63,121 bases of DNA, from NCBI GenBank assembly GCA_019695265.1, contig JAIBAJ010000008.1, positions 1 to 63,121 of the forward strand, written 5' to 3'. A program made the position numbers and the translations under genes. Under the pieces are notes generated by a model. It was not told the origin of the DNA. It was given only the letters and a program-made list of their open reading frames with translations, and made no database searches. Positions 1 to 63,121 of the stretch are shown here, piece after piece. This stretch comes from Bacteroidia bacterium. Lineage in GTDB: Bacteria; Bacteroidota; Bacteroidia; JAIBAJ01. Positions within the stretch are counted from its first letter, which is position 1. Every line of letters starts with the position of its first letter.

Positions 1-1
1 T

Positions 2-109
2 ATGGAAATTACCATCAGTTTACCTCAAACAGGTAAAACTTTGACCAAAACACTACTTCTAACAGATGAACAAAGGCAATTAAATACCATTTTTGATTTT
101 GGGTGTTAA
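2..109 (+). CDS. C-terminal end of an unidentified protein (cut by window start)
   Basis: An open frame enters from the left edge and ends at a TAA at 107-109, giving at least 36 codons. The tail has no motif I recognise. An ATG lies at 2-4, but the true start is probably outside the window. The frame is the same as that of the LytTR ORF that follows 33 bases later, so the two could be remnants of one longer gene interrupted by a stop, or simply neighbours. No function is proposed. Confidence 0.4.
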   Translation: MEITISLPQTGKTLTKTLLLTDEQRQLNTIFDFGC

Positions 110-142
110 AACGCGGAAGTCAGGAGAGCAACACAAAAGGTA

Positions 143-511
143 TTGGACGCCTGCCAATTGAGAACGAAAAAGGTTTTAAAGAATGAGACTTATATCTACC
201 TCAGAGCAGATTATAGTTTGCAAAAAATAGAGCTAAGTGAGATTCAATGGATTGAAGGTTTGGATGATTATTTGAAAATTCAATTAAAGGATAAGAAACC
301 GGTAGTGGTTCGAATGACCATGAAAGCTATTTTGGAAAAATTGCCATCTTCAGAATTTGTTCGTATACACCGTTCCTACATAGTGCCCTTTGAAAAAATT
401 CAGCATGTTCGAAACAAAACTGTTTTTTTAGAACAAAAGGAATTTCCTATTGGAAACAGTTATGAGGAGGAGTTCATGAAATTATTTTCTGGGAGTTCCC
501 GGTCGCTTTAA
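143..511 (+). CDS. LytTR DNA-binding domain protein (possibly the truncated C-terminal half of a response regulator)
   Basis: A LytTR domain fills most of the 122 residues: a YIYLRADYSLQKI opening strand, the WIEGLDDYLKI core, RMTMKAILEKLP and the FVRIHRSYIVP signature. LytTR domains bind promoter direct repeats and are normally the output half of LytR/AlgR-type response regulators of about 235 residues. No receiver domain (Asp pocket, KPF motif) is present. The only start upstream of the domain is a TTG at 143; the next in-frame Met lies inside the domain. The residues before the domain read like the receiver-LytTR linker. It could be a stand-alone LytTR regulator, which also exist in Bacteroidota, or a decayed response regulator. 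The domain call is firm; whether the gene is intact is uncertain. Confidence 0.75.
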   Translation: MDACQLRTKKVLKNETYIYLRADYSLQKIELSEIQWIEGLDDYLKIQLKDKKPVVVRMTMKAILEKLPSSEFVRIHRSYIVPFEKIQHVRNKTVFLEQKEFPIGNSYEEEFMKLFSGSSRSL

Positions 512-870
512 CCCCAATACTATATTAGAAATCGCATTGAAGTTTTCAAATGCAATAAAGGCGAGGGATTAACTTTATTATTCCGGTTCTTTGCTAAGTT
601 TTCTATAGGGAAATTGGGAAATAGTATCAAATAAGTGGTCGTTTATCGATACATTTTATTTTTCGCCTCAACTTTTTTCCTGTTTACCTCAAATTATTTT
701 TCATAAGCCAGATTGCATCCACCTTTGTATCATCAAAATTGAAACAAAGTAATTAACCATTTATAAATAGCAGATGAAAACAGGATCAACAAACATTTTG
801 GAGTACGGAAAAATCAAAAATCTTAGAATAATTATTAAGAAATAGTTTTTCCATTCAGAATTCGGCCTGC
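512..870. other. Intergenic stretch without a supported gene
   Basis: This gap lies between the convergent LytTR ORF and the minus-strand PhoD gene. It is AT-rich. It contains one very short ORF (774-845, 23 codons, ATG to TAG) that I could not support as a gene, and a sequence near 730 resembling half of a Bacteroidota -7 box. No copy of the dispersed GC-rich repeat is present, and no terminator hairpin with a T-tract was recognised. Confidence 0.5.
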
Positions 871-2652
871 TTATTCTTTCAGCAGTTTCTTATTCCAAGA
901 ATCTCCGTTACAAGAAATTTGTACGAGGTAATATCCGGGAGTAAGTGATTGAGTTGAAATCATAAGCAGGCCGCTTTGTTCTTGCCATTGTTGAAGAAGT
1001 TTGCCTTCTAAGTCAAACAACTGAACTTTAACTAATTCTTTGGTGTTGTAGTTGAATGGTAATTCGATAAATACTTGATCCAGGCTTGGTACCGGAAATA
1101 GTTGAACCTCATTGCTAAAAGTCTGAATTGGTTTATTTCCAAGTATGGAAGAGTGTATAGAAGTGAAGCAACTCAGGGCAATATCGTCTTCATCAATTAC
1201 ACATAATTGAACCGAGTCGCTCCCAAAAACCTGGATTTCTCCAAAAGCATTTTTGAAATTCATATTACCAAGTCCATTTCCCCCTTGGTTCCACAAGGAA
1301 TCTTGTAAGGATGGTTGGCCAAAAACCGGGGCATAAAGATTGAGGTAATAAGCCAAGCTGGTATTGGTTACGCTTAATCCGCTTGCGTTAATTTCCGGAA
1401 TACCGGAGTTTGTTCCATCATCCATCACATTGTGGTGAGTATCGCCCGAAATAAATAAAACGTCATGCAGGTGGTTGTTTTCAATGAAATCCAGCAATTC
1501 GGTTTGGCTGGTTGGGTAACCCGGCCAATAACCGGCAAAGGCCAAGGCCAAATGCATTCCGGTGCTGTTAATTCCTTGAGACGATAATTGGAAGGTATAG
1601 GATTGTAATCTAATTCCAATTTCAATCAAACGACGCATACTTTTATTAAAAGGAACTCCACCGGCAATAAATTTCCAATCTGCAGTAGATTGAAGCAAAC
1701 CGGTTTTAAGCCAATCCATCTGAGCCTGGCTGATGATTCGATGGCCGGTGTCAGGAACAAAGCTCCATAAGTTGCTGTCGGGATTGTAAACAAATGCATC
1801 GGCTTCGGCATCTTTGTCGTTTCGAGTGTCGAGGAAAAAGAATTCGCAATTTCCAACCTTAAAAGAATGGTATAATGCCACGGAAGTGTCGGGTAATTCA
1901 TAGCCGGGGAAATATTCTACGTATGCTTTTTTGACGTTGGTGCGGTGAATTTCCGGGATGCTATCAGTGAGAATAAAATTAACCAAGTGACCGTTTATGG
2001 AGTCGAAGGTGTAGTAGGTGTTTTTGTATTTTGCAGAGCCCCAACCATCGTCATCGTCGTTGATATAATCGATGGGAACCGACCATAACATTTCTTTGGT
2101 TCGGTTTTCATTGTATTTCCTACGCCACGATTTTTGCACCTGGCTGTATACTGCCGGATAGGAGTTATCAAGTTGGTAACTGGGGTAAGTAAAGTCCCCT
2201 GTATGAATAAATAAATTCGGACGATGAGCTTTCATAACATCGAAAACCTTCATATTAGCGGTTTCCTGGCAGCTGCCGGTAGTAAACTTCAAATAAGTTT
2301 TACTTCCCTCCATCGGAAAAGTTTTGCAACTTCCAATCCGTGAATCGATTTGTGAATCGAAACGAAAGCGGAAGAAATAGTTGGTATTGGATTGCAAATC
2401 AGAAAGGGTAACAATTTTAGAATAGTCGAGCAGACTATCGGTAGCATCGGACCAGGTGTTAAAGGATGAAAAAAGGGAATCGATGCCATATTCAATGGTA
2501 AAAGCCTGTGCAGAAGCTGTGCGAATGTATACCCGTATGGAATGGTCGGTCACCCCACCAAAGACAGGACCATGGCTTATGAACTGTGATTTGGAAGAAG
2601 GTAAAAATGAAAAAAGGAAAAGAAAGGTAAGCAGGTTAGTGAAGTGCTTCAT
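871..2652 (-). CDS. Secreted PhoD-like phosphatase with T9SS C-terminal sorting domain
   Basis: The product is a 593-aa exported metallophosphatase of the PhoD/alkaline phosphatase D type, which hydrolyses phosphate mono- or diesters outside the cell. A signal peptide covers residues 1-22. Next come a fibronectin-like N-terminal domain (about 25-115) and the catalytic domain, with HTGDFTYP at 150-157, an Asp-rich DDDDGWGS stretch near 199-206, FLDTRN and GDTHHN (metal ligands). The last 80 residues are a T9SS sorting domain (LFPVP at its start, LTPGYYLVQI near the end), so it should cross the outer membrane by T9SS. It stands alone on the minus strand. The family call is strong; the substrate is unknown. 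Confidence 0.88.
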   Translation of the reverse strand: MKHFTNLLTFLFLFSFLPSSKSQFISHGPVFGGVTDHSIRVYIRTASAQAFTIEYGIDSLFSSFNTWSDATDSLLDYSKIVTLSDLQSNTNYFFRFRFDSQIDSRIGSCKTFPMEGSKTYLKFTTGSCQETANMKVFDVMKAHRPNLFIHTGDFTYPSYQLDNSYPAVYSQVQKSWRRKYNENRTKEMLWSVPIDYINDDDDGWGSAKYKNTYYTFDSINGHLVNFILTDSIPEIHRTNVKKAYVEYFPGYELPDTSVALYHSFKVGNCEFFFLDTRNDKDAEADAFVYNPDSNLWSFVPDTGHRIISQAQMDWLKTGLLQSTADWKFIAGGVPFNKSMRRLIEIGIRLQSYTFQLSSQGINSTGMHLALAFAGYWPGYPTSQTELLDFIENNHLHDVLFISGDTHHNVMDDGTNSGIPEINASGLSVTNTSLAYYLNLYAPVFGQPSLQDSLWNQGGNGLGNMNFKNAFGEIQVFGSDSVQLCVIDEDDIALSCFTSIHSSILGNKPIQTFSNEVQLFPVPSLDQVFIELPFNYNTKELVKVQLFDLEGKLLQQWQEQSGLLMISTQSLTPGYYLVQISCNGDSWNKKLLKE

Positions 2653-2884
2653 ACAGGTATTTGGTAAACAGTTGGAAAGGTGAAGATAGGAAAACAGAAG
2701 GATCCGGATACAGGAAATGAAGAAATTAGTAATAACTTAAGATTGCAAATTAAACTCGCCAGCATATTCTATTTCCGGACCTACTTGTTGGGAGAATGCA
2801 GCCTGTCCGGGTAAATGGAAGAAAAAAACTTAGAACTCTATTTTATAAAATGACCAATTGGAGCATTGCAGAATGTTGGGTTGG

Positions 2885-3025
2885 GGTCGGGTAGGGATAG
2901 AGGCAAGTAGCCCACAGGCACACGCGGCGTTAGCCAAGTGGGCCGAGGACTACAGCCGATAGCCCGACCATGAGCCTTGCCGTTCTTGGGAAAATGGAAG
3001 ATGCCGGGTGCGAATGGGACCCGCC
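2885..3025 (-). repeat. Dispersed structured repeat R1 (subfamily II)
   Basis: GC-rich intergenic element in the 540-bp divergent gap between the PhoD gene and the DUF445 gene. Read on the minus strand it has box A (GGCGGGTCCCATTCGCA, ending at 3025), a spacer, box B (AAGGCTCATGGTCGGGC onward), a hairpin and box C. The outer ends are perfectly complementary: GGTCGGG at 2885-2891 and CCCGACC at 2963-2969. The inner stem (2917-2923 with 2938-2944, one mismatch) closes the 14-nt loop GCGGCGTTAGCCAA at 2924-2937. The rest of the gap shows nothing else. ORFs across it are shadows. Confidence 0.85.
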
Positions 3026-3192
3026 AAAAAATCAAACTCTAAGAAAGCGGAGGTCACCGAACCTTGATTTGGAGGAAACGTTTTATTAACATTTCGGTAA
3101 TGCTCGGTTGTGGAAAACCTTTGGGTGGCAACGAAACCAAAGCAAGACTATGTCGTTTACATTTATCAACTGTTTTACCTAACGCCTTCGGA

Positions 3193-3783
3193 ATGCTATA
3201 TTCATTGCCCTTTATTGCTGCCTTTGTAGGGTGGTTAACCAACTGGATTGCTCTTAAATTGATGTTTTATCCTCAAAAGCCGATTAATTTTTATTTTTTC
3301 GAATTGCAGGGAATTTTTCCGAAAAGGCAGCAGGAAGTAGCTCAACAAATTGCCAAAATGGTATCGGCAGAATTAATTTCATTCAATGATATACGTACTA
3401 AATTGAATAGTCCGGAGCAGTTGAATGATATAAAAATGCATATTGATGAGAAGATTAATGATTACTTATGTCATACATTCCCTTCAAATTATCCAATTAC
3501 ATCCTGGTTTTTTGGCCATCATCAACGTCAAGGAATTCGTGAAGATTTAATATTGGAAGTTGAGAAATTTACTCCTGAAATTATTCAGAAATATACGGAT
3601 AATTTGGAAGGTGAGTTAAATATTGAACGAATGGTTGGAGAGAAAATATCGACGATGGACCCTATGCATTTTGAAGTAATAATTAATGGAATTATGAAAA
3701 AAGAGTTTGCCTTGCTAAGCATAGTAGGCGGAGTATTAGGGTTTACAGTAGGTTTGGTACAACTGGCCATTTTGAGTATTTAG
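3193..3783 (+). CDS. DUF445 family membrane protein
   Basis: A 196-aa protein of the DUF445 family (YheB-like), function unknown. It opens with a hydrophobic helix carrying the family's GWLTNWIALKLMFYP signature, followed by QGIFPKRQ, a hydrophilic middle that is probably helical, and a C-terminal membrane helix of about 20 residues. The frame is open back to 3064, but those codons do not resemble the family; the ATG at 3193 puts the signature at the N-terminus as in homologues, so I chose it. The stop overlaps the start region of the next gene, suggesting co-transcription. Confident on family, not on role. Confidence 0.8.
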   Translation: MLYSLPFIAAFVGWLTNWIALKLMFYPQKPINFYFFELQGIFPKRQQEVAQQIAKMVSAELISFNDIRTKLNSPEQLNDIKMHIDEKINDYLCHTFPSNYPITSWFFGHHQRQGIREDLILEVEKFTPEIIQKYTDNLEGELNIERMVGEKISTMDPMHFEVIINGIMKKEFALLSIVGGVLGFTVGLVQLAILSI

Positions 3784-3788
3784 TGCAG

Positions 3789-4427
3789 ATGGAAAATGAA
3801 TACGAATACCTTAAATTAAACAGGTTTACATCGGTTCCTTTTGTGTTTGATTTGGTTAATAGAAAGGTGTTGACCTTGGTTAATCCTGAATTGTGGGAGG
3901 ATTACAACGACCGGGCAACCATGCAGGTTTACAAGGAAAAAGTGGGTGCCAAAAGTATTTATGCTTTGTGTTTAACCCACCGCCATGAGACTATACATCA
4001 TTGGAATGCATTTGCTAATGGACCGGGTGGTTGCAAAATTGAGTTCAGGTATAATCAGTTAATAGCTGAATTGGAGCAAAATAAGGGTGTTTTGCATGGC
4101 GAAACCAAGTATATGAAGGTAAATGAATTGACTCAAAATGCTAATTTTCCAATAGCACAATTACCTTTTGTTAAACGATTGCCATTTAAGCCGGAGAATG
4201 AATACCGTATTCTGGTTGTATCCGATTTAGATCAAACATCGGTGCTGGATATTCCGATACAGTTGGATTGCATTCGAAGTATTACCTTTAGTAACAAATT
4301 GCCTAAACCTACCTATGAGAGTTTGAAACGAACCTTGTTATTGGTAGAACCCGGTTTAAAAGGAAAGATTTTGAGGTCGACCTTGTACAAAAATTCACAA
4401 TGGATAGATTATTTTAATTCGATTTAA
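3789..4427 (+). CDS. DUF2971-like protein
   Basis: A 212-aa soluble protein. The segment ETIHHWNAFANGPGGCKIEF matches the central motif of DUF2971 proteins (W..Y/F.....G..I.F), an uncharacterised family often found near mobile or defence genes, though nothing of that kind is seen here. A GTG at 3783 overlaps the DUF445 stop, but the ATG at 3789 is the more likely start. The gene is tightly linked to the DUF445 gene upstream and the SRPBCC gene downstream (8 bp gap). The family assignment is moderate because the N-terminal part is divergent. Confidence 0.6.
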   Translation: MENEYEYLKLNRFTSVPFVFDLVNRKVLTLVNPELWEDYNDRATMQVYKEKVGAKSIYALCLTHRHETIHHWNAFANGPGGCKIEFRYNQLIAELEQNKGVLHGETKYMKVNELTQNANFPIAQLPFVKRLPFKPENEYRILVVSDLDQTSVLDIPIQLDCIRSITFSNKLPKPTYESLKRTLLLVEPGLKGKILRSTLYKNSQWIDYFNSI

Positions 4428-4435
4428 TACCCTAT

Positions 4436-4855
4436 ATGAGCACAAATTTTATTGAAATTGAAGTAGAAATTGGATTAACTCCGGAGAAAGTATGGAGCTA
4501 TTGGACAGAATCCAAGCATATTATGAATTGGAATTTTGCTATTCCGGAATGGCATTGTCCGTTTGCCGTGAATGACCTTAGAGTAGGCGGAAATTTCACC
4601 TATCGCATGGAGGCAAAAGATGGAAGTTTCGGGTTTGATTTCGGCGGAACTTTTACAGAAGTTGAACCACATAAGCTTGTGGCATATACCTTGGGAGATG
4701 GTAGAAAAGTTAGGATAGTCATAGAGCCGGTGGAAAATGGGGTAAAGATTACCGAATTTTTTGAGCCGGAGAATCAGAATCCATTGGAGATGCAACGCGG
4801 AGGCTGGTTAAGCATACTAACTAATTTTAAAACCTATGCGGAGTCGCAAGGATAA
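4436..4855 (+). CDS. SRPBCC / AHSA1-type (START-like) domain protein
   Basis: 139 residues covering a single AHSA1-like SRPBCC fold: N-terminal strand IEIEVEIGLTPEKVWSYWT, the IMNWNFAIPEWHCP helix region, the G-rich strand FRVGG-like segment, and the C-terminal helix GGWLSILTNFKTYAE. These domains form a deep hydrophobic ligand pocket; many bacterial members are of unknown ligand and some relate to Hsp90 co-chaperone Aha1. It is the last gene of a small plus-strand group with DUF445 and the DUF2971-like gene. The fold is confident; the ligand cannot be inferred. Confidence 0.85.
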   Translation: MSTNFIEIEVEIGLTPEKVWSYWTESKHIMNWNFAIPEWHCPFAVNDLRVGGNFTYRMEAKDGSFGFDFGGTFTEVEPHKLVAYTLGDGRKVRIVIEPVENGVKITEFFEPENQNPLEMQRGGWLSILTNFKTYAESQG

Positions 4856-4928
4856 GGCAATTGGGTAGTTAAAGTAAGCTGAAAAATTCTGCCGGGATGA
4901 AGGTCTATTTTTTATAAATTTATTGTAT

Positions 4929-5070
4929 GCGGGCCCCCTCCGCCCAACATACTAATTTGCATGCCCCAAAAACTTGCACGGGCGTTCGGGTCACGCTTTC
5001 GGCTGTAGTCCAAGCCCACTCCGCTTAATCGCTTCGTTGTCTTGGAGCTACTTGCCTCTATCGTTGCCCG
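4929..5070 (+). repeat. Dispersed structured repeat R2 (subfamily I)
   Basis: The element lies in the 537-bp gap between two plus-strand genes. Box A (GCGGGCCCCCTCCGCCC) starts at 4929; CGCCC in it can pair with GGGCG at the start of box B near 4980. Box B runs GGCGTTCGGGTCACGC onward and box C ends GCCTCTATCGTTGCCCG at 5070. The outer stem is CGGG (4987-4990) with CCCG (5067-5070). The inner hairpin is CCAAG/CTTGG, different from other copies. Flanks 4856-4928 and 5071-5392 contain no recognisable gene. Confidence 0.85.
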
Positions 5071-5392
5071 AGACGGTATCTATTCGTGTGCTTGCTAATC
5101 AAACTTAGTATGGTATCTATTAGGTTTCTGCAAGGGGAACTTTTTCAAACTCAGGATAAATTTCTATTGACTTAAATCAAGGATGCTAACAAGAGAAGTG
5201 TCTTTCAGAAGCAATAAAGTGTAAAGAGTAGAATAATAGGCAATTGTATTCGAATGGCACTTTTTTCATCTTCGCTTAACACAGAAGGATTCCACTTTGA
5301 AGGATGACAAGGTTGAAAAAAAGCTCAATACTGATTTTAGATTTTAGAACAGATCCCTTACTTTTGACTAAACCAAATTCAAAATTCCACCT

Positions 5393-5848
5393 ATGGATAA
5401 TCCGCATTACCACCTTTTGTTTAACCACCTTCCCATTTTGATACCTTTTGTTGGACTTTTGGTTATGGTAGTGAATTTCAAGTTTAAATCCAATCCGGTT
5501 ACCCGAATGGCCTTAGGGATTTTTATTCTTGGTGGTCTTTGCACTTTTTTAGCCCATGAATCAGGCGAAGGGGCAGAACATGCTTTAAAAACAGACTTAA
5601 GCATTAGCCATGAATTAATTGAGAAGCATGAAGAAGCTGCAAAGCCATTTACTATAGTTAATAATTTGTTGGCTCTTATTTCAATCATAGCTTTATGGGC
5701 CAATTGGAAAGAAAAGTCCTTTAGCAATATATTGACCATGTTGGCCTTGTTATTGGCCTTACTTTCTTTTTATTTTTCATACCAAACCGGACTTACCGGA
5801 GGACAAATCCGTCATCCCGAGATTAGGTTTGACAGTATTGGTATGTAG
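5393..5848 (+). CDS. DUF2231-like four-helix membrane protein
   Basis: A 151-aa integral membrane protein with four predicted helices (about residues 10-28, 38-55, 87-103, 112-130). The N-terminal HLLFNHLPI motif and the C-terminal TGLTGGQIRHPEI motif match a DUF2231-related family common in Bacteroidota, whose conserved histidines have been suggested to bind haem. The gene stands alone between repeat R2 and the nitrilase gene, so context gives no functional clue. The family is likely; biochemistry is unknown. Confidence 0.7.
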   Translation: MDNPHYHLLFNHLPILIPFVGLLVMVVNFKFKSNPVTRMALGIFILGGLCTFLAHESGEGAEHALKTDLSISHELIEKHEEAAKPFTIVNNLLALISIIALWANWKEKSFSNILTMLALLLALLSFYFSYQTGLTGGQIRHPEIRFDSIGM

Positions 5849-5992
5849 ACAGATAATGCAGATTAAAAGGAAATAGCCTTAAATTTTGGTAAATTTTAAT
5901 AAAATCCACCTTGTGTTTCGATACAGGAAGATGGAATATGCATTACTATTCATTTTTAGTGTTTCTTTGTTAGTAAGAAATAAATATATTTT

Positions 5993-6718
5993 ATGAAAAT
6001 AGGGCTGGCTCAAATTCAGTCGAAAGTTGGAGATATTGACCACAACATCCAATTGCATCTGAAATATTTTCAAATGGCAGATGATAATGGTGTTGATTTA
6101 GTTTGCTTTCCTGAATTGTCTCTTATGGGATATGAGCCACGAATAGCACGAGAACATGTTTCAAATACCTTATCGGAAATTTGGAATTCCTTTCAGTTAT
6201 TCAGTAATAGAACAGGTATGATTGCCTGTATTGGTATGCCTTCTCCGGGTAAGGAGAAACCTAGAATTTCCATGTTTGTCATAATGCCTCATAATCCTAT
6301 TAAGATTTATTCCAAGCAAAGACTACATTCCGACGAATTGCCATATTTCGAGGAAGGCGATTCTGACTTGCTTTTAGAATGGGGCAATCATAAAATTGCA
6401 CCGGCCATTTGTTATGAATCTTTATTAGAGGATCACTCTAAGCAAGCTAAATTGAATGGAGCTACCATTTATTTGTCAAGTGTAGCAAAAGCAGATACCG
6501 GAATAAGCAGGGCCAAAAGCTATTTTCCTGAAATGGCGGCCCAATTAGGTTTAAATGTTGGAATGGTAAATGCCTTGGGTCCCAATTCCGGATTTCAAAG
6601 TATGGGTCAATCTACAGTTTGGAGTTTAGATGGTAGTAAATTGGGTAGTTTGGATTCCATGAATGAAGGACTGTTAATTTGGGATGTGAGAAACTCCACT
6701 GTAAGTAAATCACAATGA
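5993..6718 (+). CDS. Carbon-nitrogen hydrolase (nitrilase superfamily)
   Basis: A 241-aa single-domain enzyme that would cleave a non-peptide C-N bond (amide, nitrile or carbamoyl substrate) in the cytoplasm. The catalytic triad is visible: Glu in FPELSLMGY, Lys in YSKQRLHSDELPYF and Cys in PAICYESL. Length is normal for the stand-alone superfamily. The next gene starts within its stop codon (ATGA overlap), so the two are translationally coupled. The substrate cannot be assigned; the nearest general label is omega-amidase/predicted amidohydrolase. Confidence 0.88.
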   Translation: MKIGLAQIQSKVGDIDHNIQLHLKYFQMADDNGVDLVCFPELSLMGYEPRIAREHVSNTLSEIWNSFQLFSNRTGMIACIGMPSPGKEKPRISMFVIMPHNPIKIYSKQRLHSDELPYFEEGDSDLLLEWGNHKIAPAICYESLLEDHSKQAKLNGATIYLSSVAKADTGISRAKSYFPEMAAQLGLNVGMVNALGPNSGFQSMGQSTVWSLDGSKLGSLDSMNEGLLIWDVRNSTVSKSQ

Positions 6719-7305
6719 AACAAATAGATAACATATTGGGGATTAGAAAGCTCTTTGAATATTATAAATCATTGGGTGATAAAACCTTAAGCAGAGTTAC
6801 AGATGAACAACTTTTTTGGCAACCAAATTCAGAGAGTAATAGCCTGGCAACCTTGGTTTATCATCTGCATGGAAATATGTTGTCAAGATGGACTGACTTT
6901 TTGACCTCCGATGGAGAAAAGGAATGGAGGGATCGGGTTTCAGAATTTGAGAATAATCACCATTCAAAAGAAGAGTTATTAAACAAATGGGAAGAAGGGT
7001 GGATGTGTTTGTTTTCTGCAATTTCAACCTTAAGGGAAGAAGATTTGGATAAGGTTGTATATATCCGAAACCAGGGACAAACAGTCATGGAAGCTGTTCA
7101 CAGGCAATTGGCACATTACTCGTATCATGTTGGTCAGATGGTTTTTCTTGGTAAGATGTTGGTAGGAAAGGAATGGGAGAGCTTATCGATTCCCAAAGGA
7201 AATTCGAAAAATTACAATGTGGAGAAATTTTCTAAACCTTTAAATCAGGATCATTTTACCGGAGAATCTTTACCTGAAAACATCAATAAGGCAGAAAACC
7301 AATGA
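6715..7305 (+). CDS. DinB superfamily protein, DUF1572 type
   Basis: A 196-aa protein of the DinB-like four-helix metal-binding fold, DUF1572 branch. Visible features are LATLVYHLHGNMLSRWTDFL (first histidine), RQLAHYSYHVGQM (conserved His pair) and a C-terminal tail KGNSKNYNVEKF typical of DUF1572. Related bacterial enzymes include mycothiol/bacillithiol-dependent S-transferases, but this branch has no proven reaction. It overlaps the nitrilase gene by 4 bp and is probably made from the same transcript. Confidence 0.82.
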   Translation: MKQIDNILGIRKLFEYYKSLGDKTLSRVTDEQLFWQPNSESNSLATLVYHLHGNMLSRWTDFLTSDGEKEWRDRVSEFENNHHSKEELLNKWEEGWMCLFSAISTLREEDLDKVVYIRNQGQTVMEAVHRQLAHYSYHVGQMVFLGKMLVGKEWESLSIPKGNSKNYNVEKFSKPLNQDHFTGESLPENINKAENQ

Positions 7306-7368
7306 TGCTTTAAGGAATCAATAAATACCCGGAGAAAAATTGAGAATGAAAAAAAAACTATCGACCAA

Positions 7369-8178
7369 ATGAATAAAACTTTTTCGATGCAATCCATTAT
7401 TCATCTTAGAAAATTGGTATGGGGAATTGGACTAATGGTAATTTTCCTATGCGCTTGTAGAAATAAAGGTGAACTTACCAAAGATGAGCAACTTAGCGTG
7501 AATCCTGACGATGAAACAGCGATGTTAGATAGTGCAGGTAATGAGCTTACAAACACCATGATTATGAATGATACGGCAACCTATCCAAGTTCTGTTGTTC
7601 TTACCGGATTGCCCCAACATCGATTGGTAAGTATTTATAAGAAAATGAAGGTAAAGAACTCCCGTTCCGGTTCCTTTTACTCCTCCGGTGAAACCGGATA
7701 TTCCGAAGAAAATAATGAGCATTTTATGCCTGGAATTGATGTGCTATATGGCTTCAACCTGGTCAATATTGCACATTATGATTTTCTGACAGAAAAACAA
7801 AACCTATTGTTTAAGAAACCGGTCTTGATAAAATCCTTATACTATCCTTCATTTGTGCAGGATTCCATTGATAAAAAGCCTGTAAATAGGGATTATTATT
7901 TAGTTTCGGTGTATGATGAAGATACGAATAAGGATACCTTGTTAAATAAGAAGGATTTACGTCATTTCTATTGGTTTGATGCAAATGGTTCCCAGGTAAC
8001 CAGGTTGCTACCGGATGACTTTTCAGTTATTCGATCAGATTATGATCCTGGAAATGATGTGATGTTTTTGTTTGCCAGAAGGGACAAGAATAAAAACGGG
8101 GAAATTGATAATAACGAGCCACTACATTTGTTTTGGATTAGCCTAAAGAAACCCGAAAAAGCAAAACAAGTTTATTAA
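7369..8178 (+). CDS. Putative lipoprotein with two EF-hand-like calcium loops
   Basis: A 269-aa protein with an N-terminal hydrophobic segment ending in FLCACRNK, a plausible lipobox, so probably an outer-membrane-anchored lipoprotein. I do not recognise a family over the full length. Two segments near the C-terminus have the spacing of calcium loops: DEDTNKDTLLNKKDL and DKNKNGEIDNNEP. They may bind Ca2+ like the EF-hand-like loops of Bacteroidota surface proteins. The start at 7369 is preferred because a nearby upstream ATG (7346) runs into a stop at once. It is followed 19 bp later by a membrane-protein gene. Confidence 0.65.
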   Translation: MNKTFSMQSIIHLRKLVWGIGLMVIFLCACRNKGELTKDEQLSVNPDDETAMLDSAGNELTNTMIMNDTATYPSSVVLTGLPQHRLVSIYKKMKVKNSRSGSFYSSGETGYSEENNEHFMPGIDVLYGFNLVNIAHYDFLTEKQNLLFKKPVLIKSLYYPSFVQDSIDKKPVNRDYYLVSVYDEDTNKDTLLNKKDLRHFYWFDANGSQVTRLLPDDFSVIRSDYDPGNDVMFLFARRDKNKNGEIDNNEPLHLFWISLKKPEKAKQVY

Positions 8179-8197
8179 AGCAATTAAATTGTAGAGT

Positions 8198-8689
8198 ATG
8201 GAATCCATTGAAAGGCAAGCACTCGAACGGAAAATTAGAGTTTTTACCATTCTATTTATGGTTGGATTAGTTTTAAGCGGATTAACGGCATTTCCAATTG
8301 AATCTCAATTAGATTTTGGAGCAAACATTATTAGTTTTTTCCCGGATTTGTTTCAAGCTTGGTTTAATAAGATTTATTTGGCTGTAAAGGAAACTAACCA
8401 AAAGTATCCCTTTATGTCTTACGGAACAGATTGGTTGGCTTTTGCTCATTTAGTTATTGCGGTTGTTTTTATAGGGCCTTTAAAAGATCCTGTCCGAAAT
8501 AATTGGGTATATCAATTTGGGATGATTGCCTGTGTAATGGTTTTCCCGCTTGCCTTTATCTGCGGCCCAATTCGAGGAATACCTTGGTTTTGGACATTAA
8601 TTGATTGTTCGTTTGGAGTTTTCGGATTCATTCCACTTTATTTGTGCTATAAATGGACAATATTATTGGAAAAAAATCGGACCAATTAA
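8198..8689 (+). CDS. Hypothetical four-helix membrane protein
   Basis: 163 residues with four hydrophobic helices (about 14-33, 84-102, 108-128 and 130-155) and short charged ends. I cannot assign a family. Similar small membrane proteins occur in Bacteroidota without known role. It lies between the putative lipoprotein and the 136-aa unknown gene, all plus strand with small gaps, so an operon is plausible. The coding call rests on its membrane-protein composition, normal start context and fit between neighbours. Confidence 0.7.
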   Translation: MESIERQALERKIRVFTILFMVGLVLSGLTAFPIESQLDFGANIISFFPDLFQAWFNKIYLAVKETNQKYPFMSYGTDWLAFAHLVIAVVFIGPLKDPVRNNWVYQFGMIACVMVFPLAFICGPIRGIPWFWTLIDCSFGVFGFIPLYLCYKWTILLEKNRTN

Positions 8690-8712
8690 TTCTTTATTTT
8701 CGAAAAAAAAAT

Positions 8713-9123
8713 ATGCAAAAAATGATAATTGGTTCGAAAGATTCTCCGATGGTTTTGAAAACCCCTCCGTTAAGTTCTGAATACACCATGCATGTAGAAA
8801 GCAAAGATGGAAAGGAAATTTTAGTTTGTACAGTAGGGAAAACGGTACTCCATTACAATATACAGTGCTTGCAAGATTTGCATGCCATGTTGAAAAAGCA
8901 TGGAGATTGGATGGAATTAGGTAGTGCAGACGAACAAAAACCTGCTAAAGAAGGTACCGTAGAAGCATGGGGTAGGTCTCCGGAAAACCCGGTTGGAGGA
9001 TGGTATGGATTAAAGAAAGGCTTAAGAGGAAGGTTTGGAATGTACATTCCCCCATTAATGGAAGCTCTTGGATTAGCGGAACTAACCCACGAACCCAAAG
9101 GAAATAAAATGCGTGCAAAATAA
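8713..9123 (+). CDS. Conserved hypothetical protein
   Basis: 136 residues, soluble, no signal peptide. The C-terminal half has a strongly patterned segment (WGRSPENPVGGWYGLKKGLR then RFGMYIPPLMEALGLAEL) that looks like a conserved domain, but I cannot name it. The frame is open back to 8653 inside the previous gene; I chose the ATG at 8713, which follows the previous stop and leaves a normal gap. It is followed 10 bp later by a YdeI-type gene, suggesting co-expression. Confidence 0.65.
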   Translation: MQKMIIGSKDSPMVLKTPPLSSEYTMHVESKDGKEILVCTVGKTVLHYNIQCLQDLHAMLKKHGDWMELGSADEQKPAKEGTVEAWGRSPENPVGGWYGLKKGLRGRFGMYIPPLMEALGLAELTHEPKGNKMRAK

Positions 9124-9133
9124 ACTTTGGTAA

Positions 9134-9619
9134 GTGTATAGATTTGAAGCCGTAATTCATTTAATTGGAGTAAATCCCTTTGTTTTCGTCCCTGAATTGA
9201 TTTTGGAGAATTTGTTCTTGAAATCCGGCAAAAGAAAAGGCAGTATTCCAATTTCAGGTCAAATTAACGGTAAAGATTTTCAACAGACCTTGGTCAGGTT
9301 TGACGGCGAATGGCGGTTGTATATAAATACTGCTATGCTGAAGAATTCTCCTAAACGAATTGGGGAAACAGTGAAGTTGATGATTGATTTTGACCCATCA
9401 GACCGAAGCATCGCATGTCCGGAACAGTTAAAACAGGCCTTGGATCAAAATCCGGATGCCAAATTGATTTTTGAAAAATTATCCCCTTCCAGGCAAAAAG
9501 AAATTGTTAGGTATATCGCCAGATTAAAATCGGAGCAATCCATTCAAAAAAATTTGGAAAAAGCCATTGCCTTTCTCAAGGGACAAGGTAGATTCGTAGG
9601 ACGAGCTAAACCTGAGTAA
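9134..9619 (+). CDS. DUF1905 / YdeI (OmdA-type) domain protein
   Basis: A 161-aa protein with an N-terminal DUF1905 beta-barrel-like domain (about 1-85: KRKGSIPISGQINGK, RLYINTAMLK) and a C-terminal bacteriocin-protection/OmdA-type helical segment (about 100-155: LSPSRQKEIVRYIARLKSE). The function is unknown. Translation most likely begins at the GTG at 9134, because no in-frame ATG exists before the conserved N-terminal strand. Fifteen bases upstream the previous gene ends, and 4 bases downstream the GNAT gene begins. A second protein with the same C-terminal type is at 14830. Confidence 0.8.
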   Translation: MYRFEAVIHLIGVNPFVFVPELILENLFLKSGKRKGSIPISGQINGKDFQQTLVRFDGEWRLYINTAMLKNSPKRIGETVKLMIDFDPSDRSIACPEQLKQALDQNPDAKLIFEKLSPSRQKEIVRYIARLKSEQSIQKNLEKAIAFLKGQGRFVGRAKPE

Positions 9620-9623
9620 TCTC

Positions 9624-10175
9624 ATGATAGAAATTGAAACATCCAGACTTCTCTTGAAAGGCATTGATATTTCAACCTTTCATACACTTTTTAGAAACCA
9701 TACCGATCAAGAGTTGATGGTGTTTTTTGGAGTAGAAGGCGACGGATTTGATTTTTATAAGGAAATACATGAAAAAGGAGGAGCAACCTTTCGGATTTCT
9801 CAATTCTTTTTTGTTATACAACGGAAAGAAGATGGAAGAGCAATTGGTGAATGTGGTTTTCATACCTGGAATACCTTTCACAAAAAGGCTGAACTGTATT
9901 ATAAACTTCATCAGGATGCATTTAAAAACAAAGGGTATATGGGCGAAGCATTGAAGGAAATAATTGAATTTGGATTTTTGAAACTGGATTTGCATCGAAT
10001 TCAAGCATTAATAGATCCCAATAACCTGCCCTCCTTTAAGTTGTTGAAGAAAAATGGGTTTGAATTGGAAGGTAGGTTGAAAGAGGATTATTGTGTGAAT
10101 GGAATATTTGAAGATTCTGATTCTTATTGTTTACTCAGACCAAACTGGGAATTGAGGAATGTAAGACAAAAATAA
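9624..10175 (+). CDS. GNAT-family N-acetyltransferase (RimJ/RimL-like)
   Basis: A 183-aa single-domain acetyl-CoA-dependent acetyltransferase. It opens with IETSRLLLKGI, typical of the RimJ/RimL branch. The acetyl-CoA segment is GECGFHTWNTFHKKAELYY followed by YMGEALKEIIEFGF, and NLPSFKLLKKNGFELEGRLK is the usual C-terminal signature. Homologues modify ribosomal protein N-termini or small molecules; the substrate here is unknown. It is the last gene of a plus-strand run; a 130-bp gap with a promoter separates it from the flotillin-like gene. Confidence 0.9.
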   Translation: MIEIETSRLLLKGIDISTFHTLFRNHTDQELMVFFGVEGDGFDFYKEIHEKGGATFRISQFFFVIQRKEDGRAIGECGFHTWNTFHKKAELYYKLHQDAFKNKGYMGEALKEIIEFGFLKLDLHRIQALIDPNNLPSFKLLKKNGFELEGRLKEDYCVNGIFEDSDSYCLLRPNWELRNVRQK

Positions 10176-10214
10176 CGAAGTTTTTTGTTCTGAAAAAGTT
10201 TTCAACTCTTCTGA

Positions 10215-10241
10215 ATTGGTATATAAACCCTTGTATTTTTG
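10215..10241 (+). promoter_or_regulatory. Bacteroidota-type promoter for the flotillin-like gene
   Basis: A -7 box TATTTTTG at 10234-10241 matches the Bacteroidota consensus TAnnTTTG. A TTG at 10215-10217, 16 bases upstream, fits the -33 element. Transcription would begin near 10248, about 58 bases before the ATG at 10306. The match is by eye. Confidence 0.5.
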
Positions 10242-10305
10242 GAAGGTAATTGCATGCATAAATATGTAATTTCCTCTTATTTTTTTAATTCTTAATTTTT
10301 TTCAA

Positions 10306-12252
10306 ATGGGCTTTCTTCTTTCTTATGGTTGGATAATACTATTGGTTTTATGTTTAGTATTATACAAATACATTCTTCGATTTATAATGGGAATGGTTAT
10401 TGTTCCTGAGGATAGAATTGGTTTGGTAACCAAGAAATTTGTCTTGTTTGGCCCGAATAAAGAATTGCCCGGTGGACGAATCATTGCAACTAACGGAGAA
10501 GCAGGTTTTCAGGCCAATACATTAGCACCCGGTTTATACTTTGGTATGTGGTTTTGGCAATACGAAATAACCATGGAACAATTTACCATCATACCTGAAG
10601 GTAAAATTGGTTTGGTTTTGGCCAAAGACGGAGCGGAAATTCCAACTGGTAATATACTTGGACAGAAGGTAGAATGTGATAATTTTCAGGATGCAGGTAA
10701 ATTTCTTCAAAATGGTGGACAACGAGGTCGGCAAACAACCTATATAACAGCCGGTTCTTATCGGATAAATACGATGTTGTTCCAGGTATCTATTTCAGAA
10801 ATGATTCGGATTCAGGAAAGCAGGGTTGGGATTGTAACAACCTTGGACGGAATGCCGGTTGAACAAGGGCAAATTGCAGGAAAATTGGTTGATGGTCATA
10901 ATAATTTTCAAGATTTTGATGCTTTTATAAAAAATGGAGGTAACAGAGGTTTGCAACCTCAGGTAATTTTGGCCGGCTCATACAATTTAAATCCTTGGGC
11001 AATTCAAATTGAAGAAACCCCAATGACCGAAATCCCTATTGGTTATGTAGGGGTGGTTATATCCTTCGTAGGTAAGGATGGGGCAGACTTAACCGGTAAG
11101 GAATTTACCCATGGTAATATAGTTGAACGCGGTAGCAAAGGTGTTTGGATGGAACCACTCGGACCCGGTAAATATCCTATCAATAAATACACTATGAAAG
11201 TGGAGTTGGTGCCAACTACGAACCTCGTTCTGAATTGGGCATCTGCACGCAGTGAAGCACATAACTTGGATAAAAATTTGTCCACTATCACTGTTCGGTC
11301 TAAAGATGGCTTCCCTTTTAATTTAGATGTTGCACAGATTATTCATGTTCCATCCATCGAAGCTCCAAAAGTTATAGCACGATTTGGTAATATGGTAAAT
11401 TTGGTTTCGCAGGTATTAGAACCAACCATTGGGAATTATTTTAGAAATTCGGCACAGGATAGCGATGTCATTGCATTTTTGAGTACAAGGAAGGAAAGAC
11501 AAGATTCTGCAAAAGCCCATATTAAAAAGGTTTTGGATGAATATAACGTGAATGCAGTTGATACCTTAATCGGAGACATTGTTCCTCCTGAAACCTTAAT
11601 GAAAACCTTGACCGATCGTAAAATTGCCGAAGAACAAAAAATTACCTACGATACCCAAAAACGTGCTCAGGAAACAAGGCAAGGTATGGAAAAGGAAACC
11701 GCTATTGCCGATATGCAAAAGGATATTGTAAGAGCCCAGCAAAGTGTAGAAATCGCAGAACGAACAGCCAATGCTACCGTTAAAAAGGCAGAGGGAGATG
11801 CTGCAAGTGTGAAATTGGCTGTAAGTGCAGAAGCAGAATCTACTAAAATGAGAGCTCATGCCGAGGCCGAATCTACGAAATTGCGTGCAGAAGCCGAATC
11901 CCAAGCCATTAAATTAAAAGCATCTGCCGAAGCAGAAAAGATCTCTTTGACCGGTAATGCCGAAGCTTCTAAAATTTCTGCCATTGGTAAATCTAACGCT
12001 CAAGCCTATGAATTAGCCGTTAAAGCTCTGGGAGGAGATAACTTTACCAGGTATAAAATCACCGAAGAATTGTCAAAAGGTCATATCAAATTAATCCCGG
12101 ATGTATTAATTGGTGGTAATAACTCCCAAGGTAATGCAATGGATGGCTTGCTTGGCCTGAAGCTGATGGAAATGATGGACCCTAATAAAAAAGTGGAAGG
12201 CTCTCCTAAAACGACCACCGATCCAACCGGTAGTCCGGATTTAAATCAATAA
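10306..12252 (+). CDS. Flotillin-like SPFH domain membrane scaffold protein
   Basis: A 648-aa protein with one N-terminal membrane helix (about residues 7-27) followed by a repeat-like beta region with several 'I..G.IG.V' units (residues 30-240) and an SPFH/Band 7 core (about 240-410). A long Ala/Glu/Lys-rich coiled coil (about 430-580, repeated AEAEST, AEAESQAIKLKA) leads to a short C-terminal tail. Flotillin-type SPFH proteins oligomerise at the inner membrane and organise membrane microdomains. The N-terminal beta region makes it longer than typical FloA/FloT. A SRPBCC gene begins 3 bases after its stop. The family is confident; cargo unknown. Confidence 0.85.
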   Translation: MGFLLSYGWIILLVLCLVLYKYILRFIMGMVIVPEDRIGLVTKKFVLFGPNKELPGGRIIATNGEAGFQANTLAPGLYFGMWFWQYEITMEQFTIIPEGKIGLVLAKDGAEIPTGNILGQKVECDNFQDAGKFLQNGGQRGRQTTYITAGSYRINTMLFQVSISEMIRIQESRVGIVTTLDGMPVEQGQIAGKLVDGHNNFQDFDAFIKNGGNRGLQPQVILAGSYNLNPWAIQIEETPMTEIPIGYVGVVISFVGKDGADLTGKEFTHGNIVERGSKGVWMEPLGPGKYPINKYTMKVELVPTTNLVLNWASARSEAHNLDKNLSTITVRSKDGFPFNLDVAQIIHVPSIEAPKVIARFGNMVNLVSQVLEPTIGNYFRNSAQDSDVIAFLSTRKERQDSAKAHIKKVLDEYNVNAVDTLIGDIVPPETLMKTLTDRKIAEEQKITYDTQKRAQETRQGMEKETAIADMQKDIVRAQQSVEIAERTANATVKKAEGDAASVKLAVSAEAESTKMRAHAEAESTKLRAEAESQAIKLKASAEAEKISLTGNAEASKISAIGKSNAQAYELAVKALGGDNFTRYKITEELSKGHIKLIPDVLIGGNNSQGNAMDGLLGLKLMEMMDPNKKVEGSPKTTTDPTGSPDLNQ

Positions 12253-12255
12253 GGA

Positions 12256-12720
12256 ATGCTCCCAAACTATGAAATAACAGTAGATTCCAATTGTGTAATT
12301 GAATCTATCCACGAATTTAACTTCTCCGTCAATAGATTGTATACGGCTTTTTCAAATGCTGAATATCTTCAACAATGGTGGGGACCTCATGGTTTTACCA
12401 ATACCTTTTATATTTTCGACTTTAAACCCATGGGAAATTGGAGTTTCGTCATGCATGGACCTAACGGAGCAAACTACCAAAATGATTGTCAATTCCTGGT
12501 AATTAAACCCAATGAGAAATTGGTATGGAATCACCATTCCAACCCCAAATTTCAAATGAATGTGCAGTTTGTCCCGTTGGAAGAACAAAAGTCGAAATTA
12601 ATCTTCGGCATGAGGTTTCTTTCTTCGGAACAATGTCAGGCTCTTAAAGCGTTTATTCTTGAGAAAAATGAAGAGAATTTTCAAAGGTTAACCCCAATTC
12701 TATTTAAAATTCCAGGATAA
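12256..12720 (+). CDS. SRPBCC / AHSA1-type domain protein
   Basis: 154 residues with an AHSA1-like SRPBCC domain: the EFNFSVNRLYTAFSNAEYLQ entry, then QQWWGPHGFTN, a classic AHSA1 motif, a G-rich strand with FVMHGPNG, and a C-terminal helix. The ligand is unknown. Its start lies 3 bases after the flotillin-like gene, so it is almost certainly co-translated with it. It is a second, distinct member besides the gene at 4436, and a third START-like gene is at 46958. Confidence 0.85.
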   Translation: MLPNYEITVDSNCVIESIHEFNFSVNRLYTAFSNAEYLQQWWGPHGFTNTFYIFDFKPMGNWSFVMHGPNGANYQNDCQFLVIKPNEKLVWNHHSNPKFQMNVQFVPLEEQKSKLIFGMRFLSSEQCQALKAFILEKNEENFQRLTPILFKIPG

Positions 12721-12887
12721 TAGCTGCTCGTTTTTTAAGTATGCAAATCCCTGTTTTTTTGTCTTCACAGCATTGCATTTCCAATAGAATGGATGCTTTT
12801 ATTGAATAGTTGCTGTGCCCGATTCCTATTCTCATTTTTTTTTCGGAAGGAGTACCTCGAATTAATTTCATTTTACCTTTGAAAAGC

Positions 12888-13646
12888 ATGCGAAATTTAA
12901 AAAAGGCCAGGTTTCTAATTTGCATTGTATTCATATTCAGTTGGATACGGCCTTGTTTCGCACAAGTTGATGTGCCTGGACTTGCTATTTCCAAAGTTAC
13001 TGAGAACCTGTATGTTTTTACAAGCTATCGTTTAATTGGCGATAGCCCTTTTCCTGCTAACGGACTTTACATGGTTGCCAAAGATGGTGTATATATGATT
13101 GATACTCCCTGGGATACTACCCAATTTCAACCTTTACTCGATTCCATTGAAGCAAAACACCACCTCGCAGTTAAAGCCATTGTTTCCACTCATTCCCATG
13201 ATGATCGTACCGCCGGACTTACCTATTATCGAAAAAAAGGAATCGCTACCTATACCAGTAAATTAACCGATAAACTCTGTATTAAAAATAAGGAATCAAG
13301 AGCCGAGTTCCATTTTGATCAGGATACCACATTTATTTGGGGAGGAGTCAAGGTTTTGGTCCATTATCCAGGACCCGGACATAGCCCTGATAACCTGGTA
13401 ATTTGGTTCGAAGATCAGGCTCTGCTATTTGGCGGTTGCCTCGTTAAAAGTGTAGAAGCTACAAACCTTGGAAACCTAGAAGATGCGGATGTGAAAAAAT
13501 GGGAAAGAACCTTGCTTCACCTCATGGATCGTTTTAAACAAGCAAAGTGGGTTATTCCCGGACATCAGGATTGGTCTGGAAAAGTCGCTATAAAACATAG
13601 CTTAAATTTGGTGAATGGTTATCTGCACTCCAATCCTAAGAAGTAA
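12888..13646 (+). CDS. Subclass B1-type metallo-beta-lactamase family protein
   Basis: A 252-aa exported metallo-hydrolase. After a signal peptide (cleavage near FAQ, residue 26) all B1 zinc ligands are present: His102, His104 and Asp106 in HSHDDR, His165 in PGPGHSPDN, Cys184 in GGCLVKS and His226 in PGHQDW. HSHDDRTAG and GGCLVKS are the marks of true B1 beta-lactamases (BlaB, IND, CcrA group) rather than glyoxalase-type relatives, and length fits. Such chromosomal enzymes are common in Bacteroidota and act in the periplasm. The frame is open back to 12810, but the ATG at 12888 gives a clean signal peptide. No resistance neighbours or mobile genes are seen. Activity is inferred only from ligands. 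Confidence 0.85.
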   Translation: MRNLKKARFLICIVFIFSWIRPCFAQVDVPGLAISKVTENLYVFTSYRLIGDSPFPANGLYMVAKDGVYMIDTPWDTTQFQPLLDSIEAKHHLAVKAIVSTHSHDDRTAGLTYYRKKGIATYTSKLTDKLCIKNKESRAEFHFDQDTTFIWGGVKVLVHYPGPGHSPDNLVIWFEDQALLFGGCLVKSVEATNLGNLEDADVKKWERTLLHLMDRFKQAKWVIPGHQDWSGKVAIKHSLNLVNGYLHSNPKK

Positions 13647-13955
13647 TTGGCGGTTTTTATTGGAGGTTCAGTAAGGAAGATTTTTGAAAATTTATACTTC
13701 CCCAAACGAATGCTCCCAAAAATAAGCTTAAGCTCAAATGAAATTAGTTGAAAGGAACGAATTTTACCGGAAAAAGGTATTCTATTAAGGCCTCCCCATT
13801 TTTTTCTTCCAATATTCCATTTTCATTCCTAGCCCATTAATTGGGGTGGAGGTATTTTCAATGTTTCGTTCACATGCCTGTATTTTGGCATTTCACTCTC
13901 TTTTACCCAAAAAAAAGTTTGATATTTCAACCTGATTTAGAACTTCGCAGATTCC
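13647..13955. other. Intergenic stretch without a supported gene
   Basis: The gap lies between the metallo-beta-lactamase gene and the next plus-strand gene. It is AT-rich with a short run around 13790-13855 in which CCTCC and GGAGG could form an imperfect stem, without a T-tract that would make a convincing terminator. No repeat copy or other element was recognised. Confidence 0.4.
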
Positions 13956-14456
13956 ATGTTTAATTTTTCCATTTTTCCAACCCAAACCTATCGTTTGAAT
14001 CTATCCCATTCATCCGAGAAGGTACTCCAGATACTTCGAAAGCATACTACTGAACTTGGTTCCGATAACCAGCAAAATTTCCTTTTTGAAGGTGAAATAG
14101 GTGTCAATTCGTTTAAAATCAGTTTGTTAGATAAAAGTTCTGCCTTGCTTAAACAGCCTTTCCCTACAATTTATGGAAAACTTGTTGCTGATCATGACAA
14201 AGGTTCTACCTGGGAAATTGGTTTTTATGCCAATCGACTTTATGCATTTGTTTTGCTACTTATTTTAATTAATAATTTCTACCTAGCTGCCAAGAAAGGT
14301 TACTCCTGGGGATATTATGGAGGTATGGCAATTTTCTTCTTCGTTTTCTATTCAACCATGTTTTTAGTAAATAGAAATCATTCCCGAAACTCCAGAATGC
14401 AACTGGAAGAACTCTTGAGTGAAGGCATTGCTGAATTTAAATCATTTGATAACTAA
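13956..14456 (+). CDS. Hypothetical protein with two membrane helices
   Basis: 166 residues: a soluble N-terminal part of about 90 residues without a family I recognise, then two hydrophobic helices (about 95-112 and 120-139) and a charged C-terminal tail. Small inner-membrane proteins of this layout occur in many Bacteroidota. The following YjbR gene starts 10 bases after its stop, suggesting one transcript. No further inference is justified. Confidence 0.65.
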   Translation: MFNFSIFPTQTYRLNLSHSSEKVLQILRKHTTELGSDNQQNFLFEGEIGVNSFKISLLDKSSALLKQPFPTIYGKLVADHDKGSTWEIGFYANRLYAFVLLLILINNFYLAAKKGYSWGYYGGMAIFFFVFYSTMFLVNRNHSRNSRMQLEELLSEGIAEFKSFDN

Positions 14457-14466
14457 TTCAAATAAT

Positions 14467-14775
14467 ATGAATTTTGAAGAATTGAAAACGGTAGTTTATT
14501 CCTTGCCAAATGTGGTAGAAAAGCCTCACTTTGACCGTGTTTCTTTTTCCTCTGCCAAACGAATATTTGCCACCTACCATCAACCGTCCAATTCGGCCAA
14601 CCTGAAACTGTCTGATGTGGATCAAGATGTTTATTCAGTTATTTGCAAAGGGATGGTTTATCCTGTTCCTAACAAATGGGGAATACAAGGTTGGACTACC
14701 TTCGAATTAACAAACATACCTGAAGATATTTTTTTGGAAGCATTGAACCAAGCCTATCAGGATTCCTTAATTTAG
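14467..14775 (+). CDS. MmcQ/YjbR family protein
   Basis: A 102-aa protein of the MmcQ/YjbR fold, a double-wing DNA-binding-like small protein of unknown role. The segments VEKPHFDRVSFSS, IFATYHQPSN, ANLKLS and WGIQGWTTFELTNI follow the family's pattern. The frame is open upstream into the previous gene; the ATG at 14467 gives the normal family N-terminus (MNFEELKTVVYSLPNVVEKP). A paralogue is at 62610. The family call is good; function is unknown. Confidence 0.82.
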   Translation: MNFEELKTVVYSLPNVVEKPHFDRVSFSSAKRIFATYHQPSNSANLKLSDVDQDVYSVICKGMVYPVPNKWGIQGWTTFELTNIPEDIFLEALNQAYQDSLI

Positions 14776-14829
14776 ACCTATCAAAACTAAGATTCCATAC
14801 AAATTAACTTTTATTTTTTATTTCCGCTT

Positions 14830-15456
14830 ATGGCAATTACTCGTGATATAAATACCTATTTTGAAAGTGGTTGTGGTCGGTGCGAATTGGCCGGAACTCC
14901 TGAATGTAAAGTGCATACCTGGCAACACGAACTCAGGCTTTTCAGAAAGTTACTTTTGGATTGTGGTCTCACCGAAGAGGTTAAATGGGGCTCGCCAACC
15001 TACACCTACAAGGGAACTATTCTTTTTATGCTGGGTGCCTTTAAATCCAATTGTGTCCTCAGTTTTATCAAAGGTGTTTTGTTAAAGGATGAAGCTAAGA
15101 TCCTTCAAAGCCCTGGTGAAAATTCACAATCTGCCAGGGTTTTTAGAGTTGCTAAAGTGGCTTCTATACAGGAAAATTATGATGTGTTGAAGGCTTATAT
15201 TTTTGAAGCTATGCAAGCCGAAGATGCCGGATTGAAAGTTGAATTTAAGAAAGCAGAAGAGCATGAAAAACCGGAAGAATTACTAGCCTGTTTTGATAAA
15301 ATTCCTGGATTAAAAGCTGCCTTTGAAGCTTTAACTAAGGGTCGTCAAAGGGCTTATCTGCTGCATTTTACCGGTTCAAAAAATTCGTCTACCCGCATGT
15401 CCAGAATTGAAAAATATGTTCCCAAAATCCTAAGTGGCAAGGGAATGATGGATTAG
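14830..15456 (+). CDS. YdeI family protein (DUF1801 plus OmdA-type C-terminus)
   Basis: 208 residues: an N-terminal DUF1801/YdhG-like domain (about 25-125; VKWGSPTYTYKGTILFMLGAF is the diagnostic strand pair) and a C-terminal segment with LTKGRQRAYLLHFTGSKNSS and RIEKYVPKILSGKG, the usual end of YdeI-type proteins. The reaction or ligand is unknown. There are two cysteines close together (CGRCELAG) near the N-terminus, not typical of a metal site in this family. It ends the plus-strand run of small genes before the first repeat pair. Confidence 0.85.
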   Translation: MAITRDINTYFESGCGRCELAGTPECKVHTWQHELRLFRKLLLDCGLTEEVKWGSPTYTYKGTILFMLGAFKSNCVLSFIKGVLLKDEAKILQSPGENSQSARVFRVAKVASIQENYDVLKAYIFEAMQAEDAGLKVEFKKAEEHEKPEELLACFDKIPGLKAAFEALTKGRQRAYLLHFTGSKNSSTRMSRIEKYVPKILSGKGMMD

Positions 15457-15524
15457 CTTTTTCTCCAATTTTTAACTCCTGCCTTTTTCCTTGGGCCATT
15501 TTTTGTTCATTTTTTAAATTATAA

Positions 15525-15665
15525 GGGGGGCCCATTCGCATACGATTTTTTTCCTTTTCTTTCATTGGTAAGGCTCATGGCCGGGCTTTCGGCTGTAGTC
15601 AGCGTTACCCTCCGCCAAAAGGCTGCGGGTAACGCTGAGCTACTTGCCTCTATCCCTGCCCCGAC
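15525..15665 (+). repeat. Dispersed structured repeat R3 (subfamily II)
   Basis: First member of a head-to-head pair in the 783-bp gap between the YdeI gene and the T9SS protein gene. Box A is GGGGGGCCCATTCGCA, box B AAGGCTCATGGCCGGGC then TTTCGGCTGTAGTC, box C GAGCTACTTGCCTCTATCC. The inner hairpin is a perfect 10-bp stem: AGCGTTACCC at 15601-15610 pairs with GGGTAACGCT at 15627-15636 around a 16-nt loop. That stem sequence is not shared with any other copy in the window. Confidence 0.85.
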
Positions 15666-15916
15666 CAAACCCAACCAGTGTGCAAGGAACTAGTTGGTGC
15701 TGAACCAGCGTTGTTGCTTCCGGTAGTATCCAACTAAACTTAGGGTCTGCAAAAAAAAACTAAAACCAATGATTAGCCGGAAAATAAATAGTCTTTTGCT
15801 CTATTGGATTGCATGGTGTAATCTTAACTTGCCTGGAATTCCATGTTTCCCTTTTGCACTGGATCAATAGCTACAGAAATAGGTTGGAAGAAAACTTTCA
15901 GGTTGAGGTTGCGCCT

Positions 15917-16058
15917 CGGGCAACGATAGAGGCAAGTAGCTCCAAGCCAACGCAGCGTTTAGCGGAGTGGGCTTGGACTACAGCCGAAAGCGTGACCCGA
16001 ACGCCCATGCACATTTTGGGGATTTTGCAAAAAGTAAAGTAGGGCGGAGGGGGCCCGC
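15917..16058 (-). repeat. Dispersed structured repeat R4 (subfamily I)
   Basis: Second member of the pair, inverted relative to R3 and facing it with box C, 251 bp apart. Read on the minus strand it runs from box A (GCGGGCCCCCTCCGCCC) through box B (GGGCGTTCGGGTCACGC) to box C (GCCTCTATCGTTGCCCG). The inner hairpin has the 8-bp stem TCCAAGCC (15941-15948) with GGCTTGGA (15970-15977). ORFs that cross this copy are shadows. Confidence 0.85.
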
Positions 16059-16225
16059 AAAATAGGAATTTTAAAAAATAGGCAATTCGTCTTGTTTGAC
16101 CTTTTTAGCCGACCCTGAAATCCCCAATACACGGGTAGATTGCTGTGTTTTTGCAAATTCTAACTAGTAAAAGTCACCTGCTGATAAGTTCCGGTTGCTG
16201 AGGTAAATATGGAGCGAAATTGTTC

Positions 16226-16233
16226 TAGTTTTG
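16226..16233 (+). promoter_or_regulatory. -7 box close to the start of the T9SS protein gene
   Basis: TAGTTTTG matches TAnnTTTG and ends 6 bases before the ATG at 16240. A correctly spaced TTG -33 element is not evident. If used, the transcript would have almost no 5' leader. Weak evidence, by eye. Confidence 0.3.
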
Positions 16234-16239
16234 CAGGAG

Positions 16240-17148
16240 ATGAAATTTCTGAAATGCTTGTTTTTATTGATGTTTCTAAACGGAATAGGTGTAAAAATTT
16301 GCCATTCTCAAACTACCTTGGAGTTGAGTGATACAACCAATAAATGGTACGAATTTGGTTTGTACTATGGGGCAGATTATTACCAGCGTTCGCATTTGGT
16401 TAATTATTTTGAAGGGGATACCAATTTGTATAACATGGATTTCAGGAAGTTATACAGCAAAAACAAGGACACTGTTTTTTATCCAAGCACTATTGTTCCA
16501 ATCGAAAATACCATATACAGAGGGTGTTTCAGGCAAGAGGGACAAAAGGTTTACTTCATTTTACCAAACCAGGAAGTTCCACGTTTGTATTGTGATTTTG
16601 ATATGCAGGAAGGCGATACGTTAAAGTATTATTACAATCCGTTGGGTGCCAAAGTGCTTGAGATTAATTCTGTTATGTTTGGGGCTCATGTACTTAGGGA
16701 ATATCGCTTAGATAACGAATTTGTTTTTTTTGAAGGAATTGGTAATGGCTTGGGACTATTTCGTGATTTCAGTGCCGGATTTGAAGGTGGGCAGTATTTA
16801 GTATGTTTTGAAAACCAGGGATTAGACCAGGATGTTTATCAATTGTTTGGAGATGTGCCAACTTGTATTACTGATCAGGTTTTATCTGTTCAGGAGATCA
16901 AGCCGGAGCATGAAAAGAAGAATTTGTATCCCAACCCGGTTCGCGACAATTTATATTTTAATAAGCCGGTTTTAGGAAATCAGCTTCGTTGTTTGGTCTA
17001 TACCGGCATGGGAATGCCTGTAAAAGTGGAGGCCTCCTGGCTTCATACCAACCACCTCGAAGTAAGCGATTTGCCTTCGGGAATTTATTTTATACAGGTT
17101 TGGAGCGGCAAAAGCATATTGCTTTGGGAACGATTTGTGAAGGAGTAG
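16240..17148 (+). CDS. Secreted protein with T9SS C-terminal sorting domain
   Basis: A 302-aa exported protein. A signal peptide runs over residues 1-24 (ending near ICHSQ), the middle is a beta-rich region I do not recognise, and the last 75 residues form a T9SS sorting domain that begins NLYPNPVRDNLYF and has the late LPSGIYFIQVW motif. It should be exported across the outer membrane by T9SS and attached to the surface or released. The TTG at 16231 is also in frame, but the ATG at 16240 fits the signal peptide. It is monocistronic by position. Confidence 0.82.
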   Translation: MKFLKCLFLLMFLNGIGVKICHSQTTLELSDTTNKWYEFGLYYGADYYQRSHLVNYFEGDTNLYNMDFRKLYSKNKDTVFYPSTIVPIENTIYRGCFRQEGQKVYFILPNQEVPRLYCDFDMQEGDTLKYYYNPLGAKVLEINSVMFGAHVLREYRLDNEFVFFEGIGNGLGLFRDFSAGFEGGQYLVCFENQGLDQDVYQLFGDVPTCITDQVLSVQEIKPEHEKKNLYPNPVRDNLYFNKPVLGNQLRCLVYTGMGMPVKVEASWLHTNHLEVSDLPSGIYFIQVWSGKSILLWERFVKE

Positions 17149-17763
17149 GCAAATTTTTATTCCAGGTATTAATTCAGGAACTTTATGGTTGGTTATAAAC
17201 TATTGCTCCTATTCCTCCTATTGCATTTTATTGTTCTAGTCGGGTAGGATACATACTAATCCATTTGGGTATTGTGGAACTATAAGAAAGGCATTTACTG
17301 GAAAAAGCCGGGAATGGGAAAATAAGGTTAGGATAATAGGGAATAATACCCCCAACTTTATGAATATAGTAGTGAAAAAATCGAAAAAATTTTAAGAAAT
17401 CAATAGTTTTGAATAATTGATTTAATATGCTAAAATTGTCTATTGGTATAAATAAAATGCTAGTTTATAGATAACGCATTGAAAAAAGTATAGATAAAAA
17501 TCAAAAAAAAATATTCATAATATATTGTAAATCAATATAATAAAAATATAATAAGGTCAAAAGTGTCAAAAAAAACCAAAAAATAATAATGAAAATTCAA
17601 GGTAAAATTAATATTTAAATATTTGATAAAGAATATTTTATGGAAAAATTAAAATAAAATCATGTCGGAAAAATTAAAAAAGTTTATGGAATGGAAATTT
17701 TTCATTTTTTGAATTTTTGCTTCATCAAATTTTTTAACTACTAACCTTTAAAATTTTTAACAA
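17149..17763. other. Long, extremely AT-rich leader before the surface-protein operon
   Basis: From about 17340 to 17763 the sequence is almost entirely A and T, far more so than neighbouring intergenic DNA, with many A-tracts and T-tracts. I see no gene of normal size. A 16-codon ORF (17662-17712, ATG to TGA) lies about 50 bases before the first operon gene and might be a leader peptide, but nothing else supports it. The block could hold promoters with UP-like elements, bind nucleoid proteins or form a long 5' leader. The part 17149-17340 shows nothing. Confidence 0.5.
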
Positions 17764-18111
17764 ATGCTAAAAAACAATTACGGTGGTTTGGAAGGTTTAT
17801 CGTCTTTCTCTACCAAGAAGTCATGGAGTAATTCAAATGTTACCTTAGACAGTCAGAAGTTTCGATTTGTAGATCAGGAGTTCCCTACCTATTATGATCG
17901 GAGGACTTATTCGGACAATTTCGGAGCGGAGGTGTTTCCAATTCGGATCGTTCATGAGCCTGAAGAAATCCTTGGTTATTATCCGAGTAACAACGAATCG
18001 AGTGGGGATATAATCGGGGGATTGGAGTTTATTCCTTCCAGGGCCATTTATTGCCTGTACCTGCCACACACCTGGGGTGGACGCACTTTGCCTCCTGCAC
18101 CTAGGAGTTAA
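17764..18111 (+). CDS. Small hypothetical protein, first gene of the surface-protein operon
   Basis: 115 residues, no signal peptide, no family recognised. The sequence is polar and rich in Tyr, Ser, Asn and Pro, ending TWGGRTLPPAPRS. It follows the AT-rich leader and its stop is 34 bases before the large SprB-repeat gene, on the same strand. The N-terminus may be recognised by nothing known for export, so it could stay in the cytoplasm or be a non-classical cargo. The coding call rests on codon-like composition and position; a non-coding alternative cannot be ruled out. Confidence 0.5.
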   Translation: MLKNNYGGLEGLSSFSTKKSWSNSNVTLDSQKFRFVDQEFPTYYDRRTYSDNFGAEVFPIRIVHEPEEILGYYPSNNESSGDIIGGLEFIPSRAIYCLYLPHTWGGRTLPPAPRS

Positions 18112-18145
18112 GACAGACTTTTTATTATTTATTAATTCTTTTTTT

Positions 18146-21100
18146 ATGAAAAATATACACTATTTAATTTCGATGGCCATGGTATTATTGGGCTATCAAG
18201 GTATTTCTCAAAATGGTTTTCAATTAATTACAACAAAGGCTCAATTGGCCGGAGGCTATGATGTATCATGCAACAATGCTATGGATGGGAAAATTTTTGT
18301 AGCAGCATTCGGAGCCAATCAATTGGATTTGGAATTGTATAAGGAAGGAGTATTGGTTAGTAGTTATTCCAATGTTGATTTGCCATTTGGCTTTAATAAT
18401 TTGGGGGCAGGGAGGTATTTGATCAAAGGTAGGAACCAAGGATTTGAGGCTTTTTCAGATACTATTCAGCTTTTTCAACCTGCTCCTATTTTGATAACAA
18501 GTAATTTAATCAGGGCTGCAGGCTGTTATCCGGGAAATGATGGAACAGTTGAAGTAAATATGCAAGGTGGGGTAGGTCCATATCAATTGGTATGGGAAGG
18601 ACTTCCTGTTATTGGCAATCGATTAGAAGGCCTGGGCCAAGGCAATTATACGGTTCAGGTAGTAGATGGGAATCAATGTTCGTTTTCCACCGAAATCAAT
18701 ATACCGTTAGCCTTGGCGCCACAAGTAAATCCGGTAGTTGTTCCACTAAATTCTCATGGCTTCCATTTGAATTGCGCCAATGATAAAAATGCCTGGATTC
18801 ATTTAAATATATTAAACCCTACAGGATCAGAGCGGGTTTTTTGGGAAGTTGACCAAGTGGAACGAAGTTTCCAGGAGAATTCTATTTTCGGCTTAGATTC
18901 CATTGAATCAGTACAAACCAATTATTTTGCAGGAGTTGATTCATTGACTAATCTTGGACCTGGTACTTACAGATATAAAGTTTATAATGATGCAGGATGT
19001 CAAACAACTGGAAATCTAGTTTTATTGGCGCCCTGGCCTTTTTATGAAAGAAGAAATTTGGAATGCAATCCAAACTATACGCCATCGTGTAATTGTGCTC
19101 CTTTAAATTTTCAATACCTAAATGCAATTGGAGGGATTGAGCCTTATTCATTGGTAGGAATCTCAGGTGGATTATACGATGTGCATGGACTTGAAATGGG
19201 ACAAACCTACCAGTTTAAAATGCAAGATGCATATGGTTGCTCCGGACAAGGTGAGGTGCATTTGGCAGTGAATGATGGATTAATTAGTGAATTGTGTCCT
19301 ATTGTTCAGATGCAGCTTTCGGAATTGAGAATTGGAGGTGTTCGAACCAGTTTATATGCAGGATATCATATTTCTAAAGAAAACGCAAACGATGGAGAAA
19401 TTAATTTTTCTGCCATAGGAGGGAGCGGAAATTATGAATACAAAGCAAGGAAAATACAAGATCAGACAGAATTGGTACAAAATCATGGAAATTTTTCAGG
19501 TTTAAGCAATGGAAAATACTTTCTTTCAGTAGAGGACCTCCAAACCGGACAAAGAGATACAACCAGCATAGAGTTAAAGCAACCCGGCGAGCTTGCAGTA
19601 ACAATAAATCCGCAGTTCTATCAATCTTGTGAAACACCCCAAGGTTTTTTAACTGCTTATGTTACCGGTGGCACACCTGGATACAAATTGGAGTGGCATT
19701 ACCAGGGAAATGCAGGTGAAACAACAGATTTATATGGAGATATAGTTAAAATGGAAGGGTTGGGTTCTTATCATTTAGTGGTGGTAGATGCGAATGGAGA
19801 TCGAGTTGAACAAGATTATTCCTTAACTCAATGGGCACCATTGTCGGTAACTGCAAATGCAATAACTCTGTCAAATGAATATCATACTCGTTGTGATCAA
19901 CAAGATGGTAAAATTTCAGTTGAAATGTCCGGTGGATTTCCTCCATTTATTGTTCAAATGAAAAATTTAAAAGTGGAATCCGGTGATTTTGAATTTCAAC
20001 CTGTGGTAACGAATGAACATCAGGCAATAATTGAAAATTTAGGCAGAGGTTATTATGAATTGACCATTATTGATTCTATGGGATGTAAGCAAGTGGTTTA
20101 TACCGAAATTAAATCACCTGAAAGTGCAAATTTTGCTGTAACGGTAGATACCTATCCCAATGGTTATCATTTTAGTTGTGAGACTTGTGGTGATGCAAAT
20201 GCCACAGCAACTAGTTTAAATGGGACAAGCAATCAATATAGTTGGTACCAAGATGTAAATCATGTAATGTCTCAATTGCCTCAATTGGAAGGAGCCAGTA
20301 GTCGGCAGGTTGTAGCTTTACCTGCCTCATTTGATTTTAGTCAATTGACTAGTCTTGGAGATGGAAATTCAATGCAATTAAATACACCTGATATGAACTA
20401 TTTGGTGGTTGCCAGAAATGAGTTTGGATGTCTTTCTGCAGTTGGGATTCAGTTAGAAAAGCCAAGAACAAGAGATGGTTGGGGATTTAATGGAAACCAA
20501 TTATTGGGGCAAGATGCGTTTTTAGGCACGACTGATAGTTTGCCATTGGTATTAAAATCTAATCAATTGGAAGGGCTAAGAATAACCACTCAAGGCAAAG
20601 TGGAGGTTCCGGTTTCATTAAAATCTGCCAAAATTTTTAGTCCTGAAATTGGTACACAGGAATTTGCTGATTTTCAAATTAAAACAAATGGAGAAAATGC
20701 CATTCTAGTAAAAGCCAACGGAAATGTAGGTATTGGAACTCAAATGCCACAAGCTAAATTAGAGGTGATGGGTAATTCTGTATTTAATGGTAATACCAAT
20801 TTTTTAGGAAGCCTGGTTGCTCCAAATTTGCCTGTTTCTTCAGGTAATTCGGTTTCAGATTTGTCCCTTTTAAGTATTAATTCTCAAGGTCAGATAAGCA
20901 AACAGCCTTGGACTTCTAATCAGGATGGTTGTGCAACGGTTACAACTACCGGAACTACAATTTCTGCACAATATAGCGTAATACCACAATGGGAGGATGA
21001 AATCAATAAAATTTATACACTTTGTGGTAATGTAGGTATAGGTTTGGATAATCCTAACAGTAAATTACATGTAGCAGGAAATGGATTGTTTGATGGAGAC

Positions 21101-21751
21101 CTGACTACTTATGATATTCATGGCAGAAGAGCTTATTTGCAAAGTTGCTTTATTCAGGAAAACATGGCTCAGAATGTTCCCTTTTTAACCTTGGAATCCA
21201 ACAATTCCGCCTTAAGGTTTATTCCTAATTTGTCAGGAGGTGGTTATAATAATGTATCTCATGCCAATGATTTCGGAATAATTTGGTCGAGTGGCAATGC
21301 AAATACCCAAGGAAAAGGATTGGTAATTGCACCTGCATCAACGAGTGCAATAGGATTGAGAATCGATGCCAGCGGGAAAGTTTCAATCAATTCAACTACC
21401 CAAGTTCCGTATGGATTTTCTTTAGGTGTTGGAGGGGCCATTATTTGTGAAGAATTGGATGTTAGGTTGCAAGGGGCTTGGGGTGATTATGTTTTTGACA
21501 AGAACTATAAAAGGTTAGGCTTAGAGGAATTAAAAAAATACTTGAATGAGAACAAGCATTTACCGGGTTATCCTAGTGCTCAGGAAGTGGAGGATAAAGG
21601 CCATTTTTCATTAGGTCAAAATATTCAAAACCTAACTGTAAAAACGGAAGAACTATTCTTGTATCTTTTGGACCTCAATGAGCGACTCCTAGAAGTTGAA
21701 AAAGAGAATAAATCATTAAAAAATCAATTATTACAAACCATTAAAAATTAA
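18146..21751 (+). CDS. Large secreted SprB-repeat protein with tail-fibre-like C-terminus
   Basis: 1201 residues. A signal peptide (1-22, ending GISQ) is followed by at least four SprB-type repeats with the G-G-x-x-P-Y core and 'G.Y.v.v.D..GC' ends (for example GGVGPYQLVW and YTVQVVDGNQC; GGTPGYKLEW; GGFPPFIVQM with LTIIDSMGC). The C-terminal third changes character: GNVGIGTQMPQAKLEV and GNVGIGLDNPNSKLHV are phage tail-fibre-like units, then DYVFDKNYKRLGLEELKKYL, HLPGYPSAQEVEDKG and a coiled coil, as in Bacteroidota proteins related to tail-fibre chaperone domains. No T9SS sorting domain is visible. The start was set at the ATG 18146, not the upstream open frame. The next gene begins 3 bases after. 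Confidence 0.85.
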   Translation: MKNIHYLISMAMVLLGYQGISQNGFQLITTKAQLAGGYDVSCNNAMDGKIFVAAFGANQLDLELYKEGVLVSSYSNVDLPFGFNNLGAGRYLIKGRNQGFEAFSDTIQLFQPAPILITSNLIRAAGCYPGNDGTVEVNMQGGVGPYQLVWEGLPVIGNRLEGLGQGNYTVQVVDGNQCSFSTEINIPLALAPQVNPVVVPLNSHGFHLNCANDKNAWIHLNILNPTGSERVFWEVDQVERSFQENSIFGLDSIESVQTNYFAGVDSLTNLGPGTYRYKVYNDAGCQTTGNLVLLAPWPFYERRNLECNPNYTPSCNCAPLNFQYLNAIGGIEPYSLVGISGGLYDVHGLEMGQTYQFKMQDAYGCSGQGEVHLAVNDGLISELCPIVQMQLSELRIGGVRTSLYAGYHISKENANDGEINFSAIGGSGNYEYKARKIQDQTELVQNHGNFSGLSNGKYFLSVEDLQTGQRDTTSIELKQPGELAVTINPQFYQSCETPQGFLTAYVTGGTPGYKLEWHYQGNAGETTDLYGDIVKMEGLGSYHLVVVDANGDRVEQDYSLTQWAPLSVTANAITLSNEYHTRCDQQDGKISVEMSGGFPPFIVQMKNLKVESGDFEFQPVVTNEHQAIIENLGRGYYELTIIDSMGCKQVVYTEIKSPESANFAVTVDTYPNGYHFSCETCGDANATATSLNGTSNQYSWYQDVNHVMSQLPQLEGASSRQVVALPASFDFSQLTSLGDGNSMQLNTPDMNYLVVARNEFGCLSAVGIQLEKPRTRDGWGFNGNQLLGQDAFLGTTDSLPLVLKSNQLEGLRITTQGKVEVPVSLKSAKIFSPEIGTQEFADFQIKTNGENAILVKANGNVGIGTQMPQAKLEVMGNSVFNGNTNFLGSLVAPNLPVSSGNSVSDLSLLSINSQGQISKQPWTSNQDGCATVTTTGTTISAQYSVIPQWEDEINKIYTLCGNVGIGLDNPNSKLHVAGNGLFDGDLTTYDIHGRRAYLQSCFIQENMAQNVPFLTLESNNSALRFIPNLSGGGYNNVSHANDFGIIWSSGNANTQGKGLVIAPASTSAIGLRIDASGKVSINSTTQVPYGFSLGVGGAIICEELDVRLQGAWGDYVFDKNYKRLGLEELKKYLNENKHLPGYPSAQEVEDKGHFSLGQNIQNLTVKTEELFLYLLDLNERLLEVEKENKSLKNQLLQTIKN

Positions 21752-21754
21752 GCC

Positions 21755-22861
21755 ATGAGAAAAATTTTTGTAAGCCTATCCTTTGTTTTCTGGATCTTTT
21801 TTTCAAACGCACAAACTGTCCGAGTTGATTCTATTCAGGCAAAGGCAAATTGTAGGTATTTTCTAATGGAAACACCCAATCAAATTCAAACAGTATTGGA
21901 ATTTCAAATTCCAAACTATGAAAAAGGAGAACAACCTGTAATTTATGATTTAAAGTCCAAAAAAGCACTTCGTATCGGAAAGGATGAAAACTTGATTGGA
22001 GGAGCAGGTAGCAGAATTGTAACAACAACGTTACCGGATGCGAAAGTAGGGAAATCTAAATTAACCATTTATTCTTATCAAAAGGATGAGGTTGTAGTTG
22101 AGAAAGTTATTGAAAGGGAGGATTATTTATTCGCCCAGGAAGTAAATGATCGCTACATGGTTATTTCAAATACCATGGACGCCAATACAACCAAGCTCGA
22201 ACTTTATGAGTTTGCAAATGGAAAATCTTACCCTATTGAATTGCCTGCCAAGGAGTATGGATTAATTAAAATCTCATTTAATTTGGAAGAAGGAGTTGTT
22301 GCTTTTGGCGGTGTCAGAAAGGGTGAAGAAAAGGTAGGTGATGTTTGGGTTTGCGATTTAAATGGTAAACGACAATTTTCTACTAAAGTAAGTGGTGGAA
22401 TGTCCGTAATAAATTACCTAAGCTGTATTTCCAGAGACAAAGTATTAGTAAGTAATTTTGGTGAGAACCTCCTTTTGGATTCAAAGGGAGGTTCTATCAA
22501 TGTTTCTGACAATGGTCGGAAATTCTTTGTTGATTTAAAACTTTCTGCCAACACCTACTTTGGCCATTATTCCGAGAAAGAAGTTGGGGTTTTTAATTGG
22601 GAGACTAAGCAATACAGCAGTGTGCCCAATGAGGCCAATTTCTCCTTTGGTTCGGTGCACGTAGCCGGACTAACACGAGGTGATTATAAAGCCAATGTAT
22701 TGGATTTGGGTAATAATTTATTTTATAAAAACGGCGAATATTATAACCTAAATTTAGGTGGAAATGTGTCCTATTTTAATTCTGTTTTCTCTCAAAAATA
22801 TAATTTATTAATTTCAAAATTTCACAATTATGTCTACATTCTTAAACCAATTAAGTCTTAA
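21755..22861 (+). CDS. Secreted hypothetical protein
   Basis: 368 residues with a clear signal peptide (1-19, ending FSNAQ). The rest consists of short strands with regularly spaced aromatic and glycine residues, suggestive of a beta-propeller, but I recognise no named repeat. There is no T9SS sorting domain and no lipobox, so it may remain periplasmic. It starts 3 bases after the SprB-repeat gene and overlaps the following M23 gene by 32 bases in another frame. The position implies a job with those two proteins. Confidence 0.7.
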   Translation: MRKIFVSLSFVFWIFFSNAQTVRVDSIQAKANCRYFLMETPNQIQTVLEFQIPNYEKGEQPVIYDLKSKKALRIGKDENLIGGAGSRIVTTTLPDAKVGKSKLTIYSYQKDEVVVEKVIEREDYLFAQEVNDRYMVISNTMDANTTKLELYEFANGKSYPIELPAKEYGLIKISFNLEEGVVAFGGVRKGEEKVGDVWVCDLNGKRQFSTKVSGGMSVINYLSCISRDKVLVSNFGENLLLDSKGGSINVSDNGRKFFVDLKLSANTYFGHYSEKEVGVFNWETKQYSSVPNEANFSFGSVHVAGLTRGDYKANVLDLGNNLFYKNGEYYNLNLGGNVSYFNSVFSQKYNLLISKFHNYVYILKPIKS

Positions 22862-25800
22862 ATTTTTTATAGTTATATTAACACTTCATTTTTCAGCTTT
22901 ATCACAAAATTTGAATTGGCCTTTGGATCCTGTTACGAGTCAGCACCGGATAGTTGGCACCACAGGTGAATACAGGCAATTCCAGCGTTTTCATCAAGGG
23001 GTAGATATACATGATGCAGGATTACAACAAGTGAAAGCTATCCTTTCAGGAATTGTCACCTCGGTTCATGATGCCGGTTCAAATTCCTTTGTTAAAATTA
23101 CCTCAAATGGCGGTATAACGATAACATACATTCATATTCAAAGATTGCCTGGAATTGAATTGAATTCATTGGTAACTACAGGCCAGGAAATTGGAACAAT
23201 GTATAATTGGAGTTCCCCGCATGTTCATTTAGAATCGGAACAATTTAACTTTCTGGATCAGCATTTAACTCCCTTTCAAAATTATACCAATACCTTACCT
23301 GTAGTTTCCGGACCAACTCCTCCTGCTTATGCTAACAAATTCTTTTTTAAGGATGGGCTTAGGCATTCCAATACTACCTCTGCATTTCCTTTAATACCAG
23401 GTTCTAATCAACAGTATATTTTTGGGAAAGCCGATATTGTTGCCAATATTGAACATTGTCACATCCTTGCCAATGGTGGTTATGAACAGGGCAGCTGTGC
23501 TCCTTACATTATTAATTGGGAAATCAGTGATGCAGAAGGTCATTCTTCCGGTGAAATTGAAAATTACAGGTTTAGTTATGTGCCGGATGATGCAGATGCT
23601 GATGAATGTTTTCTTTATGGATCCACCATGGACAATCCCAACTACATCTTAACTGCCAGACCCAATCATGCCAGTTCCTCTTATCCGGATCTCCCTGTTG
23701 AACGGTATTTTAATTCTAAAGAAAAACTAGGTTTTATTGAAAACACATGGAATACCAATAGTGCCATTTCAGATGCATCAACCTCTGCTCAAACCAAATA
23801 TCCGGATGGACTTTATAATTTGTTGATTCAGGCAAAAGTTGCTGATCAGGATGGAATTCTCGAGGATCAAATCGGAAGCAGAAATGTTTCTTTTCGCATT
23901 GATAATTATCGCCCCTACATTTCCAATGTCCAGGTAAAAGAGATTAGTCAAACCGGGAATGAAGAAACCCTTCTTTATGATGGTACTTGGGAATACACCA
24001 ACTCAACTCTGCATTTGGATCCCTTTCAACTTGGAAATAATCAAACGGCCGGGATGAACAACGTTCGGCTCAAAGAAATGTACCATAATGGTAAGGATAT
24101 TGAAATAGTAGTTCATTTTAGTGAAGCCATACCAAATATTCCGGGAAACCCAAGAGTAAGATTAAGATGTGGAGCAACCTATTCCACATTAACATCGGCT
24201 AATTCAACCTATTATGCATCTTCTGATTTAAAATACTATACTTACCATGTTCCAAGTTCAACCTTATCCGCTTTGTTTCAATCACCGGATGAGAATGTAT
24301 TTATCGAAGTGGAGGCCAAGGATTATACCGGTGCTGATTTATTAGGGTTTAATCCAAATCAGACTGCAACGAATTACATTTCAGGAAACAATGAGTTTTC
24401 GTATTTGCAAATACCTTATCGAAATTGGAATGGAGGGCAAGTTGAATGGTCACAGAATCAATTATTTTCAAGTTCAACCATTGACAAATCTCACCTTTTT
24501 AAACGGGTAAATCCTTGCAGTGGAGGAACACCAACACTCGGAGGTTCATCCGCATGTCCTTTGGCAGATTTTTCTGCAAGCGTAGTTAGTATTACAGCAG
24601 GGGAATCTGTTACCTTTCATAACCTCAGTGAGAACTTAAATAATGGATATACCTGGGATTTTGGTGATGGAAATACAGGTACAACAATTACTGTAAATCA
24701 AAGTATTTCACATACCTATAATGTTGCAGGAACTTTTACTGTTAGGCTAAATGGAGTAGGAGTGGGGGTTAATGGTCAAGAAACTTATATAAGGCAAAGG
24801 TTGAATTATATTGAAGTTTTGGAACCTGAAAGTGTATCTAATCCCGGTGGAAATGGAGGTACCAATGGCGTATTGTATTGTGATTTTAATTTCTATCCAA
24901 GCAATCCTTTAGTATTAGAAAATGTTGATTTTGAATTTCTGGGAAGCGGTGGTGTTCCTCCATACCAATATTTTTGGTCATTTCAAGATGGTAACCCTGC
25001 CAATTCCAGTTCAGAAAATCCATCAACTGCCTTTATTTCTTCTGGTTCTGTAAAGACTATTACCTTAATCATTACAGATTTTACCGGGCAAACAGCTTCA
25101 CATACCGAATATATTCCGGTAGGATCCAATGAACCGGTATTGGCATTTACCAATGGTCCGGGTCAATCCTGTATGACGCTTGTTCCCGGTTCCACGAACC
25201 AGTTTTCTACCGGACAAATGGTTTCTTTTGTGCCTGCTCCTATTAATAATTCACAAGGACTGGTAATATACCATTGGGATTTTGGAGATGGAAGTTTTTC
25301 TCAGGAGTTTAGCCCTGCACATGTTTATTCAAATCCGGGAAATTATTTGGCAAGCTTGACTATTACTGCCTTTAATGGGCAAACCCTTTCCTGTAACCAA
25401 GCACTTTCCGTTACAAATCCTTATCAAATTTCTAATTTAACAGTTCAAAGCACTAACGGAACAAGTCGTCAGTTGGTTGGTAATACGGCAGAAGCATTCA
25501 ATTTACAGGCTAGTTTTGATGGTGCCGGTGTTAGTCAGCCTAATATTTACTATTGGAATTTTCATTTTATTGGTTTCCAAAGTACAATTCAACAGGCTGA
25601 TATTTCTGTACAAACAACCTCTCCTACCCTTAGCCAATATCCCGGAATGATGCCGCCCAATTTGGTTCCAGGGAATTGGTTTGTTACGGTAACTGCCTGT
25701 AATTCTCAAGGTTGTATTAGCTCAGAGGCATTGCATTTGATAGTAAACATGGATCAACAAATTACGGAATCTAGTCCCTTGGAATTTGGTAACCTTAATT

Positions 25801-28595
25801 TTCAGGAGCAATGTTATTCCACTGAATCGGATGCAAATCATCGAATTGGTCTTGATTTAACGATAGGTGTATTGGAATCAAGCTATCCCAATGCCTTGAA
25901 TCATCAGTGCATGTGTCAAGATCCAAGCATTCCAATAAGTTTAGCACCTTATGGGCCCTATATAACCTTTGCACCTTTACAAGCCAATGCGGATTATTAT
26001 TTTGACAATACAATTGGTCCTAATAGTTTAAACAATTGGATGGAATATGCGAATTGCAATTGTACAAGTGGTAGAGGGTTTGCATGTGTTGTTTTAGACA
26101 ATTTTTCAACTACGGTTTTTCCAAAACATATTGAAGGTAAAATATCTGCTGCAGCATGTGAGGTTGGTACTATGGTTGGTGATCCTGCAACCTTAGTTAC
26201 TCGGACATTTGAGTTTGATATGTACAAATGTTTGAAAGCCTCTGATATTTCCATGCCGGCTTCTGTTGATTTATGCCCTGGCACTACTTATCAATTAAAT
26301 GCAATAAATAATAATAAAGCCAGACCACCTTTTACTTACCAATGGACTTCAACTGATCCGGGTGCCATGGACTATATTTCTGATCCTACTATCTTAAATC
26401 CTCAATTTACTTTTCCTTCTGGATTAGATGCCGACATCACTTATAAATTGCAAATTCATTCGGGTGAAATGACTTGGAATTTTAACCAATATGATCCTTA
26501 CAAGTTGATTACGTTTCATTTGCATCCAATTGCAGTTGAATTGCCGGTAACCACCTATCATGTGTGTCTTGGAAATACCATTGATTTACATGCTTCTAGT
26601 ACCGGAGGGGATGGAATGAATAACCAATATATTTGGATGAGGAACATTAATATTTCACCTACTACACTGCCAAATTTTGTTCCTTCGCCTAACCTAACTA
26701 ATGCCAATACGGCCGATCCAACATTTGAAGGTCCTTCAAATGGAAGTTATGATTTATATGTATTTGTAAATTCCTTGCATGGACAATGCATGGGTTATGG
26801 TATGGTTACTATTATTGTAGATGATCAGGTAGAACCAGTTTCAGCCGGAGAGGATATTATTTCATGTTCAGGCAAGGAATTGCATCTTGATGGAGAAATG
26901 CTATCGACCGCCAGCAGTGCGATGTTTCAATATCGCTGGTATAAATCAGGGGTTGAAGAAGGAGATTTTCAGCTTTGTAATCTTATTCAACCAACTGGTA
27001 TTTCAATGTTTTCTCCAACATCAGTGGCTCCTTACCAAACCACTGAATATACTTTGGAAGTTTTACAACCCAATGGTTGTTCCTCCACAGACGAGTTGGT
27101 AATCTTCATTGATGAAACTTTAAATCCGATTGTTACCTATCCTGAAGATCAATTTTTATGTCATGGTGTTGGTGATTTGGAATTAAGCCTGCAAGTTCAA
27201 GGTGGAATAGCTCCTTATTGGATTGATTGGTGGAAGGAATTAGGAAGTACAGGTTATATTCAGCTTGCTAATGACCAACCTTCTATTTTATTAGGTTACA
27301 ATACTATTTTCCAATCAATATCACCTCAAGATCATGTAGTGAATATTGTGACAGATGTTGTAGATGCCAATGGATGTCATACGAAAAACTTTGACCATCC
27401 AATTCGGGTGGAAGCTAATTCGCAAATTAAGGTAATACCTTCAGGTGATCAACAATATGTTTTCTACAGGGACGGTAATCCTCTTCCTCCTTTTGAAAAT
27501 ATTCTGCAAATTGAAGGTGGAGTTCCTGACTATTCTTACACCTGGACAAAAAATGGGGACGTTGTGTCAACGGCTTTTTCTTTCCAACCGGATGTGGTTC
27601 ATGCTGGAGAATATATCTTGGACGTTTTTGATTCGAAAGGGTGCCACCAAAGCACCAGTAATTCCGTAGAGATAAATTTCTTTGATAAGAACCCCAATCC
27701 GGTTTTAGACCTCCCTATTGAAGTTTGTGAAGGACATCGGTTTTCAATTTTTTTAAAGCCTTACCTGGAGGATCCTTTTAATCCATATTTGAGTGGTTGG
27801 GGTCTGGCAATTTTTGTAAATCATCCGGATTTTGTGCCGCCAATGGATATTATAGGAATTCCCATTATTCCTGCCACTGGAGGTGAAATTGAATTTTTCC
27901 CTGAACAAGCCGGTGACTATAATTTACACTTTCAATTTGGATTTAGAGATTTGGACTGGATTCCTCCACAACCAATTTATGTTGGCCCCAATTCTATTTA
28001 TGATTTTACCATTCCTGTTCATGTGGTTCCAGCAGTTGGTGTTGTTGAACCTAACGTGAGCCAATGTTCGGACATAAATACTCAGAATGAATTAGAAAAT
28101 ACGTATTGGGCCCAGCAAATCTTAGCTTGTCCTTCAGGTCCAGTCTCTGTGGAACCATGGGCCGTTGGAAGGTATTATGCCGGTCAAAGCATTAAGTTGT
28201 TACCAGGATTTAAGTCAAATTTCCAATCGGATTTTATAGCCAAAATCCAATGTGTTGAAACAATTGTCGAACGCTTGGATGAAACTAACCCTAGTTCCAA
28301 TCAACCTGCTGTGGATACCTTGGTGAACCATCGATTTGATTCCTTCAATTATTTCCCCAATCCTTCTACCGGCAAACTCAATTTCGAACTGAATTTGTCT
28401 ACAGATCAAAGGTATTTCATTGATTTACTCGATTTAACTGGTCGAAATGTGAAAAAAATAACTGCCGGGATTGGAAGTTCGGGAAAAGGGACGGTCGACC
28501 TTTCTGATTTAAGTCCGGGAACTTATTACATTAAATTAACCTGTGATTTATCATCCTTGGATCAGCGGACTTATAAACTAATTAAGCTTAACTAA
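22830..28595 (+). CDS. Giant secreted M23 peptidase with PKD/Ig-like domains and T9SS sorting domain
   Basis: 1921 residues. Signal peptide 1-26 (ending LSQ). An M23/LytM peptidase domain follows (about 30-150) with the zinc ligands His55 and Asp59 in FHQGVDI and His131 and His133 in HVHLE, so it may cut peptidoglycan cross-links or surface protein peptides. The middle has PKD domains (TWDFGDGNTG; YHWDFGDGSFS) and many Ig-like units. Near the end LLPGFKSNFQSDFIAKI matches a Bacteroidota surface motif, and the last 80 residues are a T9SS sorting domain (FNYFPNPSTG, LSPGTYYIKLT). Its start overlaps the upstream gene by 32 bases; only that ATG gives a signal peptide. The combination of an N-terminal peptidase with so long a repeat region is unusual. 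Confidence 0.88.
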   Translation: MSTFLNQLSLKFFIVILTLHFSALSQNLNWPLDPVTSQHRIVGTTGEYRQFQRFHQGVDIHDAGLQQVKAILSGIVTSVHDAGSNSFVKITSNGGITITYIHIQRLPGIELNSLVTTGQEIGTMYNWSSPHVHLESEQFNFLDQHLTPFQNYTNTLPVVSGPTPPAYANKFFFKDGLRHSNTTSAFPLIPGSNQQYIFGKADIVANIEHCHILANGGYEQGSCAPYIINWEISDAEGHSSGEIENYRFSYVPDDADADECFLYGSTMDNPNYILTARPNHASSSYPDLPVERYFNSKEKLGFIENTWNTNSAISDASTSAQTKYPDGLYNLLIQAKVADQDGILEDQIGSRNVSFRIDNYRPYISNVQVKEISQTGNEETLLYDGTWEYTNSTLHLDPFQLGNNQTAGMNNVRLKEMYHNGKDIEIVVHFSEAIPNIPGNPRVRLRCGATYSTLTSANSTYYASSDLKYYTYHVPSSTLSALFQSPDENVFIEVEAKDYTGADLLGFNPNQTATNYISGNNEFSYLQIPYRNWNGGQVEWSQNQLFSSSTIDKSHLFKRVNPCSGGTPTLGGSSACPLADFSASVVSITAGESVTFHNLSENLNNGYTWDFGDGNTGTTITVNQSISHTYNVAGTFTVRLNGVGVGVNGQETYIRQRLNYIEVLEPESVSNPGGNGGTNGVLYCDFNFYPSNPLVLENVDFEFLGSGGVPPYQYFWSFQDGNPANSSSENPSTAFISSGSVKTITLIITDFTGQTASHTEYIPVGSNEPVLAFTNGPGQSCMTLVPGSTNQFSTGQMVSFVPAPINNSQGLVIYHWDFGDGSFSQEFSPAHVYSNPGNYLASLTITAFNGQTLSCNQALSVTNPYQISNLTVQSTNGTSRQLVGNTAEAFNLQASFDGAGVSQPNIYYWNFHFIGFQSTIQQADISVQTTSPTLSQYPGMMPPNLVPGNWFVTVTACNSQGCISSEALHLIVNMDQQITESSPLEFGNLNFQEQCYSTESDANHRIGLDLTIGVLESSYPNALNHQCMCQDPSIPISLAPYGPYITFAPLQANADYYFDNTIGPNSLNNWMEYANCNCTSGRGFACVVLDNFSTTVFPKHIEGKISAAACEVGTMVGDPATLVTRTFEFDMYKCLKASDISMPASVDLCPGTTYQLNAINNNKARPPFTYQWTSTDPGAMDYISDPTILNPQFTFPSGLDADITYKLQIHSGEMTWNFNQYDPYKLITFHLHPIAVELPVTTYHVCLGNTIDLHASSTGGDGMNNQYIWMRNINISPTTLPNFVPSPNLTNANTADPTFEGPSNGSYDLYVFVNSLHGQCMGYGMVTIIVDDQVEPVSAGEDIISCSGKELHLDGEMLSTASSAMFQYRWYKSGVEEGDFQLCNLIQPTGISMFSPTSVAPYQTTEYTLEVLQPNGCSSTDELVIFIDETLNPIVTYPEDQFLCHGVGDLELSLQVQGGIAPYWIDWWKELGSTGYIQLANDQPSILLGYNTIFQSISPQDHVVNIVTDVVDANGCHTKNFDHPIRVEANSQIKVIPSGDQQYVFYRDGNPLPPFENILQIEGGVPDYSYTWTKNGDVVSTAFSFQPDVVHAGEYILDVFDSKGCHQSTSNSVEINFFDKNPNPVLDLPIEVCEGHRFSIFLKPYLEDPFNPYLSGWGLAIFVNHPDFVPPMDIIGIPIIPATGGEIEFFPEQAGDYNLHFQFGFRDLDWIPPQPIYVGPNSIYDFTIPVHVVPAVGVVEPNVSQCSDINTQNELENTYWAQQILACPSGPVSVEPWAVGRYYAGQSIKLLPGFKSNFQSDFIAKIQCVETIVERLDETNPSSNQPAVDTLVNHRFDSFNYFPNPSTGKLNFELNLSTDQRYFIDLLDLTGRNVKKITAGIGSSGKGTVDLSDLSPGTYYIKLTCDLSSLDQRTYKLIKLN

Positions 28596-28601
28596 ACAAA
28601 A

Positions 28602-29672
28602 ATGAAAAACTATAGCCTCTTTTCTCTGCTAATTTCAATAGCATTTTTATTTAACTCTTGCAAAAAGGACCTTAGTGAAAACGATTTATTAGCAAGACAT
28701 GGAATTGCAAACAATAGCACTTATTCGTGGTTTCCGGATACGATTACCGGTTTTGGAATGAATTCGGATGGAAAATGGGCTATGGTTTTTAATAGAAAAA
28801 AATGTTATTTCGGTAGATTGGAAAACTTGATGTTGGTACCGGAAGATTCATTGGTTTTTAATATGCTTTTTTTGAATGATGAGTATATGGATTGGAATGA
28901 GTTTATTTATACTGAAAATAATCGATTAATAGGGAATTGGAGGTCATCCAGTTTAATCAACATTACGGAGGATACGGCACAACTTAATTTCTTTGTTGAT
29001 TCTATCAGGAATTTGACTTTTTTCAATGATTCCATTTGGTTTTCAGGAGGAAATTTGAATATGAATTTTGTTTATCAGTACTATGAAACTAATTCAAATC
29101 TTGTATTAACGAGTTTTAGAGATTCTATTAGTGATTTTTCACTGATAATAAAGTCATTTGACATAGATCAGAATAATAATTTTTGGTTTTTAAGCCAATA
29201 TCATAATCGCTTATATCACTATTTATATGGTGATACCAATCGAGTATTGGTTCCGGTTTATTCTGATACCAAGGGGTATAATAGTTTGGATGGTTTCTTG
29301 AATCCTTGGACTAGAGCTTGCATTCAGGTGGATGAGAGCCAACAAGTTTGGATTCTGTTCCAAAGTAAAATTTGCCTTTATGATTCAAAACTAAATTCGT
29401 TTAATTATTCATTTCACCTTCCTTATTACGATCCCGCTCAACATTCATTTTATAATTTATTCTGGGATAAGGTTAACAAACGCATGTGGTTAATTGGTGA
29501 CAATAATTCAATTTCTTATTTCGAGAATAATAAGTTCTACACTTTGCCGGTACAAACCCTGGTTGGAAGTTCAGATTTAAAAGAAGGTTATTTTAAATCA
29601 ATGGCTGTTACGAAGGATGGGACTTGTGTTTTTTGGGGTAGGCACCAACTATTTGTCTATAAGCCAAATTAA
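28602..29672 (+). CDS. Lipoprotein with propeller-like repeats
   Basis: 356 residues, beginning with a lipoprotein signal (LFNSCKKD; Cys at 20). The body has repeated units with an aromatic 'W.....' pattern (NNFWFLSQYHNRLYHY, QQVWILFQSKICLYDS, KRMWLIGDNNSISYFENNKF), as in two-component-regulator-type or NHL propellers, but the copies are too divergent to name. It begins 6 bases after the giant M23 gene and closes the operon. It is likely anchored in the outer membrane. Function is unknown. Confidence 0.72.
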   Translation: MKNYSLFSLLISIAFLFNSCKKDLSENDLLARHGIANNSTYSWFPDTITGFGMNSDGKWAMVFNRKKCYFGRLENLMLVPEDSLVFNMLFLNDEYMDWNEFIYTENNRLIGNWRSSSLINITEDTAQLNFFVDSIRNLTFFNDSIWFSGGNLNMNFVYQYYETNSNLVLTSFRDSISDFSLIIKSFDIDQNNNFWFLSQYHNRLYHYLYGDTNRVLVPVYSDTKGYNSLDGFLNPWTRACIQVDESQQVWILFQSKICLYDSKLNSFNYSFHLPYYDPAQHSFYNLFWDKVNKRMWLIGDNNSISYFENNKFYTLPVQTLVGSSDLKEGYFKSMAVTKDGTCVFWGRHQLFVYKPN

Positions 29673-29744
29673 TGACATCTCTTGTTGATAGATGGGATTC
29701 TCTTTCATTTAGGAAGAGGTCCCATTTTTTTTTTGATTATTGGT

Positions 29745-29886
29745 CGGGCCCCCTCCGCCATCCGACTGGTATGCCAAAAATCTACTTTTTGTTGTTGGCG
29801 TTCGGGTCGCGCTATCGGCTGTAGTCCTCGCCGCACTTGGCTAGCGCCGCGTGCGACTGTGGGCTACTTGCCTCTATCGTTGCCCG
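29745..29886 (+). repeat. Dispersed structured repeat R5 (subfamily I)
   Basis: First member of the second head-to-head pair, in the 591-bp gap after the surface-protein operon. Box A is CGGGCCCCCTCCGCC, box B GGCGTTCGGGTCGCGC, box C GCCTCTATCGTTGCCCG. The inner hairpin is CGCAC (29832-29836) with GTGCG (29851-29855), closing the 14-nt loop TTGGCTAGCGCCGC. The loop matches that of R7 except for one base, while the stem is different. ORFs here are shadows. Confidence 0.85.
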
Positions 29887-29998
29887 TGGTGCAAGCCCCA
29901 ACTAGTTGGCTTTTTATTGAATTGGTCAAGTAAAAATGTTATTTCTGTGTATCTTTTCTTAAGGTCGAAGGAGAGCTGTTTGGGGTTGCACGGACCCT

Positions 29999-30126
29999 CG
30001 GGTAGGGATAGAAGCGGAAAGCCCACAACCCGAACACTTTCGGGTGAGGACTTGTAGCGGATAGCCCGACCTGAGCCTTGTTTCTGTATTTATTTTGCAC
30101 AAATACTTGTGGCGAAGGGACCCGCC
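29999..30126 (-). repeat. Dispersed structured repeat R6 (subfamily II)
   Basis: Inverted partner of R5, box C facing box C with 112 bp between them. Box A on the minus strand is GGCGGGTCCCTTCGCC, box B AAGGCTCAGGTCGGGC. The inner hairpin has ACCCGA (30028-30033) with TCGGGT (30040-30045) and a short AACACT-like loop, so this copy lacks the 14-nt loop. Outer CGGG and CCCG ends pair. Bases 30127-30250 show nothing else except the promoter box below. Confidence 0.85.
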
Positions 30127-30250
30127 CAATAAAATTTAAAAAAGTTCGCCTCCGGAATAATTTTCCAAATATTATACTTGGGTAGTTTGGTTACCTCATT
30201 TTAATCGTTATTAAATCCTGTTAAGATAGATTTTCCCCTTTCTTTTTTTT

Positions 30251-30258
30251 TATTTTTG
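30251..30258 (+). promoter_or_regulatory. -7 box immediately before the LUD gene
   Basis: TATTTTTG (TAnnTTTG) ends 5 bases before the ATG at 30264. If functional, transcription would start at or next to the start codon. No TTG -33 element is seen at the right distance, and the site lies in a T-rich run, so the match may be chance. Confidence 0.3.
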
Positions 30259-30263
30259 CCCTA

Positions 30264-30911
30264 ATGCTAACAACTAAAGATACAGAGAGTAGGGAGCGGG
30301 TTTTAAAGAAAGTCCGAAATGCCTTGATTCCTAAGTCCAACGACCATTATGCACAAGTTGATTTGACGAAATCAGTGTACAAGGAAGACCATGACCCATT
30401 GGAGGTAGTATTTGCCAAGAACTTTACAGCCCTTTCCGGGAAATTCACCTTTTGCGAAAATGATGATGATTTGGTGACCCAATTAAAAGAGACTGCCGAT
30501 CTTCAGAAGTGGTCAGGTATCTTATGTTTGGAACCGACTATTCAGAATCTGTTAACAAAGGCAGGAATACCTTATGTTTCGGATTTGTCAAGAATTTCGG
30601 AAACTAGAATTGGCATAGGTGCTTGTGAAAGTCTGGTGGCGAGGTATGGTTCGGTAATGGTATCTTCGAAACAAGCATCGGGAAGAAAACTTCCCACCTA
30701 CCCGGATACGCATGTGGTAATCGCGTATACTCAGCAAATTGTAATGGATTTAAAAGACTCCTATTCATTGCTGAAGGAGAAGTATCAAGGTAATTTACCC
30801 TCATTAATTTCAAATATTGCCGGACCTAGCCGAAGTGCAGATATTGAAAAAACTTTGGTCATGGGGGCTCATGGGCCAAAAGAAATTTTTGTTTTCCTGG
30901 TAGAGGGTTAA
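30264..30911 (+). CDS. LUD domain protein (LutC/YkgG-like)
   Basis: A 215-aa protein of the LutC/YkgG (LUD) family, which takes part in lactate utilisation as a subunit of an iron-sulfur oxidoreductase in other bacteria. Visible marks are SRERVLKKVRNALI at the start, RIGIGACESLVARYGSVMV in the middle and the diagnostic GPSRSADIEKTLVMGAHGPK near the end. LutA and LutB genes are not next to it; the following gene is cdsA. In Bacteroidota a lone LUD protein before cdsA is an arrangement I have no explanation for. Family confident, role uncertain. Confidence 0.86.
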   Translation: MLTTKDTESRERVLKKVRNALIPKSNDHYAQVDLTKSVYKEDHDPLEVVFAKNFTALSGKFTFCENDDDLVTQLKETADLQKWSGILCLEPTIQNLLTKAGIPYVSDLSRISETRIGIGACESLVARYGSVMVSSKQASGRKLPTYPDTHVVIAYTQQIVMDLKDSYSLLKEKYQGNLPSLISNIAGPSRSADIEKTLVMGAHGPKEIFVFLVEG

Positions 30912-31096
30912 GAGATTGTAGTAGGGCTTATTAATTTCTTCAAACGCTTTACCTAGGTTTTGTTGAATTACTATCAATGGCATGCAAAGAAACAAGGATG
31001 CTTTAAAGAAAGTGGTCCTACTAAAAATCAAATACAAGAAAGTTGAATTAGGATAACAGTCTAAGCTTTGTTTCATTTACCCACACATTCAATCTC

Positions 31097-31921
31097 ATGA
31101 TTAATATAAAAGATGCAACTACCCGAATTGGTTCAGGGCTCATATTCCTTTCCATTTTTATTGGTAGTATTTGGTATGGTGGGTATTCCTTTGTATTGTT
31201 GTTTACTTTACTTGCCGGAATGGCTTTAAAGGAGTATTTCAGTTTGTTTAGGAATGGGGGATTATCGGTTCTGGTATATGTACCTAGTGTTTTGGGGGCA
31301 TTGTTATTTTTGGTATTGGGTCTTGAGCAATTAAATATGATTCCTTCAGGAAAGTATATAGGAATACCAATTGCTTTATTTTTCTTATTTTTCTTTTATG
31401 AAATGTTGAAGAATGAAACGAAGCCAATCGATAATTTATCAAGTTATGCACTTGGATTAATTTATGTTTTATTGCCTCTTATCTTTTTTCAATGGATGGC
31501 ATTTTATAAGTACCAAGAATATACTTTTCAGGTAATTCTTGGACATTTAATTATCATTTGGGCGAATGATACCGGGGCTTATGGTTTTGGAGTCACCTTT
31601 GGAAAGCACAGGATACTGGAGCGAATTTCTCCGAAAAAATCCTGGGAGGGTGCTGCAGGAGGTTTGTTATTTGGTTTAACGGCAGCTTATATATGGAGCC
31701 AATACAATCCAATATTATCTACTGTTAATTGGATAGTAGTGGCAATAATTATTATGGTAACCGGAACTTTAGGTGATTTTGTTGAATCCATGTTTAAGCG
31801 ACATCTTGGAGTAAAAGATAGCGGAAGCATAATGCCGGGCCATGGAGGCATGTTGGATCGATTTGATAGTGTATTATTATCAGCGCCTTTTGTTTGGGCC
31901 TATTTAGAAGCTTTTTGTTAG
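31097..31921 (+). CDS. cdsA: Phosphatidate cytidylyltransferase
   Basis: 274 residues, about seven to eight membrane helices. Makes CDP-diacylglycerol from CTP and phosphatidic acid at the inner membrane, the branch point for all phospholipids. The CdsA signature is complete near the C-terminus: SMFKRHLGVKDSGSIMPGHG followed by GMLDRFDS, with the conserved Lys-Asp, Pro-Gly-His-Gly-Gly and Asp-Arg-Asp positions. Length is normal. It runs towards the msrA gene, separated by only 7 bases, with no terminator visible. Confidence 0.95.
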   Translation: MINIKDATTRIGSGLIFLSIFIGSIWYGGYSFVLLFTLLAGMALKEYFSLFRNGGLSVLVYVPSVLGALLFLVLGLEQLNMIPSGKYIGIPIALFFLFFFYEMLKNETKPIDNLSSYALGLIYVLLPLIFFQWMAFYKYQEYTFQVILGHLIIIWANDTGAYGFGVTFGKHRILERISPKKSWEGAAGGLLFGLTAAYIWSQYNPILSTVNWIVVAIIIMVTGTLGDFVESMFKRHLGVKDSGSIMPGHGGMLDRFDSVLLSAPFVWAYLEAFC

Positions 31922-31928
31922 AAAGGCT

Positions 31929-32549
31929 TTATTGCTTGAAAACCTTTTTGAATTTTTCAACTTTCGGGGTAATCACAAAACTGCAATAAGGCTGATTTCC
32001 ATTTAAATTGTAATAATTTTGGTGGTAGCCTTCAGCTTTATAGAACACGGTAAAAGGTGCAATTTCGGTTATTACAGGATTGTTAAACGCACCTGATGCA
32101 TTTAGCTTGGCCTTGTATTCTTCAGCCAATCTTTTTTGTTCCTCGTTGTGGTAATAAATTACGGAGCGGTATTGGGTACCAACATCATTTCCTTGTCTAT
32201 TCATGGTTGTAGGGTCATGACTGGTCCAAAAGGCTTCGAGTAACTTGGTAAAATTCACTTTGGAGGGGTCGTAGGTAATTTGGCAAACTTCGGCATGTCC
32301 TGTAGTTCCGGAACATACTTGTTCATAGCTTGGATTTACAACTGTTCCACCGCTGTACCCACTTTCAACTTTTATGACACCATCTACCATTTGGAAAATG
32401 GCTTCAACGCACCAAAAACAACCTGCACCAAATGTTGCTGTTTCCATATTATTCGTACTACTTATTTTTTTTTCTGAGCGTTGGGAGCAAGAATTCAAAG
32501 GTGATAATTGAAGGATTGCTCCAACTAAAAGAATTAATTTCTTAAACAT
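31929..32549 (-). CDS. msrA: Peptide-methionine (S)-S-oxide reductase, lipoprotein form
   Basis: A 206-aa MsrA repairing oxidised methionine. The active-site motif GAGCFWCVE carries the nucleophilic Cys, and [23 protein letters not shown] and YHQNYY are all in place. A lipobox (LNSCSQ) after a short hydrophobic segment indicates a lipoprotein in the cell envelope rather than a cytoplasmic enzyme, as in many Bacteroidota. It converges with cdsA. A -7 box match lies 5 bases upstream of the start. Confidence 0.95.
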
Positions 32550-32553
32550 AAAC

Positions 32554-32561
32554 CAAAAGTA
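32554..32561 (-). promoter_or_regulatory. -7 box upstream of msrA
   Basis: On the minus strand the sequence reads TACTTTTG (TAnnTTTG), only 4 bases from the ATG at 32549. A -33 element is not evident. Weak match, listed because two other genes in the window show the same tight spacing. Confidence 0.25.
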
Positions 32562-32604
32562 GTTGATGTTTAAGAAATTAAAAGGATATTAAGATAAATT
32601 TAGA

Positions 32605-33237
32605 CTATCTGGCTTGGTTGGGTTGAACAACAAGTTTTGGCGCTACGAAGAGTGTTTTTTCAACCCCGTTTGGATTGATTTCAGTAACTTGAAAGGAGGA
32701 AAGTTCAAAACCATTTTTATCCTTTACAACTGACTTTAAAGGCATTCCTTTTAAGCCTAGTTTATGAATGCTTTGGGCGGTTGCATCGTCTTTCAAATAG
32801 GGAGCAATGGAGCTGTAATCAACCGGACTAGATTCGGTTATCCAAACTTCAGTTATATTACCGTCTTTTCCCAGAATTTTAACCAATTCACATTCATAAC
32901 CCAAGATTTGGGCTTTTTCACCAGTTCTCATTACTTTTTCTACCTGAACACTTGATTTAATATCATTGTCTGAAAGTTCAACACCTTGTTCATTACCCAT
33001 GATATTGTATTTCAAGTATTTCTTACCTGAGTTTAAAACAAGGTAATCAACTGAGTTGGCTTGTCCATTGGCTTCCAAATTATATCGAATGAGCAAATTT
33101 CCATCGCATACGTACATAGAAGCTGGTGCTGTTTTTGAATCTTTTGATATTGTCAAAGAAATAACACCACAGAAATTTTGAGCAGATAAAAGTAAGGTGT
33201 TAGTCAAAAAGAGGGTAAAGATGAAAATTGTTCTCAT
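32605..33237 (-). CDS. Exported DUF4412-like protein
   Basis: 210 residues with a signal peptide (1-19, ending LLSAQ). The body follows the DUF4412 pattern of Bacteroidota periplasmic proteins: SLTISKDSKTAPASMYVCDG, VDYLVLNSGKKYLKYNIMG, then GYECELVKILGKDGNITEVW and a C-terminal strand with FELSSFQVTEIN. The role is unknown. It lies between msrA and the SCO1 gene, all minus strand. Assignment by pattern; could belong to a neighbouring DUF. Confidence 0.7.
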   Translation of the reverse strand: MRTIFIFTLFLTNTLLLSAQNFCGVISLTISKDSKTAPASMYVCDGNLLIRYNLEANGQANSVDYLVLNSGKKYLKYNIMGNEQGVELSDNDIKSSVQVEKVMRTGEKAQILGYECELVKILGKDGNITEVWITESSPVDYSSIAPYLKDDATAQSIHKLGLKGMPLKSVVKDKNGFELSSFQVTEINPNGVEKTLFVAPKLVVQPNQAR

Positions 33238-33279
33238 AGTAAGATGATTGGTGCAAGTTTAGTGAATTATTAAATAGGA

Positions 33280-33981
33280 TTAGTCTTTATTTAACCATTT
33301 ATTGCTTTTTAGTTCTAATTGATACTCAGCCATAAGAACTTTGATATCTTCCATTAATCGATCAACTTCAGTTGTTTTGGTTCCATCATAATAGCCTCGG
33401 ATTCGTTTATCCTTATCAACCAAAACAAAGTACTCACTATGTAAAAAACCACCTGGTGCTTTGGCATCTTCTTGGGCGGGCAATTTATAGTGATCAACTC
33501 CCAAGGAATAGATTTCATCTCTATTTCCTGTGCATAAGTGCCAAATACTGTCATTTGCACCAACCAGTTGGGCATAATCTTGCAGAATTGACAAGCTATC
33601 GGCAACAGGGTCAACGCTGTGACTTACAATGGCAAATCCCGGAAAAGTTCTGAATTTCTCTTGAACTCTTACCATTTGGGAAGCCATGTCTTTGCAAATT
33701 CCAGGACATCTGGTAAAGAAAAAATCTGCTACATAAATTTTCCCATTTAAATCAGCCTGGGAAATAGTTTTTCCGGATTGATCGATCAAGTTAAAATTAG
33801 GAATTTTATGATAGATGGTGTCGGTCGTTTTTTTGCCGTTTATAACAGTATCCTTTGTTCCTTCCGGATAAAAGATAGGAAGATGAACAAAGTTATGCCT
33901 ACCTGTTGTGAGCAGTAGGTATAAAATGGAGGGCAATAAAAGTACTCCGAAAAGAATAAGTGCTTTGGTACTAAATTTCAT
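33280..33981 (-). CDS. SCO1/SenC-family copper chaperone
   Basis: A 233-aa thioredoxin-fold protein with an N-terminal membrane anchor (about 6-24) that delivers copper to the CuA site of cytochrome c oxidase. Copper ligands are visible: Cys92 and Cys96 in TRCPGICKDM and the distal His in GGFLHSEYF. It lies just downstream of oxidase subunits IV, III and III on the same strand, but a hairpin terminator separates them (33988-34031). Expression may therefore be partly independent. Family confident. Confidence 0.93.
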   Translation of the reverse strand: MKFSTKALILFGVLLLPSILYLLLTTGRHNFVHLPIFYPEGTKDTVINGKKTTDTIYHKIPNFNLIDQSGKTISQADLNGKIYVADFFFTRCPGICKDMASQMVRVQEKFRTFPGFAIVSHSVDPVADSLSILQDYAQLVGANDSIWHLCTGNRDEIYSLGVDHYKLPAQEDAKAPGGFLHSEYFVLVDKDKRIRGYYDGTKTTEVDRLMEDIKVLMAEYQLELKSNKWLNKD

Positions 33982-33987
33982 TTTTAA

Positions 33988-34031
33988 TCAAAAAAAAATC
34001 CAATAAACGTAATCATACATTTATTGGATTT
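33988..34031 (-). terminator. Rho-independent terminator after the oxidase subunit genes
   Basis: A 12-bp perfect inverted repeat, AAATCCAATAAA at 33996-34007 and TTTATTGGATTT at 34020-34031, is followed on the minus strand by a T-tract. It sits 18 bases after the subunit IV stop and just before the SCO1 start. Confidence 0.75.
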
Positions 34032-34048
34032 AAAAGATAGTCTAAAAA

Positions 34049-34522
34049 TTAATGGTGCTCTTCGGCTCCATGACTTTCGCTTGAATGAGTATCTCCGTGA
34101 CCTTCAGATGCAACTGGGGCAGGAGTGGAGGCATTAAGTTCTTTGTAACTGATTTCAATTCCGGCTTTATTTTCAGAATTGTAAGTTGCTTCAGTTAAGC
34201 AAATCCAAATCAGGTAGCCGATTAGGACAAAGTAAGAACTTAATATAATGTAACGAAAGTTTTTTCTTTCATCTCCTAAGTGCATAAAGTAATAAACGAT
34301 TCCTCCCGCTTTAACCAAGGTCAAAGCAATGAATAACCATTTTAGAGTTTCTTTTAAACTCTCAACTCGTGAAAATTTAAAACCTAAACCTACCTCAACT
34401 GCGGTAACAATGGAAAGCAAAATCAATACTACATAAATCTTTTTACGTACTTCCTTTCCTGTTGCCTCATCATGATGGGTGTCTAAAGAATACTCGTAAA
34501 CGTCGTCTCTTTCGTGGCTCAT
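34049..34522 (-). CDS. Cytochrome c oxidase subunit IV (Bacteroidota caa3-type)
   Basis: 157 residues with three membrane helices (about 27-47, 60-81, 93-112) in the CyoD/CoxD-like arrangement: TAVEVGLGFKF, LVKAGGIVYYFMHLGDERKN and IGYLIWICLTEATYN. The C-terminal tail is His-rich (EGHGDTHSSESHGAEEHH), perhaps metal-binding. The subunit stabilises the haem-copper oxidase. It is 32 bases after the subunit III gene in the same operon. Subunits I and II are not in the window. Confidence 0.88.
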   Translation of the reverse strand: MSHERDDVYEYSLDTHHDEATGKEVRKKIYVVLILLSIVTAVEVGLGFKFSRVESLKETLKWLFIALTLVKAGGIVYYFMHLGDERKNFRYIILSSYFVLIGYLIWICLTEATYNSENKAGIEISYKELNASTPAPVASEGHGDTHSSESHGAEEHH

Positions 34523-34554
34523 GTTTTGTAATTATGAAATTAAAAGTTAGAAAA

Positions 34555-35292
34555 TTAAATAAGATAGAAGAAGGTAAATACGAATACCCAAACCAAATCT
34601 ACAAAGTGCCAATAGAGTCCTGATTTTTCAACCATTTCATAATGGCCTGTTTTTTCAAAGGTACCATTCCAAGCCATCAAGAAAATGATGAAGTTGATAA
34701 CCACTCCTGAAAATACGTGAAAACCATGGAAACCAGTAATGAAGAAGAAGAAGTCTGCAAACAATGGATGTCCGTACTCATTATAGGAAAGGTTGGCACC
34801 ATGTATTACTTTGGTAACATATTTTCCTGTTTCTTCATCCCAAATACTTCTCAATGCACCATGTTCGGTTCCATGAATAAAGTGCATCCATTCCCAAGCT
34901 TGAGACCCAACGAAAATAAGACCTCCAACAATGGTTAATGCCATCCAAAACAATACTCCTTTCTTATCCATTCTATGTCCGGCTTCCACAGCCAAAACCA
35001 TAGTAACCGAAGAAGCAATTAAGACAAAAGTCATAAAAGCAACATAGGCTAATTCAATATGTCCTTCATAAAAAGGGAAGTGTGTAAATACATCACCTGC
35101 TAATGGCCAATTGTCTGCGTACTTGTGACGCATGTAACCATATGCTGTTACTAGGGCAGAGAATGTAAAAGCATCGGAGACAAGGAAAAACCACATCATC
35201 ATTTTTCCATAGCTCATGTTGAAAGGGGAAATTCCTCCTCCCCAAGGGGTAGTGCCTGTTGGCTTGTTTACTGCTGCGTGTCCGTGGCTCAT
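34555..35292 (-). CDS. Cytochrome c oxidase subunit III
   Basis: 245 residues with six to seven membrane helices, the subunit III fold of haem-copper oxidases. Marks include FNMSYGKMMMWFFLVSDAFTF, GSQAWEWMHFIHGTEHG, FFITGFHGFHVFSGVVINF and YWHFVDLVWVFVFTFFYLI, with the conserved Glu and His at subunit I contact. It supports proton uptake and stability of the oxidase. It is preceded 80 bases upstream by a shorter subunit III paralogue and followed by subunit IV. Confidence 0.93.
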   Translation of the reverse strand: MSHGHAAVNKPTGTTPWGGGISPFNMSYGKMMMWFFLVSDAFTFSALVTAYGYMRHKYADNWPLAGDVFTHFPFYEGHIELAYVAFMTFVLIASSVTMVLAVEAGHRMDKKGVLFWMALTIVGGLIFVGSQAWEWMHFIHGTEHGALRSIWDEETGKYVTKVIHGANLSYNEYGHPLFADFFFFITGFHGFHVFSGVVINFIIFLMAWNGTFEKTGHYEMVEKSGLYWHFVDLVWVFVFTFFYLI

Positions 35293-35372
35293 TGTAGCAA
35301 AAAACTTAAAGTTTAATTGTTAATTGAAATAAAATTGCTAAAAAACTAAAATTCGGCGCAATATTAGCGATA

Positions 35373-36086
35373 TTACTGAATGAAATACAAAAAGGCAAAT
35401 AAATATATCCACAAAATATCCAGGAAATGCCAATACATGCCACAAAGTTCAATATCTAACATGTTGCTAGCAGTGTATTTTGCCCTAAATGCCTTTATTA
35501 ATACAATGAAAAGGTAAATCAGTCCACCGAATAAATGGGCCAAATGCAGACCCGATAAAATGTATTTGAATCCGCTGGAAACATTGAAAGCCTTATTTAT
35601 TTTCTCATCCAATGGCTTTTTTAACTGTAAATCCTGTGGACCATAGAAATGACCATTGTTGTAAATGAGGTCTTCACCCTGAACTTTGATGGAATAGTCA
35701 ACCCCAAAATCACCTTTTAAATCCGATATTTTACCTGCTAAAAAATTTCCAGTACCAATCATTTCCTTCCAGGAATAATACTGAGTTGCACTAAATATCA
35801 AACCTAAAGTAAAGGTCAATAATAGTCCGGTTTTAAGTCCGGATTGATTATTGGATGCCAAAGAGCGTTTTGCAAAAATTAAGGTTGCGCTACTAAGTAA
35901 AATGGTTCCTGTGCTTATCCAAAACATGCGGGGTAAAGGTGCACTAACCCAAAAGTTATCTCCTTGAACCACTACATAACCGGAGGTTAATCCGGCAAAA
36001 AGCATAATTATGCTTATAATACCTAGCCATAATAAAGGCTTAGCAACTTTATTTCTGGTTTCTTCTTTTTCCTTGGCAGAATACAT
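35373..36086 (-). CDS. Second cytochrome c oxidase subunit III paralogue
   Basis: 237 residues, five to six membrane helices. It shares the subunit III end, MYWHFLDILWIYLFAFLYFIQ, and the LSGLHLAHLFGGLIYLF segment, but has a longer polar loop in the middle (LKGDFGVDYSIKVQGEDL). Two tandem subunit III genes are usual in the Bacteroidota caa3 operon. It is the first gene of the operon here; a -7 box and the terminator of the upstream T9SS gene lie within 75 bases of its start. Confidence 0.88.
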   Translation of the reverse strand: MYSAKEKEETRNKVAKPLLWLGIISIIMLFAGLTSGYVVVQGDNFWVSAPLPRMFWISTGTILLSSATLIFAKRSLASNNQSGLKTGLLLTFTLGLIFSATQYYSWKEMIGTGNFLAGKISDLKGDFGVDYSIKVQGEDLIYNNGHFYGPQDLQLKKPLDEKINKAFNVSSGFKYILSGLHLAHLFGGLIYLFIVLIKAFRAKYTASNMLDIELCGMYWHFLDILWIYLFAFLYFIQ

Positions 36087-36106
36087 TTCTCTTTATAAAA
36101 TCGGTG

Positions 36107-36114
36107 CAAAGATA
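36107..36114 (-). promoter_or_regulatory. -7 box of the cytochrome oxidase operon
   Basis: On the minus strand TATCTTTG (TAnnTTTG, the most frequent form) lies 20 bases before the ATG at 36086 and immediately after the terminator of the upstream gene, a position expected for an independent promoter. No clear -33 TTG is seen. Confidence 0.55.
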
Positions 36115-36123
36115 GCATAAACA

Positions 36124-36156
36124 AAAAAGCCCCCCGATAACTTCGAGAGGCTTTTT
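36124..36156 (-). terminator. Rho-independent terminator of the repeat-bearing T9SS gene
   Basis: AAAAAGCC at 36124-36131 and GGCTTTTT at 36149-36156 form an 8-bp stem with a 17-nt loop, extended by A/T-rich tracts on both sides. It lies 20 bases downstream of the minus-strand stop at 36176. Being symmetrical it could act in either direction. Confidence 0.75.
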
Positions 36157-36175
36157 GGAAAATAAATTCGATGTA

Positions 36176-37345
36176 TTATTTAATCACAATGAATTTGCCA
36201 TTAGCTACGGCATTACCATTGGATAAAGTGTAGATGTAATTTCCTTCAGCAAAAGTTGAAGTGTTTACAGAAATAGTGTTACTTCCTTGAGTGGCATTCA
36301 CTTTAGAAGTATAAACCAAAGTTCCGATAGCATTGTAAACATTCAATCCAACGCTAGTGTTTTTGTCTGAACCAAAAACTATTGCAGTTGATTCGTTAGC
36401 AGGATTTGGGAAATTAGCTAAAATGCCAAAACTGTTAGCATCGTAAGTAATGTAACCAATCGGACCTTGAATTACGATTTTGTAACCATTAATGGTAGTT
36501 GATTGAGGAACTGGGCCAAAAGGAGTAACAACAGTTGCAGTTACGTTAACTCCCAAAGGATAAATTCCTACAGCAGAAGTTACGTTTGCAGCAGTTAAAT
36601 CTAAACAAGCTGCAGAACCACCTGGGAAAACACCGGTTGCTGGATTAGAAGAGTAAGAAAATTCTGCTGGTAATCCTGAAATGTTGTCCAAAGTAAAATC
36701 TTGAATTGGTAAATTACCCAAACCTGGAACAACAGTATCGGAAGGTACATAAACTTGGATGGTAGCACTGTATGGAGTGCCTTGAGTGGCAACTGCCAGG
36801 TTAACAATGGTATCAGGAACGATGTCGCCACCAGGACCGGTTAAACTTGGAGTACATCCGGAAGAAGAAGCTGCATCAATAACGATTTTATAACCATTTA
36901 GGCTGGTGCTTTGTGGAACTGGGCCAAATGGAGTAACAACAGTAGCTGTAACGTATACATTTAATGGATAAGTTCCAGGAGCAGATGAAACATTGCCTGA
37001 AGAAGCAATCAATAAACAAGCTGCTGAACCACCTGGAAATACTCCGGTTTCAGGACTGCTTAAAAATCCAAATTCAGATGGTAAACCTACCACTGAATCT
37101 AAAGTGAAATCCTGAATAGGTAAACTTCCTAAACCTGGAACAACAGTGTCTGAAGGAACATAAACTTGAATTACAGTGCTGTAAGAAGTTCCTTGAGTAG
37201 CTGGAGGAAGATTGGTAATGGTGTCAGGTACAATATCACCACTTGGTCCGGTTAAGGACGGAGTGCATGGTGATGGTGGGCCTACTTGAGCAAAAACTGC
37301 TGCTGAAATAGCAATTGATAATACAGTAGTAAAGATTTTTTTCAT
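36176..37345 (-). CDS. Secreted T9SS protein with two tandem repeats
   Basis: 389 residues. Signal peptide 1-19 (ending AVFAQ). Two near-identical units of about 130 residues follow, Cys27-Val156 and Cys164-Val291, each starting CTPSLTGP.GDIVPDTI and containing VYVPSDTVVPGLG, PIQDFTLD, GVFPGGSAACL and VTPFGPVPQST. Each unit has two Cys that may form a disulfide. The last 90 residues are a T9SS sorting domain (LANFPNPANESTAIVFGS, FAEGNYIYTLSNG). I do not recognise the repeat by name. A -7 box lies upstream, and a hairpin terminator downstream isolates it from the oxidase genes. Confidence 0.85.
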   Translation of the reverse strand: MKKIFTTVLSIAISAAVFAQVGPPSPCTPSLTGPSGDIVPDTITNLPPATQGTSYSTVIQVYVPSDTVVPGLGSLPIQDFTLDSVVGLPSEFGFLSSPETGVFPGGSAACLLIASSGNVSSAPGTYPLNVYVTATVVTPFGPVPQSTSLNGYKIVIDAASSSGCTPSLTGPGGDIVPDTIVNLAVATQGTPYSATIQVYVPSDTVVPGLGNLPIQDFTLDNISGLPAEFSYSSNPATGVFPGGSAACLDLTAANVTSAVGIYPLGVNVTATVVTPFGPVPQSTTINGYKIVIQGPIGYITYDANSFGILANFPNPANESTAIVFGSDKNTSVGLNVYNAIGTLVYTSKVNATQGSNTISVNTSTFAEGNYIYTLSNGNAVANGKFIVIK

Positions 37346-37370
37346 TTTGATTAGAATAATTGAAGTTGTG

Positions 37371-37378
37371 CAAAGATA
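37371..37378 (-). promoter_or_regulatory. -7 box of the repeat-bearing T9SS gene
   Basis: The minus strand reads TATCTTTG 25 bases before the ATG at 37345. The spacing gives a short normal leader. No clear -33 element. Confidence 0.5.
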
Positions 37379-37498
37379 ATCAAAATTCTTTTCATCGATT
37401 GGATTTTCGAAATCATACCCTTTCAGCCTATTTTAAAAATTCAATAGTAGTTTTTGGGTAATTTTTATTAAAATCGAATCCTCCTACCATTTTTGTGG

Positions 37499-37506
37499 TA
37501 TCTTTG
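37499..37506 (+). promoter_or_regulatory. -7 box of the SUF operon
   Basis: TATCTTTG at 37499-37506, followed by CACC, matches the strongest form of the Bacteroidota -7 box. It lies 49 bases before the sufA ATG. A TTG at the expected -33 distance is missing, so strength or regulation is open; no operator for an Fe-S sensor such as IscR was recognised. Confidence 0.5.
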
Positions 37507-37555
37507 CACCATAAATTCTTATTTAGAATTATTATAAATAAGTAAATTTCTATCC

Positions 37556-37882
37556 ATGATTACTGTAAGTGAAAGTGCCAAAGCAAAAATTTTAAGCGTC
37601 ATTTCAGAAGAAGGTGCCGCAGCAAATAGTTTTATTCGTGTCGGTGTTGAAAGTGGTGGTTGTAGTGGTTTAAATTACAAACTTAATTTTGATACCGATC
37701 TTAAACCCGAAGACCAAGTTTTCGAAGATAAAGGAGTGAAAATTGTTGTTGATAAACGAAGCTTTCTTTATCTCATCGGAACGGAATTGGATTATTCCGG
37801 TGGCCTCAATGGAAAAGGGTTTACCTTTAATAATCCAAATGCCTCCAGAACATGTGGGTGTGGAGAAAGTTTTGCTGTTTAA
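37556..37882 (+). CDS. sufA: A-type iron-sulfur carrier protein
   Basis: 108 residues of the HesB/IscA/SufA family, which carries and transfers Fe-S clusters. The three conserved cysteines are present: one in VESGGCSGLNYKL and two in RTCGCGESF. Length is typical. It is the first gene of a seven-gene SUF cluster, with sufB beginning 38 bases later. Could equally be called IscA/ErpA on sequence alone; the context favours SufA. Confidence 0.93.
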   Translation: MITVSESAKAKILSVISEEGAAANSFIRVGVESGGCSGLNYKLNFDTDLKPEDQVFEDKGVKIVVDKRSFLYLIGTELDYSGGLNGKGFTFNNPNASRTCGCGESFAV

Positions 37883-37920
37883 TTACTTGATAACCAGTCT
37901 CTGAAACTGGATTTTTGTCT

Positions 37921-39372
37921 ATGTCAAAGGATATTATTGAGGAAGTAACCTCATCCGACTATAAGTATGGTTGGAGTACCGCCGTTGAAACCGAATTTGT
38001 ACCAAAAGGACTTTCGGAAGAAACCATTCGCCTGATCTCAGCTAAAAAAAATGAACCTGAATGGCTTTTGGAATACAGATTGAAGGCCTTTCAATATTGG
38101 CTCAAAATGACTGAACCGGCTTGGGCCCATGTTCAATATCCTACCATCAATTTTCAGGATATCATTTATTATGCAGCTCCAAAACCTAAACCTGAACTGG
38201 AAAATCTAGATCAGGTGGATCCGGAGTTGTTAAAAACCTTCGAAAAACTTGGAATATCCCTCGAAGAACAAAAACGATTGACTGGAGTAAAATCCAATAT
38301 AGCCATCGACGCTGTTATTGATTCGGTTTCTGTAAAAACAACCTTTAAAGAAACTCTTGCCGAAAAAGGAATTATTTTCTGCTCCTTTAGCGAAGCTGTG
38401 TTGGAACACCCGGAATTAGTCAAGAAGTACCTGGGTTCAGTAGTGCCTTACACCGACAATTATTATGCAGCACTTAATTCCGCTGTTTTTTCAGATGGTT
38501 CTTTCTGTTATGTGCCAAAAGGAGTGAGATGTCCTATGGAACTAAGTACCTATTTTCGAATTAATTCAGCAGGTACCGGACAATTTGAAAGAACCTTACT
38601 AATTGTGGATGAGGGTGCTTATGTGAGTTACCTGGAAGGTTGCACTGCCCCTATGAGAGATGAAAACCAATTGCATGCCGCCGTGGTGGAATTGGTTGCT
38701 CATAAAGATGGAGAAATTAAGTATAGTACTGTCCAAAATTGGTACCCCGGTGATAAAGAAGGTAAAGGTGGTATTTATAACTTCGTTACCAAACGAGGAA
38801 TTTGCCTTGGTGATCATTCTAAAATTTCATGGACTCAGGTTGAAACTGGTTCAGCCATTACCTGGAAATATCCTTCCGTTATTCTGAAAGGTGATCACAG
38901 TATAGGTGAATTCTATTCCGTTGCAGTTACCAATAACTATCAACAAGCCGATACCGGTACCAAAATGATTCACCTTGGAAAGAATTCCAAAAGCACCATT
39001 GTTAGTAAAGGTATTTCGGCCGGACATAGTAACAACAGCTACCGTGGCTTGGTCAGAATGTCTAAAAAGGCTGATAACTCAAGAAATTTTAGCCAATGCG
39101 ACTCCTTGCTATTGGGCGATAAATGCGGTGCACATACCTTTCCATATATTGAAGTAAATAATCGTTCCTGTAAAGTGGAACATGAAGCAACTACTAGTAA
39201 AATAGGCGAAGATCAAATCTTTTATTGCAAACAAAGAGGTCTCAATAATGAGCAAGCCATAGCTTTAATTGTGAATGGGTACTGCAGAGATGTTTTGAAT
39301 CAATTGCCAATGGAATTTGCTGTGGAGGCTCAAAAGTTGCTTTCCATTAGTTTGGAAGGTAGTGTAGGATAA
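37921..39372 (+). CDS. sufB: Fe-S cluster assembly scaffold subunit SufB
   Basis: 483 residues. SufB with SufC and SufD forms the SufBC2D complex on which Fe-S clusters are built. Visible are [35 protein letters not shown], the core beta-helix ([20 protein letters not shown]) and the C-terminal [20 protein letters not shown] followed by CKQRGL. The Cys of SCKVEH and the later residues match cluster-binding positions. A TTG at 37915 is in frame, but the ATG at 37921 is the natural start. 18 bases separate it from sufC. Confidence 0.96.
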
Positions 39373-39390
39373 ATTAAACGAATTAAGATC

Positions 39391-40143
39391 ATGTTGTCTA
39401 TTAAAAATTTATGCGCTAGAATTGAAGAAAAGGAAATTTTAAAAGGATTTTCTTTGGAGGTGAAACCAGGTGAGATTCATGCAATTATGGGACCGAATGG
39501 TACCGGTAAATCTACCTTGGCTTCGGTTTTAGCAGGTAGGGAAGAGTATGAAGTTACCAATGGCTCTGTTACTTTTAACAATAAGGATTTATTGGAATTA
39601 GAACCGGAAGACAGAGCTCGAGAAGGTCTATTTCTGGCTTTCCAGTATCCGGTAGAAATTCCGGGTGTAAGTAATATTAATTTCCTCAAAACCGCTCTAG
39701 CTGAAATTCGAAAATACCACGGACTGGAACCTTTTTCTGCAAAGGATTTTCTAAAGTATTTTAAAGAAAAACAAGCTTTGGTGGAATTAGGTACTGAATT
39801 AGCTAATCGCTCGGTTAATCAAGGGTTTTCCGGTGGTGAAAAAAAACGAAATGAAATTTTTCAGTTAGCTATGCTTAATCCTTTATTGGCTATTTTAGAT
39901 GAAACAGATAGCGGACTCGATATCGACGCTCTCCGGATTGTTGCGCAAGGGGTTAATAAAGTGAAGAATGAAAATAACGCATTTATCGTTATTACTCATT
40001 ACCAAAGGTTGTTAGATTATATTGTTCCTGATTTTGTGCATGTAATGTACGATGGGCGAATTGTTAAGTCCGGTACTAAGGAACTGGCTCTTGAATTGGA
40101 AGAAAAAGGGTACGATTGGATCAAACAAGAGTTAGCCAGGTAG
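39391..40143 (+). CDS. sufC: Fe-S cluster assembly ATPase SufC
   Basis: 250-aa ABC-type ATPase that powers the SufBCD scaffold. Walker A GPNGTGKST, signature FSGGEKKRNEIFQL (the SufC-specific form), Walker B LAILDETDSGLD and H-loop VITHYQRLLDYI are all present. Soluble, no membrane partner. sufD starts 4 bases after its stop. Confidence 0.97.
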   Translation: MLSIKNLCARIEEKEILKGFSLEVKPGEIHAIMGPNGTGKSTLASVLAGREEYEVTNGSVTFNNKDLLELEPEDRAREGLFLAFQYPVEIPGVSNINFLKTALAEIRKYHGLEPFSAKDFLKYFKEKQALVELGTELANRSVNQGFSGGEKKRNEIFQLAMLNPLLAILDETDSGLDIDALRIVAQGVNKVKNENNAFIVITHYQRLLDYIVPDFVHVMYDGRIVKSGTKELALELEEKGYDWIKQELAR

Positions 40144-40147
40144 TCTA

Positions 40148-41422
40148 ATGGAAAATAAACTTGAAATTCAAACTGAAATGGAAGCTACCAATCTAGGTTG
40201 GTCTCCTTCTATCAGACAATTGAAAAATGATTCCAAGAATATTTTTCAATCCAAAGGATATCCGGCAACTTCCAATGAAGAGTATAAGTATTTGCCTATC
40301 CAGAAACTAACCAAAGCAATTAATCAGGAAAAACTAATTGCATCCACCTCCGACTTTTCTCTTCCAATTAATCTGGATGCTTACGTGGTTTTTATTGAAA
40401 ATGGACAATTTAGGAAAGATCTGTCCACATTGAATGGATTGCCCGAGAATGTGCTGGTTGATACCTTTACAAATGCATTTTCCGTCCTTCCGGAACTTGC
40501 TGAAAAAGTTGGTAAGCTTGCGGATATTTCAGATGGTTTTGTAGCTAAAAATACCGCTGAATTTGATAATGGTATTTGTATTTTTATCCCCAATAACCTT
40601 CAATTGAATAAACCAATTTACTTGGTTCATTTTTTTTCAGGATCGAGTTCAGGTTGTGTTTATTGGAGAAATTTAGTTGTTTTAGGCGAACAATCCTCGG
40701 CCGAACTGGTTTCACATACCTATGATGCTAACTTAAACGCCCCTGTTTTATTAAATACTGTTTCAGAATTTTCTGTAGCAAAAAATGCCCGTTTGGACAT
40801 AAGTTCTTTACAAGAAACCGGCTCTTTGCTGAGTGAAGTCAATTATTCCATCGGCAAAATTCATTCATCCGGTTTAATCAATCATTTTGCCTTTTGTTTG
40901 AGTGGAAGTTTAATTCGAAACAATACGCAATTTCTCCTCCATGGTGAAAATGCAAACTGTAATATGTTTGGGGTTTTTCTGCCAACAACCGGTGAAACAA
41001 TCGATAACCATACCTTGGTCGATCATAGGGTGCCTAATTGTCAAAGCAATGAATTATATAAAGGTGTTGCTTCGGGTAAAGGAACCGGGGTTTTTAACGG
41101 GAAAATCTTTGTCCGTAAAGATGCCCAAAAAACCAATGCATTTCAAAGCAACAAGAACCTTCTTCTCAGCGATGATTCTGCCATTTACACGAAACCTCAA
41201 CTTGAAATTTATGCCGATGATGTGAAATGTAGCCATGGCAGTAGCACCGGCCAACTAGACGAAAAGGCTTTGTTTTATTTGCAAACTCGTGGAATTGGAT
41301 TGGAAGCCGCCAGAAAACTCCTTGTTACTGCTTTTGCTCAGGAAATTTTGAACGAAGTTGGCAATTCAACTTTGAAGGAATACTTGGAATTGGCTATTGA
41401 AAATAAATTATCCACTTTCTAA
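40148..41422 (+). CDS. sufD: Fe-S cluster assembly subunit SufD
   Basis: 424 residues, SufB-related beta-helix partner in the SufBC2D complex, needed for iron entry. The C-terminal DVKCSHGSSTGQLDEKALFY and LQTRGIGLEAARKLLVTAFA are diagnostic, with the conserved His in CSHGS. The N-terminal 120 residues are divergent as usual. sufS begins 2 bases after its stop, so translation is probably coupled. Confidence 0.95.
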   Translation: MENKLEIQTEMEATNLGWSPSIRQLKNDSKNIFQSKGYPATSNEEYKYLPIQKLTKAINQEKLIASTSDFSLPINLDAYVVFIENGQFRKDLSTLNGLPENVLVDTFTNAFSVLPELAEKVGKLADISDGFVAKNTAEFDNGICIFIPNNLQLNKPIYLVHFFSGSSSGCVYWRNLVVLGEQSSAELVSHTYDANLNAPVLLNTVSEFSVAKNARLDISSLQETGSLLSEVNYSIGKIHSSGLINHFAFCLSGSLIRNNTQFLLHGENANCNMFGVFLPTTGETIDNHTLVDHRVPNCQSNELYKGVASGKGTGVFNGKIFVRKDAQKTNAFQSNKNLLLSDDSAIYTKPQLEIYADDVKCSHGSSTGQLDEKALFYLQTRGIGLEAARKLLVTAFAQEILNEVGNSTLKEYLELAIENKLSTF

Positions 41423-41424
41423 CC

Positions 41425-42663
41425 ATGATCACTAAAACAACCGAACTGCTTGATTTAGTTGAAATTAGAAATGAGTTTCCAATCTTAACTAGAACTGTTA
41501 ATGGAAAGCCTTTGGTTTATCTGGATAATGGGGCAACCACCCAAAAGCCTTTATCAGTCATTCAAGCCATTTCAAACTATTATTCCTTCCAAAACGCAAA
41601 TATCCATCGAGGTGTGCATACCCTAAGCCAGGAAGGTACTGAAAGTTACGAGCTTTCCCGAAAAGCTGTTCAATCCTTTATCCATGCTTCTTCCGCTAAT
41701 GAAGTTATTTTTACCAAAGGAACTACCGATAGTATCAATTTGGTTGCCAGTTCTTTCGGTAAAAAATACATTCAAAAAGGGGATGTTATTCTGCTCTCTG
41801 CAATGGAACACCACAGCAATATTGTTCCGTGGCAACTAATTGCCGAAGAGAAAGGTGCAAGAATTGAGGTTATCCCAATGAATACTTCCGGGGAATTGAT
41901 TTATGAAGCTTATTTGGATCTTCTGAAACTGAATCCAAAAATTGTTGCTATTACCCATGTATCTAATTCCTTAGGTACCATTAATCCGGTAAAGCAAATG
42001 ATTTCCGATGCGCACCAACTAGGCATTCCGGTATTGATTGATGGGGCTCAGGCAATTCAACATACCCAGGTAGATGTTCAGGATCTGGATGCTGATTTTT
42101 ATGTCTTCTCCGGCCATAAAATGTATGGACCTACCGGTATTGGAATTCTGTACGGTAAGGAAAAATGGTTGAATGAAATGCCTCCTTACCAAGGTGGTGG
42201 TGATATGATTAAAACAGTAAGTTTTGCCAAAACTGAATTCAACGAGTTGCCATTTAAGTTTGAAGCCGGCACGCCCAATATCGAAGCTGCTATTTGCCTT
42301 CATTCCGCTGTAAATTATTTGCAAACTATCGGCCTGCAGGCAATTGCCGCACATGAATCCGATTTGCTTTGGTACGGATTGGAAAAATTGTCCGAAATTC
42401 CGGAAGTGCAACTGGTCGGTAATGCAAAAAACAGATGTTCTCTTATTTCATTTAATCTGGCCAATATTCATCCCTACGATGCCGGGGTTATTCTGGATAA
42501 AATGGGAATTGCTGTTCGAACAGGCCATCATTGCGCTCAGCCTGTTATGGACTTCTTTAATATTCCCGGTACCATCCGTGCTTCTTTTGCATTGTACAAT
42601 ACCCGAGAGGAAATTGATTTACTTTTATCCGGCCTGAAAAAAGCCATCCGAATGTTATCCTGA
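41425..42663 (+). CDS. sufS: Cysteine desulfurase SufS
   Basis: 412 residues, PLP-dependent, class II desulfurase that takes sulfur from cysteine. Marks are VYLDNGATTQKP, EHHSNIVPW, the PLP lysine in FSGHKMYGPTG and the catalytic Cys in RTGHHCAQPVM. It hands sulfur to SufE, whose gene begins 1 base after the stop. Length and motif order are normal for SufS rather than IscS. Confidence 0.97.
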   Translation: MITKTTELLDLVEIRNEFPILTRTVNGKPLVYLDNGATTQKPLSVIQAISNYYSFQNANIHRGVHTLSQEGTESYELSRKAVQSFIHASSANEVIFTKGTTDSINLVASSFGKKYIQKGDVILLSAMEHHSNIVPWQLIAEEKGARIEVIPMNTSGELIYEAYLDLLKLNPKIVAITHVSNSLGTINPVKQMISDAHQLGIPVLIDGAQAIQHTQVDVQDLDADFYVFSGHKMYGPTGIGILYGKEKWLNEMPPYQGGGDMIKTVSFAKTEFNELPFKFEAGTPNIEAAICLHSAVNYLQTIGLQAIAAHESDLLWYGLEKLSEIPEVQLVGNAKNRCSLISFNLANIHPYDAGVILDKMGIAVRTGHHCAQPVMDFFNIPGTIRASFALYNTREEIDLLLSGLKKAIRMLS

Positions 42664-42664
42664 T

Positions 42665-43075
42665 ATGAGCATTGAAGCCAAAAAGCAAGCATTAATTGAA
42701 GATTTCGCCCTGTTTGATGACTGGGAAGGTAAATACGAGTATATCATTGATCTTGGTAAAAATTTACCCCTCATTAGTCCCAACCTGAAAACCGACGATA
42801 AGTTGGTGAAGGGATGCCAAAGCCGGGTATGGATCGATGCTTCTTATTCCAATGGATTAGTTTTTTTTACTGCCGATAGCGATGCCATCATTACCAAAGG
42901 TATAATTGCTTTGCTCATCTCCGTTTTTAATGGGGAATCTCCCCAAACGATTGCGCTTTCAAATACGGATTTTATTGACCAAATCGGTTTGAAAGAACAT
43001 TTATCTCCTACACGTTCCAATGGCTTGGTAAGCATGATTAACCTCATGAAATCCTTTGCCTTAAAACATTGCTAA
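42665..43075 (+). CDS. sufE: Sulfur acceptor protein SufE
   Basis: 136 residues. SufE accepts the persulfide from SufS and delivers it to SufB. The acceptor Cys is in LVKGCQSRVWI, and YEYIIDLGKNLP and SPTRSNGLVSMI fit the family. It is placed directly between sufS and the DUF59 gene (1-base gaps). Confidence 0.95.
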   Translation: MSIEAKKQALIEDFALFDDWEGKYEYIIDLGKNLPLISPNLKTDDKLVKGCQSRVWIDASYSNGLVFFTADSDAIITKGIIALLISVFNGESPQTIALSNTDFIDQIGLKEHLSPTRSNGLVSMINLMKSFALKHC

Positions 43076-43076
43076 A

Positions 43077-43406
43077 ATGCCCGCTATAATTGATTCGAAA
43101 GATAGTGTAATGGTCGAAAAAGTGCTGGACGTTCTTCGCACCTGCTATGATCCCGAAATTCCGGTCGATATCTGGGAATTAGGCCTCATCTATGAAATTA
43201 AAATAGACGATGACAAAAATTTGGATGTCCTAATGACCCTAACTTCGCCTTCTTGTCCTGTGGCTGAAACATTGCCGCCCGAGGTGGAAGATAAACTGCG
43301 CGAAATTGAAGGGCTACGTTCGGCCAAGGTTACCATAACTTTTGAACCTTCCTGGGAAAAGGATTTTATGAGCGATGTGGCCAAAGTTGAACTAGGCTTT
43401 ATGTAG
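43077..43406 (+). CDS. sufT: SufT-type MIP18/DUF59 Fe-S maturation protein
   Basis: 109 residues with the DUF59/MIP18 fold: CYDPEIPVDIWELGLIYEI (including the DPEIPV..LGLI signature), MTLTSPSCPVAE with the conserved Cys, and EPSWEKDFMSDVAKVELGF. In SUF operons it supports Fe-S protein maturation. It begins 1 base after sufE and is the last gene; the convergent CHU_C gene follows across repeat R7. Confidence 0.93.
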   Translation: MPAIIDSKDSVMVEKVLDVLRTCYDPEIPVDIWELGLIYEIKIDDDKNLDVLMTLTSPSCPVAETLPPEVEDKLREIEGLRSAKVTITFEPSWEKDFMSDVAKVELGFM

Positions 43407-43519
43407 TTTTTGGGGATTAATTTTTGCATTTTCTCCGGTTAATACTAGTCTTTCGCTTAAATTTCCTTTCTACTTCACCTGTATTTCTCCTTCCTTATTA
43501 TTTTATTTTTTTATTATTT

Positions 43520-43653
43520 GGCGGGTCCCTTCGCACAACTAAGCATTTCATCCATAATTTTATAAGGCTCAGGTCGGGCTATCCGTTCCAAGTCCTCGCC
43601 AACCTTGGCTAACGCCGCGGTTGTCTGTGGGCTTTCCACTTCTATCCCTACCC
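43520..43653 (+). repeat. Dispersed structured repeat R7 (subfamily II)
   Basis: The repeat lies in the 353-bp convergent gap between sufT and the CHU_C protein gene. Box A is GGCGGGTCCCTTCGCA, box B AAGGCTCAGGTCGGGCTATC, box C ends CTTCTATCCCTACCC. The inner stem CAACC (43600-43604) pairs with GGTTG (43619-43623) around the loop TTGGCTAACGCCGC. The loop differs by one base from R5 while all five stem pairs are different or exchanged. The remaining gap holds no gene or clear terminator. Confidence 0.85.
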
Positions 43654-43759
43654 TGGGGGAAAGTGCAAGGTATGATTGACTTAACTTTCACCGAAAGCTA
43701 ATCTGTATAAGTGCAATTAGGATATGCAAATATTTACCTGAAATGCTTTTGCTTCGGCC

Positions 43760-45919
43760 TTACCTAACTAAGGTAACATGACCATAAAATAACCTCGTTT
43801 CAAGGTCTACACCGTATAAGTATAGCTTATAGGCATATACATCGCTCGGACAAGTTCCCAGGTCCTGACCACGGTAAGTACCGTCCCAGCCTTCATTAAA
43901 ATTGTTCGATCTGAAAACCAGTTCCCCCCAACGATTGTATATCTCAATCTTAAATTCTTTGGCTCCCATTCCCACCGGTTTAAATGTTTCATTCATTTTG
44001 TCGCCATTCGGGGTGAAACTATTGGGTATATAAAAAACGTACTCAGGCTGAATATAGAGGTAAACGTAATTTACATCCGGACATCCCAAATCATTGGTTA
44101 CAATTTGTTTTACCACGATGGCGCCGGTATCGCCTTCAAACCTATATTTTAAATCACAGGTATCCACCATGACGCCGGTACTAAACTCCAGCCTGCAATC
44201 AACCGAACCGCTTGAAATATCCTGGAAATTAAATTCGGGATCAAATTGGGATGCTGTTAAGGTGTCAACTTCCAGCATGGCAGTTGGTGTGGGTAAAACA
44301 GTTATTAAATTAATGGCTGTATTCATTACCGTATCTTTACAACCAAAATCCGACATAACGGTTAAACTTACGGTGTACTGTCCCGGATCGCTGAAAATGT
44401 TAAATGGGTCAGTTTGGGTAGAAACTCTGCCATCTCCAAAATCCCATAAATAATCCAAACCAAATTCATATTGGCTGGTATTGGTGAAGTTTACCTTGAA
44501 TGGTGCACAACCGGTTTGGGGAATTAAGTTAAAGGATGAAATCGGGTTTTCGTATAACATCACATCCAGGCTGTCGGTGCTAAAACAACCATCTGATTCA
44601 ATGGTTAAAAATACCCGAAACGTATCTGCCGCATTAAAACTAATATCGGTTGGATCCTTTAATGTACTTGTACTAGGATTACCCGAAGCGCCAAAATTCC
44701 AGGAAAAGGTTGAATAACTCTGAAATACTCCTCCTGCTTGAAAACTAAAATCATTGCCATTGAAGCATTGACTTTCCACAGAAGGTATATCTGCCTCCAA
44801 ATATTCTTTTACAACATAATCTAAAATGGCAGTATCTGCACAAGGCCACCCCGGATTTGCAATTAAGGAGATTTGATAGGTTCCGGTATCCTGGTATGAA
44901 TAGGAGGGGGTTTCCAAATTGGAAGTATCGTCTGTTAAATTGGTAACACCAAAATCCCAGTGGTAAAAGGTGGAGTTGACACTGCTATTGGAAAAGCTGA
45001 CATTTCTACCCAAACAAAAACTGGTTTGATCCGGAATAGCTGCAATAACATTGGTTGTACAATTAACTACATTGAATTGAAAATCCCTCTTATTGGTACT
45101 GATTAATTGCCCATTTCTATATTCTTTAACACAAACGGCAACCACATATTGTCCAACCTGCGAGGGTGTTACAGTTAATACACCTGTATTAGGGTCAATT
45201 GCCAAAGCAGGACTGGATGGCATAGGGAAGCTTGCAGAATAACCAAAGCCATAATTGACAAAAGGATAAGCCGGTGCCGGTGCGGTGGTTGGATAAGGAT
45301 CGGTTGAGTTGGCACCTTGGTAGGCATCACATAATTCATACACCAACAAATCACCATCCGGGTCGGTTGCGGAATGGTTAAAAATTAGCTGTTCGCCGGC
45401 GCACAATGCGATGGGCGGAAATTCATTATACCGTGGACTGCTATTGCAAGATGCCAAGCTCTGAGGTGGTACAAAACACATGTAGGTACTACCTTGATCG
45501 CCGGGTGCTGTTAGGTTCAGAATGGAATTGTTTCTACAACAACGTTGATAACTGATAAAATAACCGGCAGCATTGGGTGGTAAAGTAACAATGTATTTGT
45601 AGGTAGCTTCCCTAACACAAATATTGGGCGGAGCCTGCAAGCAAGGGTTGTTGATTATGACAGGAACTGAAATACTATCAACCTCCGTTAAAGATGGATT
45701 CAAAAAGGGGGTGCTTAAGTTGGATCCGTCATAAATTGTTAAATAAGCCGGATTGTCAAAAGGGGCTTGTCCGTTAATACAATCTCGGTACACCTTGAGT
45801 GTAATTTCATATTCATTATTCCCTAAACAGGTGTAATAAATTTCGCCTCCAACAATATGCGTAGCCAGCAGGTAAAAAGGCATGCTTAGCAAAACAAAAA
45901 GGAAAGCGAATTTTTTCAA
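43760..45919 (-). CDS. Gliding-motility-type CHU_C adhesin with PKD domains
   Basis: 719 residues. Signal peptide 1-19, then HIVGGEIYYTCLGNNEYEIT, the classic N-terminus of this Bacteroidota adhesin group. An Ig-like region is followed by PKD-type domains (FYHWDFGVTN; DYLWDFGDGRVS) and, in the last 100 residues, the gliding motility-associated C-terminal domain (FYIPNSFTPNGDKMNETFKP, EIYNRWGELVF, NEGWDGTYRG, YAYKLYLYG). That domain is a type B T9SS signal, so the protein should be surface-displayed or released. It is not part of an operon; an intergenic gap with repeat R8 lies upstream. Confidence 0.9.
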   Translation of the reverse strand: MKKFAFLFVLLSMPFYLLATHIVGGEIYYTCLGNNEYEITLKVYRDCINGQAPFDNPAYLTIYDGSNLSTPFLNPSLTEVDSISVPVIINNPCLQAPPNICVREATYKYIVTLPPNAAGYFISYQRCCRNNSILNLTAPGDQGSTYMCFVPPQSLASCNSSPRYNEFPPIALCAGEQLIFNHSATDPDGDLLVYELCDAYQGANSTDPYPTTAPAPAYPFVNYGFGYSASFPMPSSPALAIDPNTGVLTVTPSQVGQYVVAVCVKEYRNGQLISTNKRDFQFNVVNCTTNVIAAIPDQTSFCLGRNVSFSNSSVNSTFYHWDFGVTNLTDDTSNLETPSYSYQDTGTYQISLIANPGWPCADTAILDYVVKEYLEADIPSVESQCFNGNDFSFQAGGVFQSYSTFSWNFGASGNPSTSTLKDPTDISFNAADTFRVFLTIESDGCFSTDSLDVMLYENPISSFNLIPQTGCAPFKVNFTNTSQYEFGLDYLWDFGDGRVSTQTDPFNIFSDPGQYTVSLTVMSDFGCKDTVMNTAINLITVLPTPTAMLEVDTLTASQFDPEFNFQDISSGSVDCRLEFSTGVMVDTCDLKYRFEGDTGAIVVKQIVTNDLGCPDVNYVYLYIQPEYVFYIPNSFTPNGDKMNETFKPVGMGAKEFKIEIYNRWGELVFRSNNFNEGWDGTYRGQDLGTCPSDVYAYKLYLYGVDLETRLFYGHVTLVR

Positions 45920-46249
45920 AGGAGTTTACCTATTGCTAACAAAAATCGTAATTAATTGATTATCTAATTGGTATTTTTTATCAAATTGAATTCTTTTGTA
46001 GGAAATTTTAACTTAACCATTCAGTTTTCATGCTTTTTTGACCTGGAAATTAATGCCAGGCAGTTTATTATTCATTTTAAATAGCTGACTAGTAGAGTCT
46101 TAACCTGATTGTTAGCCTTTTGTTAAAAAATTGGGTATACTATTGAAATGGAATTTTGAAAACAGGAGAACGGCTTACTTATTATGGATTTATTGTAGGC
46201 GGGATTAGCAATTTATAGGTAATAGTACCACTATTTTGGGTTTGCACCT

Positions 46250-46392
46250 CGGGCAACGATAGAGGCAAGTAGCCCACAGGACCCCGACGGCGTTAGCCTA
46301 GGGGGACGAGGACTACAGCCGATAGCGTGACCCGAACGCCCATGCAGGCAAACTGAATTTTGCAGGAAGAAAATGGGCGGAGGGGGCCCGCC
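46250..46392 (-). repeat. Dispersed structured repeat R8 (subfamily I)
   Basis: It lies in the 559-bp gap between the CHU_C gene start and the end of the next minus-strand gene. On the minus strand: box A GGCGGGCCCCCTCCGCCC, box B GGGCGTTCGGGTCACGC, box C GCCTCTATCGTTGCCCG. On the plus strand the loop ACGGCGTTAGCCTA (46287-46300) is flanked by CCCC (46282-46285) and GGGG (46302-46305), with one G-G mismatch beside the loop. Bases 45920-46249 show no gene. Confidence 0.85.
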
Positions 46393-46478
46393 AAATTGTA
46401 TTCAAAAACTCATCCATCGAGTTGGGGAAGTTTTTGGACAAATAAAGTAAGACGGCCTAAACTTTATGGCGTATGATT

Positions 46479-46958
46479 CTATTTCTTTACCAGACTTTGA
46501 AGGAGATCATCATAGTCATGCTGTAAATCGGGATGAAGCTGCTGTAGCGCTTTTTCAATTTTTTTCAGAATAGTTTCATTCAATTTTTCCCAAACCATAG
46601 ATTTAGGAAAATAGCGGGAAAGGAACTTGAAATTCGTTAAGAAATGTGCAAAAAGTTCGATTTCTGTAGTTTTAATTCCTGAATATTTGATATGTTTTTG
46701 AGTAATACGCAAGGCTTTTCTAACACCTTTTTTAGCATAATAAAAACTAGATTTATTAATTTCGGAGAATGCTAAGTCGATTTCTTCTTTTACTTTAATG
46801 ATATAACCGGATTCGTGGTCTTGTTCAAAAAGAAGGTAAATGAGAAGTTCTTTATTTTCTTTTTTGTATTTAGAAATTTTCAGGCAAAGTTCAACCAGTT
46901 CCTGCGGATCGCGCTGACTAAGTTCTTTTTTTATTTCTCCAAGTTTAACAGCTTCCAT
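46479..46958 (-). CDS. Conserved hypothetical helical protein
   Basis: 159 residues, mostly helical and Lys/Glu/Leu-rich, without signal peptide or named domain. It ends with a run of amphipathic helices (FLTNFKFLSRYFPKSM). It overlaps the START-like gene upstream by one base and thus belongs to the same transcript as it and the DUF3820 gene. Similar proteins, to my knowledge uncharacterised, occur in Bacteroidota. No function is proposed. Confidence 0.72.
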   Translation of the reverse strand: MEAVKLGEIKKELSQRDPQELVELCLKISKYKKENKELLIYLLFEQDHESGYIIKVKEEIDLAFSEINKSSFYYAKKGVRKALRITQKHIKYSGIKTTEIELFAHFLTNFKFLSRYFPKSMVWEKLNETILKKIEKALQQLHPDLQHDYDDLLQSLVKK

Positions 46959-47338
46959 TACAGATCAGCGAAGTATTCTTCCAGGTTACCGAAAATTACA
47001 TCATCCCATCCTTCGACCATATCAGAGTAAGCTTCGTCGGGAATATTGGTATGTTGAAGTTCAATGGACGTACCTTTTTTATGTTCGTGGAAACGCAGTA
47101 TGACTTTTGATTCGGTTTCATCGCCAAAATCCCAGGTTTGAACAAGTTCTTTGTTGGGGACAAAATGAATATTTTTGCCTGTAATATTGCCATCTAACCA
47201 TGAAAATTCTTGTCCGGGTTCAGATGGCATAACAGCCTTTTGGTTGGTCCACAATTCGATGGTTAAGGGGTTAGTGAAAGCGATATAAACTTCCTCCGGG
47301 CTGGCATTTAATAGATAGTATTTTTTAAAATTTTTCAT
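46958..47338 (-). CDS. START-like / SRPBCC domain protein
   Basis: 126 residues forming one SRPBCC-type domain: FKKYYLLNASPEEVYIAFTN, FSWLDGNITGKNI, ETESKVILRFHEHKKGTSIE and a C-terminal helix with EGWDDVIFGNLEEYF. It probably binds a hydrophobic ligand or partner. Overlaps DUF3820 by 4 bases upstream and the helical protein by 1 base downstream, so all three should be translationally coupled. Confidence 0.85.
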   Translation of the reverse strand: MKNFKKYYLLNASPEEVYIAFTNPLTIELWTNQKAVMPSEPGQEFSWLDGNITGKNIHFVPNKELVQTWDFGDETESKVILRFHEHKKGTSIELQHTNIPDEAYSDMVEGWDDVIFGNLEEYFADL

Positions 47339-47559
47339 TTTTTCAAAGGGGTGAGCAATTGCTCAAGTCCATTAAGTTTTATTTCATATATGGTGTGAAG
47401 CATCATCCCTAACTTACCTGGAGGGAAGCCTTTTCTATTAAACCATTCGAGATATGAAACCGGTAAATCGCATATAAGTCGACCTTGGTATTTTCCAAAA
47501 GGCATAGGGGTTTTGACCAATTGTACTAGTAATTCGGAATTGGGTAAGATGGGTTCCAT
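47335..47559 (-). CDS. DUF3820 family protein
   Basis: 74 residues with the DUF3820 core: MPFGKYQGRLICDLPVSYLE then WFNRKGFPPGKLGMML. The family is small, cytoplasmic and of unknown role, sometimes described as quorum-sensing-regulated. It begins 8 bases after the stop of the giant C-type lectin gene and overlaps the START-like gene by 4 bases. Confidence 0.85.
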   Translation of the reverse strand: MEPILPNSELLVQLVKTPMPFGKYQGRLICDLPVSYLEWFNRKGFPPGKLGMMLHTIYEIKLNGLEQLLTPLKK

Positions 47560-47567
47560 GATAAAAA

Positions 47568-50500
47568 TTACCTAAAAAGCATCACGGTTCCTCGGAAAAG
47601 ATGAGGGTAGTCTCGCATGTCTCTGATACTGATTTGATAGGTATACATATCTTGCTTTAAATCAGATCCGGTATCCCTAAGGGTTCCGTCCCATCCTTCT
47701 TCAATATTTCTGGTACGGAATACAATTCCGCCCCATCGGTTCATAATTACCATTTCGTAGGAAGCAATACCAATGCCTTTGGGTTTAAAGGTTTCATTAA
47801 CTCTATCCTGGTTAACTGTAAAAGCATTTGGGATATACAGGGTAAATGCAGGACTTACATAAACCTGTCGCATAATTTGGTCTGAACAACCAAACGAATT
47901 AGTTACAGTAAGGTAGACATTAAAAAAGCCGGTATCGGAATAGGCATGGAAAGGATTTTGTATGGTATCACCACCACCGTCTCCAAAATTCCATTGCCAG
48001 GTTAAGGAATCACCTTGTGAAGAATCTTGGAAAAGCACGATGGGGTCCATTAGGATATCGGCCGGATTGGGTTGGGCTGTAAAAAATGCAGAAGGTTTAG
48101 GGGAAGTTTGCACCGTATTCGGAAGAACAAGAGAGGCAGAGCAATTTTTGTCGGAGGTGGCAGTTAAGCTTACTGTGAAATTTTCGGCCAAATTATAGGT
48201 TGTACTTACTACATCTCCTGAAGGTAATGCCCCATTTCCCAAGTTCCATTGCAGGGAAGCTATGCTACCAGTTAGGATGGTGCTGGTACTGGTAAAATTG
48301 ACATCTAAGGGAATACAGCCAGTTGTAATTGGTTCAGCAGTAAAAGAAACTTCAGGTAAGGGATTAACAATGGCTGTTAAGGTGGTATCGTGTTGGCAGC
48401 CTTGGTCGGTAGTAGCTTCCAGGTTAACCGTGTAAGAGCCGGGAGCCTGGTAGGTGTAAACAGGACTATTATCGCTGGATAGGGAACCGTCGCCAAAATC
48501 CCAATTGTAATTAATAATTGCACCGGTGGCAACAGTGGATAGGTTAGTGAAAGCAGAAGGGAAATTTAAGCAGGGTTCAGAGACACTAAAGTTAACAAAA
48601 GGTACAGGGTTTACTTGTAAAACCATTTGGTCGGTGCTGGTACAGTTGTTAATGTCTGTTACTGTCAAAACATAATTGGTAGTTGAAGTTGGATTTGCCT
48701 GAGGGGAAGGAGAGTTGGGATCATCTAAACCGGTTGCAGGAGACCAGCTAAACGTGTTACCATTTCCAGAGCCTTGAATACCAATGGTTTCACCGGAACA
48801 AATTTCCAGGTCAATACCAGCATTCGCGGCAGGTGGGGGGGTAACAGTAATGATTACCATATCGGTATTTTGGCAGCCATTGTTATCGGTAACATTGACG
48901 GTATAGGTTACACTTCCGGCAGGGCTTGCCACAGGGTTGGAGATGTTGGCATTGGAAAGAGCTATTGCTGGGCTCCATTGGTAAAGGATTCCGCCAGAAG
49001 CATTAAGAGTTATAGTATTTCCAAAACAAATAGAAGCATCATTTCCGGCATTTGCTGTTGGCAGAGGATTAATAGTAATATCTACATCATCCGTATTTAC
49101 ACAACCATTGGCATCCGTCACAGTAACGGTATAGGTTGTATTGGTAGTTGGATTTGCATTGGGGTTTGAAATGGAGGGATCGTCCAAATTTGTTGTAGGG
49201 TTCCAAGAATAACTTATTCCGCCACCTGCTCCAAGGTTTACAGAACTGCCGAGGCAAATAGCTTCATCCGGTCCTGCATCAGCCGGTGGTAATGGATTTA
49301 CAGTTATCAGGATATCATCACTTCCTAGGCAATTATTAGCATCGGTAACAGTAACGGTATAAGTAGTGGTAGTTCCGGGAGTGGCAACCGGATTAGCTAT
49401 GGAAGGATTATCCAAAGTAGCAGCAGGTAACCAAGCATAGGTTAATCCACCACTTGCAGAAAGGTTGGCAGATTGACCTAAACAAATTGCCTGATCCGAA
49501 CCTGCGTTAGGGGTGGGCAAAGGATTGATGGTTAGTGTCATTTGGTCGGTATTTACACAGCCATTGGCATCTGTAACCGAAACGGTATAGGTGGTAGTAC
49601 CTGGAGGTGTTGCAACCGGAGCAGCACTATTTGGGTCACTCAATCCGGTAACAGGAGACCAAACATAACTGGAGCCACCTGAAGCACCCATGACAAAGAT
49701 GGAGTTTAAGCAAGCAGTTGCGTCTGCACCTGCATTGGCATTAGGTAAAGGGTTTACAGTTATGATTACATCATCGGTATTAGAGCAGTTGTTTCCATCG
49801 GTAACGGTAACAGTATAGGTTGTAGTAGCATTTGGGCTGGCGTTTGGGGTTGAAATTAAAGCATTGTCTAAGCCTGTTGTCGGAGACCAAGAAAAACTTA
49901 GTCCTCCTGTAGCAGATAGGCCAGTAGAACCACCCAAACAAATGGATTGATCCAATCCGGCGTTGGCAGAAGGTAGGGTATTAACGGTAATGGTTATATC
50001 ATCGGTTGCGCTACAGTTATTTCCATCAGTTACAATAACGGTATATAGAGTAGTTACGAGTGGGCTTGCAACCGGATTGGAGATATTATTAGCCGATAAT
50101 GTAGCGCCGGGACTCCAGGAATAGCTAACTCCTCCGGAGGCTTGTAAATTAGCATTAGCGCCATTGCAAATGGATTGGTCAGAACCGGCATTAGCATTAG
50201 GCAAAGGGTTGACAGTTAAAACAAGTTGGTCTGTATTGACACAACCATTGGCATCGGTGACTGTTAAGGTATAGGTTGTAGTTGAAGAAGGGCTGGCGGT
50301 AGGCGATGCTATACCCGGGTTGGAAAGGCCGGTTCCCGGCGACCATACATAGGTACCACCTCCACTACCATTCAAAAAGGCCAACGCGTTTTGACAAATA
50401 GCAGCATCGGTTCCTGCATCGGCTAAAGGAAGAGGATTAACAGTAATAGTAATATCGTCGGTTGCGGTACAACCAAAAGCATCTGTTGCGGTTAAGGTGT

Positions 50501-51410
50501 AAGTGGTGGTATTAGCCGGGCTGGCTGCAGGATTAGGGATGGAGGTTGAGCTTAGACCGGTTGCCGGAGACCAGGAATAAGAAACACCCCCGCTAGCGTT
50601 AATATTGTAGGAAGCTCCTGCGCAAATTGAATTATCGGAACCTGCATTGGGGAAGGGTTGATTAATAGCAACTGTTAGAGATTGAATGCTGGTACAACCA
50701 TACCGATCAGTCATAGTAACTGTATAGGTCGTGGTAGTAGTAGGGGAGGCAATGACTGTTGATCCTGAGGTGGTATTTAGACCGGTTGCCGGAGACCAGG
50801 TATAGTTGTAAGGCGGGGATCCTAGAATAGTTGCGGCTGTAAGGGTAACGGAGTTTCCAATACATACACTAGCGCTGGCAGGGTTAGGAGTAATTGTTGT
50901 TTGAGGGCATAAATTAACTTCAATTACACTTTTGCTATTATTGGAATTGCAGTCTAAATCGTTCCAGGAGCCATCTGCATAAATTTGAACACAATCTTCA
51001 TTTCCAGATTGGTTTGGTTCACCGGAAGCCCAATTGGTATAACCGACATTTGCCTGATCAAACCAGGTAAAGGAACCTTCATTCGTGATATCATTAAAAC
51101 CTATCCAAATTACCCCACCGTAACCGAGGGTATTGAGGTTGTTGAGAATACAGGTATTTTCGGCTGCACTTTCAATGGAAGTAAGGTTAGTGCCTAAATT
51201 TTGGGCGAATGCTTGAGCCGCACTTCCAGACATTTGTTGAGGAAGAATAAAATAAAGGCTGCAAGCGTCCTGGCAGGTAGTTAATTCAACACAACCGGCA
51301 TTTGTAAAGGTTTGTCGGATTAATTGTAGGTTGCATTGAGCCTTTGCGTAAAACCCAAGGCTGCTATAAAGAAATGCACAGAGAAGAACCTTAATAAGTT
51401 TCATTTTCAT
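47568..51410 (-). CDS. Giant adhesin: C-type lectin domain, ten Ig-like repeats, PKD domains, CHU_C sorting domain
   Basis: 1280 residues from the ATG at 51410 (51425 and 51404 are alternatives; 51410 or 51404 fit the signal peptide, ending YAKAQ). A C-type lectin domain covers about 25-170: WIGFND, then EPN at 131-133 and WND at 149-151, the residues that coordinate Ca2+ and select mannose-type sugars in known lectins. Ten tandem units of about 76 residues follow (48610-50890), each with NAG.D..IC, SYSWSP.T, TTTYTVTVTD..GC and DDI.ITVN. Three PKD domains (NWDFGDGSLS; QWNFGDGG) and the gliding-type C-terminal domain (LYIPNAFTVNQDRVNETFKP, IMNRWGGIVF) end it. Probably T9SS-exported and sugar-binding; ligand inferred from motif only. 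Confidence 0.9.
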   Translation of the reverse strand: MKMKLIKVLLCAFLYSSLGFYAKAQCNLQLIRQTFTNAGCVELTTCQDACSLYFILPQQMSGSAAQAFAQNLGTNLTSIESAAENTCILNNLNTLGYGGVIWIGFNDITNEGSFTWFDQANVGYTNWASGEPNQSGNEDCVQIYADGSWNDLDCNSNNSKSVIEVNLCPQTTITPNPASASVCIGNSVTLTAATILGSPPYNYTWSPATGLNTTSGSTVIASPTTTTTYTVTMTDRYGCTSIQSLTVAINQPFPNAGSDNSICAGASYNINASGGVSYSWSPATGLSSTSIPNPAASPANTTTYTLTATDAFGCTATDDITITVNPLPLADAGTDAAICQNALAFLNGSGGGTYVWSPGTGLSNPGIASPTASPSSTTTYTLTVTDANGCVNTDQLVLTVNPLPNANAGSDQSICNGANANLQASGGVSYSWSPGATLSANNISNPVASPLVTTLYTVIVTDGNNCSATDDITITVNTLPSANAGLDQSICLGGSTGLSATGGLSFSWSPTTGLDNALISTPNASPNATTTYTVTVTDGNNCSNTDDVIITVNPLPNANAGADATACLNSIFVMGASGGSSYVWSPVTGLSDPNSAAPVATPPGTTTYTVSVTDANGCVNTDQMTLTINPLPTPNAGSDQAICLGQSANLSASGGLTYAWLPAATLDNPSIANPVATPGTTTTYTVTVTDANNCLGSDDILITVNPLPPADAGPDEAICLGSSVNLGAGGGISYSWNPTTNLDDPSISNPNANPTTNTTYTVTVTDANGCVNTDDVDITINPLPTANAGNDASICFGNTITLNASGGILYQWSPAIALSNANISNPVASPAGSVTYTVNVTDNNGCQNTDMVIITVTPPPAANAGIDLEICSGETIGIQGSGNGNTFSWSPATGLDDPNSPSPQANPTSTTNYVLTVTDINNCTSTDQMVLQVNPVPFVNFSVSEPCLNFPSAFTNLSTVATGAIINYNWDFGDGSLSSDNSPVYTYQAPGSYTVNLEATTDQGCQHDTTLTAIVNPLPEVSFTAEPITTGCIPLDVNFTSTSTILTGSIASLQWNLGNGALPSGDVVSTTYNLAENFTVSLTATSDKNCSASLVLPNTVQTSPKPSAFFTAQPNPADILMDPIVLFQDSSQGDSLTWQWNFGDGGGDTIQNPFHAYSDTGFFNVYLTVTNSFGCSDQIMRQVYVSPAFTLYIPNAFTVNQDRVNETFKPKGIGIASYEMVIMNRWGGIVFRTRNIEEGWDGTLRDTGSDLKQDMYTYQISIRDMRDYPHLFRGTVMLFR
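48610..50890 (-). repeat. Ten tandem Ig-like repeats inside the lectin adhesin
   Basis: Coding repeats of about 228 bp each. They are divergent in DNA sequence but regular in length, with repeated protein cores as given for the gene. Regular tandem coding DNA of this kind can change in copy number by recombination. Confidence 0.8.
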
Positions 51411-51449
51411 AACAAAGGAAAGCAAAATTCGATTAGGTTCTATGAAATC

Positions 51450-51791
51450 TTAACCAAAAATGGAAACAACGCGATCTTTAAACTTTTCCCACCAGGATTT
51501 ATTAATTACTTTTTCTTCTTTGAGGATGACAAAAATTTCTTCATTGTCTTTTTTCATCAGGTATTTTTCTCTTGCAAATTTTTCCAGAGTTTCTTTGTTG
51601 GTAAGCAATTCCTGAAGTTCTTTTTCGTTTTCCTTTATTTGATCTTCATAATATTGTCGTTCCTGTTCCATAACTTGAAGTTGTGTTCTGTTTTCATGTT
51701 GGTAAATGAAATTATTTCGGTCGAAAAAAGTCATCCAAACCAAAAAAATAAGGAAACAAATCAAGTATTTATTAAGAATCCATTGCCGCAT
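51450..51791 (-). CDS. Septum formation initiator family protein (FtsB/DivIC-like)
   Basis: 113 residues: a short cytoplasmic start, one membrane helix (about 8-23, KYLICFLIFLVWMTF), then a coiled coil (RTQLQVMEQERQYYEDQIKE) and the family's LEKFAREKYLMKKDNEEIFV signature. The product links division proteins at the septum. The frame is open to 51890, but the ATG at 51791 gives the normal N-terminus. The giant lectin gene starts 39 bases after the stop on the same strand, an unusual pairing. Confidence 0.85.
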   Translation of the reverse strand: MRQWILNKYLICFLIFLVWMTFFDRNNFIYQHENRTQLQVMEQERQYYEDQIKENEKELQELLTNKETLEKFAREKYLMKKDNEEIFVILKEEKVINKSWWEKFKDRVVSIFG

Positions 51792-51908
51792 TGTGCAATA
51801 ATACGTAAAAGTATGGGTTAAGGTAGATTCCTGGAGCTGAATATATAAACAGGTTTTTGGTGATAATTTCAGGTAGATTAAATTCGGCATAAAAATTATT
51901 GAAAAGTG

Positions 51909-51937
51909 TTTGAAGGTTTATTAATTAACTACCTTTG
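51909..51937 (+). promoter_or_regulatory. Complete Bacteroidota-type promoter before the DUF3825 gene
   Basis: TTTG at 51909-51912 (-33) and TACCTTTG at 51930-51937 (-7) are separated by 17 bases, the best full match to the Bacteroidota consensus in this window. Transcription would start near 51944, with a leader of about 90 bases to the ATG at 52034. Confidence 0.6.
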
Positions 51938-52033
51938 CAAAGACGGAACAATGAATTAACAGGGTTAAAATCAACTATTTCAAGATTATTTAATTAGCTA
52001 GGTCAGAATAAAATTCAAAGCATTATTTTCAAT

Positions 52034-52846
52034 ATGGAACCAGTTTCTCCCATTCAAAAAACCACTTACACTTCCCAATTATTTCGATTCGCAGTATTTC
52101 CAAATTTTGATAGTGGGATAGCTTATTTAGCAGAAAATTTAGCAGATAAGGAGGATTGGGATTTTTCAGATTCTGCGTTAAAGTCATATAGTGTTTTGAA
52201 AAATTATCTTGAATTCACCTTCAGGAGGTTGCAATATGAAAAGAAGATTGCTTTTACTTCGGATAATGTTTGGGCTTGTTTTAATACTGGTTTGGTAACA
52301 GAAAACCTGGAGGATATTTATGCTTTTTTTGAAGAATATAAGAATCCGAGACCTGAGTTTAATACACCTTATTGTTTTAAGGCATTTTTGAAAAAGAGTG
52401 ATCCGGTTTTATTGAAGTACTTTTCTGGGAATTTGCCTGTCTGCGCCAATTATTTTGACAGACCGGAATTTTTGGTTTTCAATCCAAATTGTGAATTAAT
52501 TCCGGATATTGATAATATTATTAAAGATAATATTTCAAGATTTCCTTCTACTTTGCAATCGTTGGGAGAGGCCGAGATACGTTGGCAAATAATGGGAGCA
52601 GTGGATGAGGTGAAGAAACGGGTTAAAAAGAACTATCTCATGGCGGTTCCACAATTTTATGATGGTAAAATTCAATTATTGTTGCCACTTAATTTAAATC
52701 CGGGATCTTCTGAACCTTCCTTAGCCATGGTGGCCCATCGGGTTACTGATCGCACTTACACTGCCAGAACCTGTTTAACTTTGAAAATGGCGTATAACAA
52801 TGCCAGATTAATTGCAAAACCACAAAGCGACTGGTTAAAACCATAA
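52034..52846 (+). CDS. DUF3825 family protein
   Basis: 270 residues, soluble, matching DUF3825: the FNTGL motif (VWACFNTGLVTENLEDIYAF), then FEEYKNP and RPEFLVFNPN, and a C-terminal HRVTDRTYTARTCLTLKMAY. The family is of unknown function; in some proteins it is joined to RNA-binding OST-HTH domains, which is not the case here. A full promoter precedes it, and acpP follows after 95 bases. It is therefore probably a separate unit. Confidence 0.75.
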   Translation: MEPVSPIQKTTYTSQLFRFAVFPNFDSGIAYLAENLADKEDWDFSDSALKSYSVLKNYLEFTFRRLQYEKKIAFTSDNVWACFNTGLVTENLEDIYAFFEEYKNPRPEFNTPYCFKAFLKKSDPVLLKYFSGNLPVCANYFDRPEFLVFNPNCELIPDIDNIIKDNISRFPSTLQSLGEAEIRWQIMGAVDEVKKRVKKNYLMAVPQFYDGKIQLLLPLNLNPGSSEPSLAMVAHRVTDRTYTARTCLTLKMAYNNARLIAKPQSDWLKP

Positions 52847-52941
52847 ATCTTTGTTAACACTTGAGGTTGTGGAAAACAAAATATTGAATCAAGAATAAAT
52901 TTTGCTTTCTTTGCTGCCCGAAACAATAAAATTTCAAAACA

Positions 52942-53178
52942 ATGTCTGATATTGCATCACGCGTTAAAGCCATTATCGTTGATAAACTAGGTGTAGACGA
53001 AAAAGAAGTAACTCTGGAAGCAAGCTTTACCAATGATTTGGGTGCTGATTCACTTGATACAGTTGAGTTAATCATGGAGTTCGAAAAGGAATTTAATATT
53101 GCTATTCCTGATGACCAAGCTGAAAATATTGCAACAGTAGGTCAAGCCATAGATTATATCGAGAAAAACGTTAAGTAA
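52942..53178 (+). CDS. acpP: Acyl carrier protein
   Basis: 78 residues. The phosphopantetheine Ser is in [18 protein letters not shown], the canonical ACP motif. Carries growing fatty acyl chains for FabF and the other FAS II enzymes. Followed 14 bases later by fabF and then rnc, the standard Bacteroidota order. Confidence 0.97.
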
Positions 53179-53192
53179 GCCTTCAGGAGCCC

Positions 53193-54446
53193 ATGCGGTT
53201 AAAAAGGGTTGTAGTAACTGGAATAGGAGCATTAACTCCTATTGGAAATTCGGCACCATTGTACTGGGAGAACTTAATTGCCGGTACAAGTGGTGCTGGT
53301 CCTATAACCAGATTTGATGCATCCAAGTTTAAAACCCAATTCGCCTGTGAGGTTAAAGGTTTTGATCCAAACGATTTCTTTGATCGGAAAGAAGCAAGGA
53401 AATTAGATCCGTGTACACATTATGCTTTAGTTGCAGCAGATGAGGCTGTCAAAGATTCCGGTATTGACTTAACTAAAATTAACCCTGATCGAGTTGGGGT
53501 GATTTTTGGTTCCGGAATTGGCGGTCTAGAAACATTCTACAATGAATGTGTTGAATTTGCAAAAGGTGATGGTACGCCAAGGTTTAACCCTTTCTTCATA
53601 CCTAAAATGATTGCCGACATTTCGGCAGGTCATATTTCTATCAAATACGGTTTTAGAGGTCCAAATTTTACTACAGTTTCTGCTTGTGCTTCCTCCACCA
53701 ACGCCATGATAGATGCCTTTACCTACATTCGATTAGGTAAGGCCGATATGATTGTAACAGGCGGTTCAGAAGCAGCAGTTAATCAAGCGGGAGTTGGTGG
53801 TTTTAACGCCATGCACGCCCTTTCAACCCGAAATGATAGTCCTTCCACTGCATCTCGTCCATTTGATTTGGATAGAGATGGATTTGTGCTAGGTGAAGGT
53901 GCAGGGGTTGTAATATTGGAAAGTTTGGATTCGGCACTGGCTAGAGGTGCCAAAATTTATGCTGAAATAGTTGGTGGTGGAATGAGTGCAGATGCTCATC
54001 ATATTACAGCACCGCATCCGGAAGGATTGGGGGCTTTAAATGTGATGCGTAGTGCCTTGGAAGATGCAGAAATGCAAGCCAGTGAAATTGATTATGTGAA
54101 TGTTCATGGAACATCTACACCACTTGGTGACGTTGCCGAAACTAAAGCAATTCAAAAAGTTTTTGGTGAACATGCTTATAAATTGAATATTTCAAGTACA
54201 AAAAGCATGACTGGACATTTATTAGGTGCTGCTGGCGCAATTGAAGCCATTGCTTCTATCTTGGCTGTAAAAAATGATATTGTTCCTCCTACAATTAATC
54301 ATTTTACCGATGATCCTCAATTGGATTCAAAATTGAATTTCACTTTCAATAAATTGGAAAAAAGAACAGTTAATGCCGCCTTATCTAATACCTTTGGTTT
54401 TGGAGGGCACAATGCTTCTGTAGTTTTTAGAAAATTCCTCCCTTAG
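53193..54446 (+). CDS. fabF: 3-oxoacyl-[ACP] synthase II
   Basis: 417 residues, KASII-type condensing enzyme of fatty acid elongation. The catalytic Cys is in TVSACASSTNAM, and the two His are in NVHGTSTPLGD and KSMTGHLLGAAG; GFGGHNASVVF near the end completes the set. The start is the ATG at 53193 (MRLKRVVVTGIGALTP). rnc begins 7 bases after the stop. Confidence 0.97.
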   Translation: MRLKRVVVTGIGALTPIGNSAPLYWENLIAGTSGAGPITRFDASKFKTQFACEVKGFDPNDFFDRKEARKLDPCTHYALVAADEAVKDSGIDLTKINPDRVGVIFGSGIGGLETFYNECVEFAKGDGTPRFNPFFIPKMIADISAGHISIKYGFRGPNFTTVSACASSTNAMIDAFTYIRLGKADMIVTGGSEAAVNQAGVGGFNAMHALSTRNDSPSTASRPFDLDRDGFVLGEGAGVVILESLDSALARGAKIYAEIVGGGMSADAHHITAPHPEGLGALNVMRSALEDAEMQASEIDYVNVHGTSTPLGDVAETKAIQKVFGEHAYKLNISSTKSMTGHLLGAAGAIEAIASILAVKNDIVPPTINHFTDDPQLDSKLNFTFNKLEKRTVNAALSNTFGFGGHNASVVFRKFLP

Positions 54447-54453
54447 TTGTTGC

Positions 54454-55188
54454 ATGAAGTTGTTGCCCGGAATTCTTAAAGCTTATTTTTCCCCAGACAA
54501 AAAACTTTATATTTCTTTAAAAAATCTTCTTGGATTTTATCCAAAGAATATTTCATTATTTAAACTGGCCTTTACGCATCGATCTGCTGCAGTTGAAGTC
54601 AAAGATGGCGTTAAAATCAGCAATGAAAGGCTGGAATATTTGGGGGATGCCATTTTAGGTGCAGTGGTTGCCGAGTTCCTGTTTAAAAAATTCCCTTTTA
54701 AGGACGAAGGCTTTCTGACAGAAATGAGAAGTAGAATGGTAAGTAGGGAAAACCTGAATAAATTGGCAGTTAAAATGGGAATAAGTAACCTGATTGAAAG
54801 CAATTTAGGTGGTTCCAGACAAAAATCAATGTATGGTGATGGTTTTGAAGCATTGATTGGTGCCATTTATTTAGACTTGGGTTATGATTCTACTAAATTG
54901 TTTATCCTAAATCGTATCATTCGCAATCATATTGATTTGGATCAAATACAAGCCATGGACAATAATTATAAAAGTCGTTTGCTTGAATTGGCCCAAAAGC
55001 AAAAAAAAGAATTACGATATGAAGTAGTCGATGAGGTAATGCAAAAGAAAGTAAAGCATTACGTAATTGAAGTATATTATGATGGTGAGAGGTTAGGTAA
55101 GGGAATGGACATAGCCAAGAAGAAGGCTGAACAAATTGCTGCACAAAAAAGTATAGAGATTTTACAGGAGAAAGGGATGCCGGATTAA
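54454..55188 (+). CDS. rnc: Ribonuclease III
   Basis: 244 residues, double-strand-specific endoribonuclease for rRNA processing. The nuclease signature ERLEYLGDAILGAVVAEFLF contains the catalytic Asp and Glu, and GDGFEALIGAIYLDLGY the second acidic pair. A dsRNA-binding domain follows (about 165-240; KKKAEQIAAQKSIEIL). It is slightly longer at the N-terminus than the E. coli enzyme, as usual in Bacteroidota. It overlaps the convergent polyprenyl synthase gene by 4 bases. Confidence 0.96.
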   Translation: MKLLPGILKAYFSPDKKLYISLKNLLGFYPKNISLFKLAFTHRSAAVEVKDGVKISNERLEYLGDAILGAVVAEFLFKKFPFKDEGFLTEMRSRMVSRENLNKLAVKMGISNLIESNLGGSRQKSMYGDGFEALIGAIYLDLGYDSTKLFILNRIIRNHIDLDQIQAMDNNYKSRLLELAQKQKKELRYEVVDEVMQKKVKHYVIEVYYDGERLGKGMDIAKKKAEQIAAQKSIEILQEKGMPD

Positions 55189-56159
55189 ATATCTCTTCCT
55201 ATAGTATATTCAACCAGTCCGGCTAAAGAATCACGAATTTGGCCTTCCGGAAAGTTCATCAAAATGGCCAATGCTTGATTTTTAATATCATTCATTTTGG
55301 AGGTTGAATAAGTAATTCCACCTTTTGAAATAACAAATTCGATAACTTGTTTTACTTTGATGTTATCGTTGTTGTGGTTTTTAACAATATTGATAATCTT
55401 ACGCTTTTCTTGATTAGTGCTATTGTTAAGAGCGTAGATTAATGGCAATGTCATTTTTTTCTCCTTAATGTCAATCCCGGTTGGCTTGCCAGTTTTATTG
55501 TGATTTTCATAATCAAAGAGGTCGTCTTTTATTTGAAAAGCCATACCTGCCAACTCGCCAAAATGTCGTAACAGCTCAATTTTTTCAGCATCTTCAGTTA
55601 CGGAAGCCGCACCACAAGCACAGCATGAAGCTATTAGGGTAGCGGTTTTTTTACGAATAATTTCAAAATAAATGTCTTCTGTAATATCTAATCTGCGAGC
55701 CTTTTCAATTTGAAGAAGCTCACCTTCGCTCATTTCTCTGACGGAGTTGCTGGTTATTTGGAGCAAGTGATAGTCGTTATTGCCGACACTTAAAAGCAAT
55801 CCCCTGGATAACAAATAATCTCCGACTAAAACAGCTATTTTATTTTTCCAAAGTGCATTTATACTAAAAAAGCCACGACGTAAATTACTATCATCAACTA
55901 CATCGTCATGAACTAATGTAGCTGTATGCAAAAGTTCGATATGAGTAGCAGCCCGATAGGAACAATCATTAAACCCTCCACATAGTTTGGCAGAGAGAAA
56001 AACAAACATGGGTCTCATTTGCTTCCCTTTTCTTTTTACAATGTAATGGGTAATTGTATCAAGTAAAGGCACGGAACTACGCATGTTGTCCCGAAACCGA
56101 ACTTCAAATTCGTCCATTTCGGAAGCAATAGGAGCCTTTATTTGGTCTAATGTTAACAA
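55185..56159 (-). CDS. Trans-polyprenyl diphosphate synthase (octaprenyl-type)
   Basis: 324 residues, isoprenoid chain elongase of the IspB/octaprenyl group, probably supplying the side chain of menaquinone. The first Asp-rich motif is LVHDDVVDDSNLRRG, the second QIKDDLFDYE, and KGKQMRPMFVFL gives the substrate site. Chain length cannot be fixed by eye. The 3' end overlaps rnc by 4 bases in opposite direction, so the two transcripts share a tail. Confidence 0.92.
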   Translation of the reverse strand: MLTLDQIKAPIASEMDEFEVRFRDNMRSSVPLLDTITHYIVKRKGKQMRPMFVFLSAKLCGGFNDCSYRAATHIELLHTATLVHDDVVDDSNLRRGFFSINALWKNKIAVLVGDYLLSRGLLLSVGNNDYHLLQITSNSVREMSEGELLQIEKARRLDITEDIYFEIIRKKTATLIASCCACGAASVTEDAEKIELLRHFGELAGMAFQIKDDLFDYENHNKTGKPTGIDIKEKKMTLPLIYALNNSTNQEKRKIINIVKNHNNDNIKVKQVIEFVISKGGITYSTSKMNDIKNQALAILMNFPEGQIRDSLAGLVEYTIGRDI

Positions 56160-56214
56160 TTGAGGGCGAAGGTAGAACCAATTAAACTAGTTTCCAATAC
56201 GTTTAGAAATTTTT

Positions 56215-58326
56215 CTATGATAACTGAACTCCCATGACCATTATATCATCAATTTGATCGTATTCTCTTTTCCAGTTTAAAAAATTATTGTAGAAATGTT
56301 CCTTTTGTTTTCTTCCGCTTAACTTATGGATCTCAACTAAAAATTTTTCAAATTCCTTTCTCTGGATTTTTTTATTGAATTCCCCTCCAAATTGATCTGT
56401 ATAACCATCGGATTGCAGATAAACCCAGACCTTGTTTTCAATAGGAATGGCTGTCTTTTCAAAAGGGATGTTTTGTAGCCTTTTGCTGCCAATGGAACGT
56501 TTGTTTCCGTTAAATCGCTCTACTTCACCTGATTCCTTAACCAGGTAGAGAGGTCGACCGGCACCGGCAAATTCCAAAATTTTGGTGGATGAATCATAGC
56601 AACACAAAGCCACATCCATTCCATGTTCATGAATTTCAAGGTTGGAATTGCCTTTAAAAACTGCTGACAAATTAAGGTCTAACTCTTCAAGCATAGCGTC
56701 GATGGTTGGGGCAGTTTCATTTTTAAGCTGTCTATCAAAAATATCAACACCTAAAATGGACATAAATGCTCCCGGTACACCATGACCTGTGCAATCTGAA
56801 ATAGCAAAGTAGATTTTGTTCGAATGGATTCCTACCCAATAAAAATCACCGCTTACAATATCTTTTGGAAGATTTAACAAAAAGGAATCATGAACAACAG
56901 ATGACAATATTTCCCATTCCGGCATCATACTTCGTTGAAGAGTTGCGGCGTAAAGAATAGAATCGGTAATATCTTTGTTTTTCTGTTCTAAATCTAAATT
57001 TTGTTTGTTTAGAAGCTTGGTTCGCTGAGCAACTTCAATTTCTAAACGCACATTCACCTGGTCGGTAATTCTATTTATTTCTTGTAATTTTTCAAGGGCT
57101 TCTTCCTGGGCCATCTCTTTTTCTTTTTGTACCAATGAAAATTGTTCTGCCATGGACAAGGAAAGGAATATTACTTCAATAGCATTTCCAATTTTTAGGC
57201 TATTATAGGTTAAGAAGTTAAGGGGAATTAAGTTTGAATTTGCTAAAACGAAAATGATAGTACCTACAAATAAACTGGCAAAAGCGGCATAGAAATACAT
57301 ATTCCCTTTTCTGTTTTCTCTTCTGCTGGCAACTAGGGAATAGACAATAGCAATCATCGAGGATAATCCGGATGTGTTTACCAGTATTAATCCTAGTAAA
57401 AACCAAAAGTCGTTTCCAAAGGAAAACAGTGAACCTAACACTGTAATTACCATTGAACCATCTACCAGCCTGGATGGCCAACGGTTAGTGAGGGTACATA
57501 AATTTAAGAACTTTTTGGTGTATAATAATACAAACAGGATGGTGGCAGAAGTTAAAATAATGATACTGCGATCTGCAATCAAAGAGCTGAATTTGAAAAA
57601 CAGAGTAGCATTATAGCCTTCCAAAGAAATTTGAAGAATAACAATTGAAATTACATAGAACACATACCATAGATAGGAGCGATTTTGTAAAGTATAGAAA
57701 AGGAAAAGGTTTGAAAAAATGGCAAATACCATTATTCCAAAGAATATTCCTAAAAAGATTTGTTCTTTTAGCTCATGGCGATTATAGTCCTCGGAAGAAT
57801 ATAAATTGGCCCCTACTAATGCAATATCACCATTGGGTTTAATTCGAATGTAAATTGTATTTTCAGAATGAGGTAAAAGCCTAATTTGAAAGACATTGGG
57901 TTTGGAGAAATGGAGACTGTCGGGGTAAGGTAAAGCATCTCCTAATGTTAAGTGTTCCCAATTATTAGATTGATTTCTTGTAAAAACAGTTATTTCATTG
58001 GTTGTGGGTCTTGAAATTTCCAGGAAATAATTTGCCTGATTTTCGAATGGGTAATTTATGGAAACTCTCATCCAAAAGCTTGAATGGGAAAATCCTAAAT
58101 TTTGCATGGGGCATTTTATCGGTTGGAATTTTCCATTTTCAAATTGTTGAATGGCATCGGTAAAAGTTGTAAGTCCACTTGAATCTTCCCAATACATGGT
58201 ACTCGTAAGGAGTGAATTTTCAGTCGGGTTAGAACCTGATTTCGGAGAAGGTGCGAATGGGTAAGCCCAAGTTGGACTAAGCAAATAAAAACATAGAAGT
58301 AAAATGAATATTTTCTTCGGATTCAC
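56215..58326 (-). CDS. 7TM-DISM receptor with SpoIIE-type PP2C phosphatase
   Basis: 703 residues. A signal peptide precedes an extracytoplasmic 7TMR-DISMED2 sensor (about 35-180; SHSSFWMRVSINYPF). Then come seven membrane helices (about 185-395) of the 7TMR-DISM type, a short coiled coil (LEKLQEINRITDQVNVRLEI) and a C-terminal SpoIIE/PP2C domain (about 465-703): GDFYWVG, DCTGHGVPGAFMS, GAGRPLYLV and QSDGYTDQFGG carry the metal ligands. Such proteins dephosphorylate a phosphoprotein partner, usually an anti-sigma antagonist, in response to an external signal. No STAS or anti-sigma gene is beside it, so the target is unknown. Confidence 0.92.
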   Translation of the reverse strand: MNPKKIFILLLCFYLLSPTWAYPFAPSPKSGSNPTENSLLTSTMYWEDSSGLTTFTDAIQQFENGKFQPIKCPMQNLGFSHSSFWMRVSINYPFENQANYFLEISRPTTNEITVFTRNQSNNWEHLTLGDALPYPDSLHFSKPNVFQIRLLPHSENTIYIRIKPNGDIALVGANLYSSEDYNRHELKEQIFLGIFFGIMVFAIFSNLFLFYTLQNRSYLWYVFYVISIVILQISLEGYNATLFFKFSSLIADRSIIILTSATILFVLLYTKKFLNLCTLTNRWPSRLVDGSMVITVLGSLFSFGNDFWFLLGLILVNTSGLSSMIAIVYSLVASRRENRKGNMYFYAAFASLFVGTIIFVLANSNLIPLNFLTYNSLKIGNAIEVIFLSLSMAEQFSLVQKEKEMAQEEALEKLQEINRITDQVNVRLEIEVAQRTKLLNKQNLDLEQKNKDITDSILYAATLQRSMMPEWEILSSVVHDSFLLNLPKDIVSGDFYWVGIHSNKIYFAISDCTGHGVPGAFMSILGVDIFDRQLKNETAPTIDAMLEELDLNLSAVFKGNSNLEIHEHGMDVALCCYDSSTKILEFAGAGRPLYLVKESGEVERFNGNKRSIGSKRLQNIPFEKTAIPIENKVWVYLQSDGYTDQFGGEFNKKIQRKEFEKFLVEIHKLSGRKQKEHFYNNFLNWKREYDQIDDIMVMGVQLS

Positions 58327-58457
58327 AGGTTTGAAGTGAGGTTGACCTTAACTAATTTTTTTTAACTTGGTTTCATTTGTAAAGGAATTTATTGGGTTGT
58401 GATATTTTGGACAGATTATTTATAATAAAGTTTGTGGTTATTTTGTATTTTCGTTCC

Positions 58458-59348
58458 ATGTTTATTCGTTTAAGATTCCAGGTTTTACTCTCGGTCCTGT
58501 TGCTATCGCTTAGCATGAGTTCTTGTAAGAAATATGAAGAAGAGCTAATCCCCAACAATGTTGCTCCTCCCGATAACACTATTTCGGAGGTGACCATGCA
58601 GACCTATGTTAACAAAGTTTATATCAGTGTTTTAGGTAGGAAGCCCACAGATTTGGAATTGGACCAAGGTTTAGAAATAATTAATCAAGGGAATTTAAGT
58701 GTTTCCAGTCGATTGGCTTTCCTGGATCAGGTGCAGGCAAAGTCTGAGTATTATCCTCATCTTTATTCCTTAGCAAGGCAAGAGTTATTGAATGATTTAG
58801 ATACCGCTGAGATTAGTGGTAATAAGGCATTGTTTGAATTTCTTTTAAGTCAGCCGGAATATGCCGCTTATGCCGCCCAATTGACCAAGGAGATTGTTAG
58901 GTTGGATTCCATGATGAAAATTCCATCTAATTTGGAAATGGATCAACCATTCGGGGTAGCTAAAATGCATAAATGGTGTATCAATAATTATTTTTATGAC
59001 CAATTAAATATGGGTACTTATAATTTTGTTACTTCCAGTTTTGAGCATTTTTTGTTCAGAGATCCTTCTGATTCAGAATTGTTTGGTGGGTCGAAAATGG
59101 TTGATGGTTTCAGCGGAACCTTGTTTTTTCAAGTTGGAAGTAGTAAAATGGATTACCTGAATATTTTCTTTTTTCAATCATCAGATTATTATCAAGGACA
59201 AGTGCGCGATTTGTATCAACGGTATTTATTTCGGGATCCAAGCTCTGAGGAAACGGTGCAATTGGCTGTCCCTTACAAGAGTACAGGTGATTTTAAAGAA
59301 TTGCAAAAGCAGATTTTGGCATTGGATGAATATGTTGGTTTAAAGTAA
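58458..59348 (+). CDS. Lipoprotein A of the exported operon
   Basis: 296 residues. A lipobox places Cys23 (SMSSCKKYEE) as the lipidated residue. The body is helical. It carries three copies of a Y/F..x..R.P...E motif: VNKVYISVLGRKPTDLE, SSFEHFLFRDPSDSE and VRDLYQRYLFRDPSSEE. The first resembles the N-terminus of DUF1549 proteins of Planctomycetes. I do not assign a family. The start was taken at 58458 because only there does a signal sequence begin. The next gene starts 10 bases after. Confidence 0.75.
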   Translation: MFIRLRFQVLLSVLLLSLSMSSCKKYEEELIPNNVAPPDNTISEVTMQTYVNKVYISVLGRKPTDLELDQGLEIINQGNLSVSSRLAFLDQVQAKSEYYPHLYSLARQELLNDLDTAEISGNKALFEFLLSQPEYAAYAAQLTKEIVRLDSMMKIPSNLEMDQPFGVAKMHKWCINNYFYDQLNMGTYNFVTSSFEHFLFRDPSDSELFGGSKMVDGFSGTLFFQVGSSKMDYLNIFFFQSSDYYQGQVRDLYQRYLFRDPSSEETVQLAVPYKSTGDFKELQKQILALDEYVGLK

Positions 59349-59358
59349 CTGGTAGAAA

Positions 59359-59865
59359 ATGAAAACACTGACACAATTAAATCTCCACCGGATATTATTT
59401 GTACTTTTTATTTCCTTTTTGAATCAATCTTGTAGAAAGGAAACGGCCTATATTTATGGGGTAACCGATGTAACAATCAGCCGGACAGGGGCAAATAAAG
59501 AAAATGTAAAATCAACCACGGAGTTTATTTCCATTGCCTATTCCGATATTTTCGGTACTACCATTCCTCATTCGGAATTAGTTAAGCTCCAAGCCGCTTA
59601 TAGTGCTTTTGGAGATCAAAAATTAATAGAACAATTGGTTATCCGCAATTTTCTTAATCAATCCGGAAACACCATTCCTTCGGCAACAGATATGAATTCG
59701 GATTTAGATAAGTTTATTGATCAGAGCTATATTAAGTTTTTTGCCAGACATCCAAATGAGTATGAGGCTTATTACTTAAAGAACTTGTTGATTTCGGATC
59801 CTGGCATTACTCCTGAATTGGTATATTTTTCTATGATGACTTCGAATGAATACCGCTACTACTAG
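59359..59865 (+). CDS. Lipoprotein B of the exported operon
   Basis: 168 residues with a lipobox (LNQSCRKE). It carries two related motifs: ISIAYSDIFGTTIPHSE and IDQSYIKFFARHPNEYE, like those of lipoprotein A, and ends MMTSNEYRYY. It may be a shorter relative of lipoprotein A. The Tat-exported gene begins 6 bases after its stop. The role is unknown; the tight spacing indicates work with its neighbours. Confidence 0.72.
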   Translation: MKTLTQLNLHRILFVLFISFLNQSCRKETAYIYGVTDVTISRTGANKENVKSTTEFISIAYSDIFGTTIPHSELVKLQAAYSAFGDQKLIEQLVIRNFLNQSGNTIPSATDMNSDLDKFIDQSYIKFFARHPNEYEAYYLKNLLISDPGITPELVYFSMMTSNEYRYY

Positions 59866-59871
59866 AATAAA

Positions 59872-61173
59872 ATGAAAAGAAGAAGTTTTATTAAAAAGGC
59901 CGGACTTGCAACTGCAGGTGTATTTTCAGTCCCTTACATTTTACCTTCAGGACGCTTATTTGCCGCAACCGGAAGCAGGATAGCCGATCATGTTGTACTT
60001 TGTTTGTTTGCAGGTGGTGTAAGAAATTTGGAAAGTATCCAAAAGATCGAGGGAAATTTAATGCCGAATACGTTATTTGGTTCGGAGTCAATCAATCCTC
60101 AAATTGCCCCGGGGATGTCTGCTTTGCCTAGTCCGTTTTCCAATGTTTTGCAATCCCAGGCTACCTTGTATAAAGAGTTTAGATATGCCGCTGGAGCAAC
60201 AGGCCATTTTAATGCACATTCTGCAGTACTTACAGGTAAGTATAATTTAGTGGATGTTAACTTAAAACAAAGGCCTTCCAATCCAACCGTTTTTGAATAT
60301 TATCGCAAGCATAATAGCCCGTCCATGTCAGCCTTAAATGCTTGGTGGATTTCAAACTCCTTAGGGCCTTATCCCGCTTTGAATTTCAGTAATTATCCCG
60401 GATATGGTGCTGAATTTGGCGCAAATTATATTCAACCCCGTTCCGTAATTTCTGCTTCCGGGTATGAGGTGCTCGGTAATCCAAAGAACTTTAACACCAG
60501 CGAAATCGATAAAATCAATAAGATTCGAAGTTTCTGTGATAATAATTTTTCAAAGAATTTTACTTCAGGCGACGCCGGGGTTACGAATGCCATCGAAGAC
60601 TCCATGCTGTTGGATCAATTTATTCAAGATTCTTACACCGAAGCATTGGCCGGACAATACGATAATCCATGGAATTCTCCGTCAGGAATGAGCGGAGATA
60701 TGTTTAATGTGTTTTTTGCTGAAAAGGTAATTGAACGATTTAAGCCTGAATTGTTGGTAGTTAACATGCAAGATGTTGATATCGGGCATACCAATTTTAC
60801 CGCTTATTGCGATAATATGAGAAAAGCTGATTATGCCTTGGCTCATTTGTGGCAAACCATTCAAACTACACCGGGAATGGCAAATAATACCGTTTTAATC
60901 GTTGTTCCGGAACATGGTAGAAATCAAGAACCCAATACCTTGTTGGATTCATTTGGAAGATATGCTCTAGACCATAATAATGATGCCATGAGCAGGGAAA
61001 TATTTTGTTTGGTCGCTGGACCTGCCGGAAAAGTAGTTCAAAATCAGGTTATTTCTACTGAAGTTGGACAAACAATTGATGTGGTGCCTACCATTGCCAA
61101 GGTTCTAGGTTTTTATTCAGATATTCCCGGTGGAATGTTAGATGGTCAAATTTTGGAACAATCCTTCAATTAG
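59872..61173 (+). CDS. Tat-exported alkaline-phosphatase-fold protein (DUF1501-like)
   Basis: 433 residues. A twin-arginine signal (KRRSFIKKAGL, hydrophobic core to about residue 30) implies folded export. The body fits the DUF1501/alkaline phosphatase superfamily: FAGGVRN near the start, GHFNAHSAVLTGKYN, NMQDVDIGHTNF, KADYALAHLWQTIQ, and TVLIVVPEHGRNQEP with Glu-His-Gly-Arg. Asp and His residues could bind metals, but a catalytic Ser/Thr is not clear, so activity is uncertain. Between lipoprotein B and the CX4CH lipoprotein (7 bases). Confidence 0.82.
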   Translation: MKRRSFIKKAGLATAGVFSVPYILPSGRLFAATGSRIADHVVLCLFAGGVRNLESIQKIEGNLMPNTLFGSESINPQIAPGMSALPSPFSNVLQSQATLYKEFRYAAGATGHFNAHSAVLTGKYNLVDVNLKQRPSNPTVFEYYRKHNSPSMSALNAWWISNSLGPYPALNFSNYPGYGAEFGANYIQPRSVISASGYEVLGNPKNFNTSEIDKINKIRSFCDNNFSKNFTSGDAGVTNAIEDSMLLDQFIQDSYTEALAGQYDNPWNSPSGMSGDMFNVFFAEKVIERFKPELLVVNMQDVDIGHTNFTAYCDNMRKADYALAHLWQTIQTTPGMANNTVLIVVPEHGRNQEPNTLLDSFGRYALDHNNDAMSREIFCLVAGPAGKVVQNQVISTEVGQTIDVVPTIAKVLGFYSDIPGGMLDGQILEQSFN

Positions 61174-61180
61174 CAATACC

Positions 61181-62137
61181 ATGAAAAACAAAGTATTATT
61201 TATTTCGATTGGTTTTGCCTTGTTAGCTGTTATGCAAATGGGCTGTTGGAAGGAGTTGAATCCTAAGCCTGAAAACCCATACGATCAAGTTGATTATCAC
61301 ACTCCACCTACACCTGTGGATACCTTGGACCCAAATTCTTTCGTGTCAATTCACCGTGATATTTTGGTTCCTAAATGCGCACAACCCGGTTGCCATGACG
61401 GTGTGTTTGAACCGGATTTCCGTTCTTTAGAAAGCTCCTATGCTACCTTGGTTTACGCTCATATTACCAAAAATAACGCGGATAGCAGTTTTGCTTTTCG
61501 AGTTATTCCTTTTGATAAAAATAAATCAGTTCTGTATGAGCGAATTACCAATTGTTGCTTTGTAAACCAAAATGATCGAATGCCTCAAGACAATATTGGG
61601 GTGCCGATGGAAAGTGATAAAATTGATCGGATTGCTGCTTGGATTATGGGAGGAGCTAAGGATATGTTTGGAAATATACCGCAATTCCCAAATTCCGAAC
61701 CCAATATTCAATATTACATAGCAACGGATCCTCAGTTTAATACTATTTCTAATACCAACAACCGAATAGACAGTATATATTACAATCCATTTATTGTACC
61801 TTCCAATTATACTATGAATTTGATATTTGTAGTAAGTGATGATAGCACTTCTGTGGATCAATTGACCTACAATAAAGTTAAAATGAGTTTTGAAGCAGAT
61901 AATTTTTCAAGTTCTGCTCCCGGCTATAAAGAATTTCAAGCATTTGTTATCACCAATCCAACCAATGGAGACAAATACCTGATGGCTACAATCAATACCA
62001 ACCAGTTTGCTTCGGGTAATATTGTTTATTTTCGATTTTATACCAACGATGGCGATCATGTCGGAAATACAGAATTCCCCTACAATTCTTTGGATTTACC
62101 TTACAAAACATTTTTTTCATTTTATATTCAACCTTAA
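61181..62137 (+). CDS. Lipoprotein with planctomycete-type cytochrome-like domain (CX4CH)
   Basis: 318 residues. Lipobox Cys22 (MQMGC). The stretch ILVPKCAQPGCHDG holds a CX4CH motif (Cys66, Cys71, His72), resembling the haem site of PSCyt1-type domains but with four instead of two residues between cysteines. DRMPQDN, a possible Met ligand, and IAAWIMGGAKD follow as in those domains. About 100 C-terminal residues look beta-rich and unknown. Whether it binds haem covalently is open. The start was set by the lipoprotein signal; upstream codons overlap the previous gene. Confidence 0.75.
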   Translation: MKNKVLFISIGFALLAVMQMGCWKELNPKPENPYDQVDYHTPPTPVDTLDPNSFVSIHRDILVPKCAQPGCHDGVFEPDFRSLESSYATLVYAHITKNNADSSFAFRVIPFDKNKSVLYERITNCCFVNQNDRMPQDNIGVPMESDKIDRIAAWIMGGAKDMFGNIPQFPNSEPNIQYYIATDPQFNTISNTNNRIDSIYYNPFIVPSNYTMNLIFVVSDDSTSVDQLTYNKVKMSFEADNFSSSAPGYKEFQAFVITNPTNGDKYLMATINTNQFASGNIVYFRFYTNDGDHVGNTEFPYNSLDLPYKTFFSFYIQP

Positions 62138-62148
62138 TAGTTCCAGGC

Positions 62149-62610
62149 ATGACTCAAATAAAACGTAATTACAAGTTAGTATACCTTGGTATAATTGCTA
62201 TGGCTATTTTCTTTTCATGTTCAAAGAAGGAAGATATAAGCGAAATACCTAGTATTAGTTTTGAAAGTGTTTCACCATTCGGCAACATCCGGCAATATGA
62301 AGATTCAATTCTCTTTAAAATAAGCTACAGGGATGGTGATGGAGATTTGGGAGAGAATATTGATTCTGTCAATAATTTATTTCTAACAGATAGTCGGAAT
62401 AATGTTACGTATAAATACCGATTGCAGGAATTAGCTCCAATGGGAGCCAAAATTCCAATTCAAGGAAGCGTGAACATCCTTTTAACTAGTATTTCTTTAG
62501 TTGATCCGGCCTCAAGTTCTGAAACAACAACCTTTTCAATTTATTTGGTTGACAGAGCCGGTAATAAAAGTAACACAGTTACCTCATCGGTGCTAACCAT
62601 TGTACCCTAA
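62149..62610 (+). CDS. Lipoprotein with Ig/cadherin-like fold
   Basis: 153 residues. The lipobox FFSCSKKED is followed by a single beta-sandwich-like domain with the YRDGDGDLGEN motif common in Bacteroidota lipoproteins, and VDRAGNKSNTV near the end. No binding partner is predicted. 11 bases follow the CX4CH gene; its stop shares one base with the start of the YjbR gene (TAATG). Confidence 0.75.
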   Translation: MTQIKRNYKLVYLGIIAMAIFFSCSKKEDISEIPSISFESVSPFGNIRQYEDSILFKISYRDGDGDLGENIDSVNNLFLTDSRNNVTYKYRLQELAPMGAKIPIQGSVNILLTSISLVDPASSSETTTFSIYLVDRAGNKSNTVTSSVLTIVP

Positions 62611-62960
62611 TGGATATTGAAACCTTAAGGAATTTCTGTATTACATTGCCTTGTGTTACAGAAGATATTAAGTGGGATAATGATCTTTGTTTTTGTATCG
62701 GAGGAAAGATGTTTTGCATCGCCTCATTAGATCCTCCCTTTAAATTGGCAATTAAGGTAGAGAAGGAAAAGTTTGCAGAATTAATTCAAATTTCAGGGAT
62801 AAGTCCTGCACCTTACCTTGCACGCTACAATTGGGTTTCTATTCAAATGGATGCACATCTGGGGCAGCAAGAACAATTGGAATTGGTGAAAAAGTCATAC
62901 CAATTGGTTTTGGAAAAGCTAGGCAAACAAGAGCGTATGAAAGTTGAAAATGCCTCGTAA
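62610..62960 (+). CDS. MmcQ/YjbR family protein
   Basis: 116 residues with the MmcQ/YjbR pattern: FCITLPCVTEDIKWDNDLCF, FCIASLDPPFKLAIKVEKEK, then YLARYNWVSIQMDAH and a C-terminal helix. It is a paralogue of the gene at 14467. It is coupled by a 1-base overlap to the exported operon but is cytoplasmic. Function is unknown. Confidence 0.85.
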   Translation: MDIETLRNFCITLPCVTEDIKWDNDLCFCIGGKMFCIASLDPPFKLAIKVEKEKFAELIQISGISPAPYLARYNWVSIQMDAHLGQQEQLELVKKSYQLVLEKLGKQERMKVENAS

Positions 62961-63083
62961 AAACTGATTATCGGATTGTTGGGAATTAACACTCAATCGC
63001 TTGGTTTCAATTTAAACTTGATTAATAATTAGGTTTTGCTCCAAGTTTTATCCGGACAATTCATTTTTTTTAATTCTTAGTAT

Positions 63084-63121
63084 GCGGGCCCCCTCCGCCC
63101 AACCCTATTTTTGCTAAACTA
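63084..63121 (+). repeat. Dispersed structured repeat R9, cut by the window end (subfamily I)
   Basis: Only box A (GCGGGCCCCCTCCGCCC) and the start of the spacer lie in the window. It matches the box A of R2, R4 and R8 base for base. The region 62961-63083 shows nothing else. Confidence 0.8.

Follow-up and report, generated by a model that had tools for sequence, protein, structure and literature searches.

Modules built from PSCyt and PSD domains and from DUF1501 are abundant in Planctomycetes and Verrucomicrobia and have no known function (PMC5615132, PMC4452313). One such pair consists of a 730–1100 aa protein with the domains PSCyt1-PSCyt2-PSD1 (PF07635-PF07583-PF07587) and a DUF1501 protein (PF07394), both exported and encoded by adjacent genes. 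In Proteobacteria a DUF1800-DUF1501 pair adjoins bacterial chitin synthases (PMC5122149); its DUF1501 protein is of the Tat type and shares an operon with an exported partner of unassigned role. True PSCyt1-PSCyt2-PSD1 proteins with a DUF1501 neighbour occur in 11 of 148 Bacteroidota genomes. The genome studied here is not among them: it has no PSCyt2 and no DUF1501 match above the Pfam curated cut-off, and its sole PSCyt1 match lies on another contig.

We analysed a 63,121-nucleotide stretch of this genome (hereafter the window), in which a preliminary description had recognised a Bacteroidota version of the PSCyt1/DUF1549/DUF1501 set with its parts on separate proteins. This reading is upheld as one of distant homology, given profile scores above those of shuffled controls and the active-site pattern of gene C; that genes A-E are a Bacteroidota relative of the PSCyt1-PSCyt2-PSD1 and DUF1501 module is, judged from sequence, highly probable. 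Like the module, A-E are adjacent genes whose products are all predicted to be exported, and they combine a cytochrome domain, helical partner domains and a DUF1501-type protein with a common active-site pattern; the cytochrome gene stands alongside the DUF1501-type gene in conserved order. They differ in being mostly separate small lipoproteins instead of one large protein, in having CX4CH for CXXCH and in an extra Ig-like fifth gene. All products of A-E stay below the cut-offs of the Pfam models for DUF1501, PSCyt1, PSCyt2 and PSD1, and we therefore regard the set as a sister module and not a member. The DUF1800-DUF1501 pair resembles the set in its Tat-type DUF1501 protein and exported operon partner, but no cytochrome is described for it, and Pfam scans of the A and B families gave no DUF1800 match. 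In the literature on DUF1501, DUF4214, PSCyt2 and CX4CH we found no description of the Bacteroidota set.

Layout of the locus

The five genes and their immediate neighbours in the window are as follows.

56215-58326, - strand: 7TMR-DISM / SpoIIE signalling protein, divergent from A
58458-59348, + strand: gene A, ATG start; lipoprotein, all-helical, DUF4214 / phycobilisome-linker-like, resembling PSCyt2/PSD1
59359-59865, + strand: gene B, small lipoprotein, relative of A and of the PSD1 C-terminus
59872-61173, + strand: gene C, predicted Tat-exported alkaline-phosphatase-superfamily protein, DUF1501-like
61181-62137, + strand: gene D, lipoprotein; predicted PSCyt1-type monohaem cytochrome c domain at the N-terminus, beta domain at the C-terminus
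62149-62610, + strand: gene E, small lipoprotein, probably a single Ig-like beta domain (DGDGDLGEN ... DRAGNxSN)
62610-62960: YjbR gene, downstream, with a 1-base overlap with the E stop

The reading frames of A-E (58458-62610) are real and their coordinates agree with the preliminary description, with intergenic gaps of 10, 6, 7 and 11 bases for A/B, B/C, C/D and D/E. For gene A there is an alternative open TTG upstream at 58392. The signals given in the preliminary description were confirmed: the signal peptides of A, B, D and E are of the lipoprotein type, the lipid Cys being invariant within each family; the N-terminus of C (MKRRSFIKKAG) is a Tat-type signal, and the genome encodes TatC; and D carries the CX4CH motif (C66-X4-C71-H72) in a genome that encodes one cytochrome c assembly protein. 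For E the lipoprotein assignment stands, and the Ig-like domain is probable; a Pfam scan of the family (alignment of 32 members) found nothing consistent, its Ig-like matches all lying below threshold. Two flanking genes were considered as further members and rejected: YjbR is not conserved with the A-E set, and neither is the neighbourhood of the 7TMR-DISM/SpoIIE gene with it.

Gene order and the paralogous set

The order A-B-C-D-E, which the preliminary description had put forward for scrutiny across Bacteroidota, is conserved. The window has all five genes in this order, as do 40 other fetched loci representing 22 further families; the incomplete loci in the fetched set mostly reflect contig ends or broken genes. 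A scan of named genomes gave 421 relatives; scored on the best 80 loci, the order was complete in 71; among the 63 loci with enough flanking sequence at either end, 60 were complete. Every title among these 80 that names a group names Bacteroidota. Phaeocystidibacter luteus, a cultured marine bacterium, carries the set (locus L194). The recurrence of five families in one order is far beyond chance, and none of the products falls into a well-characterised unrelated family.

Of 395 genomes of the class, 152 have relatives of C at E ≤ 1e-3, a figure to which other, weakly matching proteins with the alkaline-phosphatase fold also contribute. The strong relatives form two subfamilies, with about 46–71% and 36–45% identity to the C of the window. 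About ten loci of the first subfamily have an M20-family peptidase gene immediately or almost immediately 5′ of A on the same strand (below); it is absent from this position in the window, and as a candidate member it was rejected, not being kept with the set.

L033:10807-12174: M20-family peptidase gene, first-subfamily locus
L036:4440-5819: M20-family peptidase gene, first-subfamily locus

From the lack of a T9SS domain in all five products, probable work in the periplasm or at the outer membrane had been deduced. The observation holds, in that neither Pfam nor NCBIfam finds a T9SS sorting domain in A-E; the deduction was too quick, as a paralogous set is tied one-to-one to T9SS cargo. In other genomes the second subfamily has A-B-C-D-E followed by a gene for a protein of about 1160 aa (CUB, PKD, CHU_C) that does carry a T9SS sorting domain, often with overlapping stop and start codons. 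This gene lies directly 3′ of E in 19 second-subfamily loci, for example:

L058:10686-14168: cargo gene, second-subfamily locus
L067:2973-6527: cargo gene, second-subfamily locus

According to presence lists compiled by hand for the 395 genomes, all 50 genomes that have a second-subfamily C also have the cargo gene, and one further genome, whose assembly is 80% complete, has it as well (Fisher test, p about 6e-59 or smaller; 5.9e-63 as computed). The present genome also has a paralogous set, complete and distributed over three places:

L003:5780-9042, contig C11: B′C′D′E′
L215:4432-5349, contig C65: A′, directly after dxs
L216:3639-7139, contig C90: T9SS cargo gene

Because all six genes have been retained here after the operon broke up, we infer a functional link between the second-subfamily set and its cargo. 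Near the second copy (L003:11145-12722) a 525-aa protein combines a weak cytochrome domain, Cu2-monooxygenase domains and a T9SS tail. The window's own set has no adjoining cargo gene, and no partner was found for it. Elsewhere in the window, on the - strand at about 43802-51425, several large reading frames of up to about 1290 aa match T9SS type B (CHU_C/PKD) cargo.

The lipoprotein export signal is a Lys and two acidic residues after the Cys (PMC5080379). We counted it in 11–15 members of each lipoprotein family, a simple tally with no background rate that decides neither surface nor periplasm.

Relation of the products to the module parts

When the window proteins were scanned singly with curated Pfam and NCBIfam models, almost nothing was returned; informative results came from family-wide scans only. 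We compared family profiles with reference alignments of the true module (Bacteroidota PSCyt1-PSCyt2-PSD1 proteins and their DUF1501 neighbours) using hhalign in local mode after removal of signal peptides, and set the scores against 40 column-shuffled controls; E-values refer to single comparisons. In such profile searches, which the preliminary description had proposed, D, A, C and B each exceed the shuffles against the matching module part. By their absolute values the matches of A, B and C are weak (E 3e-4 to 1e-3, single comparisons), and sub-threshold Pfam matches independently indicate module families for A (PSD1, PSCyt2) and C (DUF1501). Among cross-pair controls, C and E against PSCyt2-PSD1 stayed below their shuffled maxima (18.9 against 22.8 and 15.0 against 17.8), and A against DUF1501 was slightly above (20.5 against 18.8).

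By these comparisons D is a clear relative of PSCyt1. Compared with the PSCyt1 part of the true module proteins it gave an hhalign probability of 97.7 (E 1.6e-12) and, with signal peptides removed, a score of 71.3 (E 2.7e-12; column-shuffled maximum 20.5). A Pfam scan of the D family found nothing consistent and no PSCyt1 (PF07635) match. In place of CXXCH it has CX4CH, which published surveys count as a haem motif (PMC10734462). C66, C71 and H72 of this motif are invariant in 35/35 members, as are M134 and P135; the conserved features are CX4CH, the later MP and a WI..GA(K) end. The D profile weakly matches the solved cytochrome FoxE (E 1.8e-4), which a PSCyt1-bearing profile finds as well. 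These features suggest that D binds haem.

The AF2 model of C (pLDDT 86) adopts the alkaline phosphatase superfamily fold and is of the sulfatase/phosphodiesterase type; Foldseek gave it 454 matches in the PDB at E ≤ 0.001. C shares this fold and the order of motif regions with Phosphodiest (PF01663) and Sulfatase (PF00884) but lacks their Thr/Ser/Cys nucleophile and first metal Asp, and has E-[HCI]-G-R in place of DHG. In a weak alignment with Bacteroidota phosphodiesterases (E 2e-3) the Thr nucleophile, 9 residues before TG, aligns with H112 of C, itself 9 residues before [TQ]G; the DUF1501 His stands at an equal distance. The first metal Asp appears to align with the invariant G48 of C (DG[FV]R versus GGVR after the first strand). 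In this register, taken from sequence alignment, the canonical nucleophile and two-metal ligand set are absent from C (Asp to Gly48, Thr to His112), and the residues of one metal site are kept.

H112, D303, H306, E347, G349, R350, D367 and H368 are invariant in 39/39 C proteins, with a Gly at +10 from H112 in 39/39 as well. In 37/39 the positions 303-306 read D-x-C-H; the window protein has Gly for the Cys (codon 305, about 60784-60786). The corresponding invariant residues of DUF1501 (17/17) are H157, D341, H343, E384, G386, R387, D403 and H404. The pattern read off these 17 proteins, H(9)[TS]G, D-x-H, E-F-G-R and D-H, is present in C with minor differences (DxxH for DxH; H/C/I for F). Because this departure from the superfamily pattern is common to both, C probably groups with DUF1501 and not with ordinary sulfatases, and we consider it the best single argument for the grouping. 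In profile comparison with the Tat region included, C matches DUF1501 at E 1.9e-4 over 374 columns; with the region removed, the match covers the C-terminal 99 columns only (38.5; shuffled maximum 28.4). Among solved structures, sequence searches brought up no DUF1501, PSCyt2 or C relative, and gave marginal sulfatase and cytochrome matches only. A full-length C-type match was found in 0/9 PSCyt2-positive genomes of the class, which is not significant.

Given the missing first metal Asp and nucleophile, C may not be an enzyme. The main alternative to our reading builds on this: C would be catalytically dead and the unit a structural or binding assembly, such as a surface adhesin or a haem-free, cargo-anchoring lipoprotein complex that presents T9SS-secreted proteins. 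The invariance of Gly48 and His112 at the altered positions, the strict tie of the paralogous set to a secreted CUB/PKD protein and the likeness of A to phycobilisome linkers, which are scaffolds, all suit it. It is harder to square with D303, H306, E347, R350, D367 and H368, which stay invariant across two subfamilies about 40% identical and in DUF1501, unusual for a dead fold; likewise, the cytochrome-type Cys, Cys, His and Met of D, invariant in 35/35, speak against a scaffold free of haem. We consider this alternative fairly unlikely.

A and B share a helical repeat with DUF4214 (PF13946) and the phycobilisome linker (PF00427), but are small lipoproteins and mostly below or near the cut-off. 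The AF2 model of A (pLDDT 92) had no significant Foldseek match in the PDB, the best being phycobilisome linkers. DUF4214 is the strongest Pfam match of both families, in 22/23 A members (best E 3.1e-7) and 17/34 B members, and profile scores are moderate, as expected if their likeness to PSCyt2/PSD1 were convergence of short helical DUF4214-like repeats, with D and C the only true relatives. Yet A matches PSCyt2-PSD1 with a score of 38.8 over 120 PSCyt2 columns in order, far above the shuffled (24.2) and reversed (20.4) maxima, and separate A members independently match PSD1 (8 of 23, best E 2.9e-4) and PSCyt2 (2 of 23, 4.6e-3), all below threshold; we hold convergence to be unlikely. B scored 31.4 against the PSD1 C-terminus (shuffled maximum 22.3), and A against B 36.8 (21.6). 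On these alignments A, C and B are probable relatives of PSCyt2-PSD1, DUF1501 and PSD1, respectively.

That C is instead an ordinary extracytoplasmic sulfatase or phosphodiesterase whose glycan or nucleotide substrate the lipoproteins bind, its DUF1501 likeness being of superfamily level only, is very improbable: more members match Phosphodiest (12/39) and Sulfatase (7/39) than DUF1501 (2/39, sub-threshold, best E 0.0032) and the best Foldseek matches are sulfatases, but the nucleophile and first Asp are missing, the replacement pattern is that of DUF1501, and the neighbours of C also match DUF1501 partner proteins, which coincidence would not lead one to expect.

Possible working of the unit

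The best overall explanation, which we favour with moderate confidence, is that the five genes form one functional unit, a taken-apart, Bacteroidota-specific relative of the planctomycete and verrucomicrobial module. D would be the cytochrome (PSCyt1) part, A and B the helical (PSCyt2/PSD1, DUF4214-like) part and C the DUF1501 part, with E an additional Ig-like lipoprotein. It is somewhat probable that the five products form a complex. C would fold in the cytoplasm, probably with a metal, cross the membrane by Tat and dock, at the outer membrane, on A and B, the helical lipoproteins; D would hold one covalent haem close to C, and E would bind the target and so tether the assembly. Such an assembly could carry out a metal- and redox-dependent modification, or the anchoring, of an envelope or secreted product. 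The redox or phosphate chemistry suggested in the preliminary description would fit such a scheme. That it acts as a redox-coupled enzyme is a tentative and rather doubtful proposal. In a bolder and distinctly unlikely version DUF1501 and C make up a new class of active site within the alkaline phosphatase superfamily, with His at the nucleophile position and one remaining metal site, and work with a monohaem cytochrome of their own; the resulting redox-coupled unit would, in Bacteroidota, mature or anchor T9SS cargo, directly so for the second subfamily.

The interest of the Bacteroidota set lies in its split form and its link to cargo, which make the module's function testable. The strict pairing of the second subfamily with its cargo points for the first time to a definite candidate substrate or partner. 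With the parts on small genes in the cultured Phaeocystidibacter luteus, each could be removed or purified separately, and the common His/ExGR pattern provides a direct mutational test that is applicable to the planctomycete proteins too.
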